DNA from: Mariniflexile fucanivorans
GTDB taxonomy: Bacteria > Bacteroidota > Bacteroidia > Flavobacteriales > Flavobacteriaceae
Direction of reading: 5' to 3'
Length of the DNA stretch: 64,000 nucleotides
Assembly: GCF_004341235.1 (NCBI RefSeq)
Contig: NZ_SLUP01000003.1
Location: forward strand, 496,001 to 560,000
Shown: positions 1 to 64,000 of the stretch, in pieces
Layout: each line of letters begins with the position of its first letter
Numbering within the stretch: the stretch's first letter is position 1
Translations under genes and position numbers: made by a program
Notes under the pieces: generated by a model
Told to the model about the DNA's origin: nothing
Database searches by the model: none
What the model saw: the letters and a program-made list of their open reading frames with translations, nothing else

Positions 1-783
1 ATTAAAACCATATTCACCTTCTAATAAAGCTGAACAAGGGAATACTTTTTTAGTATCGCAAGCAATCGCTTGAACCATAGCCGACACTGCAGCTCCTGGC
101 GCATACCAAGCAGAAGTACCTAATAATTTAGTAAGTGTAGCTCCACCAACTTTAGTTGCTTCTAAAACTTCATTTAATCTTTCTGCACTTAAAAATTCTG
201 AAACTGGCACGCCGTTTCTTGTTGCTAAACGTGTTAAAGGAATCATTCCTGTATCGCTATGACCACCAATTACCATCCCGTCTACATCGCTAATTGGGCC
301 TTGTAAAGCTTCTGCTAATCTGTATTTAAAACGAGCAGAATCTAAAGCACCACCCATACCTATAATTTTGTTTTTAGGTAATGATGTTGATTTATGCACT
401 AAATAAGCCATCGTATCCATTGGGTTACTTACTACAATGATGATTGTTTCTGGAGAAAATTCAATTAAGTTTGAAGAAACAGTTTTCACAATTCCTGCAT
501 TAATACCAATTAATTCTTCGCGTGTCATTCCTGGTTTACGTGGAATTCCTGAAGTTATTACACAAACATCGCTATTCGCTGTTTTGCTGTAATCGTTTGT
601 GATACCTGTTATTTTAGTATCAAAACCATTTAATGAAGCTGTTTGCATTAAATCCATAGCTTTACCTTCTGCATAGCCTTCTTTAATGTCTAATAATACA
701 ACTTCTGAAGCGAAATCTTTAATGGCAATATATTCTGCACAACTTGCGCCTACTGCTCCTGCACCTACTACTGTTACTTTCAT
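1..783 (-). CDS. mdh: malate dehydrogenase (C-terminus beyond window edge)
   Basis: NAD-dependent malate dehydrogenase of the TCA cycle (malate to oxaloacetate, cytosolic). I translated it by hand from the ATG at 783. 261 codons are open to the window edge, against roughly 310 for the family, so about 50 C-terminal residues lie outside. The N-terminus MKVTVVGAGAVGASCAEYIA carries the GxGxxG dinucleotide-binding loop. The substrate/active-site segments are clear: SGIPRKPGMTREEL (mobile-loop arginines), VSNPMDTMAYL, GMGGALDSARFKY and the catalytic-His motif GGHSDTGMIP. It resembles the LDH-like MDH type common in Bacteroidota. It stands alone, with an AT-rich 5' region and no partner gene visible. 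Confidence 0.96.
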   Translation of the reverse strand, partial: MKVTVVGAGAVGASCAEYIAIKDFASEVVLLDIKEGYAEGKAMDLMQTASLNGFDTKITGITNDYSKTANSDVCVITSGIPRKPGMTREELIGINAGIVKTVSSNLIEFSPETIIIVVSNPMDTMAYLVHKSTSLPKNKIIGMGGALDSARFKYRLAEALQGPISDVDGMVIGGHSDTGMIPLTRLATRNGVPVSEFLSAERLNEVLEATKVGGATLTKLLGTSAWYAPGAAVSAMVQAIACDTKKVFPCSALLEGEYGFN

Positions 784-933
784 TTTTTAGTTTTTTAATA
801 ATTTTTTGGTTGAATAATATTCTTTATTTAGCGAATGCTTTGTATTATAACGGTTAAATAATACCATCATAAAAAAAGTTCTCTTTTTAGTATATTTTGA
901 TTACGCTAAATTACGAATTAAAATACAGTAAAT

Positions 934-967
934 AAAAAAAGTGCAAGATTAAATCTCACACTTTTTT
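934..967 (-). terminator. Rho-independent terminator of the DUF6588-like gene
   Basis: Read on the minus strand, this is an imperfect hairpin with AAAAAAGTG/CACTTTTTT arms and a run of seven T residues. It lies about 70 bases after the stop codon of the upstream minus-strand gene. Confidence 0.75.
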
Positions 968-1037
968 AACTAGACTAACTAAAACTAAAACAATTTTTAT
1001 ATATGAAAATTTTTATTTCTTTTTAAAATGAACTCGC

Positions 1038-2057
1038 TTACCTAAATCCGAAATTCAAACCGACTGAGAAGGCATCAAATTCAGCTACATGATATTCAGC
1101 ATTTAATCTAAAAAATCCTAACTTTAATTTTGTTCCGATGGTTCCTCTAACACCAGAAACTTCACTTGATACTGAAAACGGATCGGTAACTTCTTCATAA
1201 AAAATACCGCTTGTTCCTCTATAAGTTCCTAATAAATCGGATTCTGATTTTCCTTTAATATATCCAACTCCGCCATAAAAATTTATAACAGGAAGCTTGG
1301 TAGAAGCTATCAATTGAAACAACCATGTATTAGTATTATTCTCTAAGCGCTGATTTTCTCCATCCAAAATAGAAGCCGTAGATAAATCGTAATTCCCACT
1401 TAAATGTGTATACGCTACCAAACCTGAAATTGCTACTGGCAATACTTTATCCGCAGGCAACCATTTCGTCATTTCAAACTGTAATCCTGCACCATACATA
1501 CTTAAATCACCATCATCTGTTGAGACTTTTGGCACAAAACGCGCTTTTAACTCAATTCCTTTGCTAAAACCTAATGCGCCTTGAATATATGCCGTTGGCA
1601 AAAGATTTATGTTTTCTGAGCCTATACCCGTAGGCAACTCAATGGTTGTGGTTCTAGTAATGCCTAACGGATCTTCATACTCAACATCTACAAAAATTGA
1701 CGGATCGTTATCACCAAGAACACTTGCCACCATTTTAGCACTAGTACCTGTTTCGTTTTCAAATTTTACATTTTGATAATCGGCAGTATTAATTAAGAAC
1801 ATTTTATTATCATCTTTAATTACTGCGGCATTTGCTATAATTGAAATTTCAAACCCTCCTAAAGGTTTTGCATCTGCGGTATTAAACCAATTGGCATTCA
1901 TACTATACATGAGGCCGTTAGTTCCTGGTGCTAAATAATCATTGGCAAAACGCTGCGCATCATCTACACCTGCGGCAAGTAAAGCATCTAAATCATTTTG
2001 AGATTTTGAGATCATTGTTGCCATACACAGTAATACGAATAGGTATATCTTTTTCAT
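1038..2057 (-). CDS. DUF6588-like outer-membrane/secreted protein
   Basis: About 339 residues. The chosen start, MKKIYLFVLLCMATMISKS, gives a good Sec signal peptide (charged start, hydrophobic core, cleavage near SKSQ). The open frame extends 33 bases further upstream, but that would pass into a -7 box, so the internal ATG at 2057 is preferred. The mature part alternates short beta strands with turns and ends in a strand with terminal aromatics (FSVGLNFGFR), typical of an outer-membrane beta barrel. From memory it matches the Bacteroidota family DUF6588, whose function is unknown. Residues near 60-65 show NTADAKPLGGFEISI, a conserved-looking early strand. Monocistronic, with its own terminator and promoter. 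Confidence 0.8.
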   Translation of the reverse strand: MKKIYLFVLLCMATMISKSQNDLDALLAAGVDDAQRFANDYLAPGTNGLMYSMNANWFNTADAKPLGGFEISIIANAAVIKDDNKMFLINTADYQNVKFENETGTSAKMVASVLGDNDPSIFVDVEYEDPLGITRTTTIELPTGIGSENINLLPTAYIQGALGFSKGIELKARFVPKVSTDDGDLSMYGAGLQFEMTKWLPADKVLPVAISGLVAYTHLSGNYDLSTASILDGENQRLENNTNTWLFQLIASTKLPVINFYGGVGYIKGKSESDLLGTYRGTSGIFYEEVTDPFSVSSEVSGVRGTIGTKLKLGFFRLNAEYHVAEFDAFSVGLNFGFR

Positions 2058-2077
2058 TTTTTTTAGATTTGGCTTAG

Positions 2078-2085
2078 CAAATATA
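2078..2085 (-). promoter_or_regulatory. -7 promoter box for the DUF6588-like gene
   Basis: TATATTTG on the minus strand matches the Bacteroidota TAnnTTTG box and lies 21 bases upstream of the preferred ATG. I see no clear -33 TTG at the usual spacing. Confidence 0.5.
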
Positions 2086-2151
2086 TACAAAAAATCATAC
2101 GATAAATAATTTTGTCGATATTTTTTAACACTTAATCGGTGTTTTAGCCCA

Positions 2152-2189
2152 AAAAAATAACCTTGATACAGAATATCAAGGTTATTTTA
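2152..2189 (-). terminator. Terminator downstream of gyrB
   Basis: Perfect 13-base inverted repeat (AATAACCTTGATA, 5-base loop, then complement). It is followed on the minus strand by a run of seven T residues and lies about 20 bases after the gyrB stop. Confidence 0.85.
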
Positions 2190-2209
2190 AATAAAAATTA
2201 TGATTTTAA

Positions 2210-4177
<1,968 letters not shown>

Positions 4178-4199
4178 TTATTTCTATTGTTTACCGCAT

Positions 4200-4225
4200 A
4201 AAAAAAGATGCCTTTACGCATCCTT
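4200..4225 (-). promoter_or_regulatory. Terminator-like hairpin in the gyrB 5' leader (possible attenuator)
   Basis: On the minus strand AAGGATGC, a 6-base loop, GCATC and then seven T residues form a compact intrinsic-terminator-like hairpin. It lies between the gyrB -7 box (4237-4244) and the gyrB ATG (4159). No other minus-strand gene lies upstream to need a terminator. A 15-codon open frame (4174-4221, [15 protein letters not shown]) starts inside the stem. Confidence 0.5.
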
Positions 4226-4236
4226 CTGAATACAAA

Positions 4237-4244
4237 CAAATATA
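4237..4244 (-). promoter_or_regulatory. gyrB: -7 promoter box for gyrB
   Basis: TATATTTG on the minus strand, an exact TAnnTTTG match, 78 bases upstream of the gyrB start codon. No convincing -33 element was seen. Confidence 0.5.
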
Positions 4245-4631
4245 CGAAATAATGATAGCTTTAAAAAGCTTTTTATCGATTGAAATGCATAATTATCAAC
4301 ATTTGTTAATTACTCAAAAGTGGCTTAAATCGCTTTAAAATAGTCTTAAAATTAATTTCTCGACTTTTTTATTGTTTTGATAAATCCATTTAAACTTAAA
4401 GTGCTTAAATCGCACATTTAAGGGTCGTCAATTTTTAATTAAAATTAATTTTACAACATTTTCTTACGCTGTGAAACCCTTTTTCACTCTTAAAATATAA
4501 TCGTCCATAGTAAAAAAAACAGGCTTATAACGTTTATAATATTTTTTTTAAAGCTAATATTTTAATCATTATAGTCAACCCAATGTGTATACTATGGCTA
4601 TCATTGTTTAGAATTAAAAAAAAAGAATAAC
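4245..4631. other. Divergent AT-rich intergenic region, gyrB / outer-membrane gene
   Basis: Roughly 390 bases of AT-rich DNA between divergent genes. Apart from the gyrB promoter at its edge I find no coding frame, repeat or RNA gene. It presumably contains the promoter of the 4632 gene, but no exact TAnnTTTG box stands out. Confidence 0.5.
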
Positions 4632-6917
4632 ATGAAAAAATTATTTACTATGTGCGCTTTGGTTTTTGTCGGGGTCAATATGAATGCGCAAATGAAAGAC
4701 ATAACGGTAACATTACAACCTACAGCTACCTATACTTGGTTTGACGATAATACTGCCATTGAAGATGGTGTAATGCTAGGTGGTAGAGTTGGTTTTGGTT
4801 TTGGTGAAGCCATTGAACTTAGAGGAATTTATGAAAAATCTAACGACCTCAAAAATACGGTGAGTGACATAGGTGCTTTTTCAGACGATTTTATTGATAA
4901 TTTTAATAATAGAAATGTAGATATTGAACGTATTGGTGGTGAGTTTAAAGCCAATATACCAACACGCGGTACTTTTGTTCCTTACTTAACTTTAGGAGCA
5001 GGTGTGCAAACTTTAACTGTTGATATTGCAGCAATAGATGCTCCTCAAAATGAACAGGAATCAAAACAAATTTATGCCAATTTAGGTCTTGGTACTCAGG
5101 TTAAACTCGGTAAAAGATTGTTTCTAAATTTAGAAGCTAAAAACACTGTTTTTAATATGAATCCTGCGTCTGTATTATATCAAGATGGTCAAGATCAAAG
5201 TGAAATTGAGGATTTTATTGGAGACAGCAATAACTCCCGTATGTACAACTGGTCCGTATTGGCAGGTTTACAGTTTTATTTAGGTGGTCGTGAACCTGAA
5301 AGTTTCAGTGACTTGGATAGAGCTTATTACAACAAGTTCTCAGGCGGTTCAAGTGGCTTAAAGTTAATTATAGAACCAGCAGGGTCTTTCATTAATTTTG
5401 ATAATGATACCAATTTAGCAGACGCTTATTTTCTTGGTGGTAGAATTGGTTTTGATTTAAATCAATATGTTGGGGTGCGAGGTTATTACTATCAAGCAAC
5501 CAAAAACGAAAAAATATCGACCGACTGGGAAGATATGGCTATGTATGGAGGTGATTTTATTGCCAACCTAAACGTTTCGCGCGGTTTAGTTCCCTACATT
5601 ACCTTAGGTGGTGGTTATTTAAATGTACAAGACTCTTATGTTGGTAAAGATGGACTAACAGGTGGAAACTCAGGTTATTTTGCTAAAGGCGGATTAGGTT
5701 TAAACGTACCTATTAGTAGAAATTTAGAAATTTTTGGTGATGCTAATATGATGTTTACTTCAGAAAGAGCCAGTGAAGATTTAGAAAACACCATTGATCC
5801 AGACGAACTTAGGCAACACACCATGTTCACAGTGGGTGTTCGTTTGCAATTAGGTAAAAAAGCTGACAATACAGATGAAATTCTACAACGAAGAATTGAC
5901 AGAAGAGTAGACGAAAGAACTCAAATTTATGAAAATAGAATTGATAGCTTGGAGTCTGAATTAGCTGATGCCTATAAAAATAACGACACCAAAAAAGCAG
6001 TTGAAATTATAGAAGAGAAAAAAAATATAGAACGTGATATAAACGATTCTAGTCAAGAAACAAAAGCAAATACTAAGGAAAACGTTAAAGAATCTAGAGT
6101 TGAAATGACACCTCAGGAACTTGAAGAGCTGATTGAAAAAGTTATTCAAGGTGTGGATGAAGAAGCTAAAAAACCACAAACAACTGAAGATAGAATTGAT
6201 CGCTTGGAAAGATTGTTGTTAGAAATAAATACTGGAACATATAGAGAAAATCTTTCCCCTGCGCGTCAAGAAGATGCTTCCCAACAAATTTTAAATAAAT
6301 TAAACCAGTTGGAAATGAAAATTGATAACAATACAGAAAGAATTAACACTTTAGGTACTGTTAAAAACAATCAAGATAAAACAGTGGTAATTACTCCAGG
6401 AGGCCAACAAAACAATGTGGCACCAGCACCTCAGATGGGTCAGTCATCCAATACAAAAGTAATGACCGATGCAGATGGAAATACCACGATACAATCGGAA
6501 CCAGAAAACACAGGCGTAGCCACTGGTTGGGTGATAAATGAAGGGATGTCGATTTTTACAGGAGCGGTGATAGCTGATGATACGTCTATGATTTTGGGAA
6601 TAAGAGGTAATTATGCATTCACCAATTCACCGTTTAAATTCATGCCCGATTTGTATGTTGCAACAGGAAAAAATTCCGGATTTGGAATCAATGCAAACGT
6701 AGTAATACCTTTTGATGTTGATGCAGGCATTATTTTACAACCTTATGCAGGGTTAGGTGTTGGATATAATGACGCCGTTGGAGAAAGCACTTTTAGCCCC
6801 AATTTGGTGCTAGGTACTTCTTTTAACCTATTAGGAGGCAAAATATTTGCAGATTACACTGCCCACAACTTTGTAGATATTCACAGAATTTCAGTGGGTT
6901 ACAAATTTCAATTTTAA
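4632..6917 (+). CDS. Large outer-membrane protein: three barrel-like segments joined by coiled coil
   Basis: 761 residues with a Sec signal peptide (MKKLFTMCALVFVGVNMNAQ, cleavage after NAQ). Residues ~20-205 and ~235-410 are two related OmpA-like/porin-type beta-barrel segments; each contains a LGGRxGF motif and a VPYxTLGxG strand, suggesting internal duplication. Residues ~415-600 are highly charged and heptad-like (RRIDRRVDERTQIYENRID), predicted coiled coil, with a Gln/Asn-rich spacer to ~640. Residues ~640-761 form a third barrel-like segment ending YKFQF, a terminal-Phe signature for outer-membrane insertion. The OmpA-like gene starts 4 bases after the stop, so the two form one unit. 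Likely role: envelope structure or anchoring to peptidoglycan with its neighbour (inference). Confidence 0.75.
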   Translation: MKKLFTMCALVFVGVNMNAQMKDITVTLQPTATYTWFDDNTAIEDGVMLGGRVGFGFGEAIELRGIYEKSNDLKNTVSDIGAFSDDFIDNFNNRNVDIERIGGEFKANIPTRGTFVPYLTLGAGVQTLTVDIAAIDAPQNEQESKQIYANLGLGTQVKLGKRLFLNLEAKNTVFNMNPASVLYQDGQDQSEIEDFIGDSNNSRMYNWSVLAGLQFYLGGREPESFSDLDRAYYNKFSGGSSGLKLIIEPAGSFINFDNDTNLADAYFLGGRIGFDLNQYVGVRGYYYQATKNEKISTDWEDMAMYGGDFIANLNVSRGLVPYITLGGGYLNVQDSYVGKDGLTGGNSGYFAKGGLGLNVPISRNLEIFGDANMMFTSERASEDLENTIDPDELRQHTMFTVGVRLQLGKKADNTDEILQRRIDRRVDERTQIYENRIDSLESELADAYKNNDTKKAVEIIEEKKNIERDINDSSQETKANTKENVKESRVEMTPQELEELIEKVIQGVDEEAKKPQTTEDRIDRLERLLLEINTGTYRENLSPARQEDASQQILNKLNQLEMKIDNNTERINTLGTVKNNQDKTVVITPGGQQNNVAPAPQMGQSSNTKVMTDADGNTTIQSEPENTGVATGWVINEGMSIFTGAVIADDTSMILGIRGNYAFTNSPFKFMPDLYVATGKNSGFGINANVVIPFDVDAGIILQPYAGLGVGYNDAVGESTFSPNLVLGTSFNLLGGKIFADYTAHNFVDIHRISVGYKFQF

Positions 6918-6921
6918 TAAG

Positions 6922-7911
6922 ATGTTATACCTAAATAGAATATATAAATTTACAATAGTATTTTCTTTATGTGCATTATTGCCCGTTGGTCTTTTTGCTC
7001 AAAGTGAAAAAACTTCTGAAAAAAGTACTATTGTAATGACAAAATCAGAACTAAACTCTTTTTTGAAAACGGTAGCCGATGCTAGACGTTCACAGCTAAA
7101 TGAAAGAGAACAGAGGATGAAGAAACAAGATTTGGCTGAACTGAGGTTGAAGTACAACCAACAGCCTAAAACAGAAATGGGCTATGGCAATATGTCAAAT
7201 GATCAAATTTTAAGAGAATTGCGTTACTTGAACCAAAGGATTGACAATTTAAGTTCAAATAACCAAGCGCCCTCTATGGGAACTAGAGACAATTCAACTA
7301 TAATTATGCCAAGTAGTAACTCAAGTCCTTCCAGTATTTATCCTAATAAAGACAGAAGTACTACAACCATTATTCCTTCAAATAAAAATAAAATACAAGA
7401 GTTACAGCGTAAAATTGATTCGTTAAAAAGTTTAGATGCCAGAAAACCCATTAAAAATGATACTTCGTTGGCCGATAGCTTAAATAATGTAAACCTGAGG
7501 CTTAATGGACTAAGGAAACATTTAGATAGTTTAGAGTCTAAAATGATGAAAACAGATAGCGTAGCTAAAAAGGAAGTTTCGCCAGAAAACAGATCCTATT
7601 TTAAACAACAAGTTTATTTCGGAAACAATTCCTCAACATTAAATGCAACCTATTTTAAACACATACAAGATTTAACCCAAATTTTGGTAAAATATCCTGA
7701 AGCAAAAATTTTGCTGGAAGGTTGGGCAAGTCCATTAGGCAATTCTACACATAATAAACAACTTTCAATGCGTAGATCAGAATCTGTGGCTCAAGCATTC
7801 ATTAATAACGGTATTGATCCAGATCGTGTAATCACTTCTTTTAAGGGGGAAGACAGCTCCTCATCTGAAGCACATGCACGTCGAGTAGATATGGCTATTA
7901 TTGTAAGGTAA
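6922..7911 (+). CDS. OmpA family peptidoglycan-binding protein
   Basis: 329 residues. An N-terminal hydrophobic signal segment (FTIVFSLCALLPVGLFA) is followed by a charged, coiled-coil-rich region (residues ~45-210) with Ser/Asn-rich linkers. The C-terminal ~110 residues form an OmpA_C domain: it contains NSSTLNATYFKHIQDL, ILLEGWASPLGN (replacing the usual VxGHTDxxG), LSMRRSESVAQAFINNGI and a terminal HARRVDMAII, the Arg-containing peptidoglycan-binding end. The usual GHTD is changed to GWAS, as in several Bacteroidota OmpA proteins. It is translationally close to the preceding barrel protein (4-base gap) and is followed by a strong terminator, so this is a two-gene operon. Probably periplasmic, tethering the outer membrane to the wall. 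Confidence 0.85.
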   Translation: MLYLNRIYKFTIVFSLCALLPVGLFAQSEKTSEKSTIVMTKSELNSFLKTVADARRSQLNEREQRMKKQDLAELRLKYNQQPKTEMGYGNMSNDQILRELRYLNQRIDNLSSNNQAPSMGTRDNSTIIMPSSNSSPSSIYPNKDRSTTTIIPSNKNKIQELQRKIDSLKSLDARKPIKNDTSLADSLNNVNLRLNGLRKHLDSLESKMMKTDSVAKKEVSPENRSYFKQQVYFGNNSSTLNATYFKHIQDLTQILVKYPEAKILLEGWASPLGNSTHNKQLSMRRSESVAQAFINNGIDPDRVITSFKGEDSSSSEAHARRVDMAIIVR

Positions 7912-7980
7912 TTTTACTGAACACGGAATATTACATAACCTTAAAACCCTATTTCCATAAAAAATAAGGTAGTTAAGACG

Positions 7981-8021
7981 AAAAAAAACTATGGACTTGA
8001 ATAAGTCCATAGTTTTTTTTT
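7981..8021 (+). terminator. Terminator of the OmpA-like operon
   Basis: Perfect stem AAACTATGGACTT / AAGTCCATAGTTT with a 5-base loop and a run of about ten T residues, 70 bases after the stop codon. Confidence 0.92.
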
Positions 8022-8171
8022 ATAGACCCAAACTAATAATGTTTCAATGTCTATCCTGTTGAATATTCAAAAGCATCAATGAAATTTATTAACCTTGCTG
8101 TAAATTCCAATAGTAAAATATAGGTCAACCTTTTTTTTAAACTTTAACTTTTGTATGTTTACAAATTAAAT

Positions 8172-8209
8172 TTAATGTATTTCATCGAATATTAATGTAT
8201 TTCATCGAA
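8172..8209 (+). repeat. 18-base direct repeat upstream of the giant adhesin gene
   Basis: TTAATGTATTTCATCGAA occurs twice, at 8172-8189 and 8192-8209, a period of 20 bases (about two helical turns). The pair lies ~105 bases upstream of the ATG at 8314 in otherwise featureless AT-rich DNA. The arrangement suits an operator for a dimeric regulator. No regulator gene is adjacent. Confidence 0.55.
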
Positions 8210-8313
8210 ATATTTATATTTTTACAACCTATATTCGCCCAAAACGAATTTAGTGAATGAATGAAATTTAACACCGTTTATTGAAAATTTAATTAAAACT
8301 TACCCTAAATTCC

Positions 8314-11300
8314 ATGATAAAAAATACACTTACTCTTATTTTTATATGCTTTAGCTATACATTTTTTGGACAAGCATTTACGGCAACCTGGAATACTACG
8401 AATATATCCACAGGGTCTTCAGCAGCTAATGAAATTACGATTCCAACCAACTCAGCTTATACTTATAACTATTCTGTTGATTGGGGAGATACGAATACCG
8501 ACAGCAATGTTACAGGAAACATTACCCATACATATGCTTCTCCTGGTACTTACACAATTAGTCTCACCGGAGCATTCCCTGCCATTTATTTTAATAATAC
8601 TGGGGATAGAAATAAAATTATTGAAATTTCAAGTTGGGGAACCATTACATGGCAAAGCATGGAAAATGCGTTTTATGGCTGCGAAAATTTAAATTTTGAT
8701 GCCATTGCTGCTCCAGATCTTTCACAAGTTACAAGTCTTGAAAATATGTTTAAAAGCTGTACCAGTTTTAATGGTATTGTTAATAATTGGGATGTAAGTG
8801 GCATCAATAATTTAGCAGGAACATTTGATGGGTGTAGCATATTTAATAGACCGTTAGATAATTGGAATACCATTTCTGTAACATCTATGGCCAGAACCTT
8901 TAGAAATTGTTATTATTATAACGAACCGTTAGATAATTGGAATACATCTTCTGTTGAAAACATGAATCAACTATTTAGCGGTGCAACACAATTTGATCAA
9001 AATATTGACAATTGGGATGTGAGCCAAGTTACAAATATGGCAGGCACTTTTGAAACAGCTTTAAGTTTTACTTTTCCGCTGAATAATTGGAAAGTAGATA
9101 ACGTTACTGATATGTCTAAAATGTTTTATAGATGCAGGGAATTTAACCACCCTTTAAACAACTGGAATGTTAGTAAAGTAACAACCATGAGGGAAATGTT
9201 TTATGGCTTTTTAGATATGCCATTTAATCAAAACATAAATAATTGGGATGTAAGCAACGTAACAGACATGGCATATATGTTCAGACGTTGTGCTTCTTTT
9301 AACCAACCGCTAAATAACTGGAACGTTAGTAATGTTACTGATATGAGCCACATGTTTGAAGGAGCACACACCTTTAACCAACCGATAGAAATTTGGAATG
9401 TTAGCAGTGTTGAAAATATGGCCGCCATGTTCAATGGCGAAAGCCAAAACATGGCTTTCAATCAGCCTTTAAACAATTGGATAGTAAGCAATGTAACTAA
9501 TATGAGTGAAATGTTCCAAAGTGCAACATCATTCAGCCAACCACTTAATAATTGGGATGTAAGCAAAGTTACAAACATGTCCTTGATGTTCAAAAATGCA
9601 GATGTTTTTAACCAACCTTTGGGCACTTGGAGCGTTGGTAATGTTACCAACTTTCAAGGCATGTTTCAACTTAATGATATTTTTAATCAACCTTTAAACA
9701 CTTGGAATTTAGCCAACGCAACCAATATTTCCTCCATGTTTGCTAGCGCAACAAATTTTAATCAACCGTTAGATAATTGGATAGTGAGCAAAGTAACTAA
9801 TATGTCTAGTGCATTTAGTGGCTCCACATCTTTTGATCAAAGTTTAGGGAGTTGGAATATTTCTGCAGTTACTGGTATGACTAATATGCTATCCAACAGT
9901 GGTATGTCGCAAGCAAACTATGACGCCACTTTAATTGCTTGGTCTGCTCAAACCGTAAAAGCAAATGTTACTTTAGGCGCAGCAAATTTGCAATATTGCG
10001 ATGCCCTTAACCAAAGACAAAGTTTAATTACAGATGATGGTTGGACTATTACAGGAGATAGCGTAAACTGTACTTATGTGTTATGTACAGAAATAACCAT
10101 GCCCCACGCCAGTGATACCGCTACCCCTGCAAATAGCGATATTCGATGGGATCCTGCTCCTAATGCTACTGGGTATAGAATTACTATAAGAAGGGAAAAT
10201 GGCGCAACCAACCAGTTAATATATGACAATGAAGATGTTGGAAACGTAGTGGGCGTCAATTTTACTAACGAATTTACACCTGGAGACACCGTTTATGTTA
10301 CAATAGTACCTTATAATAACGATGGTCCTGCTACAGGATGTCAAGAAATTAGCTTTACAGTTGTAGAGAGTTGGGTAAACAGTCCTGATGCCTTTAAACT
10401 TACTTACGACACTACTTTACAAGAAGGAACTACCACAACCCCTATAAATCAACTTTTAATTCAAACACAATCTGGCTTAACTTATAATTATAATATTGAT
10501 TGGGGAGATGGACAATATGATAATAACGTAACAAGTAATATTACGCACACTTATTTAACACCAGGCACCTATACTGTTAGTATTATTGGAACATTTCCCA
10601 GCCCAAGGCACAACCAATCTAGTGGTGATGCTTATAAATTATTAAGCATAGACCAATGGGGAACACACGATTGGAAAAGCATGAATAACGCCTTTGCTGG
10701 TTGTGAAAACATGGAATACAATGCAACCGATATTCCTAATTTAACCAACGTTACAGATATGAGCAGCATGTTCATTGTTTGCAAAAAATTCAATGGAAAT
10801 ATCAACAACTGGAATGTTAGCAATATAACCAACATGTATGGAATGTTTGGAGTGGCATCTATATTCAACCAACCGCTTAATAACTGGGATGTTAGCAATG
10901 TAACGAATATGAATTTCATGTTTTCTGGCGCAAGTGAATTCAATCAAAATATAAACACTTGGGATGTTTCTAGCGTTATCGATTTGGCTAGAATGTTCAG
11001 ACAAGCAACCGTATTTAACCAACCCTTAAACAGTTGGAATGTTACTAGTGCTACCGATATGTCGGAGATGTTTTCATATACTGATGCTTTTAACCAACCA
11101 TTGAATAACTGGCAGGTGCAAAATGTACTAGATATGGAAGAGATGTTCAATTACGCAAAGGCTTTTAATCAAAACATAAATAGTTGGAATGTGCTCAACG
11201 TATTAAATATGTCAGGCATGTTTAATGGTGCCACTGTTTTTAACCAACCCTTAAATTCATGGAATGTTGGCAAAGTAACTACCATGGCTTCGATGTTTTC

Positions 11301-14300
11301 TTCTGCAACTGCTTTTAATCAACCTTTAAATAACTGGAATGTCACTTCAGTAGCTACCATGGCAAGCATGTTTTCTGCTGCAACTTCCTTTAACCAAAAT
11401 ATCAATACTTGGAGTGTTACCAACGTTATTGACATGCAAAGAATGTTTTATTATGCTACGGCTTATAATCAACCGCTAGATAATTGGAATGTAGACTCGG
11501 TTGTAAATATGACCAGTATGTTTCAAAGAGCCTCAGTCTTTAATCAGCCTTTAAATACTTGGAATGTAAGTGCTGTGGCAAATATGACTTCCATGTTTGA
11601 GGATGCCATTGTTTTTAATCAACCTTTAAGCAATTGGGATGTGAGTTCGGTAACTTTAATGAGGTCTTTATTTGAAGGAGCAGCGGTTTTCAATCAAAAT
11701 ATTAATGATTGGAATGTTGGTGTTGTAACGACTGTGGAGGAAATGTTTAAAGAAGCGGTGCTTTTTAATGAACCCTTAAATAATTGGAATACAGGTGAAG
11801 TATTAACCATGAAGGAAATGTTCAGCGGTGCATATGTATTTAATCAAAATATTGATTCTTGGAATACATCTTTTGTTACTACCATGGAAGAGATGTTTAA
11901 AGATGCTCGTGCTTATAATGAAACCATGAATTCTTGGAATGTTGCTTCAGTTACTACCACTAAAGGTATGTTTCAAGGTGCTATAGCATTTAATAGCGCT
12001 ATCGATAGCTGGAACGTAAGAAAGATTCTTACTATGGAAAACATGTTTTCTGGCGCTACCAATTTTAACCAAACAGTAAATAACTGGCGTGTTAGCGGTG
12101 TTACAAACATGAATAGTATGCTTAGAAACGCAACCTCTTTTAATCAAACTTTAGACCGTTGGGACATAGGTGCAGTTACCATGCGCTTAATGTTTGATGG
12201 GGCTACAGCATATAACCAATACCTTGGCGATTGGGATATTAGTGGTGTTACCGATATGCGTGATATGCTAGATAAAACGGCACTAACCCGAGAAAATTAT
12301 GACAACACACTTATCGCATGGTCCGAACAAACACTTACACCAGGCGTAACACTTGGTGCTCAAGGTTTACCTTATTGCGATGCTTTAGAAGAACGCCAAT
12401 CGATGATTACAAACTTTGGCTGGACCATTTCTGATGATGTTTTGAATTGCCCAAAACCTGAATGCACTCAATTAACTTCACCTTTAAACAACGCAACAAA
12501 CGTTCCTGTAAACACCAATTTAAACTGGGAACCTGCCTTATTTGCTAGAGGCTATAAACTTACAGTAATTTCAAATCCAGGAAATGTAGTGATTGTAAAT
12601 AATATTACCGTAACCGATACTTCTTATGAGTTTGCATCAAATTTTGCGGGTGGTGAAACAGTACTTGTTACCATCATCCCTTTTAATGATGAAGGAGACG
12701 CGGTTGGCCCATGTACACAAGAAAGCTTTACAATATCGTCAAGTCCAGCAACAGTACCTGATTGTACAACATTAACAGACCCCTTAAATGGCACCATTAA
12801 CGTACCAATAAATACTGATTTATCATGGCAACCCATTTCAAATGCAGATGGTTATCGTTTAACTATAGGCACCTCAACAGGAGGCAATCAAATACTAGAT
12901 AGCGAAAACGTAGGAAATGTTACAACTTACGATTTAACATCAGATTTACCTGAGAATACCGAATTATTTATCACCGTCATTCCTTATAACGATGAAGGTA
13001 ATGCAACAGGATGTCCCGAAGAACGTTTTACTACTGAAATCATTCCCGTTGCCCCAAATTGCACCAGTCTTACAAGCCCTGTAAATGGTTCAACAAATGT
13101 TGTTGTCGATACCGATTTAAGTTGGAATGCCGTTTCTGGGGCAACTGGCTATATTGTGGTTGTAGGTACAACTCAAGGTGGTATTGAAACCGTTAATAAT
13201 ATAGATGTTTTAAATACCTTAACCTATAATATCCCTGATGATTTATTCCCTAATCGCACTTACTACGTAACCATAATCCCTTATAATGAAGTTGGTGATG
13301 CTGTAGGTTGTACTGAAGAAAGTTTTAGAACAGGAGCTGGTACACTAAGCGATCCACCAGCGTGTACAAATTTAAGCGCTCCTTTAAACAATGCCATAGG
13401 TGTTGCCGCAGACACTAACATTAGTTGGAATGCCGCCAGTAATACTACAGGATATAACTTAACTATTGGAACAAGTGCAGGTGCATCTGATATTTTACCT
13501 ACCACCAATGTTGGAAATTTAACGACTTATAACCCACCAACAAATTTACCAGAAGGCGCAACTATTTTTGTTTCCATTGTTCCTTTTAATGCGTTTGGAA
13601 GCGCAACAGGATGCCCAACAGAGCAATTTACCATAACACCACCACCAGTACCAATCTGCACGTCGCTTATCAGCCCTTTAAACGGCGCTGCAAACCTTCC
13701 GCTAAACACCAATTTGGAATGGACAGCTAGCACTGGTGCCAATGGATATAAACTAACGGTTAATGCTAGTAGTAGTACCGCCAATAATTTAACCAATTTC
13801 AACGTTACCTCAGGAACAACTTATAATTTTACGAATAATTTTGAACCAGGAGAAACAGTAACCGTTACCATAACTCCATACAACGCCATAGGTGATGCGG
13901 TTGGTTGTACTTCGGAAAGTTTTACCATACAACCGCTTCCAAATTGCACAAATTTAGTAACTCCTGTTAATGGCTCTATTGATGTTACCACAACAACGGA
14001 TATTGAATGGACGGCTACTGCCAATACCACAGGGTACAGACTAACCGTTTTAGCAAGCAACAGTACGTCCAATAACTTAACCAATTTCAATGTAACTTCT
14101 GGAAATACTTATAATTTTCCGAACAACTTTGAACAAGGAGAAACCGTAACCATAACCATCGTTCCGTATAATTCGGTAGGTGATGCGGTTGGCTGTACTT
14201 CTGAAAGTTTCACCATCAAATCAATTCCTACCTGTACAAACTTAACGTTGCCAACAAATGGCTCTGTTGGTGTCGCCATTAATACGAATATTGAATGGAC

Positions 14301-15672
14301 ATCCATTTTAAATGCCAACGGATACAGATTGAGCGTATCTGCAAGTAATAGTACAGCCAATAACCTGACCAATTTCAACGTGACTTCTGGAAACACCTAC
14401 AGCTTTCCAAGTAATTTTGAACAAGGAGAGACCGTAAACATTACTATCGTACCATATAATGAAGTAGGCAATGCCATAGGGTGTACTTCAGAAAGTTTTA
14501 CAATAAAATCGGTGCCAGTATGTACAAATTTAACTTCACCAGTAAATGGAGATGTTATTGTAGCTGCAAACCAAATAACATGGAATGAAACTCCTGACAC
14601 TAACGGCTACAAACTAACCATAAGAGGAAGCAACACTACCACGAACGATGTAACAGATTTACAAGTAACCGGTACTACCTACACCTTCCCAAACAATTTT
14701 GACCAAGGCGATGTCGTTACTATTACTATTGTGCCGTACAATGAAGTAGGAGATGCTATTGGGTGTACTCCAGAGAACTTCACCATACGTACACTACCAT
14801 CTTGTACTTCCTTGTTAACACCTTCAAACGGGACAACCAACGTGCCCGTAACCAGTAGTATTACATGGAATCCTTCAGCAGATGCCGATGGGTATCGTAT
14901 TGCCGTTGGAACATCTCCTAGTGGAACAGACATTGTGAATAACCAAGACATGCTATCGGCAACCAATTTCACATTTACCGGAAACCTTCCTTCGGAAACC
15001 TTAATTTATGTAAGCATCACACCTTACAACACCTCTGGTGATGCGATTGGATGTGCTTCAGAAAGTTTTGAGACCGAGGTCGTTATTCCCGATTGCACCA
15101 TACTAATAAATCCAACCAACGGTGAAACAGAGGTATCTTTAGATAGTAGCATCTCTTGGGAAGCGGTAGAAAAAACAGATGGCTATCTCTTATCCATTGG
15201 AACCACTCTGGGCGGAACTGATATTTTGGACAATCAGAATATGGGATCAGACTCAAACTACAACCATGATATAGAATTCCCTTTTGGAACGGAAATTTTC
15301 GTGTTAATCACGCCTTACAACAGCAAAGGAAATGCGGTACAGTGTGAGCAACAATCGTTTACAACCTTGGTCCCAGAAGACGATACCAAATACGGTTTCT
15401 CTCCTAACGGCGACGGCATTAATGAATATTGGCACATAGACAACATCCAATATTATCCTAAAAACACGGTAATCATTTACAACAGATGGGGCGATATGGT
15501 ATTCAAAATTGCCGACTATAATAACAATGACAATGTGTTCCGCGGGGAAGCAAACCAAATGACCAAATTGGGTGCAGGCACATTGCCTAGCGGTACTTAC
15601 TTTTTCGATATTCAGATAGAAGGAGAAACAATTCTTAAAAAAACAAAAGGCTTCGTAGTCATAAAGCGTTAA
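8314..15672 (+). CDS. Giant BspA-type repeat adhesin with PKD, Ig/Fn3-like repeats and T9SS type B sorting domain
   Basis: 2452 residues. A signal peptide is followed by a PKD-like domain (~25-100, motif SVDWGDTNTDSN). Block 1 is BspA/DUF285 leucine-rich-like repeats (~116-560, unit pattern WNVSxVTxMxxMFxxAxxFNQPLNN). One Ig/Fn3-like unit follows (~591-690). Then come a second PKD-like domain (~705-770, YNIDWGDG) and a longer second DUF285 block (~790-1365). Ten ~95-residue Ig/Fn3-like repeats begin with CT-x-L-x-x-P-x-N-G and end with the VGCTxESFTI pattern (~1384-2345). The C-terminal T9SS type B sorting domain (CHU_C family) spans ~2360-2452, beginning YGFSPNGDGINEYW. Such proteins are secreted by the type IX system and sit on the cell surface as adhesins. 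The next gene, PorP/SprF-like, starts 1 base after the stop. The long repeat array is prone to copy-number change. Confidence 0.93.
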   Translation: MIKNTLTLIFICFSYTFFGQAFTATWNTTNISTGSSAANEITIPTNSAYTYNYSVDWGDTNTDSNVTGNITHTYASPGTYTISLTGAFPAIYFNNTGDRNKIIEISSWGTITWQSMENAFYGCENLNFDAIAAPDLSQVTSLENMFKSCTSFNGIVNNWDVSGINNLAGTFDGCSIFNRPLDNWNTISVTSMARTFRNCYYYNEPLDNWNTSSVENMNQLFSGATQFDQNIDNWDVSQVTNMAGTFETALSFTFPLNNWKVDNVTDMSKMFYRCREFNHPLNNWNVSKVTTMREMFYGFLDMPFNQNINNWDVSNVTDMAYMFRRCASFNQPLNNWNVSNVTDMSHMFEGAHTFNQPIEIWNVSSVENMAAMFNGESQNMAFNQPLNNWIVSNVTNMSEMFQSATSFSQPLNNWDVSKVTNMSLMFKNADVFNQPLGTWSVGNVTNFQGMFQLNDIFNQPLNTWNLANATNISSMFASATNFNQPLDNWIVSKVTNMSSAFSGSTSFDQSLGSWNISAVTGMTNMLSNSGMSQANYDATLIAWSAQTVKANVTLGAANLQYCDALNQRQSLITDDGWTITGDSVNCTYVLCTEITMPHASDTATPANSDIRWDPAPNATGYRITIRRENGATNQLIYDNEDVGNVVGVNFTNEFTPGDTVYVTIVPYNNDGPATGCQEISFTVVESWVNSPDAFKLTYDTTLQEGTTTTPINQLLIQTQSGLTYNYNIDWGDGQYDNNVTSNITHTYLTPGTYTVSIIGTFPSPRHNQSSGDAYKLLSIDQWGTHDWKSMNNAFAGCENMEYNATDIPNLTNVTDMSSMFIVCKKFNGNINNWNVSNITNMYGMFGVASIFNQPLNNWDVSNVTNMNFMFSGASEFNQNINTWDVSSVIDLARMFRQATVFNQPLNSWNVTSATDMSEMFSYTDAFNQPLNNWQVQNVLDMEEMFNYAKAFNQNINSWNVLNVLNMSGMFNGATVFNQPLNSWNVGKVTTMASMFSSATAFNQPLNNWNVTSVATMASMFSAATSFNQNINTWSVTNVIDMQRMFYYATAYNQPLDNWNVDSVVNMTSMFQRASVFNQPLNTWNVSAVANMTSMFEDAIVFNQPLSNWDVSSVTLMRSLFEGAAVFNQNINDWNVGVVTTVEEMFKEAVLFNEPLNNWNTGEVLTMKEMFSGAYVFNQNIDSWNTSFVTTMEEMFKDARAYNETMNSWNVASVTTTKGMFQGAIAFNSAIDSWNVRKILTMENMFSGATNFNQTVNNWRVSGVTNMNSMLRNATSFNQTLDRWDIGAVTMRLMFDGATAYNQYLGDWDISGVTDMRDMLDKTALTRENYDNTLIAWSEQTLTPGVTLGAQGLPYCDALEERQSMITNFGWTISDDVLNCPKPECTQLTSPLNNATNVPVNTNLNWEPALFARGYKLTVISNPGNVVIVNNITVTDTSYEFASNFAGGETVLVTIIPFNDEGDAVGPCTQESFTISSSPATVPDCTTLTDPLNGTINVPINTDLSWQPISNADGYRLTIGTSTGGNQILDSENVGNVTTYDLTSDLPENTELFITVIPYNDEGNATGCPEERFTTEIIPVAPNCTSLTSPVNGSTNVVVDTDLSWNAVSGATGYIVVVGTTQGGIETVNNIDVLNTLTYNIPDDLFPNRTYYVTIIPYNEVGDAVGCTEESFRTGAGTLSDPPACTNLSAPLNNAIGVAADTNISWNAASNTTGYNLTIGTSAGASDILPTTNVGNLTTYNPPTNLPEGATIFVSIVPFNAFGSATGCPTEQFTITPPPVPICTSLISPLNGAANLPLNTNLEWTASTGANGYKLTVNASSSTANNLTNFNVTSGTTYNFTNNFEPGETVTVTITPYNAIGDAVGCTSESFTIQPLPNCTNLVTPVNGSIDVTTTTDIEWTATANTTGYRLTVLASNSTSNNLTNFNVTSGNTYNFPNNFEQGETVTITIVPYNSVGDAVGCTSESFTIKSIPTCTNLTLPTNGSVGVAINTNIEWTSILNANGYRLSVSASNSTANNLTNFNVTSGNTYSFPSNFEQGETVNITIVPYNEVGNAIGCTSESFTIKSVPVCTNLTSPVNGDVIVAANQITWNETPDTNGYKLTIRGSNTTTNDVTDLQVTGTTYTFPNNFDQGDVVTITIVPYNEVGDAIGCTPENFTIRTLPSCTSLLTPSNGTTNVPVTSSITWNPSADADGYRIAVGTSPSGTDIVNNQDMLSATNFTFTGNLPSETLIYVSITPYNTSGDAIGCASESFETEVVIPDCTILINPTNGETEVSLDSSISWEAVEKTDGYLLSIGTTLGGTDILDNQNMGSDSNYNHDIEFPFGTEIFVLITPYNSKGNAVQCEQQSFTTLVPEDDTKYGFSPNGDGINEYWHIDNIQYYPKNTVIIYNRWGDMVFKIADYNNNDNVFRGEANQMTKLGAGTLPSGTYFFDIQIEGETILKKTKGFVVIKR

Positions 15673-15673
15673 A

Positions 15674-16609
15674 ATGATGAAAGAAAATAATTCACGTACC
15701 ATATTAGTTTGTTTAACGCTCATTTTTGTTCTAATTGTAATTAAAACACAAGCACAACAAACACCTGCATTTTCAGAGTATAATTACAATCCGTTCATCC
15801 TAAATGCGGCATATGCTGGCTTAACCGAAAATACCGAAATATCCATAGCAAATTCGGGTCATTTTAACTCTTTTGAAGGCAGCCCAAAAAGCTTCTCCTT
15901 TAGTGGGCATGGGCAATTAAACCGAGGAAAAATGGGTGTTGGAGCCGGTATCATCCGAGATGAAATTGGTGTCACAACTTCAACATCTGCATTTGCAGCT
16001 TATTCCTATAAAATATTTTTTGATTTTGAAAACCACAGACCAAATTGGCAGATATATAGCCCAGGCGTTATTTCCTTCGGAATTACCGCTGGCATTCAAC
16101 AATTTCAAGATAATTTATTAGAATTAGGTATTGTTGATGACCCTAAATTTGCCGAAAACATTAATGCCACCATTCCAACTATTGGGCTTGGTTTCTTATT
16201 CAATCATGCATCCTTCTACGCAGGTGTTTCGGCTCCCAATGTATTAGGAGATGCGTTGGCAACCGACGATAATTTACATTTAGAAAACCCCGTTTATGGC
16301 TATTTTGGCTATCGTTTTTTCAATAACAGATTTGAAAATTTAACGATTAAACCTAACGTCCTTATTAAACATGAAAATGGTGCACCTCTGCAAGTCGATA
16401 TGAATATTGCCGTAAGTTTCAGAAATAAATTTGAAGTTGGCGCAGGCTACAGAACAAGTTCTTCGGTGAATCTATTAGCAGGTATTTACCTATTAAATAA
16501 CCTTCGATTTATATACAACTATAATGTAGCAATGAATAATTCGCCTTTAGGAAATACACATGGTTTTATTTTAAGTTGCCAGTTTGGTAAAGGTTACAGC
16601 ATCGATTAA
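15674..16609 (+). CDS. PorP/SprF family type IX secretion membrane protein
   Basis: 311 residues. The N-terminal signal segment is followed by the family hallmark QQTPAFSEYNYNPFILNAAY, in which mature proteins begin near a Q-x-P-x-(Y/F)-S-x-Y motif and the P-F/L-x-N-x-A box. The rest is strands of an outer-membrane barrel (SFSFSGHGQL, GVGAGIIRDEIGV, NVLIKHENG), and the C-terminus is GFILSCQFGKGY. PorP/SprF paralogues are typically encoded directly after one type B T9SS adhesin and are thought to help its secretion or surface attachment. That is exactly the arrangement here (1-base gap). It is therefore most likely a dedicated partner of the giant adhesin and not the core gliding-motility SprF. 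Two ATGs in tandem leave the exact start uncertain by one codon. Confidence 0.93.
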   Translation: MMKENNSRTILVCLTLIFVLIVIKTQAQQTPAFSEYNYNPFILNAAYAGLTENTEISIANSGHFNSFEGSPKSFSFSGHGQLNRGKMGVGAGIIRDEIGVTTSTSAFAAYSYKIFFDFENHRPNWQIYSPGVISFGITAGIQQFQDNLLELGIVDDPKFAENINATIPTIGLGFLFNHASFYAGVSAPNVLGDALATDDNLHLENPVYGYFGYRFFNNRFENLTIKPNVLIKHENGAPLQVDMNIAVSFRNKFEVGAGYRTSSSVNLLAGIYLLNNLRFIYNYNVAMNNSPLGNTHGFILSCQFGKGYSID

Positions 16610-16694
16610 ACAGATAATTTAAAAAACCGCTAATTAAACTTTAAGTTTTTTAACAATTTGATAAAATAAAAAAGCATCTTACATAAAATAGTGA

Positions 16695-16721
16695 TTTGCA
16701 CATATATTCTACATATATTTG
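16695..16721 (+). promoter_or_regulatory. Promoter of the gat operon
   Basis: TTTG at 16695-16698 and an exact TAnnTTTG -7 box, TATATTTG, at 16714-16721. The 15-base spacing is a little short of the usual. Transcription would start around 16727, only about 12 bases before the leader-peptide ATG, as expected for an attenuation leader. Confidence 0.6.
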
Positions 16722-16738
16722 AGGCAGAATATTTAGCA

Positions 16739-16783
16739 ATGATAAATAATAACAATAATAATTTCAATAATCCTAATTTTTAG
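16739..16783 (+). CDS. Asn-rich leader peptide of the gat operon
   Basis: A 14-codon open frame, MINNNNNNFNNPNF, then TAG. Nine of 14 residues are asparagine: six consecutive codons (16745-16762) plus positions 10, 11 and 13. It starts just after the predicted promoter and stops 3 bases before a segment able to form an antiterminator. The operon it precedes encodes the tRNA amidotransferase and an AspRS, the machinery that makes Asn-tRNA(Asn). The composition and position fit a ribosome-stalling sensor of charged Asn-tRNA, analogous in logic to the His or Trp leader peptides. No Shine-Dalgarno is evident, which is normal for Flavobacteria. I see no sign that the peptide has any other function. 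Confidence 0.75.
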   Translation: MINNNNNNFNNPNF

Positions 16784-16843
16784 GACAGGAAGGTTGTTGT
16801 TTAAAAATATATAAAGCCTTCCTAAAACGGGAAGGCTTTTTTT
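16784..16843 (+). promoter_or_regulatory. Attenuator: mutually exclusive antiterminator and terminator hairpins
   Basis: Three complementary segments are visible. Segment 2 is AGGAAGG at 16787-16793, segment 3 is CCTTCCT at 16817-16823, and segment 4 is GGAAGG at 16830-16835. Segments 2+3 pair over 7 Watson-Crick bases plus a G-U and an A-U, forming an antiterminator. Segments 3+4, extended to 10 pairs, form the terminator with T7. A ribosome terminating at the leader stop (16783) would cover segment 2 and favour termination. One stalled at the Asn codons would leave segment 2 free and favour read-through. Confidence 0.72.
16813..16843 (+). terminator. Intrinsic terminator within the gat leader
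   Basis: AAAGCCTTCC, a 7-base loop, GGAAGGCTTT and a run of seven T residues: 10 perfect pairs. It lies 17 bases before the ATG of the first structural gene of the operon it would control and about 200 bases after the PorP/SprF-like gene. Confidence 0.9.
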
Positions 16844-16860
16844 AATTTAAAATGTAAGAG

Positions 16861-17130
16861 ATGAGTAAAATTATGACAGTCGACATCTTGTCGAGTATTA
16901 AAGGAGCACAACCCAGTGAGGCGGTGAACAAATTATTTGATGTGATCAAAAATGCACAACCTACAAATAATAACTCTTTTAATAATAATCATAATAATGG
17001 CGTGTCGCTAAACGATTTAAGAGACGATGTAGTGATTGAAAGTTCTGCTATGGAAAAACAAATCATTATCGAAAATTTTCCAAAATCAAAGAATGGGTAT
17101 TTGGTAGTTTCTAAAGTTATAGAAGAATAA
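16861..17130 (+). CDS. Degenerate GatC-like subunit with Asn-rich insert
   Basis: 89 residues, the usual GatC length (~95). GatC is the small subunit that wraps round GatA and stabilises the GatCAB amidotransferase. The C-terminal half matches GatC by eye: LRDDV (53-57) aligns with the usual LReDxV, and the closing ENFPKSKNGYLVVSKVIE (71-88) aligns with the NAPxxxxGyfxVPKVIE signature. The N-terminal helical half does not resemble GatC. Between the halves is NNNSFNNNHNN (36-46), an asparagine tract echoing the leader peptide. gatA starts 2 bases after the stop. Position in the operon plus the C-terminal signature make GatC the best reading. Loss or replacement of the N-terminal helices is odd, and activity is unproven. 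Confidence 0.7.
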   Translation: MSKIMTVDILSSIKGAQPSEAVNKLFDVIKNAQPTNNNSFNNNHNNGVSLNDLRDDVVIESSAMEKQIIIENFPKSKNGYLVVSKVIEE

Positions 17131-17132
17131 TT

Positions 17133-18533
17133 ATGGACTCTCAAATAAAACAACTTCACCAACAACTGGTGAATAAAGAAATTTCTTGCACAGCTTTAGT
17201 TCAAGAAAAATTAGATGCTTTAAAAGCCAATACCAACAACACTGTAAATTCTTTATTAGATACTTTGGCACTTGAACTAGCCTCAAAAGTTGATGCAAAA
17301 ATCGCAAACGGCGAAAGTATTGGTTTGTTGGAAGGTATTCCATTTGGTATTAAAGATGTGTACATGGTTCAAGGCACTTACACAACAGCCAGCTCCGATT
17401 TACTTAAAAATTACAAATCGGCATACACCGCAACAGCTATTCAAAAATTATTGGATGCGGGTGCTATTCCATTAGTAAAAGAAAATTGCGATAGTTTTGG
17501 TCATGGGTCTTCTAGTGAAAATACCATTTTTGGCGCTGTAAAAAACGCGATTAACCCCCATTTAGTAAGTGGTGGTTCAAGTGGTGGTTCTGCCGTAAAT
17601 GTGGCGAAAGATTACACCGTATTTTCTATTGGTGGTGATACAGGAGGATCTGTCCGTCAACCTGCTGGCTACAACCATGTCTATGGTTTAAAACCAACTT
17701 ACGGGCGTATTTCACGCTACGGATTGATGGCGTATGCTTCATCAACTGACTGTGTGGGTCCTATCGCCAAATCGGTGGAAGATATTCGTATCGTGTTGAA
17801 TATAATGAGTGGCAAGGATTCTAAAGACCAAACCACGTACGCTTCCGCGGAAATTGACGAAACTTCTATTACGAATTCAGAAGGCATTAAAACCATTGGA
17901 TATTTTAAAAATTTCATTGAAAGTGATGCGATTGATCCTAAAATAAAATCTGATTTTTTAGCATCCATTGAAAAAATAAAAGCAAAAGGCATTGAAGTAA
18001 AAGAATTGGATTTCTTTAAGTCTGATATCCTAGTTTCAACCTATTATACCTTAGCAATGGCAGAAACTGCCTCTAACCTATCACGTTTAGATGGTAGTAA
18101 CTACGGTAACAGAATAGACGATAAAAACCTAAAAGAATCATACGCTGTGACACGTTCTGAGAATTTTTCCGAAGAAACAAAACGACGTATTGTGGGTGGA
18201 AACCAAGTATTATCTCAAGGGTTTTCAGATGAAATATATTTAAAAGGTTTAGCACTTCGTGATGCTATTTCAGTAAATTTTGAAAACGATTTTAATGAAG
18301 TCGATATCATTTTATCACCCGTAACACCGAATTCCCCTCCAAAAATTGGCGATAGTTTAAAAGATCCGCACGCCATGTATTTAAGCGATGCATACACCGT
18401 TGGTTTTAGCTTAGGGCAGCTACCAACGTTAACCGTACCACAAGGCACAGAAACTGGCTTACAAATTACAGCCGCAAAAAATAACGACGAACTTGTTTTG
18501 AAGTTTGCTAACTTCTTAAAAGACACATTATAA
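17133..18533 (+). CDS. gatA: Amidase-type subunit of tRNA-dependent amidotransferase (GatA-like)
   Basis: 466 residues. GatA releases ammonia from glutamine for conversion of Asp-tRNA(Asn) to Asn-tRNA(Asn) or Glu-tRNA(Gln) to Gln-tRNA(Gln). The amidase-signature catalytic triad is intact: Lys74 (GIPFGIKDVY), Ser149 (SGGSSGGS, 146-153) and Ser173 (GGDTGGSVRQPA). Spacing of 75 and 24 residues is the same as in characterised GatA. The GLKPTYGRISRYGL segment is also conserved. It follows the GatC-like gene by 2 bases, and its stop overlaps the next start (TAATG at 18531-18535), so translation is coupled. Stand-alone amidase is the alternative, but the operon with GatB makes GatA nearly certain. 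Confidence 0.94.
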   Translation: MDSQIKQLHQQLVNKEISCTALVQEKLDALKANTNNTVNSLLDTLALELASKVDAKIANGESIGLLEGIPFGIKDVYMVQGTYTTASSDLLKNYKSAYTATAIQKLLDAGAIPLVKENCDSFGHGSSSENTIFGAVKNAINPHLVSGGSSGGSAVNVAKDYTVFSIGGDTGGSVRQPAGYNHVYGLKPTYGRISRYGLMAYASSTDCVGPIAKSVEDIRIVLNIMSGKDSKDQTTYASAEIDETSITNSEGIKTIGYFKNFIESDAIDPKIKSDFLASIEKIKAKGIEVKELDFFKSDILVSTYYTLAMAETASNLSRLDGSNYGNRIDDKNLKESYAVTRSENFSEETKRRIVGGNQVLSQGFSDEIYLKGLALRDAISVNFENDFNEVDIILSPVTPNSPPKIGDSLKDPHAMYLSDAYTVGFSLGQLPTLTVPQGTETGLQITAAKNNDELVLKFANFLKDTL

Positions 18534-21500
18534 TGGATTTAGAACAATTAGATGCAGCGTTAAAAACGCACGATTTAGAGTTAGTTATCGGACTTGAAAC
18601 GCATGTTCGATTAAACACAAAAACCAAGTTATTTTGTTCGTGCCCAAACCAGGAAATAGACACGCCAAACCAAAACATCTGTTCGGTTTGTACAGGTCAA
18701 ATGGGCGTACTTCCTGCTATTAACAAAGAAGCAATTACCAAGGCTATTTATTTTGGAAAAGCGGTAAATTCATCATTTCAAAATGAAGTCATTTCCTGGG
18801 ACAGAAAGCATTACGAATATCCTGACAATCCAAAGAACATCCAAATTACGCAGTTTCATAACCCCGTAATTCCAGATGGACAAGTATCTTGTTTCCGTAA
18901 TGATGGATCGCAATTTACGGTTAATTTAACGCAAGTTCACATTGAGGAAGATGCGGCTAAATTAATGCACGAAAAAACAGTTTCGTTAGTCGATTTCAAT
19001 AAAGCGGGTGTGCCGTTAATTGAAATTGTTACCGAACCTTGTATTCGCCATATTGAAGATGCTTCCACGTATGCGCAATACATTCAGCGTATTGTTCAGA
19101 ATTTAAAAATATCTGAAGCAAATCTTGAAAAAGGTGAGTTTAAATCCGATGTTTCGGTATCGCTTCGTAAAAAAAGAAGTTACGATTTAAACCCACGTAC
19201 CGAGATTAAAAACTTGAATTCGTTTAAGTTTATGGTCGATGCGTTAAAGGAAGAAGTTGAAAAACAACTCAACTATTATATAGAACATAAAGAGTTTAGA
19301 CCCGACCAAACCACGGTTTTATGGGATGCCGATTTAAAGCAAACCAAAACCATGCGTAAAAAGGAATTTGAAGCCGATTATCGTTTTATTTCAGAGCCCG
19401 ATTTACCTTTTGTAAATATTAAAAATGTGGTGGAATCTATTAAAGTAGATGTAAGTTCATTGCCTTTTGCTGTAGAATCTATTTTAATTAATGGTGGTGT
19501 ATTGCCGCAAGATGCTAAGTTTTTTACGGCAGATTCGTTACGTTCTGAAACTTTTGTTGCCATTAATAATGTACTTAAAGATCCATCATTCGTTGCGAAA
19601 ACATTAGTAAATAATATCGGTGCCGATGAGTATGGAGACATTCACAGAATTGAACACCTGATTGAAATTTTTCAACTTTTTAAAGATGAAAAAATCACAT
19701 CGGTATTGGTTCAAAATGCCATTACAAGGTATTTAAAAGACCGAACTTTTGATTACATTACCTATTTTGAAGAGAATACCATTTCCGAAGAAAAAATACA
19801 AGAAGCGATTTCAAAAGTGATTGCAGAAAATGAAGCTATTGCCAATGAAATTAAAGCTGGAAACCAAGGAAAAGCAGGTATTTTAGTCGGAAAAATTATT
19901 GCCATTATTGGAAAAGGTGCTTCAGGAAAAGTGATTCGTGAAGGAATTTTAAATCAGTTGCAAAGTTCAAATTCAACAGTTGAAAGTGCTTTAACCTCTA
20001 ATGAATCACCAAAAACTAAAAACCAAAAACCAGAAACCAAGGAGGAAGAAGCTCTACCTCAAATTCCCATCATCATCAAAGAGGAATACAGAACCCATTT
20101 AATAACGGATATTTCCGATGTAAGTATTTCAGAAAAAGTAACCTTTGCAGGTTGGGTTTCGAGTGTGCGTGACCATGGGGAATTGATATTTATCGATTTA
20201 CGCGATTCCAGTGCCGAAGTATTCCAAGTGCGTTTAAGTAGAGAATCCTTCCCTAATTTAGACGAACTGGTAAAACTAAAACCAGAGTCGGTTATTACCG
20301 TTACGGGAACTATTGTACAACGTAAAGAAGACGATTACAACACCGCTTTACGAACTGGAAAAATTGAATTAGAGGCAACCGATTTAGATATTTTAAACCT
20401 ATCAAGAACGCTGCCTTTTGAAATAAAACGTGCTACAAAAACGAATGAAAACATCCGTTTTCAATATAAATATTTAGACCACAGAAATGACGATGTGCGC
20501 CGTGTGATTGTGAATCGCCACAAGGTTATCAAGTTATTACGTGATATTTTAGACGACCAAAATTTCCTAGAAATTGAAACACCTATTTTAAGCGCAGGTA
20601 CCGATGAAGGCGCACGCGAATTCATTGTACCAACACGCAAACAACCTGGTGCGTTTTATACCTTACCACAAGCACCTCAGCAATTCAAACAAATGTTGAT
20701 GGTAAGTGGTTACGAAAAGTATTTCCAAATTGCACGTTGTTTTAGAGACGAAGATTCTCGTGGCGACCGTCAACCAGAATTTACACAATTAGATATTGAG
20801 GTTGCCTATGCGAGTATGCAACAAATCATCGATTTAAACACCAACATGTTTAACGAGGTGGTGAACAAAATATATGGTAATAAATGGATTTTACGCCCTT
20901 TTGAGGTCATTACCTACCAAGAAGCCATGGAGTTTTATGGTTGTGATAGACCCGATTTACGTTTCGGTTTAAAACTTCAAGACATCACCCACATTGTAAA
21001 AGATACCACATTCCAAGTTTTTAGTAAACCTATTGAAGATGGTGGTATTGTAAAATGTATTAAAGTGTCTGCGGAAGAACAAGGTAATAAACGTATCTCG
21101 AAAGGGCAAATTGAAAAACTAACCAGCATTGCACAACAGCATGGTTTGGGTGGTTTGGCTTATATTATTGTAAACGAGAACGATTTACAATCGCCTATCA
21201 TTAAATTTTTAGGTGAAGATATTGCTGCAGGAATTATTGAAACAACCAACGCGCAAGTGGGTGATATCGTGTTTTTCTCGGCTGCCGATTATGCCACTGC
21301 CAACAAAGCCTTGGATGCCGTACGTCAAGAATTAGGTAAAATGTTGCATTTAATTAATGCGAAGGAATTACGCCCTGCATGGGTGGTTGATTTCCCAATG
21401 TTTGAAAAAACAGATGAAGGTCGCTGGACGTTTACCCACAACCCATTCTCAATGCCTGCGGTTGTCGATTTAGACAAACATATGAATGGCAAGGAAGAAG

Positions 21501-21868
21501 AAATTGGCAGCATCATTGCGCAACAATACGATTTAATTTTGAACGGTTACGAAATTGGTGGTGGTTCTGTACGTGCACACAAGCCAGAAATTTTGGAAGC
21601 AACCTACAAAAACATGGGTTACAACAAAGAAGAAATGCTTAAAAGCGTTGGCACCATGTACAAAGCGTTCCATTATGGCGCGCCGCCACACGGTGGTATT
21701 GCTTGGGGTGTAGACCGTTTGATGATGATTTTAGAGAAAAAAGCATCCATACGTGAAGTGATGGCATTCCCAAAAACAGGAACTAGTGAAGATCTACTAT
21801 TTGGAGCTCCTTCCCTACTTTCCGATAAAAAAGTGGAAGAAATGAATGTGCGGGTTATGAGGAAATAA
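18533..21868 (+). CDS. gatB/aspS: GatB-AspRS fusion: amidotransferase subunit B joined to aspartyl-tRNA synthetase
   Basis: 1111 residues. Residues ~10-477 are GatB, the kinase/tRNA-binding subunit: VIGLETHVRLNTKTKLFC with zinc ligands Cys35, Cys37, Cys50 and Cys53, FNKAGVPLIEIVTEP, and a C-terminal GatB/YqeY tRNA-binding domain ending GKASGKVIREGILNQL. A ~40-residue low-complexity linker follows. Residues ~517-1111 are a complete bacterial AspRS with OB-fold anticodon domain (FAGWVSSVRDHGELIFIDLR), class II motif 2 (RCFRDEDSRGDRQPEFTQ), GAD insertion and motif 3 (GGIAWGVDRLMM). His548 in RDHG replaces the Leu found in E. coli AspRS (RDLG). From memory, His at this position marks bacterial non-discriminating AspRS that also charges tRNA(Asn). 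Ligation and amidation on one polypeptide would be a built-in transamidosome. I recall this fusion as an existing annotation name in Flavobacteria. Confidence 0.95.
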   Translation: MDLEQLDAALKTHDLELVIGLETHVRLNTKTKLFCSCPNQEIDTPNQNICSVCTGQMGVLPAINKEAITKAIYFGKAVNSSFQNEVISWDRKHYEYPDNPKNIQITQFHNPVIPDGQVSCFRNDGSQFTVNLTQVHIEEDAAKLMHEKTVSLVDFNKAGVPLIEIVTEPCIRHIEDASTYAQYIQRIVQNLKISEANLEKGEFKSDVSVSLRKKRSYDLNPRTEIKNLNSFKFMVDALKEEVEKQLNYYIEHKEFRPDQTTVLWDADLKQTKTMRKKEFEADYRFISEPDLPFVNIKNVVESIKVDVSSLPFAVESILINGGVLPQDAKFFTADSLRSETFVAINNVLKDPSFVAKTLVNNIGADEYGDIHRIEHLIEIFQLFKDEKITSVLVQNAITRYLKDRTFDYITYFEENTISEEKIQEAISKVIAENEAIANEIKAGNQGKAGILVGKIIAIIGKGASGKVIREGILNQLQSSNSTVESALTSNESPKTKNQKPETKEEEALPQIPIIIKEEYRTHLITDISDVSISEKVTFAGWVSSVRDHGELIFIDLRDSSAEVFQVRLSRESFPNLDELVKLKPESVITVTGTIVQRKEDDYNTALRTGKIELEATDLDILNLSRTLPFEIKRATKTNENIRFQYKYLDHRNDDVRRVIVNRHKVIKLLRDILDDQNFLEIETPILSAGTDEGAREFIVPTRKQPGAFYTLPQAPQQFKQMLMVSGYEKYFQIARCFRDEDSRGDRQPEFTQLDIEVAYASMQQIIDLNTNMFNEVVNKIYGNKWILRPFEVITYQEAMEFYGCDRPDLRFGLKLQDITHIVKDTTFQVFSKPIEDGGIVKCIKVSAEEQGNKRISKGQIEKLTSIAQQHGLGGLAYIIVNENDLQSPIIKFLGEDIAAGIIETTNAQVGDIVFFSAADYATANKALDAVRQELGKMLHLINAKELRPAWVVDFPMFEKTDEGRWTFTHNPFSMPAVVDLDKHMNGKEEEIGSIIAQQYDLILNGYEIGGGSVRAHKPEILEATYKNMGYNKEEMLKSVGTMYKAFHYGAPPHGGIAWGVDRLMMILEKKASIREVMAFPKTGTSEDLLFGAPSLLSDKKVEEMNVRVMRK
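20009..20040 (+). repeat. Low-complexity A/C-rich repeat in the GatB-AspRS linker
   Basis: Near-tandem units of the AAAAACCA type encode the in-frame linker residues PKTKNQKPETK between the two enzymes. The composition is unlike the flanking coding DNA and resembles short A/C-rich dispersed repeats seen elsewhere in Flavobacteria. Confidence 0.5.
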
Positions 21869-21905
21869 AAATAATTTTAGATTAAACAACATGCCTATAT
21901 AAATT

Positions 21906-21937
21906 AAAATCCTGATAGTTTTCAATCGGGATTTTTT
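21906..21937 (+). terminator. Terminator of the gat operon
   Basis: AAAATCCTGAT / ATCGGGATTTT hairpin (one G-U pair) followed by T6, about 40 bases after the gatB-aspS stop. Nearly the same hairpin follows the ferritin gene. Confidence 0.85.
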
Positions 21938-22141
21938 AATGTATTACAGATTTCTTTTCATACATCTTAATAGCATGATTATTTAAGCTCCTTAAAAACA
22001 AATCACATACTAACTCAAAGCTTATTCAAGCTAATTATAGATTAATAAAAAATAGTTAACTTTAAGTTTTATAACGGCTACTAACCATTTAAAAGACCAA
22101 ACTTCTTTAAGCATTTGATTAAAAAATAATTGAACAAAAAC

Positions 22142-22990
22142 ATGAAAAAATTAATCTTAAATGATGGACAAAAGATCCCAATTGTTGGTTTTGGAACTTA
22201 CAAATCTACCGAACAAGAAGGTATAGAATCAGTAAAAAGTGCCATTGCCCAAGGCTATTCATTAATAGATACAGCTGCTGCTTATGGAAACGAAGACGCG
22301 GTTGGAAAAGGTATTAAAGCGAGTGGTGTTTCCAGAGAAGATGTATATGTTACTACTAAATTATGGCGTGAGAGTTTAGGTTATGAATCTACCAAGAAAG
22401 AATTTGAAAAATCATTGAAAAGACTGAATCTGGATTACATTGATTTATACTTAATACATTGGCCAGCGAATGCTAAAAATTACGATAATTGGCAACAAAC
22501 AAATGCAGATTCGTGGCGTGCCATGGAACAATTACAAGCTGAGGGTAAAATAAAATCGATTGGTGTTAGTAATTTTTTTCAAGAACATTTAGAAGCATTA
22601 TTTGAAACCGCTCAAGTACTTCCTGCAATTAATCAAATAGAATTTCACCCAGGCTATTGGCAAAAAGATTTAGTAGCCTACTGCAAAAAACAAAACATTG
22701 TAGTGGAGTCTTGGTCGCCCTTAGCACGAGGTAAAGTATTTGGAAATGGCGTACTAGAGGCTATTGCAAAAAAACATAATAAATCAGTTTCTCAAATTTG
22801 CTTGAGATGGATAATACAACACGATGTGGTGATAATTCCAAAATCGACGTCACCCGAACGCATGGCAGAAAACATCCAACTATTCGATTTTGAATTGAAT
22901 ATTGCAGAAATGGAACAGATAAATAAACTTCCTGAAATGGGGTTTAGTGGTGAGTTGCCAAATATATGGCCAGATAGAATTAAAATTTAA
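22142..22990 (+). CDS. Aldo/keto reductase
   Basis: 282 residues from the ATG at 22142; a TTG four codons earlier is less likely. NADPH-dependent reductase of the AKR superfamily with a TIM-barrel fold, cytosolic. Motifs seen: VGFGTYKS near the N-terminus, LIDTAAAYGNEDAVGKGI (catalytic Asp and Tyr), TTKLW (catalytic Lys), YLIHWP (catalytic His), IGVSNF, NQIEFHPGYWQ, SWSPLARG and the nucleotide-binding IIPKSTSPERMAENIQLFDF. It belongs to the 2,5-diketo-gluconate-reductase-like AKR5-type group by eye. The natural substrate cannot be inferred. A near-match -7 box (TAACTTTA, 22057-22064) lies upstream. It stands alone between two terminators' worth of intergenic DNA. Confidence 0.92.
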   Translation: MKKLILNDGQKIPIVGFGTYKSTEQEGIESVKSAIAQGYSLIDTAAAYGNEDAVGKGIKASGVSREDVYVTTKLWRESLGYESTKKEFEKSLKRLNLDYIDLYLIHWPANAKNYDNWQQTNADSWRAMEQLQAEGKIKSIGVSNFFQEHLEALFETAQVLPAINQIEFHPGYWQKDLVAYCKKQNIVVESWSPLARGKVFGNGVLEAIAKKHNKSVSQICLRWIIQHDVVIIPKSTSPERMAENIQLFDFELNIAEMEQINKLPEMGFSGELPNIWPDRIKI

Positions 22991-23139
22991 AAATATTAAA
23001 AGCTCTAAATACTCTCATACTGTTGAATACTGATATAATCAACAAAACAACATATGAAACGTATTTGAGTTAATCTTTTATGCTTTTAAAGCAATTGTCC
23101 ACATTAATAATATTTAATTTTATTGAAAATATATTAGAC

Positions 23140-23694
23140 ATGGACACGAACAGATTATCAAAAAAAATAGAAGATATTTTAAATTCTCAAGTTACTAAAG
23201 AAGCAGAAGCAGCACAAATATATTTATCTTATGGGTGTTGGGCAGATAGCCAAGGGTACGGAGGTATTGCAAATTATTTTTTCAGACATTCTGGAGAAGA
23301 ACGGAACCATATGATGAAAATCATGCAATATATTATGGGTCGTGGTGGCGAGGTAAAAGTAACGGCCATTAAAGCCCCACCAAAAAACCCAGCCGACCTG
23401 CAAACTTGTTTTGAAAACACGTTCAAGCATGAAGTGGATAATACCACGGCTATTTACGATATTGTAAATTTGGCACATGATGAAAAAGATTGGGCAACCT
23501 ATAATTTCGCTCAGTGGTTTGTTAAAGAACAAATTGAAGAAGAAAAATTGGTGATGGATTTATTGGATAAATTAAAAATTGCTGGTGGACCTAAAGCAAG
23601 TGATGAATCGCTATTCAACCTTGACAAATATTTAGGAGAAGCCCCAGATGATGCACCATTACCACGTGAAGCCTCGATGGATAAACCAGAATAA
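23140..23694 (+). CDS. Ferritin
   Basis: 184 residues from MDTNRLSKKIEDILNSQ (ATG at 23140). A longer frame from 23080 would add 20 hydrophobic residues atypical for ferritin, so the internal start is preferred. A 24-subunit iron-storage protein that oxidises Fe(II) and stores it as ferric mineral in the cytosol. Ferroxidase-centre residues are present in the four-helix bundle: Glu in EAEAAQIYLSYGCWA, EExxH in FRHSGEERNHMMKI, and the later KEQIEEEKLVMDLL. The C-terminus is an acidic/Pro-rich tail (GEAPDDAPLPREA), as in many Bacteroidota ferritins. Monocistronic, followed by a strong terminator. Confidence 0.93.
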   Translation: MDTNRLSKKIEDILNSQVTKEAEAAQIYLSYGCWADSQGYGGIANYFFRHSGEERNHMMKIMQYIMGRGGEVKVTAIKAPPKNPADLQTCFENTFKHEVDNTTAIYDIVNLAHDEKDWATYNFAQWFVKEQIEEEKLVMDLLDKLKIAGGPKASDESLFNLDKYLGEAPDDAPLPREASMDKPE

Positions 23695-23719
23695 TCACTC
23701 AAATCATAAAATAAATTTT

Positions 23720-23754
23720 AAAAATCCTGATAGTTTTTCTATCGGGATTTTTTT
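23720..23754 (+). terminator. Terminator of the ferritin gene
   Basis: AAAATCCTGATAG, T5 loop, CTATCGGGATTT and T7, about 25 bases after the stop. Confidence 0.9.
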
Positions 23755-23861
23755 GTTTACTGTAGGAGAAATTGATTACATTTACGAAGTTCGATTAAAT
23801 AAATTACTATATAATAAATTTTCAACAAGCTGAATCAAAAACTAACTTAAAAGAAAAAAAC

Positions 23862-25706
23862 ATGAAACTAGAAAAGATATTAGATAAACTTGGTTCATTA
23901 GAGAAAAACTCTTTCATAAAAATTATTGATAATATTATTTCTAAAAACCCTAAAAACGCAAAGGAAATTGAGAAAATTTTAAGTTCTTCGGATAAAGGAC
24001 TTAAATCTGTTGATAATCTTAACGTATCGAACATTTTTAGTTTAATTTCTAATGAATTTACCGAACATCTACTTTGTGAGTTTCAAGAGGCTAATTCTCA
24101 ATTGGACATTCTTATTGATATAATTATTAGGGACGGAAATTGTATAATGAAACAAGATTGGTTTTCAAGATTGTATGAAACTGAAATCAAAAATTTAAAA
24201 GTTAAAATTAAAATTCTTAACGCTGAGTTAGAAAATGAAAAATCAGAATTAAGTGAATCAAGAAAAAGAGATTATCGTATATACAAAGCTTGTCTTTCGA
24301 CCGCTTATAATAATGATGTTGCGAATAACAGAGAAACAAAAATTACTTCAGATGAACTTTCAATTATATTAACTTTATCAAAACAACTTGGATTATCACA
24401 AGAAGATGTTAAGCTAATTAATTATTCAATATTGCCAATTAAAAAAGCAGACATTCAAGATGTAATCAATAATTTGAAAAATCTTGGAGTTGTTTTCTTT
24501 TCAAAGAAAGAAAATACGATTTTTATAGCAGATGAAATGGTAAGTTTGCTAAGAAAAGTTAGAAAAAAAGAAGTTGCTGAAAAATTTTACAGAAGAACAT
24601 TAAAATTATTAAGAGAGCCTGTAATTAATCAAATCGCTAAAGATCATAATATTGACCGAAAATTGACAGTATCACAAAAGATAGAAGAAATAATTAAAGA
24701 TGGTATTTCATTTACAGATTTACTTACAACTGAAATCCATAAGCAAGATCTTACCCTAACCGAAAAGAAAAAAACACTTAATGAACTTTGTGAAAAGGGA
24801 CTTAATTTAACCAATTTAAAAGGTAACACATTAGAAGATAAAATTAACAGCCTAATTGATCATTTTGATAGTGTTGAGAAAGATGAAAAAGTTGGAATAT
24901 CTATTGATGGTTTTGACAAAATGCTTACTGAATTAAATAAATCTTTACCTAAGCTAAACAAAGAATTGAAGGAACAATTTGAATTACAAGAAGAATATGT
25001 CTTAAATGCAGATTTTCTGCTCGATTATAATATAAAACCTAGAGACATATTAGATTTAATTATTAAACCTGATTTATCAAAATTCATAAAAGATAATGGA
25101 ATTAAACAAAGAGGAGATGATATATTGAATATTCTTGAACATTTCAAAGATGTCGAAAATTTGTATCTAGAAAACTATGCAAATGTGGGATACCGTAATT
25201 TAAACTTATTAAAAGAAAATGGTATCTCAGTTAAAGAAAGTGAACTTGGGTTAAAGTTTGAAGAATTAACTAAAATAATTTTTAAATCTTTAGGTTTTAA
25301 TGTTGATGACAAATTCAAAAACCAACTTAACACTCAAAAGGATATGATGGATATTCTACTTAACCTAGGTAATGAGGAAATTATTATTGTAGAATGTAAA
25401 ACAATTAAAGAAAAAGGTTATAATAAATTTAGCACTGTTTCAAGGCAATTAAAATCATATCAAAATTTAGCTATTAAAAATAATTTGAGAATCGTTAAAA
25501 TATTACTTATTGCTCCTGAATTTAGTGATGATTTTGTTTATGATTGTGAAATGGACACTGAAATGAATCTATCACTTATAACAGCTTCAACTTTAACTAA
25601 AATTTTCGAAGCATTTAAAACATCTAAATATAAAGAATTCCCACATGTTCTTTTCAGAGATATAGTAATAAATGAAGAACGCATAATAAAAGCATTAGCT
25701 AAATAA
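23862..25706 (+). CDS. Unknown protein with C-terminal PD-(D/E)XK nuclease-like domain
   Basis: 614 residues, no signal peptide or membrane segment, Lys/Glu/Asn-rich. Residues ~100-145 look like a coiled coil (NLKVKIKILNAELENEKSEL). A TerB-like or other helical module may follow at ~150-210. The C-terminal part (~465-600) fits a Mrr/restriction-endonuclease-like fold: FEELTKIIFKSLGFNVD, Asp497 in MMDILL, Glu511-Cys-Lys513 in IIVECKT, then a QLKSYQNLA helix. The full function is not recognised. It may be a defence or DNA-repair nuclease. Codon use is more AT-rich than the flanking ferritin, and the next genes are a toxin-antitoxin pair, so the stretch 23.8-26.4 kb is likely acquired. Confidence 0.65.
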   Translation: MKLEKILDKLGSLEKNSFIKIIDNIISKNPKNAKEIEKILSSSDKGLKSVDNLNVSNIFSLISNEFTEHLLCEFQEANSQLDILIDIIIRDGNCIMKQDWFSRLYETEIKNLKVKIKILNAELENEKSELSESRKRDYRIYKACLSTAYNNDVANNRETKITSDELSIILTLSKQLGLSQEDVKLINYSILPIKKADIQDVINNLKNLGVVFFSKKENTIFIADEMVSLLRKVRKKEVAEKFYRRTLKLLREPVINQIAKDHNIDRKLTVSQKIEEIIKDGISFTDLLTTEIHKQDLTLTEKKKTLNELCEKGLNLTNLKGNTLEDKINSLIDHFDSVEKDEKVGISIDGFDKMLTELNKSLPKLNKELKEQFELQEEYVLNADFLLDYNIKPRDILDLIIKPDLSKFIKDNGIKQRGDDILNILEHFKDVENLYLENYANVGYRNLNLLKENGISVKESELGLKFEELTKIIFKSLGFNVDDKFKNQLNTQKDMMDILLNLGNEEIIIVECKTIKEKGYNKFSTVSRQLKSYQNLAIKNNLRIVKILLIAPEFSDDFVYDCEMDTEMNLSLITASTLTKIFEAFKTSKYKEFPHVLFRDIVINEERIIKALAK

Positions 25707-25862
25707 AACAAGATGTGATTTTATAAATACAAAAACTTTATACTTCATATCCTTACAAACTTTGAGTTATGAAAATTATAAAAAACCATCTATTTAAAAC
25801 AACTAACAACATTAGGAAAACTCAATAAAATATTGGATATTTAATTTAGTAAAAAAAAATAA

Positions 25863-26105
25863 ATGGCAACAGTTGACAAAATAAGGAATGGATTGATAGA
25901 TAAAATACAATCTATTAAAAACAAAGATATCTTGATGGCACTAGATACTTTAATTGCATCAAAAACTTCTGAATTGGAAACCATCAAGTTAACAGAAGAC
26001 CAGAAAACAATGCTAAAAATGAGTGATGCCGACATAAAAAACGGAAAACTTATTTCTCAAGAAGCCATGGATAAGCGAAATCTAGAATGGCTAAACGCAG
26101 TGTAA
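25863..26105 (+). CDS. Antitoxin of a type II toxin-antitoxin pair
   Basis: 80 residues, no recognised DNA-binding motif by eye, mainly helical. It ends with SQEAMDKRNLEWLNAV, a pattern common in small antitoxins of RelE/ParE-type pairs in Bacteroidota. The next gene, a RelE/ParE-like toxin, begins 1 base after the stop, in the usual antitoxin-first order. Such antitoxins bind and neutralise the toxin and autoregulate the operon. Identification rests mainly on the neighbour. Confidence 0.7.
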   Translation: MATVDKIRNGLIDKIQSIKNKDILMALDTLIASKTSELETIKLTEDQKTMLKMSDADIKNGKLISQEAMDKRNLEWLNAV

Positions 26106-26106
26106 T

Positions 26107-26400
26107 ATGGACAAAACGGCGGATATTCAATTCGTTGGAATATTAGAATTTTGGGTAAAAAGAAATAAATCTAATTCTTATTCAAAAAAACTAGTACAAT
26201 TGGTTTCTAATAAAACCAAACAAATAGCTGATAAACCATTTATTTACAAATTGTCTGATTTTAAAAACACAAGAGTTGCTTCAATGGGTCACTTCAGCAT
26301 GTATTACAAAGTTACAGATGATCAAATAATAATTACTTCGTTTTGGGACAACAGACAAGACCCTAATGCACTTTTAAAAATTTTACAGAATAATAAATAA
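26107..26400 (+). CDS. RelE/ParE family toxin
   Basis: 97 residues. The fold signature is a short N-terminal helix pair (EFWVKRNKSNSYSKKLVQLVSNKTKQIADKP is the helical region), then strands LSDFKNTRVASMGHFSMYYKV and IIITSFWDNRQDP. The motif R-x-x-x-x-G-x-F-x-x-x-Y and the terminal strand with FWDNRQDP are typical of the RelE/ParE superfamily members in Bacteroidota. Toxins of this group cleave mRNA at the ribosome (RelE) or poison gyrase (ParE). Sequence alone does not decide which. It forms a tight two-gene module with the preceding antitoxin. Confidence 0.82.
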   Translation: MDKTADIQFVGILEFWVKRNKSNSYSKKLVQLVSNKTKQIADKPFIYKLSDFKNTRVASMGHFSMYYKVTDDQIIITSFWDNRQDPNALLKILQNNK

Positions 26401-26406
26401 TTGTAA

Positions 26407-27858
26407 ATGTTACATAACGAAAAAACGAACTGGACAATTTGCAAGGAATGCCATGGACGAGGCAAAACAAGGCGACGACTTCGCAAAAAAGTGCGCCTTA
26501 ACTACCAAAAAGCATTGGTGCATTTTGAAAGTACAAATGGAAAAGGCATAGCACCAATTAAACCAAAAGGGCACTTGGACACCTGCTCAAACTGTTCGGG
26601 TTCTGGCTTGGTTTCTGCTGTATCTTCTCCAATTCCCGACACCGAAAACTATCCAAATGTAGCTATTGTTGGTGGCGGTATTGGTGGCGTTGCTTTGGCT
26701 GTGGCGTGTTTGCACCGCGGTATTCCATTTACACTTTATGAGCGTGATAGTGGTTTTGATGCGCGATCTCAGGGTTACGGACTCACATTACAGCAGGCCA
26801 GTAAAGCCATTGAAGGTTTTGGCATTTTCTCGTTGGAAGAAGGTGTGGTTTCAACACGACATGTGGTATATACCACCGACGGCAATGTGATTGGTGAATG
26901 GGGCATGCGAAAATGGATGCAGAAGGAGGAGAAAACTTCAGCAAAACGTACTAATATCCATATCGCAAGGCAATCGTTACGATCAGCACTACTTGAGAAA
27001 CTTGGTGGCGATGCTGCAGTACAATGGAATCATCAATTGATGGATTTTAAAGTGTGTGAAGACAAAAGCGTTGAACTCCGTTTTGAAGTTGACGGTACCA
27101 TAAAAACCACCCAAGCAGATTTGGTGATTGGTGCAGATGGCATTAGAAGTTCGGTGCGTAAATTTTTAATTGGAGAACAAAAAACACCTTTGCGTTACTT
27201 AGATTGTATCGTAATTTTAGGTATTTGTCCGTTGAAAAACCTTGAAGGTATTGATAGTGATTTACTGGATTCGGCAACCGTATTTCAAACCGCCAACGGT
27301 AATGAACGTATTTACATCATGCCTTTTACTAATGATTCTGTGATGTGGCAATTGAGTTTCCCTATGCCAGAAGAGGATGCTAAAGCGCTGAGTTTGTTAG
27401 GTGCTAAAGCATTAAAAGAGGAAGCTATTAAAAGAACACCATGGCATGCTCCCATTCCGCAAATTTTAGAAGCAACTTTGGAAGCGCAAATTTCTGGTTA
27501 TCCGGTGTACGACCGTGAATTACTCAAACCAGAATTATTAGAAAATGCAGGGCCCATGACTTTAATTGGCGATGCGGCACATCCTATGAGTCCGTTTAAA
27601 GGTCAAGGAGCCAACCAAGCTTTGTTGGATGCCTTAACTTTGGCGCGCATGCTATCAAAAAGTTGTGGTTCTTTTTCAAAATGGAAAGAAACTGGTATAA
27701 GAAACACAGTATTAACCAAGTTTGAAACAGAAATGATAAACCGCAGTGCCACCAAAGTGAAAGATTCGGCAGATGCTGCGCAGTTTTTACATTCCGATAT
27801 TGTACTTCATGAAGGTGATGAACCAAGAGGTCGCGTTTTGAAGCGAAAAAATGAATAA
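26407..27858 (+). CDS. FAD-dependent monooxygenase with an N-terminal zinc-ribbon-like Cys-pair module
   Basis: 483 residues. The first ~75 carry two CxxCxGxG motifs, CKECHGRG (Cys12, Cys15) and CSNCSGSG (Cys60, Cys63), like the DnaJ cysteine-rich zinc domain. They are separated by a basic stretch (RRRLRKKVR). From ~80 onward it is a group A flavin monooxygenase (UbiH/PHBH type): VAIVGGGIGGVALA (Rossmann GxGxxG), GADGIRSSVRKFL (the DG motif) and LIGDAAHPMSPFKGQGANQAL (GD motif contacting FAD). It would hydroxylate an aromatic or polyketide-like substrate using NAD(P)H and O2. TetX-like activity is possible but unproven. It starts 6 bases after the toxin stop. The fused metal-binding module is unusual. 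Confidence 0.85.
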   Translation: MLHNEKTNWTICKECHGRGKTRRRLRKKVRLNYQKALVHFESTNGKGIAPIKPKGHLDTCSNCSGSGLVSAVSSPIPDTENYPNVAIVGGGIGGVALAVACLHRGIPFTLYERDSGFDARSQGYGLTLQQASKAIEGFGIFSLEEGVVSTRHVVYTTDGNVIGEWGMRKWMQKEEKTSAKRTNIHIARQSLRSALLEKLGGDAAVQWNHQLMDFKVCEDKSVELRFEVDGTIKTTQADLVIGADGIRSSVRKFLIGEQKTPLRYLDCIVILGICPLKNLEGIDSDLLDSATVFQTANGNERIYIMPFTNDSVMWQLSFPMPEEDAKALSLLGAKALKEEAIKRTPWHAPIPQILEATLEAQISGYPVYDRELLKPELLENAGPMTLIGDAAHPMSPFKGQGANQALLDALTLARMLSKSCGSFSKWKETGIRNTVLTKFETEMINRSATKVKDSADAAQFLHSDIVLHEGDEPRGRVLKRKNE

Positions 27859-27898
27859 GAACTTTAAAGCCAATATTCCATACCGTATGGGACATTAA

Positions 27899-27991
27899 AA
27901 AATCTGCGTATATCTGTGAAATTTGCGGGATATACTTTTTAAACAAGCAATGTTAATTTCCCACTGATTTCACAGATTTACGCAGAAAAAA
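27899..27991. repeat. Dispersed inverted repeat of the TCTGCGTAxATCTGTG type
   Basis: Arm 1 at 27899-27930 and arm 2 at 27959-27991 are imperfect inverted copies: TCTGCGTATATCTGTGAAAT versus the complement of ATTTCACAGATTTACGCAGA, continuing into GCGGGA/TCCCAC. This A-tract-flanked, CTGCG-rich palindrome is a repeat type I know from many Bacteroidota genomes. Confidence 0.6.
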
Positions 27992-27994
27992 AAA

Positions 27995-28123
27995 GTGAGG
28001 CTATCTTAAAAGTGTGATTTTGTATCATATTGAGCTTATCGAAATATCTTAACTCACTGACAATCAATATCAATTTCGACAAGCTCAACCAGACAAAGCA
28101 AATTCAAAAACACTTTTCACAAA
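27995..28123 (+). mobile_element. MITE-like element, copy 1
   Basis: About 130 bases, non-coding, with terminal and internal palindromes (TTGAGCTTATCGAAAT near the left, ATTTCGACAAGCTCAA near the right). Its sequence closely matches the reverse complement of 31394-31535, over the whole length. It is more decayed than copy 2. No transposase is nearby. Confidence 0.7.
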
Positions 28124-28212
28124 AACTCTATTATTATTAATCGAACTCAGGTAATAGACCTTCATTTTTAAAATTGTATTTATTAAATTAGCTATTTAAT
28201 ACGTTACCAAAA

Positions 28213-29400
28213 ATGAAAACCATCCTTATAAAAATTACGAGTCTTTTCTTATTAGTTTTAAATTTAATGGCCTGCCAACCTTCAGCAGATATTTTTGGTA
28301 AACTGGAAGGTGTAGAAAAGGGAGGTTTTAAAATGTATCTTATTCAACCTGAAAACTTAAGTGAAGTGGCTGCATCGTATTTAGGAACGGTTATAGATTC
28401 TGCCGAAATAAAACCAGATGGTAGCTTTAAGTTTCAAAATTTACCAATAACTAAAGAACCTGTTTTGTTTGAATTAGCCATTCAAGAATCAGGGAAATTT
28501 CCTAATTTCTTAGAAAATGATGATACCTCCAAGTCTAATTATATGCCAATAGTATGGCAATTTGGTGAATCCATTGAAATTACTGGTAATTCGAATGCCT
28601 TTCAAAAAACTTTCTCAATTAAAAACCCTTCCGAAGAAAACAAATCTTTATTAAATTTGAGAGATATCAACCAGAATGCCTACCAAACTTATCTGGAAGG
28701 CAAAGAATGGCACGTAGAAATTGGCGAACAATTGATGGCAAAGGAACATGCTATTTTACAATACCAAACAGCGTTAATAAACTTTGCAGATAACGCGCAA
28801 CACTTCCACCCTGCTTTAGTAGCATTACGATGGGTAAGTCCTTCAAATTATTACGAGCGTGTGCCAGAATTTTTAGTGAGACAATGTACAAAATGGACCG
28901 AAGCCCAACCAGAACACCTATGGGTACAACAGCTTTGCAAACAAAGTGAACCTTCAAATTTACCAGTTTTAGTCGGTGACACATTTCCTAATTTGGAGTT
29001 ACCTTTAATTACAAAAGACACCATTTTTATTAACAATGCATTAGGTAAAAAACTTACCATTATAGACTTGTGGGCATCGTGGTGCGCACCTTGCAGAAAG
29101 GAAAACCGTGATGTTTTAGTACCTATTTGGAATGCATACCATAACCAAGGTTTGCAAATAATGGCTTATGGTTTAGAAAGTGATGAAACTGCTTGGAAAA
29201 CCGCCGTGGAAAAAGACGGCGCAGGACTTTGGTTTCAAGCATCCGATTTATTGGGAGACGACACCCCTATAATGAAACAAATTCGTGTGCAAACCATACC
29301 CGCCAACTTTATTTTGGATGCTAATGGAATGGTTTTAGCTAAAAACATTCACGGAACAACTTTAATAGAGTGGGTAAAAAATTATATGGAAAACGAATGA
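28213..29400 (+). CDS. TlpA-like thiol-disulfide lipoprotein
   Basis: 395 residues. The N-terminal lipoprotein signal ends in LNLMAC, with Cys21 the likely lipidation site, so it is anchored to a membrane facing the periplasm. Residues ~25-150 resemble the DUF4369-type beta domain found before thioredoxin folds in Bacteroidota. The C-terminal thioredoxin-like domain (~255-395) has DLWASWCAPCRKENRD with the redox pair Cys291/Cys294, the cis-Pro segment VQTIPANFILDANG and the final helix. It probably reduces or reshuffles periplasmic disulfides, for example in cytochrome maturation. It is preceded by two repeat elements and stands as a single gene. Confidence 0.9.
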   Translation: MKTILIKITSLFLLVLNLMACQPSADIFGKLEGVEKGGFKMYLIQPENLSEVAASYLGTVIDSAEIKPDGSFKFQNLPITKEPVLFELAIQESGKFPNFLENDDTSKSNYMPIVWQFGESIEITGNSNAFQKTFSIKNPSEENKSLLNLRDINQNAYQTYLEGKEWHVEIGEQLMAKEHAILQYQTALINFADNAQHFHPALVALRWVSPSNYYERVPEFLVRQCTKWTEAQPEHLWVQQLCKQSEPSNLPVLVGDTFPNLELPLITKDTIFINNALGKKLTIIDLWASWCAPCRKENRDVLVPIWNAYHNQGLQIMAYGLESDETAWKTAVEKDGAGLWFQASDLLGDDTPIMKQIRVQTIPANFILDANGMVLAKNIHGTTLIEWVKNYMENE

Positions 29401-29486
29401 GACACTTATTTGAACATAACAGTTCAAAATCGATTAATTTAGATTTTAAAACACCTTTTTAATACGCATTCATTAAAAAACAAAAC

Positions 29487-30734
29487 ATGGTGACCAATAA
29501 ACAAATTCCATACATTTTCATATTTTTTATTTTGTTAAGCTTCAAAGGATTTTCGGTTTCTTTATTGCAAATGGATACGCTTGTATTATACCAAGTAAAA
29601 CAAAAAATTCAAGATGGTACGGCTTCAGAACGAACACTTTCAGCGTATAAAGCGCTTATCTCAAAAGCAAACAAATTACTTTCCATAGAAAACCCGACCG
29701 TTATGGATAAAACCATCATGCCACCTACAGGAAATAAACACGATTATTTAAGTATCAGTCGCTATTGGTGGCCAGATCCAGAATCGCCTAACGGATTGCC
29801 TTGGAGTCGAAAAGATGGAGAAACCAACCCTGATACGCAAACAAATGCCGTTGACAGAAAACGCTTAGGAACCTTAACTAGTGGTGTTGAAAACTTATGC
29901 CTTGCCTATTATTTTTCAAACGATACGCGTTATGCCGAAAAAGCTGCAAGCATGCTAAAAACATGGTTTTTAGATGAGGAAACACGTATGAATCCGCATT
30001 TGGAATATGCACAAAGTGTTCCTGGTAATTCAAAAGGCAGATCATCTGGTATTTTAGATGGAAAATCCATAGCTTCCGTAGTACCAGATGCTTTAATTAT
30101 AATTTCAAATTCTTCATATTGGACCAAAAACGATACTGAAAACATAAACCAATGGCTTTCTGAATATTTAACTTGGCTAACCGAAAGTGAATTAGGTAAT
30201 ACTGAAAACAATCAAAAAAACAACCATGCATCATGGTATAAATTTCAAGTCGCTTCTTTAGCTTACTATTTAGGCAATGAAACTTTAGCCAAAGAAACAG
30301 TGAGTTTAGCTCAAGAAAGTTTAGACCAACAATTAGATTTTGAAGGGAAACAAACTCATGAATTAGAACGTACCAGATCTTTTTTTTATAGCTGCTATAA
30401 TTTAGAGGCTTTAAGTAGTATTGCTATGGTAGGCGATAAAATAGATATGGATATGTGGAATTTTAAATCAAAAAACAAAAAGAGTTTAGCACTTGCAATA
30501 AGCTATATCACTCCTATAATTGATGGAAAAGAATGGCCATATACAGATATTTATGGTACCGATTTATCGCGTTTGGTTTCAACCTTGTCTCGAATGTCTA
30601 AACATTCAAAATCAAAAACGTATTCAAAATTACTATCAAAAACGATTGACATACTTCTTAAAAAAGAAAAATCGACACATGAGAAAAATGACATTCTTGA
30701 TGCGCTGTGCTTAAAAGGCGAAATCAATATTTAA
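29487..30734 (+). CDS. Alginate lyase family polysaccharide lyase
   Basis: 415 residues with an N-terminal signal segment (IPYIFIFFILLSFKGFSVS). Alginate-lyase domain (Pfam alginate lyase family, all-alpha barrel). Recognisable segments: HDYLSISRYWWPDPESPNGL, GVENLCLAYYFSNDTRYAEKAASMLKTWF, MNPHLEYAQSVPG, and KNNHASWYKFQVASLAYYLG with the catalytic Asn/His-type region. The Tyr-rich segment RTRSFFYSCYNLEAL follows. These enzymes cleave uronate polymers by beta-elimination. Closest CAZy classes by eye are PL5/PL38-like, and substrate (alginate or glucuronan) cannot be settled. No SusC/SusD pair or other CAZyme is adjacent, so it is not in a visible polysaccharide utilisation locus. Confidence 0.85.
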   Translation: MVTNKQIPYIFIFFILLSFKGFSVSLLQMDTLVLYQVKQKIQDGTASERTLSAYKALISKANKLLSIENPTVMDKTIMPPTGNKHDYLSISRYWWPDPESPNGLPWSRKDGETNPDTQTNAVDRKRLGTLTSGVENLCLAYYFSNDTRYAEKAASMLKTWFLDEETRMNPHLEYAQSVPGNSKGRSSGILDGKSIASVVPDALIIISNSSYWTKNDTENINQWLSEYLTWLTESELGNTENNQKNNHASWYKFQVASLAYYLGNETLAKETVSLAQESLDQQLDFEGKQTHELERTRSFFYSCYNLEALSSIAMVGDKIDMDMWNFKSKNKKSLALAISYITPIIDGKEWPYTDIYGTDLSRLVSTLSRMSKHSKSKTYSKLLSKTIDILLKKEKSTHEKNDILDALCLKGEINI

Positions 30735-30834
30735 AAATACGTTTTCAAACTTTAACATCTGCCACAGACTTTTATAAAAAATTTAAGATTATTAAGGGCT
30801 ATCTTTAAAACTTTACTAATCTCAAAAAATAAAT

Positions 30835-31368
30835 ATGAAAAAATCAACTTTAATTACAAGCATTGCTTGCCTTTTTATGATGCTTTTATCTGTTAACATG
30901 GAAGCGCAAAAATTTAGTTCTTTAGACAAAAGTCCGTTGGATGTAACCGCTTACCCAAGTAGCAGCAAAGAAACTAGTAAATTAGTAAAAGTAGTTTACA
31001 GCAGACCTCAACTTAAAGAAAGAGAGCTAAGCACTTTAGTGCCCAATGGTAAAGTATGGCGTACGGGAGCTAATGAAGCCGCCAATATTACTTTATATAA
31101 AGACATGAAAATTGGTGAAAAAGCAGTTAAAGCTGGTGAATATTCGTTGTTTACAATTCCTGGTGAAAAAGAATGGACTATTATTTTGAACAAAGATATT
31201 AATGTTTGGGGTGCTTATTCTTATAAAGAAACTAACGATGTTATTAGAATTTCAGCTCCAGTAAGTTCAGGTGATTCTTTAGAAGCTTTCTCTATTGCTT
31301 TTGCAGATGATGGCACCATGTATTTAGGATGGGACACCGTAAGAGTTGCTGTTCCTTTTACTATTTAA
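30835..31368 (+). CDS. DUF2911 family secreted protein
   Basis: 177 residues with a Sec signal peptide (ITSIACLFMMLLSVNMEAQ). The DUF2911 signature is plain: VKVVYSRPQLKERE, VPNGKVWRTGANEAANITLY, KAGEYSLFTIPGEKEWTIIL and WGAYSYKETNDVIRI. The family is widespread in Bacteroidota, probably periplasmic or outer-membrane-associated. Its biochemical role is not known. Single gene, directly followed by a MITE-like hairpin element that may also end its transcript (stem plus T7). Confidence 0.93.
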   Translation: MKKSTLITSIACLFMMLLSVNMEAQKFSSLDKSPLDVTAYPSSSKETSKLVKVVYSRPQLKERELSTLVPNGKVWRTGANEAANITLYKDMKIGEKAVKAGEYSLFTIPGEKEWTIILNKDINVWGAYSYKETNDVIRISAPVSSGDSLEAFSIAFADDGTMYLGWDTVRVAVPFTI

Positions 31369-31392
31369 AGCTTTAAGTTTTAGGCAAAATAT

Positions 31393-31535
31393 AAAGGAGG
31401 CTGTCTGAAAAGAGTATTGTATTTACTTTGTCAGGTTGAGCTTGTCGAAACTGATATTGATTATCTGTAAGTTAAAATATTTCGACAGGCTCAATATGAC
31501 ACAGAATTACACTTTTCAGACAGGCTCCTTTTTTT
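31393..31535. mobile_element. MITE-like element, copy 2
   Basis: About 140 bases bounded by near-perfect 20-base inverted terminal repeats (31393-31412, AAAGGAGGCTGTCTGAAAAG, versus 31512-31531, 19/20 matches). It contains an internal inverted pair built on TTGAGCTTGTCGAAA / TTTCGACAGGCTCAA. It is the reverse complement of copy 1 at 27995-28123 with modest divergence. The right end runs into T7, so it could serve as a terminator for the DUF2911 gene. A lone remnant, GAGCCTGTCGAAGAC, lies at 48627-48641. Confidence 0.78.
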
Positions 31536-31538
31536 ATT

Positions 31539-31676
31539 CTATAAAACTTTAAATACGTAACCCAGAAGCCAATATAAAATTAGGAAAACAAAGATGGTTC
31601 CAAAACAACCGCATTTACCGCCACCTATTTTTTTTGCACCCCAAGCAGCTCCTATAATTCGTAATAACTTTTCCAT
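31539..31676 (-). CDS. Small single-pass membrane protein, 45 residues
   Basis: Found by reading the minus strand by hand: ATG at 31676, TAG at 31539. The sequence begins MEKLLRIIGAAWGAKKIGGG, has KCGCFG and then a hydrophobic segment FVFLILYWLLGYVF (residues ~27-41), so one membrane span with a Gly/Cys-rich N-terminal part. Similar tiny proteins occur in Flavobacteriaceae as far as I recall. Function unknown. It lies between copy 2 of the MITE-like element and queE on the same strand as queE, which ends at 31702 on this strand, upstream of it. Confidence 0.6.
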   Translation of the reverse strand: MEKLLRIIGAAWGAKKIGGGKCGCFGTIFVFLILYWLLGYVFKVL

Positions 31677-31701
31677 AATACGTTTTTAATAACGCACTAA
31701 T

Positions 31702-32331
31702 TTAAGGAATATTTAAATATTTATGGGTTTGTAGAGATACTTTCCATTGCGGGTTTGCCATCACATAGTCCACAATTTCAGGAATTACTTTATCACGCTT
31801 GCTCCATTCGGGTTGTAAATACAAAATACAATCTTTATTTACTTTGGCAGATTGTTCTTCCGCAAAGCGAAAATCGTCTTTATTGTAAACAATCACTTTT
31901 AGTTCGTGTGCTTTTTCATAAACTTCCTTAGTAGGCAGTTTCATTTTTTTAGGCGATAGGCAAATCCAATCCCAGATACCTGTTAACTTATAAGCGCCTG
32001 AAGTTTCAATATGAATTTGCAAACCTTCCGCTTTAAGCTTAGTTGTTAAAGGCGTCATATTCCATGTTAATGGTTCGCCACCCGTAATTACTATGGTTTT
32101 ACTATACTTTTTAGCGTTTTCAACAATTTTTGAAATATCTGTTGGTGGATGTAAATTGGCGTTCCAACTTTCCTTCACATCGCACCAGTGGCAACCCACA
32201 TCACAACCGCCAATTCTAACAAAATAAGCTGCTGTTCCCTTATGGAAACCTTCTCCTTGAATGGTATAAAACTCTTCCATTAAAGGTAACATGTCTCCTT
32301 TATCTACTAAACTTTGTATGTCTTTATTCAT
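31702..32331 (-). CDS. queE: 7-carboxy-7-deazaguanine synthase
   Basis: 209 residues from the ATG at 32331; a TTG start at 32343 would overlap the -7 box. Radical SAM enzyme that rearranges 6-carboxy-tetrahydropterin to 7-carboxy-7-deazaguanine in queuosine/7-deazaguanine biosynthesis. Evidence: EEFYTIQGEGFHKG (substrate-binding start typical of QueE), FVRIGGCDVGCHWCDVKESW with the Cys cluster Cx3Cx2C for the 4Fe-4S centre, VITGGEPLTWN (radical SAM GGE motif) and HIETSGAYKL. The C-terminus is YLQPEWS...PQWKVSLQTHKYLNIP, diagnostic for QueE. queC and queD are not in the window. Confidence 0.94.
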   Translation of the reverse strand: MNKDIQSLVDKGDMLPLMEEFYTIQGEGFHKGTAAYFVRIGGCDVGCHWCDVKESWNANLHPPTDISKIVENAKKYSKTIVITGGEPLTWNMTPLTTKLKAEGLQIHIETSGAYKLTGIWDWICLSPKKMKLPTKEVYEKAHELKVIVYNKDDFRFAEEQSAKVNKDCILYLQPEWSKRDKVIPEIVDYVMANPQWKVSLQTHKYLNIP

Positions 32332-32340
32332 AATCGTTTG

Positions 32341-32348
32341 CAAAGATA
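32341..32348 (-). promoter_or_regulatory. queE: -7 promoter box for queE
   Basis: TATCTTTG on the minus strand, an exact TAnnTTTG match 10 bases before the chosen ATG. The mRNA would have a very short 5' leader. Confidence 0.45.
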
Positions 32349-32438
32349 GCAGTTTGCTTGGTATTTGTTAGAAGTTTTATAAGACATGTTTATTTAATTT
32401 TATATATAAATACCTATTTTTATGCAAAATTACAGTAA

Positions 32439-33983
32439 ATGAATACTAAGGAAACTTTTTTTAATTACATCACAGAAGGTAATGTTTGTAAAGGCGACTT
32501 TATCTCGGTGGGTGCTGCTATGTTAAATGGTGAAACAATAACCAATGCATTAGTAAACATCCCTTTAAAAACGATGAATCGTCATGGTTTAATAGCAGGT
32601 GCTACGGGTACAGGAAAAACAAAATCACTACAAGTTTTAGCCGAAAATTTAAGCGATAAAGGCATCCCTGTATTGCTTATGGATATAAAAGGCGATTTAA
32701 GTGGCATTGCACAACCAAGCCCTGGGCATCCAAAAATTGATGAACGCCATGCGCAAATTGGTATTCCTTTTGAAGCTAAAAGTTTCCCTGTAGAAGTACT
32801 AACACTTTCTGAACAAGATGGTGTTCGGCTAAGAGCCACCGTTAGCGAATTTGGTCCCGTTTTATTATCTCGTATTTTAGATTTATCGGATGCGCAATCG
32901 GGTGTTGTAGCTGTTATTTTTCAATATTGTGATGATAATAAACTTCCAATTCTCGATTTAAAAGATTTTAAAAAAATACTTCAGTACGCCACCCAAGAAG
33001 GCAAAGAAGAATTTGATGATGCATACGGACGTATTTCAACCGCATCAACAGGTGCTATTTTAAGAAAAGTAGTAGAATTGGAACAACAAGGTGCCGACTT
33101 ATTTTTTGGCGAAACCTCTTTTGATGTTGATGATTTGTTACGTGTTGATAATAGCGGAAAAGGTTATATAAACATCCTTAGGCTTACCGATATTCAAGAC
33201 AGACCCAAATTATTCTCAACCTTCATGTTGAGTTTATTGGCAGAAATATACTCCACATTCCCTGAACAAGGCGATAGCGACAGACCAGAATTGGTTATTT
33301 TTATTGATGAAGCGCATTTAATTTTTGATGAAGCCTCAAAAGCATTACTTAATCAAATTGAAAGCATCGTTAAATTAATACGAAGTAAAGGTGTTGGTTT
33401 GTATTTCGTTACTCAAAACCCAACCGATGTGCCTGAAGCCGTTTTAAGTCAGTTAGGTTTAAAAATTCAGCATGCCTTACGTGCTTTTACAGCTAAAGAT
33501 AGAAAAGCGATTAAATTAACCGCACAAAATTATCCAGACTCTGAGTATTACGATACCACCGAAGTATTAACATCGTTAGGTACCGGTGAAGCTTTGGTAT
33601 CGGCTCTTGACGAAAAAGGGCGTCCTACCCCACTTGCCGCCACCATGATGCGTGCACCCATGAGCCGGATGGATATTTTAACTGATGAAGAATTGAAAAC
33701 GTTGAACTCAAAATCGAAATTAGTTAAGAAATATAATGAAACGATTGATAGAGAAAGTGCTTATGAACTTCTAAACAAAAAAATAGAACAAGCGGAAGCA
33801 GACGAAGCTAAAGAAAAAGCAAAACAAGAACAAGAAGCGCTTAAAAAAGCAGAATCAAAACAACGTTCCTCAACTTCTTCTAGCAGAAAAAGCACCGCTA
33901 TGAACCCGATAGTAAAAGTACTTACAAGCGCTACTTTTATAAGGAGTGTTTTTGGTATTTTAACTAAAGTTATGAAGAAATAA
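32439..33983 (+). CDS. HerA/YjgR-like ATPase (DUF853)
   Basis: 514 residues, cytosolic. It belongs to the YjgR/DUF853 branch of the HerA-FtsK ATPases, whose function in bacteria is not settled. Walker A is GATGTGKTKS (residues ~53-62) and Walker B VIFIDEAHLIF (~286-296). Conserved family segments are MDIKGDLSGIAQPSPGHP, RISTASTGAILRK, FVTQNPTDVPEAVLSQLG and LRAFTAKDRKAI. The last ~80 residues are a charged Ala/Glu/Lys coiled coil plus a Ser-rich linker and a short hydrophobic end. Length matches the family (~500). It stands alone; no HerA-NurA partner nuclease is adjacent, so DNA end processing is not indicated. Confidence 0.93.
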   Translation: MNTKETFFNYITEGNVCKGDFISVGAAMLNGETITNALVNIPLKTMNRHGLIAGATGTGKTKSLQVLAENLSDKGIPVLLMDIKGDLSGIAQPSPGHPKIDERHAQIGIPFEAKSFPVEVLTLSEQDGVRLRATVSEFGPVLLSRILDLSDAQSGVVAVIFQYCDDNKLPILDLKDFKKILQYATQEGKEEFDDAYGRISTASTGAILRKVVELEQQGADLFFGETSFDVDDLLRVDNSGKGYINILRLTDIQDRPKLFSTFMLSLLAEIYSTFPEQGDSDRPELVIFIDEAHLIFDEASKALLNQIESIVKLIRSKGVGLYFVTQNPTDVPEAVLSQLGLKIQHALRAFTAKDRKAIKLTAQNYPDSEYYDTTEVLTSLGTGEALVSALDEKGRPTPLAATMMRAPMSRMDILTDEELKTLNSKSKLVKKYNETIDRESAYELLNKKIEQAEADEAKEKAKQEQEALKKAESKQRSSTSSSRKSTAMNPIVKVLTSATFIRSVFGILTKVMKK

Positions 33984-34012
33984 AACAAACTCGCGGAAAG
34001 CCCACGAAGTTT

Positions 34013-34052
34013 GAAATTACAAAAACAAAATTCCAAAATCCAAAAAAAAAGG
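34013..34052. repeat. A/C-rich low-complexity stretch
   Basis: Repeating AAAATTCCAAAATCCAAAA-type sequence between the DUF853 and YitT genes. It is a non-coding simple repeat, similar in composition to the A/C-rich repeats elsewhere in the window. Confidence 0.4.
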
Positions 34053-34102
34053 ATAACCAAATAAGTCTTGGGGGAATTATTTAAAAAAAGCTGAAGTAAT
34101 CA

Positions 34103-35080
34103 ATGAACCCAATCATATCTAAATTGTTAGTTGATATTGCTAGAAAGCGACTTCAATCGAAACAAAGAAACAAACCTGTAAGCAAAAAGCAAATCGTTCC
34201 ATTAGTTAGGAAATTTCAGGTTGAGATTTCGCATGCTATCAAGGAATATACGCTAATAATAATAGGCGTATTTTCAGCTGGATTTGGCTTAAAAGGCTTT
34301 TTACTACCCAACCGTTTTATTGATGGTGGTGCTACAGGTATATCACTACTACTTCAAAACGTAACCTCCTGGGACTTAAGTTACTTTTTAATTCTTGTAA
34401 ACCTACCTTTTTTAATTTTAGCATCTAGAACCTTCAGCTTGAAGTTCGCTTTACGAAGTATGGCTGCCATTGCGTTTTTAGCTTTTGTAGTGCATTTTGT
34501 AGAGTACCCAACCATTACCGAAGACAAATTACTCATTTCTGTTTTTGGTGGTTTCTTTTTAGGTTTAGGTATTGGTATGTCCATGCGAGGTGGCAGCGTT
34601 ATTGATGGTACCGAAGTTTTGGCTATATTTTTAAGCAGAAAATTATCACTTACCATTGGCGATGTCCTTTTATTAATAAATATTTTAATATTTTCGGTTG
34701 GTGCTTATATTCTTTCTATTGAAACAGCACTTTATGCCATTTTAACTTATTTAGCCGCTGCAAAAACGGTCGATTTTGTGGTGGATGGTGTTGAAGAATA
34801 CGTAGGTGTTACCATAATTTCCACAAAGCATGAAGCATTAAGACTCATGTTGACTAAAGAATTACGTAGAGCATGCACCATTTATGCAGGAAAAGGTGGT
34901 TATGGAAAAAGTGGAGAAAGCTACGATAAAGATATTATTTACACCATTGTAACCCGTTTAGAACTTGCCAAACTGCAAACCGAAATTGATAAAATTGACA
35001 AAAATGCCTTCATCATTATGGGTATTGTTAAAGATTTAAAAGGAGGTATGATCAAGAAGAAACCTATGAAGGATCATTAA
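34103..35080 (+). CDS. YitT family membrane protein (DUF161/DUF2179)
   Basis: 325 residues. After a ~45-residue basic, cytosolic N-terminus there are about five to six membrane spans: TLIIIGVFSAGFGLKGFLL, LSYFLILVNLPFLILA, FALRSMAAIAFLAFVVHFV, LISVFGGFFLGLGIGM, IGDVLLLINILIFSVGAYI and ALYAILTYLAAAKTVDFVV. The motif PNRFIDGGATGISLLL and MRGGSVIDGTEVLAI are hallmarks of YitT proteins. The C-terminal ~80 residues are a DUF2179 soluble domain (TIYAGKGGYGKSGESYDKDI). Transported substrate unknown. It is followed closely by a cupin and a hydrolase gene and may lead a small operon. Confidence 0.9.
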   Translation: MNPIISKLLVDIARKRLQSKQRNKPVSKKQIVPLVRKFQVEISHAIKEYTLIIIGVFSAGFGLKGFLLPNRFIDGGATGISLLLQNVTSWDLSYFLILVNLPFLILASRTFSLKFALRSMAAIAFLAFVVHFVEYPTITEDKLLISVFGGFFLGLGIGMSMRGGSVIDGTEVLAIFLSRKLSLTIGDVLLLINILIFSVGAYILSIETALYAILTYLAAAKTVDFVVDGVEEYVGVTIISTKHEALRLMLTKELRRACTIYAGKGGYGKSGESYDKDIIYTIVTRLELAKLQTEIDKIDKNAFIIMGIVKDLKGGMIKKKPMKDH

Positions 35081-35103
35081 TAATGAAGAATTTAAAATAA
35101 ATA

Positions 35104-35466
35104 ATGAAAAATTATATTATTCAAAACAACCCGTTTGTAGTTCCAACAACTGATGGAAAGGTAATAAAAGAGCATTTTGGAATTCCCACCAATAACAATT
35201 CAGATATTAGTATTGCCCACATGAAAGCGCCTGCCGGTTGGAGCGAACCTTTTCAAACCCCAGAATTTGATGAGTACACATTTATAATTAGTGGTAAAAA
35301 ACAATTTATTATTGAAGGGGAAATCATAGTTTTAGAAGCTGGTCAATCCATTAAAATTAACAAAAACACACGCGTTCAATACTCCAATCCGTTTACTGAA
35401 GTTTGCGAATACATTGCTATTTGCAAACCTGCTTTTTCTATGGATTCAGTTAACCGTGAAGAATAA
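35104..35466 (+). CDS. Small cupin-domain protein
   Basis: 120 residues, a single beta-barrel cupin. Cupin motif 1 region is GWSEPFQTPEFDEYTFIISGKKQF, with Glu replacing most His ligands. Motif 2 region is LEAGQSIKINKNTRVQYSNP. The near absence of His means metal binding is doubtful. The hydrolase gene starts immediately after the stop codon (35467), so the two are surely co-transcribed. Function unknown. Confidence 0.82.
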   Translation: MKNYIIQNNPFVVPTTDGKVIKEHFGIPTNNNSDISIAHMKAPAGWSEPFQTPEFDEYTFIISGKKQFIIEGEIIVLEAGQSIKINKNTRVQYSNPFTEVCEYIAICKPAFSMDSVNREE

Positions 35467-36291
35467 ATGAACAAATACCTTATTAAAACAATTGGAGGTT
35501 TTATTAACCTCATTAGCTACGTTTCTCCTACTTATTCAGCGCAGATAGCCGTCTATTTATTTTCAAAACCAAAAAAAGGAAAAATCACAGAAGTAGAATC
35601 TCCCTTTTTAAATACAGCTACTCAAGAAAGTGTTTTTTATAAAAATATTCCCATTGCAACTTATCATTGGAAAGGCTCTAAAGAAACTGTTTTATTAATA
35701 CATGGTTGGGAAAGTAACGCGTTTAGATGGAAAGACCTCATCGAATTATTGCAAGCTCAAAATTACAACATCATTGCCATAGATGCACCTGCACATGGGA
35801 AATCTGGCAATAAAATATTTAATGTTTTTTTATATTCTGAATGTATAAATGCTGTGACATCTCATTATAAAATTGATAGTATTGTAGGGCACTCGGTTGG
35901 TGCTACAGCTTCAGCTATTTCATTACATAAGTATCATTCATCTATTAAAAAATTGGTGTCATTGGGTGCGCCTTCAAACTTTACGGGCATCATTAATAAT
36001 TATATTTTGATGATGGGTTACAACAAAAGAGTTACAGATGCCATGAATACATACTATTTAAACCATTTTGACCATGAACCCGATTATTTTTCTGCTAAAA
36101 ATTTTCTAAAAGGTATTCAAGCAAAAGGGCTTATCATTCATGACAAAAAAGATAGAATTATATCGTATAGAGATGCTTTAGATATTTCTAAACACTATAA
36201 GGATTCTAAACTTATTAGAACGGTTGGCTTTGGACATGGATTAAAAAACGAACAAGTTTACAATCATATTTTAGAGTTTTTAAACGCTTAA
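35467..36291 (+). CDS. Alpha/beta hydrolase
   Basis: 274 residues. The hydrolase fold is shown by VLLIHGWESNAFRWKDLI (oxyanion HG), IIAIDAPAHGKS, nucleophile elbow VGHSVGATAS (Ser in GHSVG), the acid loop GLIIHDKKDRIISY (Asp) and FGHGLKNEQV (catalytic His). The triad is therefore complete. The N-terminal ~60 residues include a hydrophobic stretch and may associate with the membrane. Substrate unknown. It abuts the cupin gene without a gap. A lysophospholipase or esterase role is possible but cannot be read from the sequence. Confidence 0.9.
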   Translation: MNKYLIKTIGGFINLISYVSPTYSAQIAVYLFSKPKKGKITEVESPFLNTATQESVFYKNIPIATYHWKGSKETVLLIHGWESNAFRWKDLIELLQAQNYNIIAIDAPAHGKSGNKIFNVFLYSECINAVTSHYKIDSIVGHSVGATASAISLHKYHSSIKKLVSLGAPSNFTGIINNYILMMGYNKRVTDAMNTYYLNHFDHEPDYFSAKNFLKGIQAKGLIIHDKKDRIISYRDALDISKHYKDSKLIRTVGFGHGLKNEQVYNHILEFLNA

Positions 36292-36397
36292 TTTGTTGTA
36301 CTTTTGAACCATGAAGTCCAAAATGGGTTTTTAACAACTAAACCATTATTAATATAATTCTTGATGGATTATAAATGGTTTTTGATTTTTTATTCAA

Positions 36398-37162
36398 ATG
36401 GAAGTAGAATTAAAACGCATCAATAAATTTTTAAGTGAAGTTGGTTACTGCTCGCGTAGAGAAGCCGATAAGCTTATTGAAGCTGGTAGAGTAACCATTA
36501 ACGGCGTTATCCCAGAAATGGGTACTAAAATAGCACCAACTGATGTGGTTCAGGTTGATGGAAAAGATATTATCAATACCAATGAAGCTTTTGTTTATTT
36601 GGCGTTTAACAAACCAATTGGTATCGTTTGTACAACAGATACGAGTGTTGAAAAAGACAATATCATTGATTTTATTAATTACCCAAAACGCATTTTTCCT
36701 ATTGGAAGATTGGATAAACCCAGTGAAGGTTTAATTCTTTTAACCGATGATGGTGATATTGTAAACAAAATTCTTCGTGCTAGTAATAATCACGAAAAAG
36801 AATATATTGTTACGGTTGATAAACCTATTTCCCAAACTTTTATTGAACGCATGCGCAGTGGTATTCCTTTAGAAGAATTAAAAAAAACCACAAAAAAATG
36901 TGAAGTTGAAAAACTAGGCACCTTTGAATTCAAAATCATTTTAACCCAAGGGTTAAACAGACAAATACGCCGTATGTGCGAATACCTAAATTATGAGGTA
37001 CAAACGCTACAACGTGTTCGGATTATGAATATAAAACTGGATATGCCACTTGGGGAATATCGAGAACTTACCAAAGAAGAATTTAAGGAATTAAATAAAC
37101 TTCTTGATAATTCTACTAAAGAGTATAAAGCAAAGGCGCCAAGAACCAACAGACGCAAGTAA
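36398..37162 (+). CDS. rluF: 23S rRNA pseudouridine synthase (RluF-like)
   Basis: 254 residues. It has an N-terminal S4 RNA-binding domain (RINKFLSEVGYCSRREADKLI, 6-26) and a RsuA/RluB/E/F catalytic domain with IGRLDKPSEGLILLTDDGD (catalytic Asp in GRLD), KEYIVTVDKPI and LTQGLNRQIRRMCEYLNYEV. It isomerises a uridine in 23S rRNA; RluF (U2604) is the closest match by eye. The C-terminal ~15 residues are basic. A -7 box (TACTTTTG, 36299-36306) lies ~90 bases upstream. Single gene, convergent with folD at only 2 bases. Confidence 0.9.
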   Translation: MEVELKRINKFLSEVGYCSRREADKLIEAGRVTINGVIPEMGTKIAPTDVVQVDGKDIINTNEAFVYLAFNKPIGIVCTTDTSVEKDNIIDFINYPKRIFPIGRLDKPSEGLILLTDDGDIVNKILRASNNHEKEYIVTVDKPISQTFIERMRSGIPLEELKKTTKKCEVEKLGTFEFKIILTQGLNRQIRRMCEYLNYEVQTLQRVRIMNIKLDMPLGEYRELTKEEFKELNKLLDNSTKEYKAKAPRTNRRK

Positions 37163-37164
37163 AC

Positions 37165-38043
37165 TTAATTACTACGTCGTTCTCTAGCCAGCAACGTGTT
37201 TTTAAGCAACATGGCAATCGTCATGGGGCCCACACCACCAGGAACTGGGGTTATATAACTCGCTTTTTTACTAACGCTTTCAAAATCGACATCACCGGCA
37301 AGTCGGTAGCCACTTGCTTTGGTTGCATCGGGAACACGGGTAATTCCAACATCAATAATAACAACATCTTCTTTAACCATATCGCCTGTTAAAAACTCCG
37401 AAATACCAATGGCAGCCACAATAATATCTGCAGCTTTAGTAATTTCAGCTAAATTTTTAGAACGACTGTGAACAACAGTTACTGTGGCATCACCAGCTTT
37501 ACGTTTCTGACTCATTAAAATACTCATGGGGCGACCAACAATATGGCTTCTACCCATAACCACCACATTTTTACCCGAAGTTTCCACTTGGTAGCGCTCT
37601 AACAATTCTAAAATTCCGTAAGGTGTTGCTGGTAAAAAAGTTGGCAAATCTAAAGCCATTTTACCCACATTTACAGGATGAAATCCATCTACATCTTTAT
37701 CAGGATGCACCGCCATTAAAACCTTTTGTTCGTCTATATGTTTTGGTAATGGTAACTGAACTATAAATCCGTCAATATCATCGTTAGTGTTTAGTTCATT
37801 AATTTTAGCTAATAATTCTTCTTCTGATGTATAATCGGGTAAATCTATTAAAGTCGAGTTAAAACCTATCTTTTCACAAGCTTTTACTTTTGCGTTTACA
37901 TAAGTCATACTTGCACCATCGGTTCCAACAAGAATTGCCGCCAAATGTGGCACTTTTTCTCCGCTAGAAACCATAGCTTTTACATGTTCAGCTATTTCGT
38001 CTTTAATATCGTTACTAACTTTTTTACCGTCTAAAATTACCAT
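37165..38043 (-). CDS. folD: Bifunctional methylenetetrahydrofolate dehydrogenase / methenyltetrahydrofolate cyclohydrolase
   Basis: 292 residues. It converts 5,10-methylene-THF to 10-formyl-THF in one-carbon metabolism, in the cytosol. Key segments: [17 protein letters not shown] (catalytic Lys in the YxxxK motif), [49 protein letters not shown] (NADP site) and the C-terminal [18 protein letters not shown]. All family motifs are intact. It lies convergent with rluF. Upstream is a four-helix-bundle gene boxed by inverted repeats, the left repeat lying 8 bases before the folD ATG. Any ancestral folD promoter there has probably been disturbed or replaced. Confidence 0.97.
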
Positions 38044-38050
38044 AATCTTA

Positions 38051-38079
38051 AGTTTTCAGTCACAGTCGCAGTCACAGTT
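38051..38079 (+). repeat. Left inverted repeat flanking the four-helix-bundle gene
   Basis: 29 bases built on AGTCACAGTCGCAGTCACAG. Its reverse complement matches the right repeat (38539-38568) at roughly 24 of 29 positions. A further degenerate unit (GTCGAAGTCACAGTTTA) lies at 38120-38136. Confidence 0.65.
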
Positions 38080-38137
38080 TTTTACTCGAGATGCTTACTT
38101 TTGACTATATTAGTTTCCCGTCGAAGTCACAGTTTAC

Positions 38138-38515
38138 TTACTCATTTCCTGTGTTAACTCCGAATTTGTTTGGATTATTAATCATATAATATACAAGTTT
38201 ACCAACTTCAATACCTAGTTCGGTTAACTCCAAATGTTTTTCTTTATCTAAATAATTACATGCTAAGGCAAAATCTAACCATGTACTTGTTTCTGAATTT
38301 TCGCCATCAGCATCTGTTAGCTTACTCACATAATGTTTTGGGTATATTCTTTTCCTATATGCTTCGGCTATATTTGCGGAAACCGATCTAGAACTTCTTC
38401 TTATTTGATCTGTTAAAGAATATAATTCTTCCTTTGGGAAGGATTTAGAAATTTCAAAAATCATCATAGCCAGTTCAAAAGATTTTTGATAAGCTAATAG
38501 TTTTTTGAAATCCAT
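38138..38515 (-). CDS. Four-helix-bundle protein (23S rRNA intervening-sequence family)
   Basis: 125 residues, all helical. N-terminal MDFKKLLAYQKSFELAMMI and the central LTDQIRRSSRSVSANIAEAY are the diagnostic pattern of the S23/IVS-type four-helix-bundle family (TIGR02436-type). Members were first found inside intervening sequences of 23S rRNA genes, and related genes are scattered in Bacteroidota chromosomes. Function unproven; an RNA-binding or pentameric scaffold role has been suggested. Here the gene is bracketed by inverted repeats (38051-38079 and 38539-38568) and sits between folD and ffh, which looks like insertion of a self-contained cassette of ~520 bases. Confidence 0.9.
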   Translation of the reverse strand: MDFKKLLAYQKSFELAMMIFEISKSFPKEELYSLTDQIRRSSRSVSANIAEAYRKRIYPKHYVSKLTDADGENSETSTWLDFALACNYLDKEKHLELTELGIEVGKLVYYMINNPNKFGVNTGNE

Positions 38516-38538
38516 AAAATTTAATATTTACCACTGAA

Positions 38539-38568
38539 AACTGTGACTGAATACTGAGACTGAAAACT
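38539..38568 (+). repeat. Right inverted repeat flanking the four-helix-bundle gene
   Basis: 30 bases, AACTGTGACTGAATACTGAG followed by ACTGAAAACT, the inverted partner of 38051-38079. It lies immediately upstream of the four-helix-bundle start and 4 bases downstream of the ffh stop codon. Confidence 0.65.
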
Positions 38569-38571
38569 AAA

Positions 38572-39900
38572 TTATTTCATCCCTTTCATCATCTGCATCA
38601 TCTTTTTACCGCCGCCACCTTGCATCATTTTCATCATTTTGCTCATTTGGTCGAATTGCTTTAAAAGCTGATTTACTTGTTGTACAGATGTTCCAGAACC
38701 ATTCCCTATACGTTGTTTTCTACTTGCGTTTATAATGCTTGGATTTGTTCTTTCTTTTGGTGTCATAGAATGAATAATGGCTTCAATACCTTTAAAAGCA
38801 TCGTCATCAATATCAACATCTTTTAACATTTTTCCAGCGCCAGGAATCATACCCATAAGGTCTTTCATGTTTCCCATTTTTTTAATCTGCTGAATCTGTT
38901 TTAAGAAATCGTCGAACCCAAATTGGTTTTTGGCAATTTTCTTTTGAAGTTTACGTGCTTCCTCTTCATCAAATTGTTCTTGGGCACGTTCTACTAACGA
39001 AACCACGTCGCCCATTCCCAAAATACGGTCTGCCATACGTGCTGGATAGAACACATCAATCGCTTCCATTTTCTCGCCAGTACCAATAAATTTAATTGGT
39101 TTATTGACTACCGATTTAATAGAAATTGCTGCTCCACCGCGTGTATCACCATCTAATTTGGTAAGGATAACCCCATCAAAATTTAAGACATCGTTAAACG
39201 CTTTTGCTGTGTTTACCGCATCTTGCCCCGTCATAGAATCGACCACAAACAAGGTTTCTTGTGGTTGAATGGCTTTATGGATGTTCGATATTTCGGTCAT
39301 CATCACCTCATCGACAGCTAAACGACCTGCGGTATCTATGATAACTACGTTATATCCGTTTGCTTTTGCATGTGCAATACCTGCTTTTGAAATAGCTACG
39401 GGATCGGTGTTTCCTCTATCACTAAAAACCTCTACTCCTATTTGGCCGCCCACAATATGAAGTTGGTCTATCGCTGCTGGTCTGTAAACATCGCAGGCAA
39501 CTAATAAAGGTTTTTTAGATTTTTTTGTTTTAAGATAATTAGCCAGTTTACCAGAAAAGGTTGTTTTACCAGACCCTTGTAAACCAGACATTAAAATAAC
39601 GCTAGGTGCACCAGATAGGTTGATACCTGCGGCATCACCACCCATAAGTTCGGTTAACTCGTCTTTTACGATTTTAACCATTAATTGCCCTGGTTGTAAC
39701 GTTGTTAATACGTTTTGACCAATGGCTTTATCTTTTACTCTTACGGTAAAGTCTTTTGCTATTTTAAAGTTAACATCGGCATCGAGTAATGCGCGACGTA
39801 CTTCTTTTAAAGTTTCGGCTACGTTTACTTCAGTGATGCTTCCATGACCTTTTAGTACGTGTAACGCCTTATCTAATTTATCGCTTAAATTATTGAACAT
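38572..39900 (-). CDS. ffh: Signal recognition particle protein Ffh
   Basis: 442 residues. GTPase subunit of the SRP; binds 4.5S RNA and hydrophobic signal sequences and delivers ribosomes to FtsY. N domain residues 1-85 (ALLDADVNFKIAKDF). G domain: GLQGSGKTTFSGKLA (G1), DVYRPAAIDQL, DTAGRLAVDE (G3), TKLDGDTRGGAA (G4) and GTGEK (G5). M domain from ~300 contains GDVVSLVERAQEQ, then helices with SMTPKERTNPSIINASRKQRIGNGSG (SRP RNA-binding). It ends in the Met-rich finger MMKMMQGGGGKKMMQMMKGM. Complete and typical. Confidence 0.97.
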   Translation of the reverse strand: MFNNLSDKLDKALHVLKGHGSITEVNVAETLKEVRRALLDADVNFKIAKDFTVRVKDKAIGQNVLTTLQPGQLMVKIVKDELTELMGGDAAGINLSGAPSVILMSGLQGSGKTTFSGKLANYLKTKKSKKPLLVACDVYRPAAIDQLHIVGGQIGVEVFSDRGNTDPVAISKAGIAHAKANGYNVVIIDTAGRLAVDEVMMTEISNIHKAIQPQETLFVVDSMTGQDAVNTAKAFNDVLNFDGVILTKLDGDTRGGAAISIKSVVNKPIKFIGTGEKMEAIDVFYPARMADRILGMGDVVSLVERAQEQFDEEEARKLQKKIAKNQFGFDDFLKQIQQIKKMGNMKDLMGMIPGAGKMLKDVDIDDDAFKGIEAIIHSMTPKERTNPSIINASRKQRIGNGSGTSVQQVNQLLKQFDQMSKMMKMMQGGGGKKMMQMMKGMK

Positions 39901-39924
39901 AGTTCAGTTTTGGTTTTAAAAGTG

Positions 39925-39932
39925 CAAAGTTA
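39925..39932 (-). promoter_or_regulatory. ffh: -7 promoter box for ffh
   Basis: TAACTTTG on the minus strand, an exact TAnnTTTG match, 25 bases upstream of the ffh ATG. No clear -33 box. Confidence 0.5.
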
Positions 39933-40020
39933 ATGATTTGGAGCGTATTATTAACCTTGATTTTTATAAAAAAGACATCTCTTTTTAATGTTAATACACT
40001 TTATTGCTTGTTGTGGTTTT

Positions 40021-40114
40021 GCGCTAGGGATAGTAACGGAAAGCCCACAGCGATCCCGATAGCTATCGGGATTCGCGAGGACTTGCAGTGTATAGCCCGA
40101 CCCTTGGGTAGCGC
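40021..40114. repeat. REP-like palindromic element, copy 1
   Basis: About 94 bases, clearly more GC-rich than the surroundings. It is bounded by GCGCTA/TAGCGC and contains a perfect inner palindrome, ATCCCGATAGCTATCGGGAT. It includes AGCCCGACCCTTGGGTAGCGC, a motif I recognise from dispersed repeats in Flavobacteria. A diverged copy in the opposite orientation lies at 57874-57950. Confidence 0.7.
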
Positions 40115-40169
40115 CCTAAAAACAAAAGATACAAAATTTTAATTCTAACAAACGGAACAAACCATTTCA

Positions 40170-40177
40170 TATATTTG
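40170..40177 (+). promoter_or_regulatory. -7 promoter box for the cation/proton antiporter
   Basis: TATATTTG, an exact TAnnTTTG match, 20 bases upstream of the ATG at 40198. Confidence 0.5.
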
Positions 40178-40197
40178 GCTAAGAAAATATATGGGCT

Positions 40198-42342
40198 ATG
40201 TTACTAATAAACGTTTTAGACACCTCCTTACCGTTTACCAATCCGGTATTAAAGTTTCTAATTATTTTAATTATTATTCTTTTAGCTCCTATTCTTCTAA
40301 ATAAATTAAGAATTCCTCATATTCTAGGACTTATTCTTGCGGGTGCTGTTATTGGCCCTAACGGATTTAATTTACTGCTGCGCGATAGTAGTATTATTTT
40401 ATCTGGTACGGCAGGTTTGCTATATATTATGTTTCTTGCTGGTTTAGAAATAGACCTAAACGATTTCAAAAAAAACAGATTTAAAAGTTTGTTGTTTGGA
40501 TTGTATACCTTTTCAATTCCCATGGTTTTTGGAATTTTGGTTGGGGTGTATGTTTTAAAATTTTCAATACTCACATCGGTACTTCTTGCTAGTATGTTTG
40601 CATCGCACACCCTTATTGCCTATCCTATTTTAGGCAAATTTGGGGTTGCTAAAAACCGAGCTGTAAATATTGTGGTTGGGGGCACCATGATAACCGATAC
40701 GCTGGCACTTCTAGTACTAGCCATTATTGTTGGCATGACAAAAGGCACCACGAATTTTGAATTTTGGATGCAGCTTTTTATTTCAGTGATTGTTTTTGGG
40801 TTTATTGTATTACATGTTTTTCCCATTGTAGGCCGATGGTTTTTAAAACGCTATCAAGACGCTATTTCACAATATATTTTTGTTTTAGTGATGCTGTTTT
40901 TAGGTGCTTTTTTAGCTGAAATTGCAGGTATTGAAGCCATTATTGGCGCTTTACTTTCGGGATTTGCCCTTAATAGATTAATTCCTTCGTCGTCACCATT
41001 AATGAACCGTATTGAGTTTGTTGGAAATGCTATTTTTATTCCGTTTTTCCTTATTGGTGTTGGTATGCTGCTTGATTTTAGAGCTTTTTTTACCGATATG
41101 GAAACTATTTTAGTAGCGGTTGCCATGTCTGTTGCAGTTACCTTGGCAAAATTTATTGCCGCTTGGAGCACCCAAAAAACCTTTAAATTTTCAGCCGATG
41201 AACGCCATCTTATTTTCGGTTTAAGTATTGCGCATGCGGCTGTAACATTGGCCACCGTAACAGTTGGTTATAATATTATTATTGGTGAAACGGCTACAGG
41301 AGAACCTATTAGACTTTTAGGCGAAAGTATTTTAAATGGTACGATTATCATGATTTTAATAACCTGCACCATTTCAACCTTTGTGGTTCAAAAAGGCGCG
41401 AGAAATTTATCTTTATTTCAATCGACTGCCAAAGATAAAGATGATTATGTTCATGAAGAAAAAATAGTAATTGCCGTTAATAATGTGGAAACGGTTGAAG
41501 AATTAATTAATTTAAGCACCATTTTAAAGTCTAAAGAAAATAAAAATTCCCTTTTTGCTTTACATGTTCTTAAAAACAACAGCATGGATGCAAATATTGA
41601 AACACGTGCTATTAAAATATTGGACAAAGCCCTACACATAGCATCGGCAACCGACAACCATTTGAACAAGTTATTACGTTACGATTTAAATATTATGAAT
41701 GGTATTTTAAACGTAGCTAAAGAGCAAAAAGCTACCGATTTAATTTTAGGATTGCACATTAAATCACAAATTTCTGAATCTTTTTTGGGAAATTTAACCG
41801 ATGGGATCTTATCAAAATGTAACGCCACCAGTTTTATTTACAAATCTTTACAACCAATTTCAACTATAAAAAGACATATTATCATTATGCCAAATAATGT
41901 TGAAAATGAAATAGGATTTCCGTTTTGGCTTTTAAAAGTTTGGAACATTGCCTACAATACCGGCGCAAAACTCCTTTTTTATGGCACAGAGCAAACAATA
42001 AAGGTGATTGAGAATGTTCATGCGGAACATCCTATTGATGCCGATTTTATAACCTTTAATAGCTGGAAAAACACTAAAGCTTTATCTAGCAACATTAGGA
42101 TTGATGATAATTTAATATTCATTTTAACCCGAAAAGACGAACCTTCTTACCAAAAAAACATAAAGAACATCTCCATTTATTTAAACCGCTATTTAACATC
42201 CAACAGCTTTATTTTAGTTTGCCCATTTATGGAAACCAATACTAAAAGTATGTTAGAATTTAATAACCCATCTCTATTAGAGCCTTTAGAAAAATTGGAT
42301 GAATTGGGTAAAACTATTGCAGGGGTTTTTAGAAAGAAATAA
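40198..42342 (+). CDS. CPA2-type cation/proton antiporter with C-terminal USP-like domain
   Basis: 714 residues. The N-terminal ~400 residues form about 12-13 membrane spans of the Na+/H+ exchanger fold: LGLILAGAVIGPNGFNLL (first conserved loop), LAGLEIDLNDF, ASHTLIAYPIL, GGTMITDTLALLVLAI (the ion-binding Asp, as Thr-Asp), EAIIGALLSGFALNRLIP and FFLIGVGMLLDF. The last ~300 residues are cytosolic and resemble tandem universal-stress-protein-like folds (KIVIAVNNVETVEELINL). Probably pH/Na+ or K+ homeostasis at the inner membrane. Its 3' end is duplicated in degraded form at 43855-44160 and 49546-49660, see the pseudogene entries. It is convergent with valS across the accessory island. Confidence 0.9.
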   Translation: MLLINVLDTSLPFTNPVLKFLIILIIILLAPILLNKLRIPHILGLILAGAVIGPNGFNLLLRDSSIILSGTAGLLYIMFLAGLEIDLNDFKKNRFKSLLFGLYTFSIPMVFGILVGVYVLKFSILTSVLLASMFASHTLIAYPILGKFGVAKNRAVNIVVGGTMITDTLALLVLAIIVGMTKGTTNFEFWMQLFISVIVFGFIVLHVFPIVGRWFLKRYQDAISQYIFVLVMLFLGAFLAEIAGIEAIIGALLSGFALNRLIPSSSPLMNRIEFVGNAIFIPFFLIGVGMLLDFRAFFTDMETILVAVAMSVAVTLAKFIAAWSTQKTFKFSADERHLIFGLSIAHAAVTLATVTVGYNIIIGETATGEPIRLLGESILNGTIIMILITCTISTFVVQKGARNLSLFQSTAKDKDDYVHEEKIVIAVNNVETVEELINLSTILKSKENKNSLFALHVLKNNSMDANIETRAIKILDKALHIASATDNHLNKLLRYDLNIMNGILNVAKEQKATDLILGLHIKSQISESFLGNLTDGILSKCNATSFIYKSLQPISTIKRHIIIMPNNVENEIGFPFWLLKVWNIAYNTGAKLLFYGTEQTIKVIENVHAEHPIDADFITFNSWKNTKALSSNIRIDDNLIFILTRKDEPSYQKNIKNISIYLNRYLTSNSFILVCPFMETNTKSMLEFNNPSLLEPLEKLDELGKTIAGVFRKK

Positions 42343-42461
42343 AATTTTTATTCTTGGTGAAATTTGACTTTGTTATAGATTTCAACTAAATTCGTTCAAG
42401 GTTACAGTTAGATTTTCAAACTATTAGTTCTAAACTAATTTTTTGAGTTATAACATTAATC

Positions 42462-42489
42462 TTGCTAGAGAAGCAAAAAAATATTTTTG
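42462..42489 (+). promoter_or_regulatory. Promoter of the VWA lipoprotein gene
   Basis: TTG at 42462-42464, 17-base spacer, TATTTTTG at 42482-42489: both Bacteroidota elements at correct spacing, 49 bases before the ATG. Confidence 0.65.
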
Positions 42490-42537
42490 CACGCAACCTT
42501 TTTACTTTTAATCCATCTAGAATAAAAACACGTTATT

Positions 42538-43806
42538 ATGATACCAATAAACGGATCAATAAGACTCGCTTTAATATCAATTGTAGTATTTATATGGAGT
42601 TGTTCAAAAGATGATTATACAATTGAAAATAAAACAGCAACTGGTAAAACAAGTTTGTTTGAGAAGGTAACAGAACCTGAGTCAGATGAAATGAACAGAA
42701 GTTTAGATGCAATGTTTTCTGAAGCTTCATTTTCAGGTTTAGCCAGTGGAGATCCAACAACCGGTGATTGGGGAGATGGAAATCCAAATGGACAATTGGA
42801 ACCAGGAGTTTTAACTGCCGGCGAATGGAGCGACCTTAATAACTGGGATTTCTGGAATAACTTATTAAGCAATCAGGAGTATTATGAGGATGTAAATAAA
42901 TGGAACCTTAAAGAAATAAAAAGATATAGTTTTGTAGTTTCAGATAAAAATCAATCATTTGTTGCAAATGCTGAAATCACTCTTATTTCGAAAAAAGTAG
43001 AAGTTTGGAAAACCAAAACTGATAGTAAAGGGAGAGCCACTTTATGGTCTGATTTAGATTTGGACGGATTAACTGCCCTCATTAAATTTGAAGATACCAT
43101 AGTGATAGTTGCAGATGTAAAAGCGTATGCAGAGGGCATCAACAATGTGACCATAAACAAAACTATTGACAATAAAAAAATAATGGATATCTATTTCGCA
43201 GTTGACGCAACTGGTTCCATGGGTGATGAAATTAATTATTTAAAAGTTGAATTAAACAATGTCATTAAACGGATAAAACAAAACAATCCTTTATTGGAAA
43301 TGCGTTTTGGATCGGTATTTTATAGAGATAAGGGAGATGATTATGTAACACGTGATTTAAATTTCTCAACAGATGAAACAAGTCTAATTTCATTTATATC
43401 AAACCAGTCTGCCAATGGTGGTGGCGATTTCCCTGAGGCTGTACATTCTGCACTAGATGTTGCCATTTCGCAAAATTCGTGGAACGATAATGCTTCTGCT
43501 CGCATCATGTTTCTATTATTAGATGCCCCTCCACACTACACACAAGAAGTTATTTCAAGTTTGGAATTAAATTTAATTAAAGCTGCTGAAAAAGGGATTA
43601 AGATAATACCAATTACTGCTTCTGGTATAGATAAAGCAACGGAATATTTAATGCGTTCTTTTGCCATATTAACCAATGGAACCTATGTTTTTATAACCGA
43701 TGATAGCGGAATTGGAAACGACCATCTGGAAGCAACTATTGGAAATTTTGAAGTTGAAAAATTGAATGATTTAATGGTAAGATTGGTTGGTGAATATATT
43801 CCTTAA
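42538..43806 (+). CDS. VWA-domain lipoprotein
   Basis: 422 residues. Lipoprotein signal ending VFIWSC with lipidation at about Cys22, followed by SKDD; in Bacteroidota acidic residues after the Cys often accompany surface export (inference). Residues ~25-100 are Asp/Asn/Gly-rich and low-complexity. A carboxypeptidase-regulatory-like beta domain may lie at ~125-205 (VVSDKNQSFVANAEITLI). The von Willebrand A domain starts at ~217 with IYFAVDATGSMGDEI, a DxTxS form of the MIDAS metal site, and continues with SVFYRDKGDDYVTRDL and IMFLLLDAPPHYTQEV. It binds metal and likely another protein. First cargo gene of the hotspot. Confidence 0.85.
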   Translation: MIPINGSIRLALISIVVFIWSCSKDDYTIENKTATGKTSLFEKVTEPESDEMNRSLDAMFSEASFSGLASGDPTTGDWGDGNPNGQLEPGVLTAGEWSDLNNWDFWNNLLSNQEYYEDVNKWNLKEIKRYSFVVSDKNQSFVANAEITLISKKVEVWKTKTDSKGRATLWSDLDLDGLTALIKFEDTIVIVADVKAYAEGINNVTINKTIDNKKIMDIYFAVDATGSMGDEINYLKVELNNVIKRIKQNNPLLEMRFGSVFYRDKGDDYVTRDLNFSTDETSLISFISNQSANGGGDFPEAVHSALDVAISQNSWNDNASARIMFLLLDAPPHYTQEVISSLELNLIKAAEKGIKIIPITASGIDKATEYLMRSFAILTNGTYVFITDDSGIGNDHLEATIGNFEVEKLNDLMVRLVGEYIP

Positions 43807-43854
43807 GGTTTAGAAACTACAAACATATTGATTAACTAAAGAGACAATTGTAAA

Positions 43855-44160
43855 ATATACAATACTTTTATTTTAACTAGGAAAGATAAACCTATTTACC
43901 AAAAAAAAATAAGAAACATTTCCATTTATTAAGCCGCTATTTAACCTCTAACAGCTTTATTTTGGTTTGCCCATTTATGGAAACAAACACTAAAAATATG
44001 GTTGAATTTAATAATCTTCTTTATTAGAGCCTTTAAAAAAATTGGATGAATTGGGTAAAACTATTGCTGTTATTCTTAAGAAGAAATAGATTTCTGATGG
44101 GAATTTGACTTTATTGAAAACTTAAACTAACTTCGCTTAAAATTAGATTCAAAAAATTTA
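43855..44160 (+). pseudogene. Decayed copy of the 3' end of the antiporter gene (copy 2)
   Basis: This stretch aligns by eye with 42115-42420, the last ~75 codons and downstream flank of the antiporter gene. Frame-by-frame it reads ILTRKDKPIYQKKIRNISIY, then a 1-base deletion, RYLTSNSFILVCPFMETNTK, another frameshift, and LDELGKTIA ending in a TAG at 44087-44089. The similarity continues ~70 bases past the stop (AATTTGACTTT...). It has no start and two frame breaks, so it is non-functional. Confidence 0.88.
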
Positions 44161-44249
44161 AACAATTTCAAGTCAATTTATTGTGTATCAAAACGAAAAC
44201 GCTTTAAAAATCGATTTTTGATTTTAAAAAAAAATTTTATCTTTAAAAA

Positions 44250-44861
44250 ATGGAAACTAAACTAAAACAAAGAGAGAATGCATGGTTGGCCTTATTAGAA
44301 AGTGCCATAAAAGAAGGTGTTAAAATTCAAGTAAACCATCGATTTAAATATAAAAATAGAAGTTTAGGAACTTTTTTAGTATCTGCTAAATCAAGAAAAA
44401 ATACTGAATTAATAAAAAAAATTGAAAGCTTAGGAGTCAATTTTAAAATGCACAGCAATGAGCCTGAACATTATTTGGAAAGATACATCTTGCAACTTTC
44501 AACCGACAAAAAGCCCAATAAGCAACGCTACATTACCAGGTTTAATCATTATGTTTTACCAAAAAAAGAAGACCTAAAAGAACAAACAATCAATAAACTA
44601 AACAAGGTTTGGAAAAAGAAATTTGGAGAAATTAGGAAATGGACAAAACCTGAGACTGTACTTGATAAAATTCATCAATGGAAAGAATTCCGGTATAATG
44701 AAAAAATAAATCCGGAGGGAAAGTGGATTGACACTAGGAAAAATATGGGTAAATTATACGGTTGGGTTTATGTAAGAAAAAGAGATAAACAAAAAATGAG
44801 CTTAATTTTGGAGCATTTTAATAAAAAAGAAATATCCGAATTACAAAAAGAAGGATTTTAA
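44250..44861 (+). CDS. Unknown basic protein, possible helicase-associated-type domain
   Basis: 203 residues, strongly basic, no signal peptide or membrane span. The N-terminal ~60 residues (WLALLESAIKEGVKIQVNHR, then LGTFLVSAKSRKN and IKKIESLGVNF) loosely follow the pattern of helicase-associated or homing-type accessory modules: W-x-L, then G-x-x-V, LGxxL, then L-x-x-I-x-x-LGV-x-F. The rest (KWIDTRKNMGKLYGWVYVRK) may be a second, related unit. I do not recognise the gene. It is very AT-rich and lies between two decayed gene tails in the hotspot, so it is likely acquired DNA. Confidence 0.55.
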   Translation: METKLKQRENAWLALLESAIKEGVKIQVNHRFKYKNRSLGTFLVSAKSRKNTELIKKIESLGVNFKMHSNEPEHYLERYILQLSTDKKPNKQRYITRFNHYVLPKKEDLKEQTINKLNKVWKKKFGEIRKWTKPETVLDKIHQWKEFRYNEKINPEGKWIDTRKNMGKLYGWVYVRKRDKQKMSLILEHFNKKEISELQKEGF

Positions 44862-44922
44862 ATAAGCACGAACGCAAAATAAAGTATATAAAAAATGGCT
44901 ATTTTGTGCTTAATTATGGTTA

Positions 44923-44982
44923 GTTGCGTGTTTATTAGCTTCAGATTTTTCTTCAGAAAATCTTTGCACATAAACACGCAAC
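44923..44982. repeat. 60-base palindrome downstream of the unknown gene
   Basis: Outer arms GTTGCGTGTTTAT (44923-44935) and ATAAACACGCAAC (44970-44982) are perfect 13-base complements. An inner pair AGATTTT/AAAATCT (44943-44949, 44957-44963) sits inside. No T-run follows, so it is not a simple terminator. It may be a structured end of an inserted segment. Confidence 0.7.
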
Positions 44983-44984
44983 TT

Positions 44985-45130
44985 TACATAAACTAAATTC
45001 CCAATAAACCTCCTACCCCAATTAACCTTCAAAATTTCAATTTTAACCAAAGTAACTGCTACTTTGTTTGGTTCATTAGTTAAAATTTATTCCTGTGTAA
45101 CAGCAACAAAACCAGCCTTTAAAAGTTAAC
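44985..45130 (-). pseudogene. Decayed copy of the 3' end of valS
   Basis: By eye this aligns with 51630-51780, the last ~40 codons of valS and its downstream flank. Matching blocks include AACCTCCTACCCCA versus AACCTCCTAACCCA, ACCTTCAAAATTTCAATTTT versus GCCTTCAAAGTCTCAATTTT, ACTTTGTT versus TCTTTGTT, and CAGCAACAAAAC in both. The frame is broken. It lies in the middle of the hotspot ~6.6 kb from the functional valS end, in the same orientation. Confidence 0.8.
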
Positions 45131-45285
45131 AATCAACCAATTACCAAATTTAAACTTGTTTTTTTAGACTACACATTCATTCTAAAAATAAGATGATTCT
45201 TATAAAGAAAGCAACTTTCAACGAAAAAATCCGCTTTTTATAGTACTAATTAGTTTTTTTTCTAATTTCAAAAAAAAATTAATAT

Positions 45286-46926
45286 ATGGCATCACTTAAT
45301 CCGCTTGGTACTAATCTAGATTTAAGAAAAGCAAAACACCTTCTTAGACGTGCTACTTTTAATTATACCAAAGAGCAACTGGATAGTTTTGTAGGGATGT
45401 CTGCTACCAATGCTGTTTCTAGTTTAACAACGGTTTCATCGAACACGTTATCAGAGCCTTATGATCCACTACCCGTAGGTGCTCCAGATGGTTTTTGGAC
45501 ATCCTCATTACAGCTTCCAAATTCATTTGAAGGACAAGGCAGAAAAAGAGCCATTGCTACGGGTTGGTGGTGGTATAATGCCATGAATGATGTAGGCTTA
45601 AAACACAAATTATCATTTTTTTTACATACCTGTTTTGTTGTTGGGAAAGATACGGGAGTTGGAAGCGCTACCTATATTTATGACCACATCCGTTTATTGG
45701 AATTTTATGCTTTAGGAAACATTAAAACCTTTGCAAAAAAAATAACTTTAGATAATGGTATGCTGAATTATTTAGACAATTCACAAAACAACAAAAACAA
45801 TCCGAATGAAAATTATGCCAGAGAATATTTAGAGCTTTTTACCATTTTAGCAGGCGCACAAATAGGCGAAGGTAACTACACAAATTATACCGAAATAGAT
45901 ATTCAACAAGCTGCAAAAGTGCTTTCAGGATTTAAAAGTAGAGCAGACAGAAGCGATATAGATCCAGACACTAATTTGCCAATGGGTTATATAAATATCG
46001 ATCAGCACGACACTAAAGACAAAACATTTACTGCCGCTTTTAATAATCAAACAATAACTGGAAGAAGTACAGAATCTGGAATATTTGACGAATTAAGCGA
46101 TTTTGTTGAAATGGTATTTGCACAACCAGAAACCGCTAAAGCTTATTGTAGAAAACTTTACCGCTATTTTGTAAAAAGCCATTGGACCGAAGAAGTGGAA
46201 ACCGATATTATTACACCATTAGCACAATTATTAATTGATAGCGATTATGAAATTTTACCCGTAGTGACAAAGCTTCTTTCTAGCGAACATTTTTATGATG
46301 CCGATGATACGGATGCTACCGATGAAATAATAGGCAGTATTATTAAAAGTCCGCTACAGTTAATATCCGAGTTATGCTCCATGTTCAGCGTAACCATACC
46401 AAACCCAACTACAGATCCTTTAAATTATTACAATAATTTTTTCTATAAATTTATTCATAATAGTTATTTAAATGCTGCTGGCATGGATTTTTTCAACCCA
46501 GACCTCGTAGCTGGCTACCCCGCTTATTACCAAGTGCCCGATTATGATAGGCATTGGTTTTCTTCAAATACTATTATTGGCAGATATAGACTTATCGAAA
46601 GCCTCATTGAAGGTAAAAACACCATAGGTTCTGGTAGTATCTACACCTCATTGGATACCGTTTTATTTGTGAAAAACAAAATTCCGAATGCATCAGACCC
46701 CAATTTGCTCATTTCTGAAATTGCAGATTTATTATATCCTGAAGCTATAGATTCTGATAGGACAAATTACTTTAAAACCATTATAGTTGATGAAGGTTTC
46801 CCTGATTATTATTGGACCAATGCATGGAATCAATACATAAGCTCCAATGATGCTATTACTGTAAAAACACGTTTAGACGCCTTAATTACTGCCATGATTA
46901 ATGCACCGGAATTTCAATTAATGTAA
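45286..46926 (+). CDS. DUF1800 family protein
   Basis: 546 residues. DUF1800 signature segments: KAKHLLRRATFNYTKEQLD near the start, LSFFLHTCFVVGKD, NYAREYLELFTILAG (the highly conserved N-x-A-R-E-x-x-E-L-F-T box), DIQQAAKVLSGF, and PETAKAYCRKLYRYFVK. No signal peptide is apparent. The DUF1501 gene follows after 3 bases, the standard partner order in Bacteroidota and Planctomycetes. Biochemical function not established. This cargo pair occupies the middle of the hotspot. Confidence 0.93.
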   Translation: MASLNPLGTNLDLRKAKHLLRRATFNYTKEQLDSFVGMSATNAVSSLTTVSSNTLSEPYDPLPVGAPDGFWTSSLQLPNSFEGQGRKRAIATGWWWYNAMNDVGLKHKLSFFLHTCFVVGKDTGVGSATYIYDHIRLLEFYALGNIKTFAKKITLDNGMLNYLDNSQNNKNNPNENYAREYLELFTILAGAQIGEGNYTNYTEIDIQQAAKVLSGFKSRADRSDIDPDTNLPMGYINIDQHDTKDKTFTAAFNNQTITGRSTESGIFDELSDFVEMVFAQPETAKAYCRKLYRYFVKSHWTEEVETDIITPLAQLLIDSDYEILPVVTKLLSSEHFYDADDTDATDEIIGSIIKSPLQLISELCSMFSVTIPNPTTDPLNYYNNFFYKFIHNSYLNAAGMDFFNPDLVAGYPAYYQVPDYDRHWFSSNTIIGRYRLIESLIEGKNTIGSGSIYTSLDTVLFVKNKIPNASDPNLLISEIADLLYPEAIDSDRTNYFKTIIVDEGFPDYYWTNAWNQYISSNDAITVKTRLDALITAMINAPEFQLM

Positions 46927-46929
46927 TTT

Positions 46930-48558
46930 ATGAAAAGAAGAAATTTTATAAAACTTTCAGCATCAGCTACCGCTATTGGATTAACTCCTTTTCAGCTGCA
47001 AGCGGCACTAAAATCGTTTATGACTTTTGTGGAATGTCCAGATATTTCAAACAGAAAACTAGTTATTATCAATTTATCGGGGGCTAATGATGGCTTAAAC
47101 ACCATCATTCCATTGGATCAATACGATATGTACAGTAATTTAAGACCTACAATAAAAGTGCCTATTTCTGGAGCTAATAAATATATAAATTTAGATACTA
47201 CATTGCCAGACAACCAACAAATTGGTTTAAACCCAGCGCTTACTGGTTTAAAATCTTTATATGATAAAGGTTGGCTACGCATTCTTCAATCGGTTGGGTA
47301 TCCTTCACAAAATAAAAGTCATTTTAAATCGGCCGATATATATTTAACAGGAAATGACGGAAATAGCCTTTTAAATGGCGACGATACCGGCTGGATGGGA
47401 CGTTTTATGGAATTGTTTTATGAAGATTTAATTGTTGAAACCTACCCATTAGCAGTTGAAATTGGTTCCAATAACACATCATTAGGCTTTCATGCCGAAG
47501 AAGCACATGGGTTAGCTATAAATATTTCAGGACAAGACCCTGCTGGATATTATTCGGTTATAAATGGATTGGGAGGTTTGCCTCCATTAAACATTCCAGA
47601 CTCCGATTATGGTGATCAGTTACGATTTTTAACTAATACAGATGCCATAACAAATACCTATGCACAATCTATTTCTAACGCCTTTAACTCAGGGAAAAAC
47701 AGTATAACTTACCCAGACAGCGATTTATCAAATCAGTTAAAAACAGTCGCGCGATTAATAAGCGGCGATTTAGGCACCAAAGTTTACATGGTACGTATTT
47801 CTGGTTTTGATACACATAACAAACAAGTGGAAACTGCTGGCGATATTTTAGGAACACATCATACGTTATTATCAAATTTGTCTGGAAGTATCGAAGCTTT
47901 TATTAATGACTTAAATAATCAAAATTTGTCCGATGATGTGGTGGGGGTTACTTTTTCAGAATTTGGAAGAAAAGCAGCCGAAAACGGTAATTTAGGTACA
48001 GATCATGGTGAAATAGCACCTATGTTTGTATTTGGTAAGCCCGTTTCTGGTGGTGTTTCGGGTACAAATCCAGATTTAAAAGAAGCTGTTAGTACCAATA
48101 ATTACCAGTTAAAAACCGTTCAGTACGATTACAGACAAACATTTGCAACCTTATTGCAAAATTTTCTTGGCGCCGATAATGCTATTATTGATTCCACGTT
48201 TTTTAATCATACCTTAAATGAAAGCTTTAACAATTTAAAGGTTGAGAATCTTATAAAAGGATCTTACGATGTATCAACAGGTTGTACAGCCTTAACTAAC
48301 AACGTTTCAAGTGATAACAAAAATTGGTTAGTATATCCAAACCCGTGTCATGATACCGTTTACATATCTGGAATAAACATTGCTGAAAGTGTTTCTTATA
48401 AATTTTATAATGCTTCTGGCATTTTATTAATAGATAGAACGGACGAAATAATTAATGGCAAAGCAACTATTAATTTAGGGCCTTATAGTGATGGTGTTTA
48501 CTTTTTTCAAATTCTAGCAGGTAGCAAAAAAGAAGTACATAAAGTTATTAAAATATAA
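46930..48558 (+). CDS. DUF1501 family protein with twin-arginine-like signal and T9SS type A sorting tail
   Basis: 542 residues. The N-terminus MKRRNFIKLSASATAIGLTP has a twin-arginine-type pattern (K-R-R-N-F-I-K). DUF1501 (alkaline-phosphatase-superfamily-like) spans ~30-440: VIINLSGANDGLNTIIPL, SHFKSADIYLTG, VYMVRISGFDTHNKQV, GVTFSEFGRKAAENGNLGTDHGEI. The last ~78 residues (NWLVYPNPCHDTVYISGINI to KEVHKVIKI) form a T9SS type A sorting domain, so the protein would be delivered to the cell surface or outside. The usual T9SS cargo route starts with Sec; a Tat-type start plus T9SS tail would be notable. It forms an operon with the preceding DUF1800 gene. Confidence 0.92.
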   Translation: MKRRNFIKLSASATAIGLTPFQLQAALKSFMTFVECPDISNRKLVIINLSGANDGLNTIIPLDQYDMYSNLRPTIKVPISGANKYINLDTTLPDNQQIGLNPALTGLKSLYDKGWLRILQSVGYPSQNKSHFKSADIYLTGNDGNSLLNGDDTGWMGRFMELFYEDLIVETYPLAVEIGSNNTSLGFHAEEAHGLAINISGQDPAGYYSVINGLGGLPPLNIPDSDYGDQLRFLTNTDAITNTYAQSISNAFNSGKNSITYPDSDLSNQLKTVARLISGDLGTKVYMVRISGFDTHNKQVETAGDILGTHHTLLSNLSGSIEAFINDLNNQNLSDDVVGVTFSEFGRKAAENGNLGTDHGEIAPMFVFGKPVSGGVSGTNPDLKEAVSTNNYQLKTVQYDYRQTFATLLQNFLGADNAIIDSTFFNHTLNESFNNLKVENLIKGSYDVSTGCTALTNNVSSDNKNWLVYPNPCHDTVYISGINIAESVSYKFYNASGILLIDRTDEIINGKATINLGPYSDGVYFFQILAGSKKEVHKVIKI

Positions 48559-48756
48559 CCGTTGGGTGAAGAAATTCAGTTTTTTATTTGAAACTAATAA
48601 GCCAATTAAAACCTAAATGTAAGTCTGAGCCTGTCGAAGACTTTATAAAATACAAAATTGACTTTTTAGAATAATTACACCCAACAGGTTAAAATATAGG
48701 TTTCAAATCAACGTTTACAAATTCAGTTAAAAAGAAAATAGATAATAAATAATTTC

Positions 48757-49503
48757 ATGAAATCATTAAAAACAATTTTCACCTTATTCATAGTTTCAAT
48801 TATAGTATTTTCTTGTAACAGAGATTTAACTGAAGATTTTATCGCTACAGAACCTATTGAAGTTGAATATAAATGGTGGATATTAACACATAAAAATTAT
48901 GCAAGTCCTGGCATTTATCTATACAACGAAACAACCTCAACCATAGAATTAGAACTAAGTTTACCTGAAAATTTAAGATCTCCCCATGCCCTAGCCTTCG
49001 ATGGCGAATCTTTATGGGTTGGTGGTAACGGAGCCAATGAATCTATCTACCAACTAAATCCTGAAACAGGGGCAATTATTTCTGAAATAAAAAATATTGA
49101 AACCGAAGGCATTGCTTTGTTAGATGGTTATATATATTATTCGAACTACAACATTATAAATAAAATAGAAAAAAACGGGACGCTTCTTGAAGAAATACCA
49201 ACTGTAAATTCATCGTATAATATTCCAGATTTAGCCATATATAACGACAATTTATTCTACTTGCGCTACTCGGAAAGTGGGCCTGTTGTAAAATTGAATT
49301 TATCTACAAATAAAGAAACTATTATTCCAGCTATAGAAACTTCAGGAACTTACTGTATGACCATTTATAACAATGAAATAATTACAACCTCTGTTTTAAA
49401 TGAAATTAACCATAACAATATAAGAAATGGTTTATTTATCTCAACCCATCCAACACCTATAGAAGGTTGGATAACGGCAATAGCACCTTATAATCAGGAA
49501 TAG
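48757..49503 (+). CDS. Lipoprotein with beta-propeller-like repeats
   Basis: 248 residues. Lipobox IIVFSC (lipidation about Cys20). The mature part reads as short propeller-like units: GIYLYNETTSTIELELSLPE, HALAFDGESLWVGGNGANES, IYQLNPETGAIISEIKNI, GIALLDGYIYYSNYNIINKI, DLAIYNDNLFYLRYSESG. There are roughly five units of ~45 residues, shorter than a full six- or seven-blade propeller. Function unknown; glutamine-cyclotransferase-like or SMP30-like folds are possible. It lies downstream of the DUF1501 gene after a 200-base gap, with a decayed antiporter tail directly after it. Confidence 0.75.
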   Translation: MKSLKTIFTLFIVSIIVFSCNRDLTEDFIATEPIEVEYKWWILTHKNYASPGIYLYNETTSTIELELSLPENLRSPHALAFDGESLWVGGNGANESIYQLNPETGAIISEIKNIETEGIALLDGYIYYSNYNIINKIEKNGTLLEEIPTVNSSYNIPDLAIYNDNLFYLRYSESGPVVKLNLSTNKETIIPAIETSGTYCMTIYNNEIITTSVLNEINHNNIRNGLFISTHPTPIEGWITAIAPYNQE

Positions 49504-49545
49504 TTTTATTTTTTTATTACTCAATTACTTTAAATCTACATTTAA

Positions 49546-49660
49546 AATATTGAGTGAGCTGGATAAAACTATTATGGGAATTTTATATAGTTATTTTTAA
49601 TGTTTTGTAAAACTTGACTTTGTAATAAATTTCAAGTAAATTCGATTATTTTTAAAGATA
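49546..49660 (+). pseudogene. Decayed copy of the 3' end of the antiporter gene (copy 3)
   Basis: Aligns by eye with 42292-42405: GAGCTGGATAAAACTATTAT versus GAATTGGGTAAAACTATTGC, then a TAG stop at nearly the same place. It continues into the downstream flank ACTTGACTTTGTAATAAATT versus ATTTGACTTTGTTATAGATT. It is shorter and more diverged than copy 2. Confidence 0.78.
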
Positions 49661-49737
49661 AAGCATCAAAATGATTTTATATCAATTTGTTATTACAATT
49701 TGAAAACCACATAAACAAATTAATGAAATATTAATGT

Positions 49738-49745
49738 TAAATTTG
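49738..49745 (+). promoter_or_regulatory. -7 promoter box for the AAA-ATPase/TOPRIM pair
   Basis: TAAATTTG, an exact TAnnTTTG match, 22 bases before the ATG at 49768. No -33 TTG at the usual distance. Confidence 0.45.
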
Positions 49746-49767
49746 TTCTCTCAATAGAATTAGAGTT

Positions 49768-50904
49768 ATGAAACTTAAGTCAATCAAATATATTAATAAT
49801 GAACAAGAATGGGGATTCGAAAAAATTAACTTTTTCGACTTAACTCTTCTTGTTGGTGTCTCTGGAGTAGGTAAAACTCAAATATTACGCTCAATCTACG
49901 CCCTAAAAAAAATTGCTACAGGAAGCAATGAAAATGGTGTTAAATGGGAAGTTGAGTTTGAAACATTAAAAGGTAACATTTATTATTGGAAAGGAGAATT
50001 TGAAAACCTTAAATCTAAAGAGGAACTAATACCAGATTTTTTTGACTCTAGTAAAGATGAAATAAAACCAAAAATAGTATTTGAAGAAATATTATTAAAT
50101 TCAGAAAAAATAATTGAAAGAAATCTAGATAGATTTATTTTTAGTGGCAATGAAATGCCAAAATTGATTTCCACAGAAAGTGCTATAAACATTTTAAAAG
50201 AAGAAGAACTAATTTCAGACCTTCACGAAAGTTTTAAATTAATCATATACAGAGACCATACAGAAAAAGAAGGCATTCGGTTTAGTAGATTAAGTATTGA
50301 GAAATTAAAAAACAAATACAAAACTTTTCAGCAAATAAAAGAAAGCGAATTAGAAACTTTTGACAAATTGTCTTTAATATATGAGATGAAAGAACCAGTA
50401 TTTCAAGAGATCAAATCTCGTTTTATTGATGTTTTTCCTCAAGTAGAAGACGTAAAAGTGGAACCAATAAAAGATAACGAATTATCTAATTTTATTTTTG
50501 AAGCTACGATTATACAGATTAAAGAAATTGGTGTTAAAAAATGGATTCCTCATAATCGTATGTCTTCAGGTATGTTGAGAACTCTTCTTCATATTGCCGA
50601 AATGTACCTCTGGAATGAAGGAACAGTTATTTTAATTGATGAATTTGAAAATAGTCTTGGTCTCAACTGTATTGATGTTCTAACAGAAGATTTAATTTAT
50701 GATGATAACAATGTTCAATTTATTGCAACAAGCCATCACCCATACATTATTAATAAAATTCCATTTGATTATTGGAAAATTGTCACAAGAAAAGGTGGAA
50801 CAATTAAAACTTTTGATGCTAAAGAATTTGATATGGGTAATTCTCATCACGATAGATTTATGAGTTTAATAAACCACCCTTTTTACAAGCAAGGCATCTC
50901 ATAA
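49768..50904 (+). CDS. ABC-type AAA ATPase, putative defence protein
   Basis: 378 residues, SMC/OLD-type ATPase (AAA_15/AAA_21-like). Walker A GVSGVGKT (30-37); a central ~150-residue helical insert; signature-like RMSSGMLRTLLHIAE; Walker B VILIDEFEN (287-295) with catalytic Glu; His switch SHHP (322-325). The next gene begins at the following base, so the two are translated together. ATPase plus TOPRIM pairs of this form occur in known phage-defence systems (OLD, PARIS, RloAB), but I cannot assign it to one of these. High AT content and the hotspot position support acquisition. Confidence 0.82.
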   Translation: MKLKSIKYINNEQEWGFEKINFFDLTLLVGVSGVGKTQILRSIYALKKIATGSNENGVKWEVEFETLKGNIYYWKGEFENLKSKEELIPDFFDSSKDEIKPKIVFEEILLNSEKIIERNLDRFIFSGNEMPKLISTESAINILKEEELISDLHESFKLIIYRDHTEKEGIRFSRLSIEKLKNKYKTFQQIKESELETFDKLSLIYEMKEPVFQEIKSRFIDVFPQVEDVKVEPIKDNELSNFIFEATIIQIKEIGVKKWIPHNRMSSGMLRTLLHIAEMYLWNEGTVILIDEFENSLGLNCIDVLTEDLIYDDNNVQFIATSHHPYIINKIPFDYWKIVTRKGGTIKTFDAKEFDMGNSHHDRFMSLINHPFYKQGIS

Positions 50905-51576
50905 ATGAATTTGTACTTTATACTAGAAGGTGAGAAAACAGAAGTTTTACTATATCCTAAATGGATTAATTATGTACTTCCTAATTATTCAGAAGTAGAT
51001 TTTGAAAATCAAGCTACTCAAGATTGTTATTATATCTTTTCTGGTGGAGGAATTCCTTCTATATACAATCATACAATAAATGCAATAAAAAATATTAATG
51101 ATAATCCTATTTATGACAAACTAATAGTTTGCCTGGACGGAGAGGAAATTGGAGTTGATGCTAGAATAGATGAAATCAAAAATCATATTAATCATTCTGG
51201 AGTTCATTTAAATAACAACTGTGAAATACATTTTGTTGTTCAGAACATATGCATCGAGACTTGGTTTTTAGGAAACCGAAAAATAGTAAAAAAAGTACCT
51301 GTGGGCTTAAAATTAAGAGATTTTATAGAACATTACAATATAACGGAAGAAGACCCCGAACTAATGGATAAAATGGAAATGTACAGAAACAAAGCTCATT
51401 TTCATTATTCTTACTTTAAAGAAATTTTAAAAGAGCATAATTTAATTTATAGAAAATCTAAACCAACAATTGTAATGGAAAAATCTTATTTCCAACAGCT
51501 TGAAAAAAGAGTAGATGAAACAGAACACCTTCCCACTTTCAAACAGCTAATTGATTTACTATATTCTTTTGTTTAA
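50905..51576 (+). CDS. TOPRIM-like putative nuclease partner
   Basis: 223 residues. Starts with LYFILEGEKTEVLLYP, in which Glu8 fits the TOPRIM first Glu. LIVCLDGEEIGVDARIDEI (73-91) follows, with Asp78-Gly-Glu80 replacing the classical DxD, and then IHFVVQNICIETWFLG, typical of the DUF4276/RloB/OLD-TOPRIM neighbourhood. The protein probably cleaves nucleic acid when released or triggered by the upstream ATPase (inference from gene pairing). No other domain is seen. Stop precedes the valS 3' end by ~75 bases, facing it. Confidence 0.7.
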   Translation: MNLYFILEGEKTEVLLYPKWINYVLPNYSEVDFENQATQDCYYIFSGGGIPSIYNHTINAIKNINDNPIYDKLIVCLDGEEIGVDARIDEIKNHINHSGVHLNNNCEIHFVVQNICIETWFLGNRKIVKKVPVGLKLRDFIEHYNITEEDPELMDKMEMYRNKAHFHYSYFKEILKEHNLIYRKSKPTIVMEKSYFQQLEKRVDETEHLPTFKQLIDLLYSFV

Positions 51577-51650
51577 TAAAAACTAAACAAAAAAGTCCTA
51601 GTCCTACTTTACGAAAACCTTTGCATTAAACCAACCACCCCAAAAACCTC

Positions 51651-54314
51651 CTAACCCAAACTAGCTAAACTAGCCTTCAAAGTCTCAATTTTAGCTAAAG
51701 CATCCGCCTCTTTGTTACGTTCGATAGTGATAACTTGTTCGGGAGCACCAGCAACAAAACGCTCGTTTGACAGTTTCTTTTGCACCGATTTCAAAAAGCC
51801 TTCGGTATAATTTAACTCTTCCGTTAGTTTTTTAATTTCAGCATCAACATCAATACTGCCTTCCATAGGAATAAAATACTCGTTGGATTTTACTCGAAAA
51901 GTTAAAGCACCTTCAACCGTTTCATTTACATAATTTACAGCTTCCAGATTTCCTAATTTAGAAATAATATCATCAAACGCTGTGCTTGATTTTTCATTAT
52001 TAATAACCGAAAAACCAATGGCATCTTTAAACGCCATATTTTTTTCTTTTCTGATATTTCTAATCCCAGAAATAACTTCCGAAGCAAATTCAAAATCCGT
52101 AATCAAAGTCTCATTTACAGATTTTGCTTCTGGCCATTTAGAAACAATTAACGCTTCTTCTGAAGTTCTTTCAGCTATATAATGCCAAATATCCTCCGTT
52201 AAAAATGGCATAAACGGATGTACTATTTTTAAATTTTCTTCAAAAATGGCAATGATGGATTTATAGGTAACCGCATCGATAGGTTGTTGGTAAGCAGGTT
52301 TTACCATTTCTAGTAACCAACCACAAAAATCGTCGTAAATAAGTTTATAAATAGCCATTAAAGCATCGCTTAAGCGGTATTTACTAAAATGATCTTCAAT
52401 GTCGATTAAAGCTTTTTGGAATTTCGATTCGTACCAAGCAATGGCCGTTTTACTAGAATTTGGTTGCTGAATAGTGTCGCTAATTTCCCAACCATCAACC
52501 AAACGATAGGCATTCCAAATTTTGTTTCCAAAACCTTTTCCTTGTTGGCAAAGGGCTTCATCAAACATTAAATCGTTTCCTGCAGCGCTACTTAAAAGTA
52601 AGCCCACGCGAACGCCATCGGCACTGTATTCTTCAATTAATTTTAAAGCATCCGGTGAATTCCCTAAGGATTTACTCATTTTTCGGCGTTGCTTATCACG
52701 AACCAAACCGGTTAAATACACGTTATTGAATGGTTTTTCACCTTTATATTCGTAACCTGCAATGATCATACGGGCTACCCAAAAGAATAGAATGTCTGGA
52801 CCAGTCACTAAATCGTTGGTTGGGTAATAATATTTTATATCGGCATTTTCTGGGTTTCTGATGCCATCAAACACACTCATTGGCCATAACCAAGAGCTGA
52901 ACCAGGTATCTAAGGCATCAGTATCTTGACGCAAGTCACTGGTTTTTAGTTGTTGGTTATTAGTTTTTTGTTTTGCTAATTCTAGAGCTTCTTCAACGGT
53001 TTCAGCAACAACAAAATCTTCTTTTCCATCTCCATAATAGTAAGCAGGAATTTGTTGCCCCCATAATAATTGACGTGAAATATTCCAATCGCGGATGTTT
53101 TCCATCCAATGGCGATAGGTGTTTTCAAACTTTTTAGGAAATAATTTAATCTCAGGGTCATCGCCTAAAACCGCTTCAATAGCTGGTTTTACTAAATCTT
53201 GCATTTTTAAGAACCATTGATCTGAAAGTCGTGGTTCGATAACCGCTTTGGTTCTTTCAGACGTTCCTACTTTATTAATATGTGTTTCCGTTTTTACTAA
53301 AAAGCCTTTTTCTTCTAATTCTTGAGTAATTTCTTTACGAACTACAAATCGGTCTTTCCCTTGATAATGCAACCCGAAGCTGTTTAAGCTGGCGTCTTCA
53401 TTAAAAATATCAATCACTTCAAGTTTATGCTTATCACCTAAAACCTTATCGTTCTCATCGTGTGCAGGCGTTACCTTCAGGCAACCTGTACCGAATTCCA
53501 TATCTACATACTCGTCTTCGATAATAGGAATCACACGGTTGCAAATAGGTACAATGGCTTTTTTTCCACGTAAGTCTGCAAAACGTTCATCATTTGGGTT
53601 GATACAAATAGCGGTATCACCAAAAATGGTTTCAGGACGCGTGGTGGCGATGGTTAAAGCCTCCCCTAGCCCCTCCAAAAGAGGGGAACCATCCTCATTA
53701 AGGATTTTATATTTCAAATAATATAGGTTGCCTTGTTTTTCTTCATAAATCACTTCTTCATCAGACAGTGTAGTTTTAGCTTCTGGATCCCAATTAACCA
53801 TTCGGTAGCCGCGATAAATAAGTCCTTTGTTATGTAAATCGACAAACACTTTAATCACTGCTTCACTCATATCATCATCCATGGTGAATTTGGTTCTATC
53901 CCAATCGCAAGAACAGCCTAATTTTTTAAGTTGTTCCAATATAACGCCACCGTATTCGTGGGTCCATTCCCAAGCATGTTTTAAAAACTCTTCGCGTGTT
54001 AAATTATTTTTATCAATGCCTTGTTCCTTCAGTTTTGCAACCACTTTAGCTTCAGTAGCAATAGACGCATGGTCGGTACCAGGTACCCAACAGGCATTTT
54101 TACCCTGCAAACGTGCACGACGTATCAATACATCTTGAATGGTATTATTCAACATATGCCCCATGTGTAATACACCTGTAACGTTTGGTGGCGGAATTAC
54201 AATGGTATAAGGCTCTCTTTCATCTGGTGTTGAATGAAAATAATTGTGTTTCATCCAGTAATTGTACCACTTGGTTTCTACCTGACTAGCATCGTATTTT
54301 GAAGGCATTTGCAT
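51651..54314 (-). CDS. valS: Valyl-tRNA synthetase
   Basis: About 887 residues from [13 protein letters not shown] (54314). The frame runs 33 bases further upstream, but a -7 box (54345-54352) makes that start unlikely; Met two codons later is also possible. Class I synthetase charging tRNA(Val). HIGH-type motif [17 protein letters not shown]1 editing domain with [24 protein letters not shown] (KMSKS loop); [10 protein letters not shown]; anticodon-binding domain and C-terminal coiled-coil arm (~820-887). Within the CP1 region a dispersed palindromic repeat is carried in frame (53659-53686). Its 3' end has a decayed duplicate at 44985-45130. Convergent with the hotspot genes. Confidence 0.96.
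53659..53686. repeat. CCCCTCC-type dispersed palindrome inside the valS coding region
   Basis: GCCTCCCCTAGCCCCTCCAA followed by AAGAGGGG; hairpin arms CCCCT/AGGGG. The preceding TGGTTAAA and this block match a repeat I know as intergenic in many Bacteroidota genomes. Here it is translated on the minus strand as about PLLEGLGEA in the ValRS editing domain. Confidence 0.6.
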
Positions 54315-54344
54315 ACTTTGGAATAGTTTTTGAATAATAATTGG

Positions 54345-54352
54345 CAAAAGTA
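54345..54352 (-). promoter_or_regulatory. valS: -7 promoter box for valS
   Basis: TACTTTTG on the minus strand, an exact TAnnTTTG match, 31 bases upstream of the chosen start. It argues against the longer reading frame. Confidence 0.5.
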
Positions 54353-54629
54353 CTTATATTTCTTTTTCTGTGAAAGGTATAATAACAGATTGATAAAAGC
54401 ATTTATGAGTTATTTTAACAAAATTTAAGAATTATAATATAAAAGGAATATGTACATTTAGCCTATGAAAAGGACTTTAAACATGCATTTCATCTATTAT
54501 TTTTGCTGTTTAAAGGAAAAATAAGTATTTTCGAACCGAGATTTAATGCTGAAAATCATTAAAAAAGACTTAAATGTCTGGACCATTAACACATAAAGAA
54601 ATAAAAACAACAAAACAAATACATTAACA

Positions 54630-55055
54630 ATGAAAAAATTATTTACAATTTTATTTATCGGATTAGTAAGTTTAGCCGTTAACGCACAAGATAAGGTAGC
54701 TAAAATAGAGTTTAAAACAGATACCGTTGATTATGGAACTATTGAAAAAGGTTCTAACGGTGTACGTGTTTTTGAATTTACAAACACAGGGAACGCTCCA
54801 TTAATTATATCGAATGTAACTTCTAGCTGTGGATGTACCATTCCTAAAAAACCAGACGGCCCTATTTTACCTGGAAAAACTGGCGAAATTGAGGTTAAAT
54901 ATGATACCAACAGAGTAAACCCAATTAGAAAAACAATTACGGTTATATCAAACGCTGAAACGCCAACTGTTGCCTTAAAAATTAAAGGTGATGTTGTAGA
55001 CTCTAAAAGTGCTAGTGTACTTGAAAAAACCAATAAAAGTATTGTTCAACAATAA
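54630..55055 (+). CDS. DUF1573 family secreted protein
   Basis: 141 residues with a Sec signal peptide (MKKLFTILFIGLVSLAVNAQ). The mature part is one Ig-like beta domain of the DUF1573 type: FKTDTVDYGTIEKGSNGVRV, FEFTNTGNAPLIISNVTSSC, CGCTIPKKP and ILPGKTGEIEVKYDT. The conserved SSCGCT cysteine pair is present. The family is abundant in Bacteroidota, periplasmic or surface-located, and of unknown function. Monocistronic, followed by a terminator shared with the convergent protease gene. Confidence 0.95.
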   Translation: MKKLFTILFIGLVSLAVNAQDKVAKIEFKTDTVDYGTIEKGSNGVRVFEFTNTGNAPLIISNVTSSCGCTIPKKPDGPILPGKTGEIEVKYDTNRVNPIRKTITVISNAETPTVALKIKGDVVDSKSASVLEKTNKSIVQQ

Positions 55056-55075
55056 GAACTATATATAATTACAAC

Positions 55076-55107
55076 AAAATCCTTAAGCCTTTGCTTAGGG
55101 ATTTTTT
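55076..55107 (+). terminator. Terminator after the DUF1573 gene
   Basis: AAAATCCTTAAGC, a 4-base loop, GCTTAGGGATTTT and T6; about 20 bases after the stop. On the minus strand it may also serve the convergent protease gene, though the T-run is shorter there. Confidence 0.85.
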
Positions 55108-55109
55108 GT

Positions 55110-56450
55110 TTAATATGGGTTTTCTAAATTAAAACTAAAGGTCAACACTTTTCCATCTCTATCTACTTTTAAACGAATTCGCTTACCAACTTCTTCATAA
55201 AACTCGTGTGTAATTTGTTGTAATGAAAATTGATACGACGGTTTATTATTTATACTAATGATAACGTCATCAATAAGTAAGCCTGCCCTTTCTGCGGGTG
55301 AATTTTTACGTAATTCTACAATAATGTATGCTGGTTTTAACGATATTTTATAATGCTCATCAGTAACAACCCTTATGCTATTTATAGCATCATCATTTTT
55401 TAATATGCCTGCTTTTTCTTTTAAAATTCTATCATCAACTTCCTTAACAAACCTAAAACCATAGTGAGCTAGTTCTATTCCACTTTTATTATAACTAAAG
55501 GGCTCTTTAAAATAAGTATTCTTTTTAAGTGTTACTAAGGCATTTTTATAATCGAAAATCCAATTGAATCGTTTTAAAACATTGCCTGCCAAACTACCAT
55601 TTCGGTCCTTAACCATTTTTGCATACAAAACAGAAGTACTATCTGGATATGCTACATTGGCATTTTTCAAAACAAAACTTTTTAAATGAAGCGCTTCAAT
55701 TTTAGAACGTTTACCATAAATACTACCACTTAAACCATGCCCTAAAAAATCATTAAAAAACTTGGTGCCTGATGTAATACCCAATGAATCGTTTTCAAAC
55801 AACCACAACACATCGCTACCTCCAGAATCTATAAGTAGTTTAACTGGTACTTGTTTGTCTTTAATAGTTACATCTGCATTAATATATGGTTTACCACTAT
55901 GAAACTCAAGATTAAATATTTCACAGGTTCTACACTTTTTATAACGATATGCCTCAGGTTCTGTTAATTTTAAATATTTCTTTACATAATTTATTTCAAC
56001 AACTAAATCCTTAAAAATATCGTTTCCAATAATACCATGAACTGGAAACCCTAATTTTGGTGCTAAATTTAAATTAGCTTCGTAAATGGCATAAAGCTCT
56101 TGGTTTAGCTTAATAGCATCACCGATTTTAAGTAGATTGTTACTAGATTTTAATGCTTCAATCGATTCGCCTTCTCCCAATCCTCTTAAAAAAAATGACT
56201 CTGTGTTTTTAATTTTCAAAGTATCGGAAACATTTAAAAAGTTGAATATAATAGGTTTGCTAACACCTGTATCCAATAAAAACGACAAGGTAACTCCATT
56301 AATTTCCACAGGAATAATAATCAAATTATTTACAAGCTGAAACTTAATTTTATCCGATTTGTGTTTATTTTGTATAGTAAAACTGTCCTGAGAAAACCCA
56401 AGATTACAAAATGAAGAAACCATAATCATAAATAACACAAACGTTTTCAT
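55110..56450 (-). CDS. Retropepsin-like aspartyl protease with PDZ domain
   Basis: 446 residues with a signal peptide (TFVLFMIMVSSFCNLGFS), so it acts in the periplasm or outer envelope. Two aspartic-protease lobes each carry the catalytic motif: VTLSFLLDTGVSKPIIFN (DTG, ~60-77) and VKLLIDSGGSDVLWLF (DSG, ~203-218). Two lobes in one chain contrasts with single-lobe retropepsins that dimerise. GIIGNDIFKDLVVEINY and LAGNVLKRFNWIFDY are the flap-like family motifs. The C-terminal ~95 residues are a PDZ domain (IIVELRKNSPAERAGLLIDD). Substrate unknown; envelope protein quality control is plausible. Convergent with the DUF1573 gene. Confidence 0.92.
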   Translation of the reverse strand: MKTFVLFMIMVSSFCNLGFSQDSFTIQNKHKSDKIKFQLVNNLIIIPVEINGVTLSFLLDTGVSKPIIFNFLNVSDTLKIKNTESFFLRGLGEGESIEALKSSNNLLKIGDAIKLNQELYAIYEANLNLAPKLGFPVHGIIGNDIFKDLVVEINYVKKYLKLTEPEAYRYKKCRTCEIFNLEFHSGKPYINADVTIKDKQVPVKLLIDSGGSDVLWLFENDSLGITSGTKFFNDFLGHGLSGSIYGKRSKIEALHLKSFVLKNANVAYPDSTSVLYAKMVKDRNGSLAGNVLKRFNWIFDYKNALVTLKKNTYFKEPFSYNKSGIELAHYGFRFVKEVDDRILKEKAGILKNDDAINSIRVVTDEHYKISLKPAYIIVELRKNSPAERAGLLIDDVIISINNKPSYQFSLQQITHEFYEEVGKRIRLKVDRDGKVLTFSFNLENPY

Positions 56451-56579
56451 GGTAACTAACTATGCTTTACATGCATATAATTTACAAATCTTTATAACAC
56501 CAATCTTAATTTAGTATGTATTTTAATAAACTTAAAGATAATTTTCTCAACTTTGCGCCCTATAAATTATTTTAAATAA

Positions 56580-57770
56580 ATGCCAACTATCTCTACAAAA
56601 GGGCTTTTAATGCCTGAATCTCCTATTAGAAAACTAGTTCCTTATGCAGAACAAGCTGCTAAAGATGGAAAATTTATATACTATTTAAATATAGGTCAAC
56701 CTGATATTAAAACACCTGAAGCTGCTTTAAAAGCCGTTAGGGAAAATGATGTGGAAATTTTATCATATTCAAAATCTGAAGGTTCAGGGGCTTATAGAAA
56801 AAAACTTGCCAACTATTTTAAGATACATGACATTGACGTAGATTCTAAAGATATTGTAGTAACTACAGGGGCTAGTGAAGCCTTACTTTTTGTTTTTGGC
56901 AGCATCATGGATCCTGATGATGAAGTAATTATTTCCGAACCATTTTACGCTAATTATATTGCTTTTTCAACAGCTTCAGGTGTAAAAGTGGTACCAATTG
57001 TTTCTAAAATTGAAGATAACTTCGCCTTACCTTCAATTGAGGCATTTGAAAAATTGATTACACCAAAAACGAAAGCTATTTTAATTTGCAACCCTGGGAA
57101 TCCTACAGGAAATTTATATTCGAAAGAAGAAATTCAAAAATTAACAGCAATTGTTAAAAAGCATGATTTATTTTTAATTGCAGATGAAGTTTACCGCGAG
57201 TTTGTGTACGATGGTGAAACCCACTACTCCATCATGCAAGAAAAGGAAATTGAAGATCATGCCATTATGATTGATTCTGTTTCCAAACGATACAGCATGT
57301 GTGGAGCACGCGTTGGCTGTTTGGTTTCAAAAAACAAAAGCGTTATACAAACCGTAATCAAATTTGCACAAGCGCGCTTAAGTCCGCCAACATACGCTCA
57401 AATTGCAAGTGAAGCAGCCCTAGATACACCTAGAAGCTATTTTGATGAAGTAATTGCGGAATATATTGGACGAAGAGATACTTTAATAAGCGAACTTAAC
57501 AAAATTGAAGGTATAAAAGTAAGCAATCCTAAAGGTGCTTTTTATTGTGTAGTAGAATTACCTGTGAAAAATTCCGATCATTTTGCACAGTGGCTTCTGG
57601 AAGAATTTGACGTTAATGGCGAAACCGTTATGGTTGCTCCTGCAGGTGGGTTTTATTCCACGCCAGGTTTGGGTTTAAACCAAATCCGTATTGCTTACGT
57701 ACTTAAAAAAGAAAGTTTAATTAAAGCCGTAAATATTTTAAAAGAAGCGCTTAAAGTTTATAAAGACTAA
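56580..57770 (+). CDS. PLP-dependent aminotransferase, class I/II
   Basis: 396 residues. Fold type I aminotransferase. Motifs: YYLNIGQPDIKTPEAALKAV (substrate lid), VVTTGASEALLFVFG, LICNPGNPTGNLYSKEEIQ (Asn of NPTG), LIADEVYREFVYDG (Asp pairing with the PLP ring), SVSKRYSMCGARVGCLV (Lys forming the Schiff base) and the Arg of GLNQIRIAYVL that holds the substrate carboxylate. It matches aspartate/aromatic aminotransferase-like enzymes, but the exact substrate is not decided by sequence. A near -7 box (CAACTTTG) lies just upstream. The stop codon runs into a tandem 7-base repeat. Confidence 0.93.
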   Translation: MPTISTKGLLMPESPIRKLVPYAEQAAKDGKFIYYLNIGQPDIKTPEAALKAVRENDVEILSYSKSEGSGAYRKKLANYFKIHDIDVDSKDIVVTTGASEALLFVFGSIMDPDDEVIISEPFYANYIAFSTASGVKVVPIVSKIEDNFALPSIEAFEKLITPKTKAILICNPGNPTGNLYSKEEIQKLTAIVKKHDLFLIADEVYREFVYDGETHYSIMQEKEIEDHAIMIDSVSKRYSMCGARVGCLVSKNKSVIQTVIKFAQARLSPPTYAQIASEAALDTPRSYFDEVIAEYIGRRDTLISELNKIEGIKVSNPKGAFYCVVELPVKNSDHFAQWLLEEFDVNGETVMVAPAGGFYSTPGLGLNQIRIAYVLKKESLIKAVNILKEALKVYKD

Positions 57771-57816
57771 ACAATTAACAATTAACAATTAACAATTAAC
57801 AATTAACAATTAACAA
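57770..57816. repeat. Tandem 7-base repeat AACAATT, about 6.7 copies
   Basis: Six complete AACAATT units and a partial seventh, beginning at the last base of the aminotransferase stop codon. The unit number is likely to vary by slippage. No gene effect is evident. Confidence 0.9.
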
Positions 57817-57873
57817 AACTAAAAAATTGATAATTCAAAAGTTGTTAATCGCATTTCAATAATATTAAAATTT

Positions 57874-57950
57874 GGGCGTTACCCTAAAGTGTCGGACTTG
57901 GAGTTTATCTCAAGCGAAGTCGTAAGGTTGCAGTCCTTTTTTGAGTTAGC
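57874..57950. repeat. REP-like palindromic element, copy 2 (diverged)
   Basis: Begins GGGCGTTACCCTAAAGTGTC and ends TTGCAGTCCTTTTTTGAGTTAGC-like; compared with the reverse complement of 40021-40114 it shares GGCGxTACCC, GTCGGxCT, TGCAxTCC and the terminal TTAGC. The central part is diverged. Confidence 0.5.
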
Positions 57951-58009
57951 AAAAAAAGATTTCCAATTCAATCTCTAACGTAAAAACACGTTCCAAAACA
58001 AAAAACACC

Positions 58010-59023
58010 GTGAAAATTGAACAAAACATATCTTTAAAACCTTTCAATACTTTTGGTATTGATGCTACAGCAACCCATTTTATAAGCGTTTCATCTATTG
58101 ATGAATTAAAAGAGGTTTTAGCATTAAAAAACTACCCTAACAAACTTATTTTAGGTGGCGGTAGCAATATGTTGCTTACTAAAGATTATGACGGACTTGT
58201 AATTCACATAAACTTAAAAGGTGTTGAAAAAGTTTCTGAAGATGATGATTTTGTTTACGTAAGAGCATCTGCTGGTGAAAATTGGCACGAGTTTGTTATT
58301 TATTGTATTAATAATGATTTTGGGGGCATTGAAAACCTATCCTTAATTCCTGGCAATGTTGGTACGGCACCTATTCAAAATATTGGTGCTTATGGCGTGG
58401 AACTCAAGGATATTTTTCATTCGTGTGAAGCTATGTCTATTGAAACATCTTCAATAAAAACCTTCAACAAACAAGAATGCCGTTTTGATTATAGAAACTC
58501 CATTTTTAAACAAGAAATAAAAGGGCAATTTATAGTTACAAGCGTTACTTTCAAACTCACAAAACGCAACCACCAACTGCACGTTAATTACGGCACTATT
58601 GCTTCACAACTTGAAGCTATGCAAATTGAAAACCCAACTATTCAAGATATTTCAAAAGCTGTTATTTACATTCGCGAAAGCAAATTACCAAACCCAAAAG
58701 ATATTGGAAATAGTGGTAGTTTTTTTAAAAACCCTGTAGTTTCAACTCAGCTTTATAACAAACTACTTCAAAATTTTGAAGATATGCCAAGTTACCCTGT
58801 TTCTAATGATGAAGTAAAAATTCCTGCTGGTTGGCTTATTGAAAAGGCAGGTTTTAAAGGGAAACGTTTTGGTGATTATGGCATTCATAAAAATCAAGCC
58901 TTGGTACTTGTAAATTATGGGAATGCCAAGGGTTCAGACATCTTAAAACTTTCAGAATTAATACAAAGCACTATTAAGCGTTTATTCGAAATTTCAATAG
59001 AAGCCGAAGTAAACATCTTATAA
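58010..59023 (+). CDS. murB: UDP-N-acetylenolpyruvoylglucosamine reductase
   Basis: 337 residues, from a GTG start (58010); no in-frame ATG lies near. FAD enzyme that makes UDP-MurNAc in peptidoglycan synthesis, cytosolic. Type I MurB: NISLKPFNTFGIDATATHFI, LILGGGSNMLLTKDYDGLVI (FAD-binding), LIPGNVGTAPIQNIGAYGVE, CRFDYRNSIFK, NPKDIGNSGSFFKNPVV (catalytic Ser), PAGWLIEKAGFKGKRFGDYG and HKNQALVLVNYGNAKG. All catalytic regions are present, including the C-terminal Glu-containing part. It sits upstream of a sigma/anti-sigma pair in the same orientation but separated by a promoter box. Confidence 0.96.
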   Translation: MKIEQNISLKPFNTFGIDATATHFISVSSIDELKEVLALKNYPNKLILGGGSNMLLTKDYDGLVIHINLKGVEKVSEDDDFVYVRASAGENWHEFVIYCINNDFGGIENLSLIPGNVGTAPIQNIGAYGVELKDIFHSCEAMSIETSSIKTFNKQECRFDYRNSIFKQEIKGQFIVTSVTFKLTKRNHQLHVNYGTIASQLEAMQIENPTIQDISKAVIYIRESKLPNPKDIGNSGSFFKNPVVSTQLYNKLLQNFEDMPSYPVSNDEVKIPAGWLIEKAGFKGKRFGDYGIHKNQALVLVNYGNAKGSDILKLSELIQSTIKRLFEISIEAEVNIL

Positions 59024-59038
59024 TACCAAAGAAATTTC

Positions 59039-59046
59039 TAACTTTG
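59039..59046 (+). promoter_or_regulatory. -7 promoter box for the sigma/anti-sigma operon
   Basis: TAACTTTG, exact TAnnTTTG match, 45 bases before the sigma-factor start. It lies 16 bases past the murB stop, suggesting separate transcription. Confidence 0.5.
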
Positions 59047-59090
59047 AAGTTCTATAATAGTTTGTTTTTCAACTTTTAAACCTATTCAAC

Positions 59091-59621
59091 TTGATTTCAT
59101 CCATAGAAAAAGAAATAGTTACCCTATTGGAACGTGGCGATAAAAAAGCCATCACCTTATTGTATGACAACTATTCCGATGCCCTTTATGGTGTTATAAA
59201 AAAAATTATAACAGACGATGACACGGCACAAGATGTGCTTCAAGAAAGCTTTATAAAAATTTGGCGCTACGCTAAAAAATACGATTCTAGCAAAGCAAAA
59301 TTATTTACTTGGCTTTACAGAATTGCCTATAATACTGCCATAGACAAAGTTAGATCTCAAAAAAATAAAGATGGAAAGGAAATCCAAATAGAAAATTCTA
59401 CCGTATATAAAATATCAGCGGACGAATTAAATCAGGATGTTATGGACATGCAAAAACACCTGAGTAGTTTGGACGAAAAATATCAAATAGTAATAAATGC
59501 ACTCTTTTTTGAAGGCATGACCCAACAAGAAGCCAGCGAAGAACTCGATATACCGCTGGGCACTATAAAATCGAGATTAAAAATTGGATTGCGTGAATTG
59601 AAAAAAATTTATAATCCCTAA
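59091..59621 (+). CDS. ECF-type RNA polymerase sigma factor
   Basis: 176 residues from a TTG at 59091. Sigma-70 region 2 (IVTLLERGDKKAITLLYDNY, DVLQESFIKIWRYAKKYDSS, TWLYRIAYNTAIDKVRSQ) and region 4 (YQIVINALFFEGMTQQEASE, LDIPLGTIKSRLKIGLRELK, with the helix-turn-helix) are complete. No region 3, as for ECF sigmas. It directs RNA polymerase to stress or envelope-response promoters. The downstream gene, 11 bases on, is its probable anti-sigma. The pair resembles SigK/RskA-type systems. Confidence 0.93.
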   Translation: MISSIEKEIVTLLERGDKKAITLLYDNYSDALYGVIKKIITDDDTAQDVLQESFIKIWRYAKKYDSSKAKLFTWLYRIAYNTAIDKVRSQKNKDGKEIQIENSTVYKISADELNQDVMDMQKHLSSLDEKYQIVINALFFEGMTQQEASEELDIPLGTIKSRLKIGLRELKKIYNP

Positions 59622-59632
59622 TTAAAAATGTC

Positions 59633-60421
59633 ATGAATGCGAAAATAACTACTTTTTTAAATTCTGGCCTACTAGAAAAATATCTATTAGGTGATACCAC
59701 GACTGCGGAAACAGACATGGTTGAATCTTATATTTCAAAATATCCAGAAGTACAGAATTTCTACAACACATTACAATACAACTTAGAAATAGTTGCTAAA
59801 AGCAATGCTGTTGAAGCTCCTACAAGCGTCTTAAATAACATTTTAGATGCACTTGATGAAGCACCCGTTGTACAATTAAATACCACAAAAAAATACAAAT
59901 CTTGGTACAAGATTAGTATTGCGGCTAGTATTGTAGCCTTTATGTTCGCTGGTACATCTTATTTGTTCTATCAACAAAACCAAAGATTAAATGAAGAAAA
60001 CCAAGTAGTGGTTGATGAAATTTTTGACTTGCGTAGTGATATTGAAGCGAATAATAAAAAGTTGGATAATGTTATGAACCAATTTATGGAGCTTAACGAC
60101 CCTAACACCTACAAATACATCATGCAAGGTAATAACCGTGCTATAAATTTAAAAACAGTTGCTTACATTAATCCTAAAGAAAAAACATCAATGATTGATG
60201 TAGTGTCTTTACCTGAATTACCCGAGGAACAATGCTACCAAATTTGGGCAGAATTACAAGGTAAAATGGTAAGCTTAGGTATTTTAAATGAAGCCGATAG
60301 ACAATTAAGAGTCATACCATATACAGAAAACGCATTAGCACTAAACATTACCATTGAACCAAAAGGCGGAAATACCAGAGCATCTTTAGATAACATGGTC
60401 GCCGAAATTGATTTACAGTAA
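59633..60421 (+). CDS. RskA-like membrane anti-sigma factor
   Basis: 262 residues. N-terminal ~85 residues form a cytosolic zinc-free anti-sigma domain (LLEKYLLGDTTTAETDMVES). A single transmembrane segment SIAASIVAFMFAGTSYLFY (~91-109) and a coiled-coil stalk (NQRLNEENQVVVDEIFDLRS) follow. The extracytoplasmic RskA domain (~160-262) contains VVSLPELPEEQCYQIWAELQ, GKMVSLGILNEADRQL and LNITIEPKGGN. It would hold the upstream sigma at the membrane until regulated proteolysis. Co-operon with the sigma gene, followed by a strong terminator. Confidence 0.9.
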   Translation: MNAKITTFLNSGLLEKYLLGDTTTAETDMVESYISKYPEVQNFYNTLQYNLEIVAKSNAVEAPTSVLNNILDALDEAPVVQLNTTKKYKSWYKISIAASIVAFMFAGTSYLFYQQNQRLNEENQVVVDEIFDLRSDIEANNKKLDNVMNQFMELNDPNTYKYIMQGNNRAINLKTVAYINPKEKTSMIDVVSLPELPEEQCYQIWAELQGKMVSLGILNEADRQLRVIPYTENALALNITIEPKGGNTRASLDNMVAEIDLQ

Positions 60422-60449
60422 ACTGATTAATAGCTAAAATCCCTCAAGG

Positions 60450-60486
60450 AAAAAGCCTCATTTGAAAATACAAATGAGGCTTTTTT
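60450..60486 (+). terminator. Terminator of the sigma/anti-sigma operon
   Basis: AAAAGCCTCATTTG, 6-base loop, CAAATGAGGCTTTT and T6; fourteen perfect pairs. Can also act for the convergent aquaporin gene. Confidence 0.94.
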
Positions 60487-60506
60487 AATGGTTATAAACT
60501 AGTTAA

Positions 60507-61193
60507 TTACTCTTTATCAAATAATGCTTTATGAATAAATCCAGCTACAATGGCACCTGCAATAGGAGCTGCCCAAAACAACCAAAGCTGGCTTGTAAAT
60601 TCGCCACCAGCAAATAATGCCTGACTTGTAGAGCGCGCAGGATTAACAGAGGTATTAGATATTGGGATACTTATTAAATGAATTAAAGTTAATGCTAAAC
60701 CTATTGCTATTCCTGCAAAACCAGCAGGCGCTTTTGGATAGGTGCTACCTAAAATAATTAATAGAAAAAACATAGTAAGTACAAATTCGGTAATTAAAAC
60801 GGACACCATACTATAGCCGCCAGGAGATAACTCGCCATAACCATTTGCGGCAAAACCGCCAATATCAACATAATCCGATTTACCAGTAACAATAAGGTAC
60901 AATACTCCAGCTGCTGCAATGCCTCCTACAACTTGAGCTACAATGTAACCAAGTATATTTTTAGCTTCAAACTTACCACCAGCCCATAACCCTAAAGTTA
61001 CCGCTGGATTAAAATGCGCTCCCGAAATATGCCCAACCGCATAAGCCATGGTTAAAACAGTAAGACCGAATGCCAGTGCAACACCCATAAAACCAATACC
61101 CAATTCGGGGAAAGCTGCTGCAAAAATGGCACTTCCGCAACCACCAAAAACAAGCCAAAATGTTCCAAAAAATTCTGCAAATAATTTTTTCAT
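60507..61193 (-). CDS. aqpZ: Aquaporin Z-like water channel
   Basis: 228 residues, six membrane spans plus two half-helices of the MIP fold. Both NPA boxes are intact: [13 protein letters not shown] (~ residue 60) and [13 protein letters not shown] (~185). N-terminal [20 protein letters not shown] is the conserved AEFxGTxxLVFxGCG start of AqpZ. The aromatic/arginine filter appears water-selective (Arg after the second NPA: NPARS). Monocistronic, minus strand; its promoter region shows no exact -7 match. Confidence 0.95.
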
Positions 61194-61294
61194 AAATTAA
61201 AATTTTAAAAGGTTAGTTATTTAAATATACATGTTTACAGTTAATTAGACACAAAAAAACAATTTGGTCACATCATGTATATCCATCAATAAAC

Positions 61295-61328
61295 TTGTAG
61301 AAATTATTAGTTAAATCCTGTATATTTG
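61295..61328 (+). promoter_or_regulatory. Promoter of the small membrane protein/glycosyltransferase operon
   Basis: TTG at 61295-61297 and TATATTTG at 61321-61328 (23-base spacer). The ATG follows 23 bases later. Confidence 0.55.
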
Positions 61329-61351
61329 CAAAAAATAATTTAAAATAGAAC

Positions 61352-61555
61352 ATGAAACTTCTTATAATAACAATTGCATTATTAGGATTAGGATTTGCGG
61401 GAATTGCCATAAAAATTTGGGCTAAAAAAGACGGAAAATTTTCTGGTACTTGTGCAAGCCAAAATCCAGCTCTTAACAAAACGGGGGAAAGTTGTGGCTT
61501 TTGTGGAAAAACTCCAGACCAATTTGAAACTTGCAACGAACCTCAACACAAATAG
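61352..61555 (+). CDS. Small membrane or secreted Cys-rich protein
   Basis: 67 residues. A hydrophobic N-terminal segment LLIITIALLGLGFAGIAIKIW (residues 3-23) acts as a membrane anchor or uncleaved signal. The outside part FSGTCASQNPALNKTGESCG has four cysteines in total (Cys34, the FCGK pair region and a C-terminal ETC). Similar small proteins are common in Flavobacteria, often annotated only as membrane or secreted protein. It is followed after 6 bases by the glycosyltransferase gene, so co-transcribed. Confidence 0.8.
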   Translation: MKLLIITIALLGLGFAGIAIKIWAKKDGKFSGTCASQNPALNKTGESCGFCGKTPDQFETCNEPQHK

Positions 61556-61561
61556 TTTTTT

Positions 61562-62674
61562 ATGAGTTTACTTGATTTTGTGTTCTACAGCTTTATAGTT
61601 GTAGTGGTTATTCAAGTTATATATTTTATTGGTTTCTTCGGAAAATTTGCGTTTTTAAAACCACAAAAAACTGTTACCAAAAACTTGGAAATTTCAGTTA
61701 TTATTTGTGCTAAAAACGAAGCCGAAAACCTAAAAAACTTCTTACCATCTATTTTAAATCAAAAGTACCCTAATTTTGAAGTTGTTTTAATTAACGACGC
61801 TTCAACCGATGATACACTTGAGGTAATTGAAATCTTTGCGGCACAACATAGCAACATTAAAATTGTTGATGTTAAAAATATTGAAGCTTTTTGGGGCAAC
61901 AAAAAATATGCTTTAACGCTTGGTATTAAGGCATCAAAACATGATTATCTGTTGTTTACGGATGCCGATTGTAAACCGCTTTCAGAATACTGGATACAAG
62001 AAATGAGTGCCTGCTTCAATAGTGAAAAAAGCATCGTTTTGGGTTATGGAGGTTATTCAAAAATCAAAAAATCGTTTTTAAACAAACTCATCCGTTTTGA
62101 AACTTTGGTTACTGCTGTTCAATATTTTTCGTTTGCAAAAGTAGGAATACCATATATGGGTGTTGGTAGAAATCTGGCCTATACTAAAGATGCTTTTTTT
62201 AAAGCTAATGGGTTTATAAACCATATAAAAGTACGTTCTGGTGACGATGATTTATTTGTAAACCAAGTCGCATCCAAAAGCAATACAGCAATTTGTGTTT
62301 CAGAAAACAGCTTTACGCAATCTAAACCAAAAACCACTTTTAATGATTGGATAAAACAAAAAAGACGCCATATATCAACAGCAAAACATTACAAGTCAAG
62401 CCATAAATTTTTATTAGCATTACTTTATTCAACACAATTATTATTTTGGATATTTGCCACAATCCTTCTTATAGCAACATTTAAATGGCAAATTGTTGCT
62501 GCATTATTCGTTGTGAGACTTATACTTTATTATACTGTTTTTGGAGCCTCGGCAAAAAAATTGAACGAAAATGACCTTGTTTTAGCACTTCCGTTCTTTG
62601 AAGTTTTTTTAATTATTACACAATTAACTATCTTTATAAATAATCTTATCTCAAAACCCAATCATTGGAAATAA
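61562..62674 (+). CDS. Membrane glycosyltransferase, GT2 family
   Basis: 370 residues. One N-terminal span (LDFVFYSFIVVVVIQVIYFI). The GT-A catalytic domain follows: ISVIICAKNEAENLKNFLPS, VVLINDASTDDTLEVIE, KHDYLLFTDADCKPLS (DAD metal-binding), VRSGDDDLFVNQVAS (catalytic ED/DD-type Asp) and KQKRRHISTAKHYK (Q/R-x-x-R-W-like). Two to three C-terminal spans (LLALLYSTQLLFWIFATILL). It probably makes or extends a membrane-linked glycan; acceptor unknown. Its stop overlaps the next gene by 10 bases. Confidence 0.9.
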   Translation: MSLLDFVFYSFIVVVVIQVIYFIGFFGKFAFLKPQKTVTKNLEISVIICAKNEAENLKNFLPSILNQKYPNFEVVLINDASTDDTLEVIEIFAAQHSNIKIVDVKNIEAFWGNKKYALTLGIKASKHDYLLFTDADCKPLSEYWIQEMSACFNSEKSIVLGYGGYSKIKKSFLNKLIRFETLVTAVQYFSFAKVGIPYMGVGRNLAYTKDAFFKANGFINHIKVRSGDDDLFVNQVASKSNTAICVSENSFTQSKPKTTFNDWIKQKRRHISTAKHYKSSHKFLLALLYSTQLLFWIFATILLIATFKWQIVAALFVVRLILYYTVFGASAKKLNENDLVLALPFFEVFLIITQLTIFINNLISKPNHWK

Positions 62675-63210
62675 ATGAAGCTATTAAACGTGCCAAGGAA
62701 AACGACCAAAAAGCGTTTAATTTTCTATTAGACAGGTATTGGGATGACGTTTATGGTTTTCAATTAAAACGTATTGAAAACGAAAATGATGCTGAAGATA
62801 TAACCATCCAAACATTTTCCAGAGCTTTTGACAGAATTGAAACTTTTGATGAGAATTACAAATTCAAAACCTGGTTGATTACCATTTCAAAAAACATCCA
62901 TATTGATTTACTTCGGAAGGCAAAAAACTCCATTTCCCAAGTTATTTCAAATGATGATAAATCGGTATATCAAATTTTAGACGAATCTCCTTCACCTGAA
63001 GATGAACTAATTACCGAACAACATTTAGCAAAATTACTGCGCGATATAAAAAAACTAAAACCGCACTATCAGGAAATAATCAATCTACGTTATTTTCAAG
63101 AATTGAGCTATAAGGAAATCTCTGTTCAGCTTAAAGAACCAATAAACAACGTAAAAGTGAAGTTATTGCGAGCAAAAAAACTACTTGCCGAAATTATTCA
63201 GGAAAAATAA
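62665..63210 (+). CDS. RNA polymerase sigma factor, ECF-like (second in the window)
   Basis: 181 residues from a TTG at 62665, overlapping the glycosyltransferase by 10 bases; no in-frame ATG is available. Regions 2 (KENDQKAFNFLLDRYWDDVY, AEDITIQTFSRAFDRIETF, KTWLITISKNIHIDLLR) and 4 (HYQEIINLRYFQELSYKEIS, LKEPINNVKVKLLRAKKLL) are complete. No anti-sigma gene is adjacent. Instead it is buried in an operon between a glycosyltransferase and a transporter, its stop overlapping the next ATG (TAATG). The placement suggests translational coupling more than a dedicated regulon circuit. Confidence 0.92.
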   Translation: MEINEAIKRAKENDQKAFNFLLDRYWDDVYGFQLKRIENENDAEDITIQTFSRAFDRIETFDENYKFKTWLITISKNIHIDLLRKAKNSISQVISNDDKSVYQILDESPSPEDELITEQHLAKLLRDIKKLKPHYQEIINLRYFQELSYKEISVQLKEPINNVKVKLLRAKKLLAEIIQEK

Positions 63211-64000
63211 TGTTTACTAAACTAAAAAACCTAGGTCCCGGATTATTGTTTGCTGGTGCAGCAATTGGCGTTTCGCATTTGGTACAATCTACACGTGCTG
63301 GTGCCGATTTTGGTTTGGGTCTACTCTGGGCATTGCTTTTAGTGAATTTGTTTAAATATCCATTTTTTCAATTTGGCCCCAGATACGCAACCGCAACAGG
63401 CGAAAGCTTATTAGATGGTTATAAAAAATTAGGCAAAGGGGTGCTAGCAATTTATTATGTATTGAATTTAGCTACCATGTTCACCATTCAAACCGCAGTA
63501 ACCATTGTAACGGCAGGTTTAGCTTGTACTCTATTTGGCGATTTTGGCAGTTTTAACTTTGGAAATAAAATTTTAAATAGTACAGAAATTTATACCATCC
63601 TGATACTAATTGTTTGTTTATTCATATTAATCTTTGGAAAATATAAGCTTTTAGATAGGTTGATGAAAATAATAGTAATTACATTAACCATAAGCACGGT
63701 AGTGGCGGTAATTATTGCATTAACAAATAGCAGCGAACCTCTTTATTTCAATCAAATATTACCAAGCAACAGTTTAGAAATAGGGTTTTTAATAGCCTTT
63801 ATGGGTTGGATGCCTGCTCCTTTAGATGTTTCCGTTTGGCAATCGCTTTGGACTATTGAAAAAAATAAAGAAACTAAAGAATACACGCCTCAATCTGCTT
63901 TATTCGATTTTAACATTGGCTATTTAAGCACCATAATCATAGGCATTGGATTTTTGCTACTAGGTACCTTAGTCATGTTTAACAGTGGCGAAATATTTAG
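63210..64000 (+). CDS. Nramp-related membrane transporter (C-terminus beyond window edge)
   Basis: 263 codons visible from the ATG at 63210 (TAATG overlap with the sigma gene); Nramp proteins are ~400-450 residues. About seven spans are seen. N-terminal GPGLLFAGAAIGVSHLVQST corresponds to the first Nramp span, but the metal-binding DPGN signature is absent (IGVSHLVQ in its place). The sixth-span Met motif is MGWMPAPLDVSVWQSLW instead of the canonical A-x-MPH. It is thus a divergent member of the family, perhaps an Nramp-related group with altered ion selectivity. Translation was done by hand from the sequence. Confidence 0.85.
   Translation, partial: MFTKLKNLGPGLLFAGAAIGVSHLVQSTRAGADFGLGLLWALLLVNLFKYPFFQFGPRYATATGESLLDGYKKLGKGVLAIYYVLNLATMFTIQTAVTIVTAGLACTLFGDFGSFNFGNKILNSTEIYTILILIVCLFILIFGKYKLLDRLMKIIVITLTISTVVAVIIALTNSSEPLYFNQILPSNSLEIGFLIAFMGWMPAPLDVSVWQSLWTIEKNKETKEYTPQSALFDFNIGYLSTIIIGIGFLLLGTLVMFNSGEIF

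Follow-up and report, generated by a model that had tools for sequence, protein, structure and literature searches.

The window analysed here, a stretch of 64,000 nucleotides from Mariniflexile fucanivorans (contig NZ_SLUP01000003.1, positions 496,001 to 560,000), carries on its forward strand an operon that encodes GatA, GatB, GatC and an aspartyl-tRNA synthetase (AspRS) together, the gene set by which tRNA-dependent asparagine synthesis is recognized. The first gene (16861-17130; 89 residues with an Asn-rich linker) is GatC-like. The second, gatA (17133-18533; 466 residues), matches the Pfam Amidase model with 375 bits, and its best NCBIfam match, TIGR00132, reaches 431 bits, below the cut-off of 481. 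The third is a gatB-aspS fusion (18533-21868; 1,111 residues), in which residues 14-477 match the GatB model NF004012 (397 bits, cut-off 338) and residues 518-1109 match the AspRS model NF001750 (708 bits, cut-off 443). The genes are separated by +2 nt (gatC to gatA) and -1 nt (gatA to gatB-aspS). A sequence-only reading of this DNA had named the same three genes; gatA and gatB-aspS are borne out, and the GatC match stays just under the Pfam cut-off (21.4 versus 23 bits). The fusion is a covalent two-enzyme assembly for tRNA-Asn, with an AspRS of the bacterial type, and our literature search found no paper naming such a protein. The GatC-like linker reads NNNSFNNNHNN in the window (16955-17000), and across the 79 operons compared below (L007-L086), leader-bearing or not, this protein is 86-90 residues long and contains 7 to 16 Asn; the Asn share in the window is 14.6% for the GatC-like protein, 6.2% for GatA and 5.4% for GatB-AspRS. 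Such a linker is odd for an enzyme required under asparagine shortage; it might serve as an additional brake or have no role beyond linking. Further upstream, a very large (2,452 residues), secreted-looking repeat protein (8314-15672) is followed by a PorP/SprF-type gene (15674-16609). The leader described below sits between the latter gene and the gatC start at 16861, its terminator ending at 16843.

The leader ORF, MINNNNNNFNNPNF, has 14 codons and lies at 16739-16783 on the forward strand, with its ATG at 16739 and its stop codon, TAG, at 16781-16783. It contains nine Asn codons, which agrees with the Asn-rich leader peptide ending at 16783 that had been proposed. Among the 658 ORFs of 8-20 codons with an ATG start in the window (333 on the forward and 325 on the reverse strand), at least six Asn occur only in this one. 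Ahead of it stands a -7 promoter box, TATATTTG (16714-16721, forward strand), of the type TANNTTTG, which we take to be the Bacteroidota -7 consensus. This type is found 10-20 nt upstream of the leader ATG in all 48 leader-bearing loci described below, versus 4.2% of base-shuffled upstream stretches. In the window, the -33 box is only a weak one, and the 48 loci share no clear consensus there, which corrects the earlier report of promoter boxes. The transcript would start near 16728, with a 5' untranslated part of only about 10 nt.

Four segments of the RNA, all on the forward strand, can pair in alternative ways. In the minimum free energy fold, segment 1 (16751-16765), which consists of Asn codons and the Phe codon, pairs with segment 2 (AGGAAGGUUGUUGUU, 16787-16801). 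The other partner of segment 2 is segment 3 (16813-16823), which is also the 5' arm of an intrinsic terminator; the 3' arm and the U tract, located by a terminator scan, make up segment 4 (16829-16843). A small hairpin, UCCUAA/UUAGGA (16771-16785; 16771-16776 with 16780-16785), spans the 3' end of the ORF, stop codon included. Both pairings put forward from the sequence alone were confirmed: AGGAAGG at 16787-16793 is complementary to CCTTCCT at 16817-16823 (2:3), and AAAGCCTTCC at 16813-16822 is complementary to GGAAGGCTTT at 16830-16839, with T from 16837 to 16843 (3:4). The initial description of three segments and two exclusive pairings was nevertheless incomplete, because it lacked a third pairing (1:2), in which 16751-16759 and 16762-16765 pair with 16789-16801, i.e., the Asn codons themselves are paired. 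In the fold of 16727-16860, the leader-ORF letters AACAAUAAU and UUUC pair with GAAGGUUGUUGUU beyond the stop. Together, 1:2, 2:3 and 3:4 form the full classical attenuator set, in which antiterminator and terminator exclude each other and the U tract precedes the first gene. The folding of this region, suggested at the outset as a check, gave -28.6 kcal/mol and a z-score of -4.04, with none of 200 shuffles as stable, and none of 3,000 dinucleotide shuffles of 16784-16860 combined a terminator with an exact 6-nt stretch competing for its 5' arm.

We then compared this region among relatives. Bacterial and archaeal genomes were scanned with GatB-AspRS as the query, and of the 571 loci that matched, the best 80 were taken, each with an identity of 83% or more in its best segment; 78 of these hold a gatC-like gene, and two (L064 and L069) were excluded since the contig ends inside gatA. 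The leader is present in 48 of 79 gatC-gatA-gatB/aspS operons (78 relatives from the best 80 of 571, plus the window) and absent from 31, counts that do not come from independent lineages, as the 80 relatives are the closest of the 571 matches. Its sequence is almost unchanged across dozens of related species, among them the type strain Gaetbulibacter saemankumensis DSM 17032 (L010). Our leader pattern requires F[NI][NT][PS], and a frame-blind nucleotide core yields the same 48 loci. At all 48, the Asn frame is open from an ATG, versus 0/48 for either of the other two frames; the ATG lies 7 to 9 codons upstream of the core, and the stop follows the first codon of the core at a constant distance of 7 codons. 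At every locus, a short predicted leader ORF repeats a single regulatory codon, in the common form M-x(1-4)-N-run-FNNPN-x-stop. Conservation of the Asn codons in relatives was a test set beforehand, and its outcome was positive, with 6 to 10 Asn codons in each of the 48 leaders.

At codons 6 and 5 before Phe, which lie outside the pairing, Asn is found in 42 and 45 of 48 leaders, encoded by AAT/AAC in 33/9 and 25/20 cases; at the unpaired codons +1 and +2 it is found in 46 and 47. Asn occupies codons outside the helices in 42 to 48 of 48 leaders with AAT and AAC alternating, the pattern expected if selection acts on Asn codons and not merely on pairing letters. This bears on the idea of an arrest peptide or general translation sensor, in which NNFNNPN or the Pro codon near the stop would slow the ribosome and the signal would not be Asn-tRNA. 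On the one hand, F is present in 48/48 and P in 47/48 leaders, and FNNP is stricter than the codons at both ends of the ORF. On the other hand, the conserved UUC and CCU letters sit in the 1:2 helix and the small hairpin, so their conservation is explained at the RNA level; the 6-10 Asn codons, and the alternation of AAT with AAC at positions outside the helices, speak for Asn decoding, and Asn-tRNA would be made by the operon. We regard a leader of this kind as improbable.

The alternative pairings are conserved as well. In an alignment of 47 of the 48 leaders (A1; L050, with an interrupted T tract, was omitted), 97.7% of cells are paired in the segment 1 helix, 99.6% in the small hairpin, 98.9% in the 2:3 helix and 93.4% in the 3:4 helix, where the alignment misplaces some loops. 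Retention of both structures in relatives, also a test fixed in advance, was clear: 1:2, the small hairpin and 3:4 jointly have 96.5% of cells paired (42-63% when slid by 1-3 columns), and the small hairpin with 2:3 has 99.2% (29-66% when slid likewise). Left to itself, the consensus fold selects the 2:3 helix. The sequence-only reading had called for conserved Asn-rich ORFs and covarying hairpins; conservation was found, but covariation is practically absent. Base changes in the helices of the 47 leaders are nearly all to G-U, both sides changed in only 2 of 1,316 cells (118 of 500 shuffles reach the same measure), and the 2:3 helix shows no both-sided changes. Covariation is negligible because the paired letters hardly vary, and its lack is to be expected, since segments 2 and 3 each have two partners and most paired changes are forbidden; even so, missing covariation is no evidence for the structure.

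Folding with a ribosome placed on the leader separates the two structures. For untranslated RNA, 1:2 and the terminator form in 48/48 leaders. Given a footprint, assumed in value, that masks 10 nt past the A-site codon, a ribosome in the Asn run lets the RNA made ahead of segment 4 adopt 2:3 in 47/48 (mean -17.1 kcal/mol), and a ribosome at the stop codon gives 2:3 in 0/48 and the terminator in 48/48. Both geometry and folding therefore have the ribosome at the stop codon masking segment 2 and the ribosome in the Asn run leaving it free, and the classical attenuation geometry proposed earlier is reproduced. Once segment 4 is present, the terminator is energetically favoured in 45-47 of 48 leaders even with the ribosome in the Asn run; thus, the antiterminator must win by timing, by forming first.

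A search of the whole window against Rfam gave no match at gathering score; for 16700-16870, 20 matches had E up to 1, and none of them was T-box. The leader models that did score were Phe_leader (32.7 versus 55 bits), Thr_leader (21.5 versus 55) and His_leader (17.9 versus 49), all below gathering. These results weigh against an RNA bound by tRNA(Asn) or by GatB-AspRS, T-box-like or autogenous, with the ORF a by-product of an A-rich pairing segment. An enzyme that binds tRNA could also bind its own leader, and a T-box governs the same function in Clostridium acetobutylicum, to judge by the title of a cited reference. However, neither T-box nor any other known RNA family was found in the window at gathering score, the best sub-threshold match in the region is Phe_leader, and the leader frame is open in 48/48 loci. 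We hold such an RNA to be very unlikely.

To delimit the distribution of the leader, a covariance model (R1) was searched in 199 genomes of the family with strict filters that lose weak matches. It gave 23 strong matches (E from 1.2e-19 to 2.9e-14; the next was 5.1e-6), all with a leader ORF and with a gatC-like gene about 140 nt past the leader start or slightly further. The window's genome has one significant match, this copy (next E, 0.08). A survey of the class (296 genomes, with few from the same family) yielded no further convincing match. Among the weak matches (E from 5.1e-6 to 0.01), the seven best-scoring ones taken as loci in the family (L112-L118) were not accepted as members, having neither leader motif nor gatC-like gene; two matches from the class survey (L207 and L208) were rejected on the same grounds. 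Use of the same leader before asnB was dismissed too: an AsnB match occurs in 150 genomes, and the 40 upstream regions inspected from these contain no Asn-rich short ORF. A phage origin of the element was set aside, with no match among phage records.

The leader is absent from 31 of the 79 operons (from the best 80 of 571) and from 13 of 35 family genomes with the fusion, and it is therefore dispensable for the operon. The sequence before gatC showed no Asn-rich stretch (at most 5 Asn per 12 residues) in these 13 genomes, nor in 8 with the fusion that belong to another family. The latter family (f13, same class) has a fusion-length frame after gatC-like and gatA genes in 8 genomes; judging by frame length, the C-terminal half of the encoded protein would be AspRS. 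On a quick tree of the 79 fusion proteins, the leader label requires at least 10 changes, 6 of them forced by well-supported branches, so loss or gain of the leader occurred repeatedly. An arrangement common to leaderless relatives is AAAACTTTCGTAATTTTG...CTTAAAAGTTT. A TANNTTYG box stands 37-40 nt upstream of gatC in 20 of the 31 leaderless loci (from the best 80 of 571), with a 21st at 82 nt, and the same promoter arrangement recurs in leaderless survey genomes. With this other promoter near gatC, control appears to switch between attenuation and a direct promoter. Several leaderless loci (L007, L026, L054, L059, L076, L240-L249 and others) also have a near-palindrome, AAACTTT...AAAGTTT, around the -7 box near gatC, which could be a protein-binding site. 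That the leader is a separate small RNA or small-protein gene merely preceding the operon would fit its own promoter box and terminator, and a second promoter just before gatC is possible in leader-bearing species, but we give this very little credence, as the gatC-like gene is always adjacent (23/23 model matches), segment 2 competes with the terminator, and leaderless relatives instead carry a different promoter close to gatC.

What the operon makes can be judged from gene content and distribution. A full-length GatB-AspRS fusion was identified in 35 of the 199 family genomes. Canonical AsnB (NF006949, E up to 1e-100) or AsnA (PF03590) was found in none of the 35, the window's genome (G000) and the other 34 alike, versus 157 of the 164 other genomes (Fisher value 2e-32, kinship ignored). 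Overall, AsnB matches occur in 150 of the 199 genomes (149 above the cut-off) and AsnA in 13. Seven non-fusion genomes lack both, one of them (G108) with a short leader-bearing contig. The window's genome also encodes separate AspRS, AsnRS, GluRS and GlnRS; thus, the fused AspRS is a second one. It further encodes two AsnB-like amidotransferases (L087:1357-3333, reverse strand, 658 residues; L088:763-2655, forward strand, 630 residues), which score above the TIGR01536 asparagine synthase cut-off and far below that of NF006949; beside one of them lies a gene that we take to be NAD-synthase-like. Given AsnRS and these two proteins, the operon may not be the sole source of asparagine.

AsnRS is absent from three of the 199 genomes (G034, G153 and G195), and the fusion is present in G153 and G195, where the fused route is therefore likely the only source of Asn-tRNA(Asn). 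Both genomes (loci L237 and L238), likely obligate users of this indirect route, lack the leader, as expected if the pathway must stay on, although two cases prove little. The fused AspRS has the motif RDHGE in 76 of 79 fusions, the other 3 being unmatched by the pattern; we assume that His at this position marks a non-discriminating AspRS, although the papers found did not confirm this rule and none named the residues that mark such enzymes. The one tRNA-Asn gene that was read has U1-A72, which, according to the accessible part of PMC4206432, bacterial GatCAB needs on tRNA-Asn. The condition attached to the original proposal, that the AspRS be non-discriminating, has indirect support in the lack of canonical AsnA and AsnB in 35 fusion genomes, the two genomes without AsnRS, and U1-A72. 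The operon resembles tRNA-dependent asparagine synthesis and probably makes this bacterium's asparagine, and the regulatory codon, Asn, matches the product deduced in this way.

Taken together, the leader is very probably a ribosome-mediated transcription attenuator that senses Asn-tRNA(Asn) ahead of gatC-gatA-gatB/aspS. From the sequence, its conservation, the open frame, the gene content and the distribution, the following course of events may be proposed. Transcription would start about 10 nt before the leader ATG. When charged Asn-tRNA is plentiful, the ribosome would pass the six-Asn run and reach the TAG stop, where it would cover segment 2; segment 3 would then pair with segment 4, and transcription would stop at the U tract before gatC. 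When Asn-tRNA is short, the ribosome would stall in the Asn run, on segment 1, leaving segment 2 free to pair with segment 3 before segment 4 is made; no terminator would form, and gatC-gatA-gatB/aspS would be transcribed. If the leader is untranslated, segment 1 with its Asn codons would pair with segment 2, and the terminator would stay on. The genes are thus most likely turned on only under asparagine shortage, and the predicted enzymes, by loading Asp onto tRNA(Asn) and amidating it to Asn-tRNA(Asn), would close the loop.

It is conceivable, if rather unlikely, that the leader gauges flux through tRNA-dependent asparagine synthesis, and with it the nitrogen state, and not asparagine supply alone. 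By general understanding, EF-Tu does not accept Asp-tRNA(Asn) before its amidation. As this tRNA would be unfit for Asn codons, slow amidation, when glutamine or ATP is scarce, would halt the ribosome on the leader in the same way as asparagine shortage. If so, this would be the first leader peptide that senses a tRNA which is also the substrate on which the regulated enzymes assemble the amino acid.

Whether as a sensor of asparagine supply or of flux, the attenuator has the build of the amino-acid leaders of Proteobacteria (trp, his, phe, thr, leu and ilv): an ORF with regulatory codons, 1:2, 2:3 and 3:4 pairing, and a terminator before the first gene. It differs from them in its Asn codons, in its occurrence in Bacteroidota, and in its target, which is tRNA-dependent amidation rather than synthesis of a free amino acid. 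The best reading is that the mechanism is known, namely, amino-acid leader attenuation, and that the specificity and the target are new. According to the accessible part of a 2010 survey (PMC2965389), leader peptides were known only from Proteobacteria and Actinobacteria before Firmicutes were added. In Flavobacterium psychrophilum, a member of the same family, leader peptides are reported upstream of amino-acid biosynthesis operons and attenuation was inferred; the main text of that study, as far as accessible, mentions neither asparagine nor gatA (PMC9723704), and this leader is absent from the Flavobacterium operons that we compared (within the best 80 of 571). Our literature search, with most subscription journals outside its reach, turned up no leader peptide that acts through Asn codons; within the literature searched, the present attenuator would be the first of the leader-peptide type for asparagine.

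Bdellovibrio, Deinococcus and Thermus possess both routes to Asn-tRNA(Asn), and the window's genome is like theirs, as described in the accessible part of PMC4206432, in having AsnRS, GlnRS and the GatCAB route, a U1-A72 tRNA-Asn and no canonical asparagine synthetase. A second AspRS is common to Deinococcus, Thermus and the window's genome; here it is of the bacterial type and fused to GatB, whereas in Deinococcus-Thermus it is archaeal-type and separate (PMC4206432, same part). Leader-peptide control goes unmentioned for these three genera in that part of the article, in which rescue of an E. coli Asn auxotroph is described for Bdellovibrio. For the second, fused AspRS beside AsnRS, attenuation by Asn codons would suggest a physiological role: asparagine would be made on tRNA when free asparagine is short. 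The close relatives with and without the leader amount to a natural experiment.

The nearest functional parallel comes from Clostridium acetobutylicum, in which, by the titles of 2012 and 2013 papers cited in PMC4206432, a T-box senses tRNA(Asn) charging and there is an extra gatCAB/aspS set. The earlier statement that leader control of a tRNA amidotransferase was not described thus stands, within the literature searched, for a leader peptide but not for the function, which in this organism is under a T-box. In both cases, as far as those titles tell, an RNA switch for tRNA(Asn) charging would act over gatCAB/aspS for asparagine and Asn-tRNA. The T-box, however, binds tRNA directly, and here, where no T-box was found, a leader with Asn codons would do the reading. 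Flavobacteriaceae, with a leader peptide, and Clostridium, with a T-box, would then have converged on the same job.
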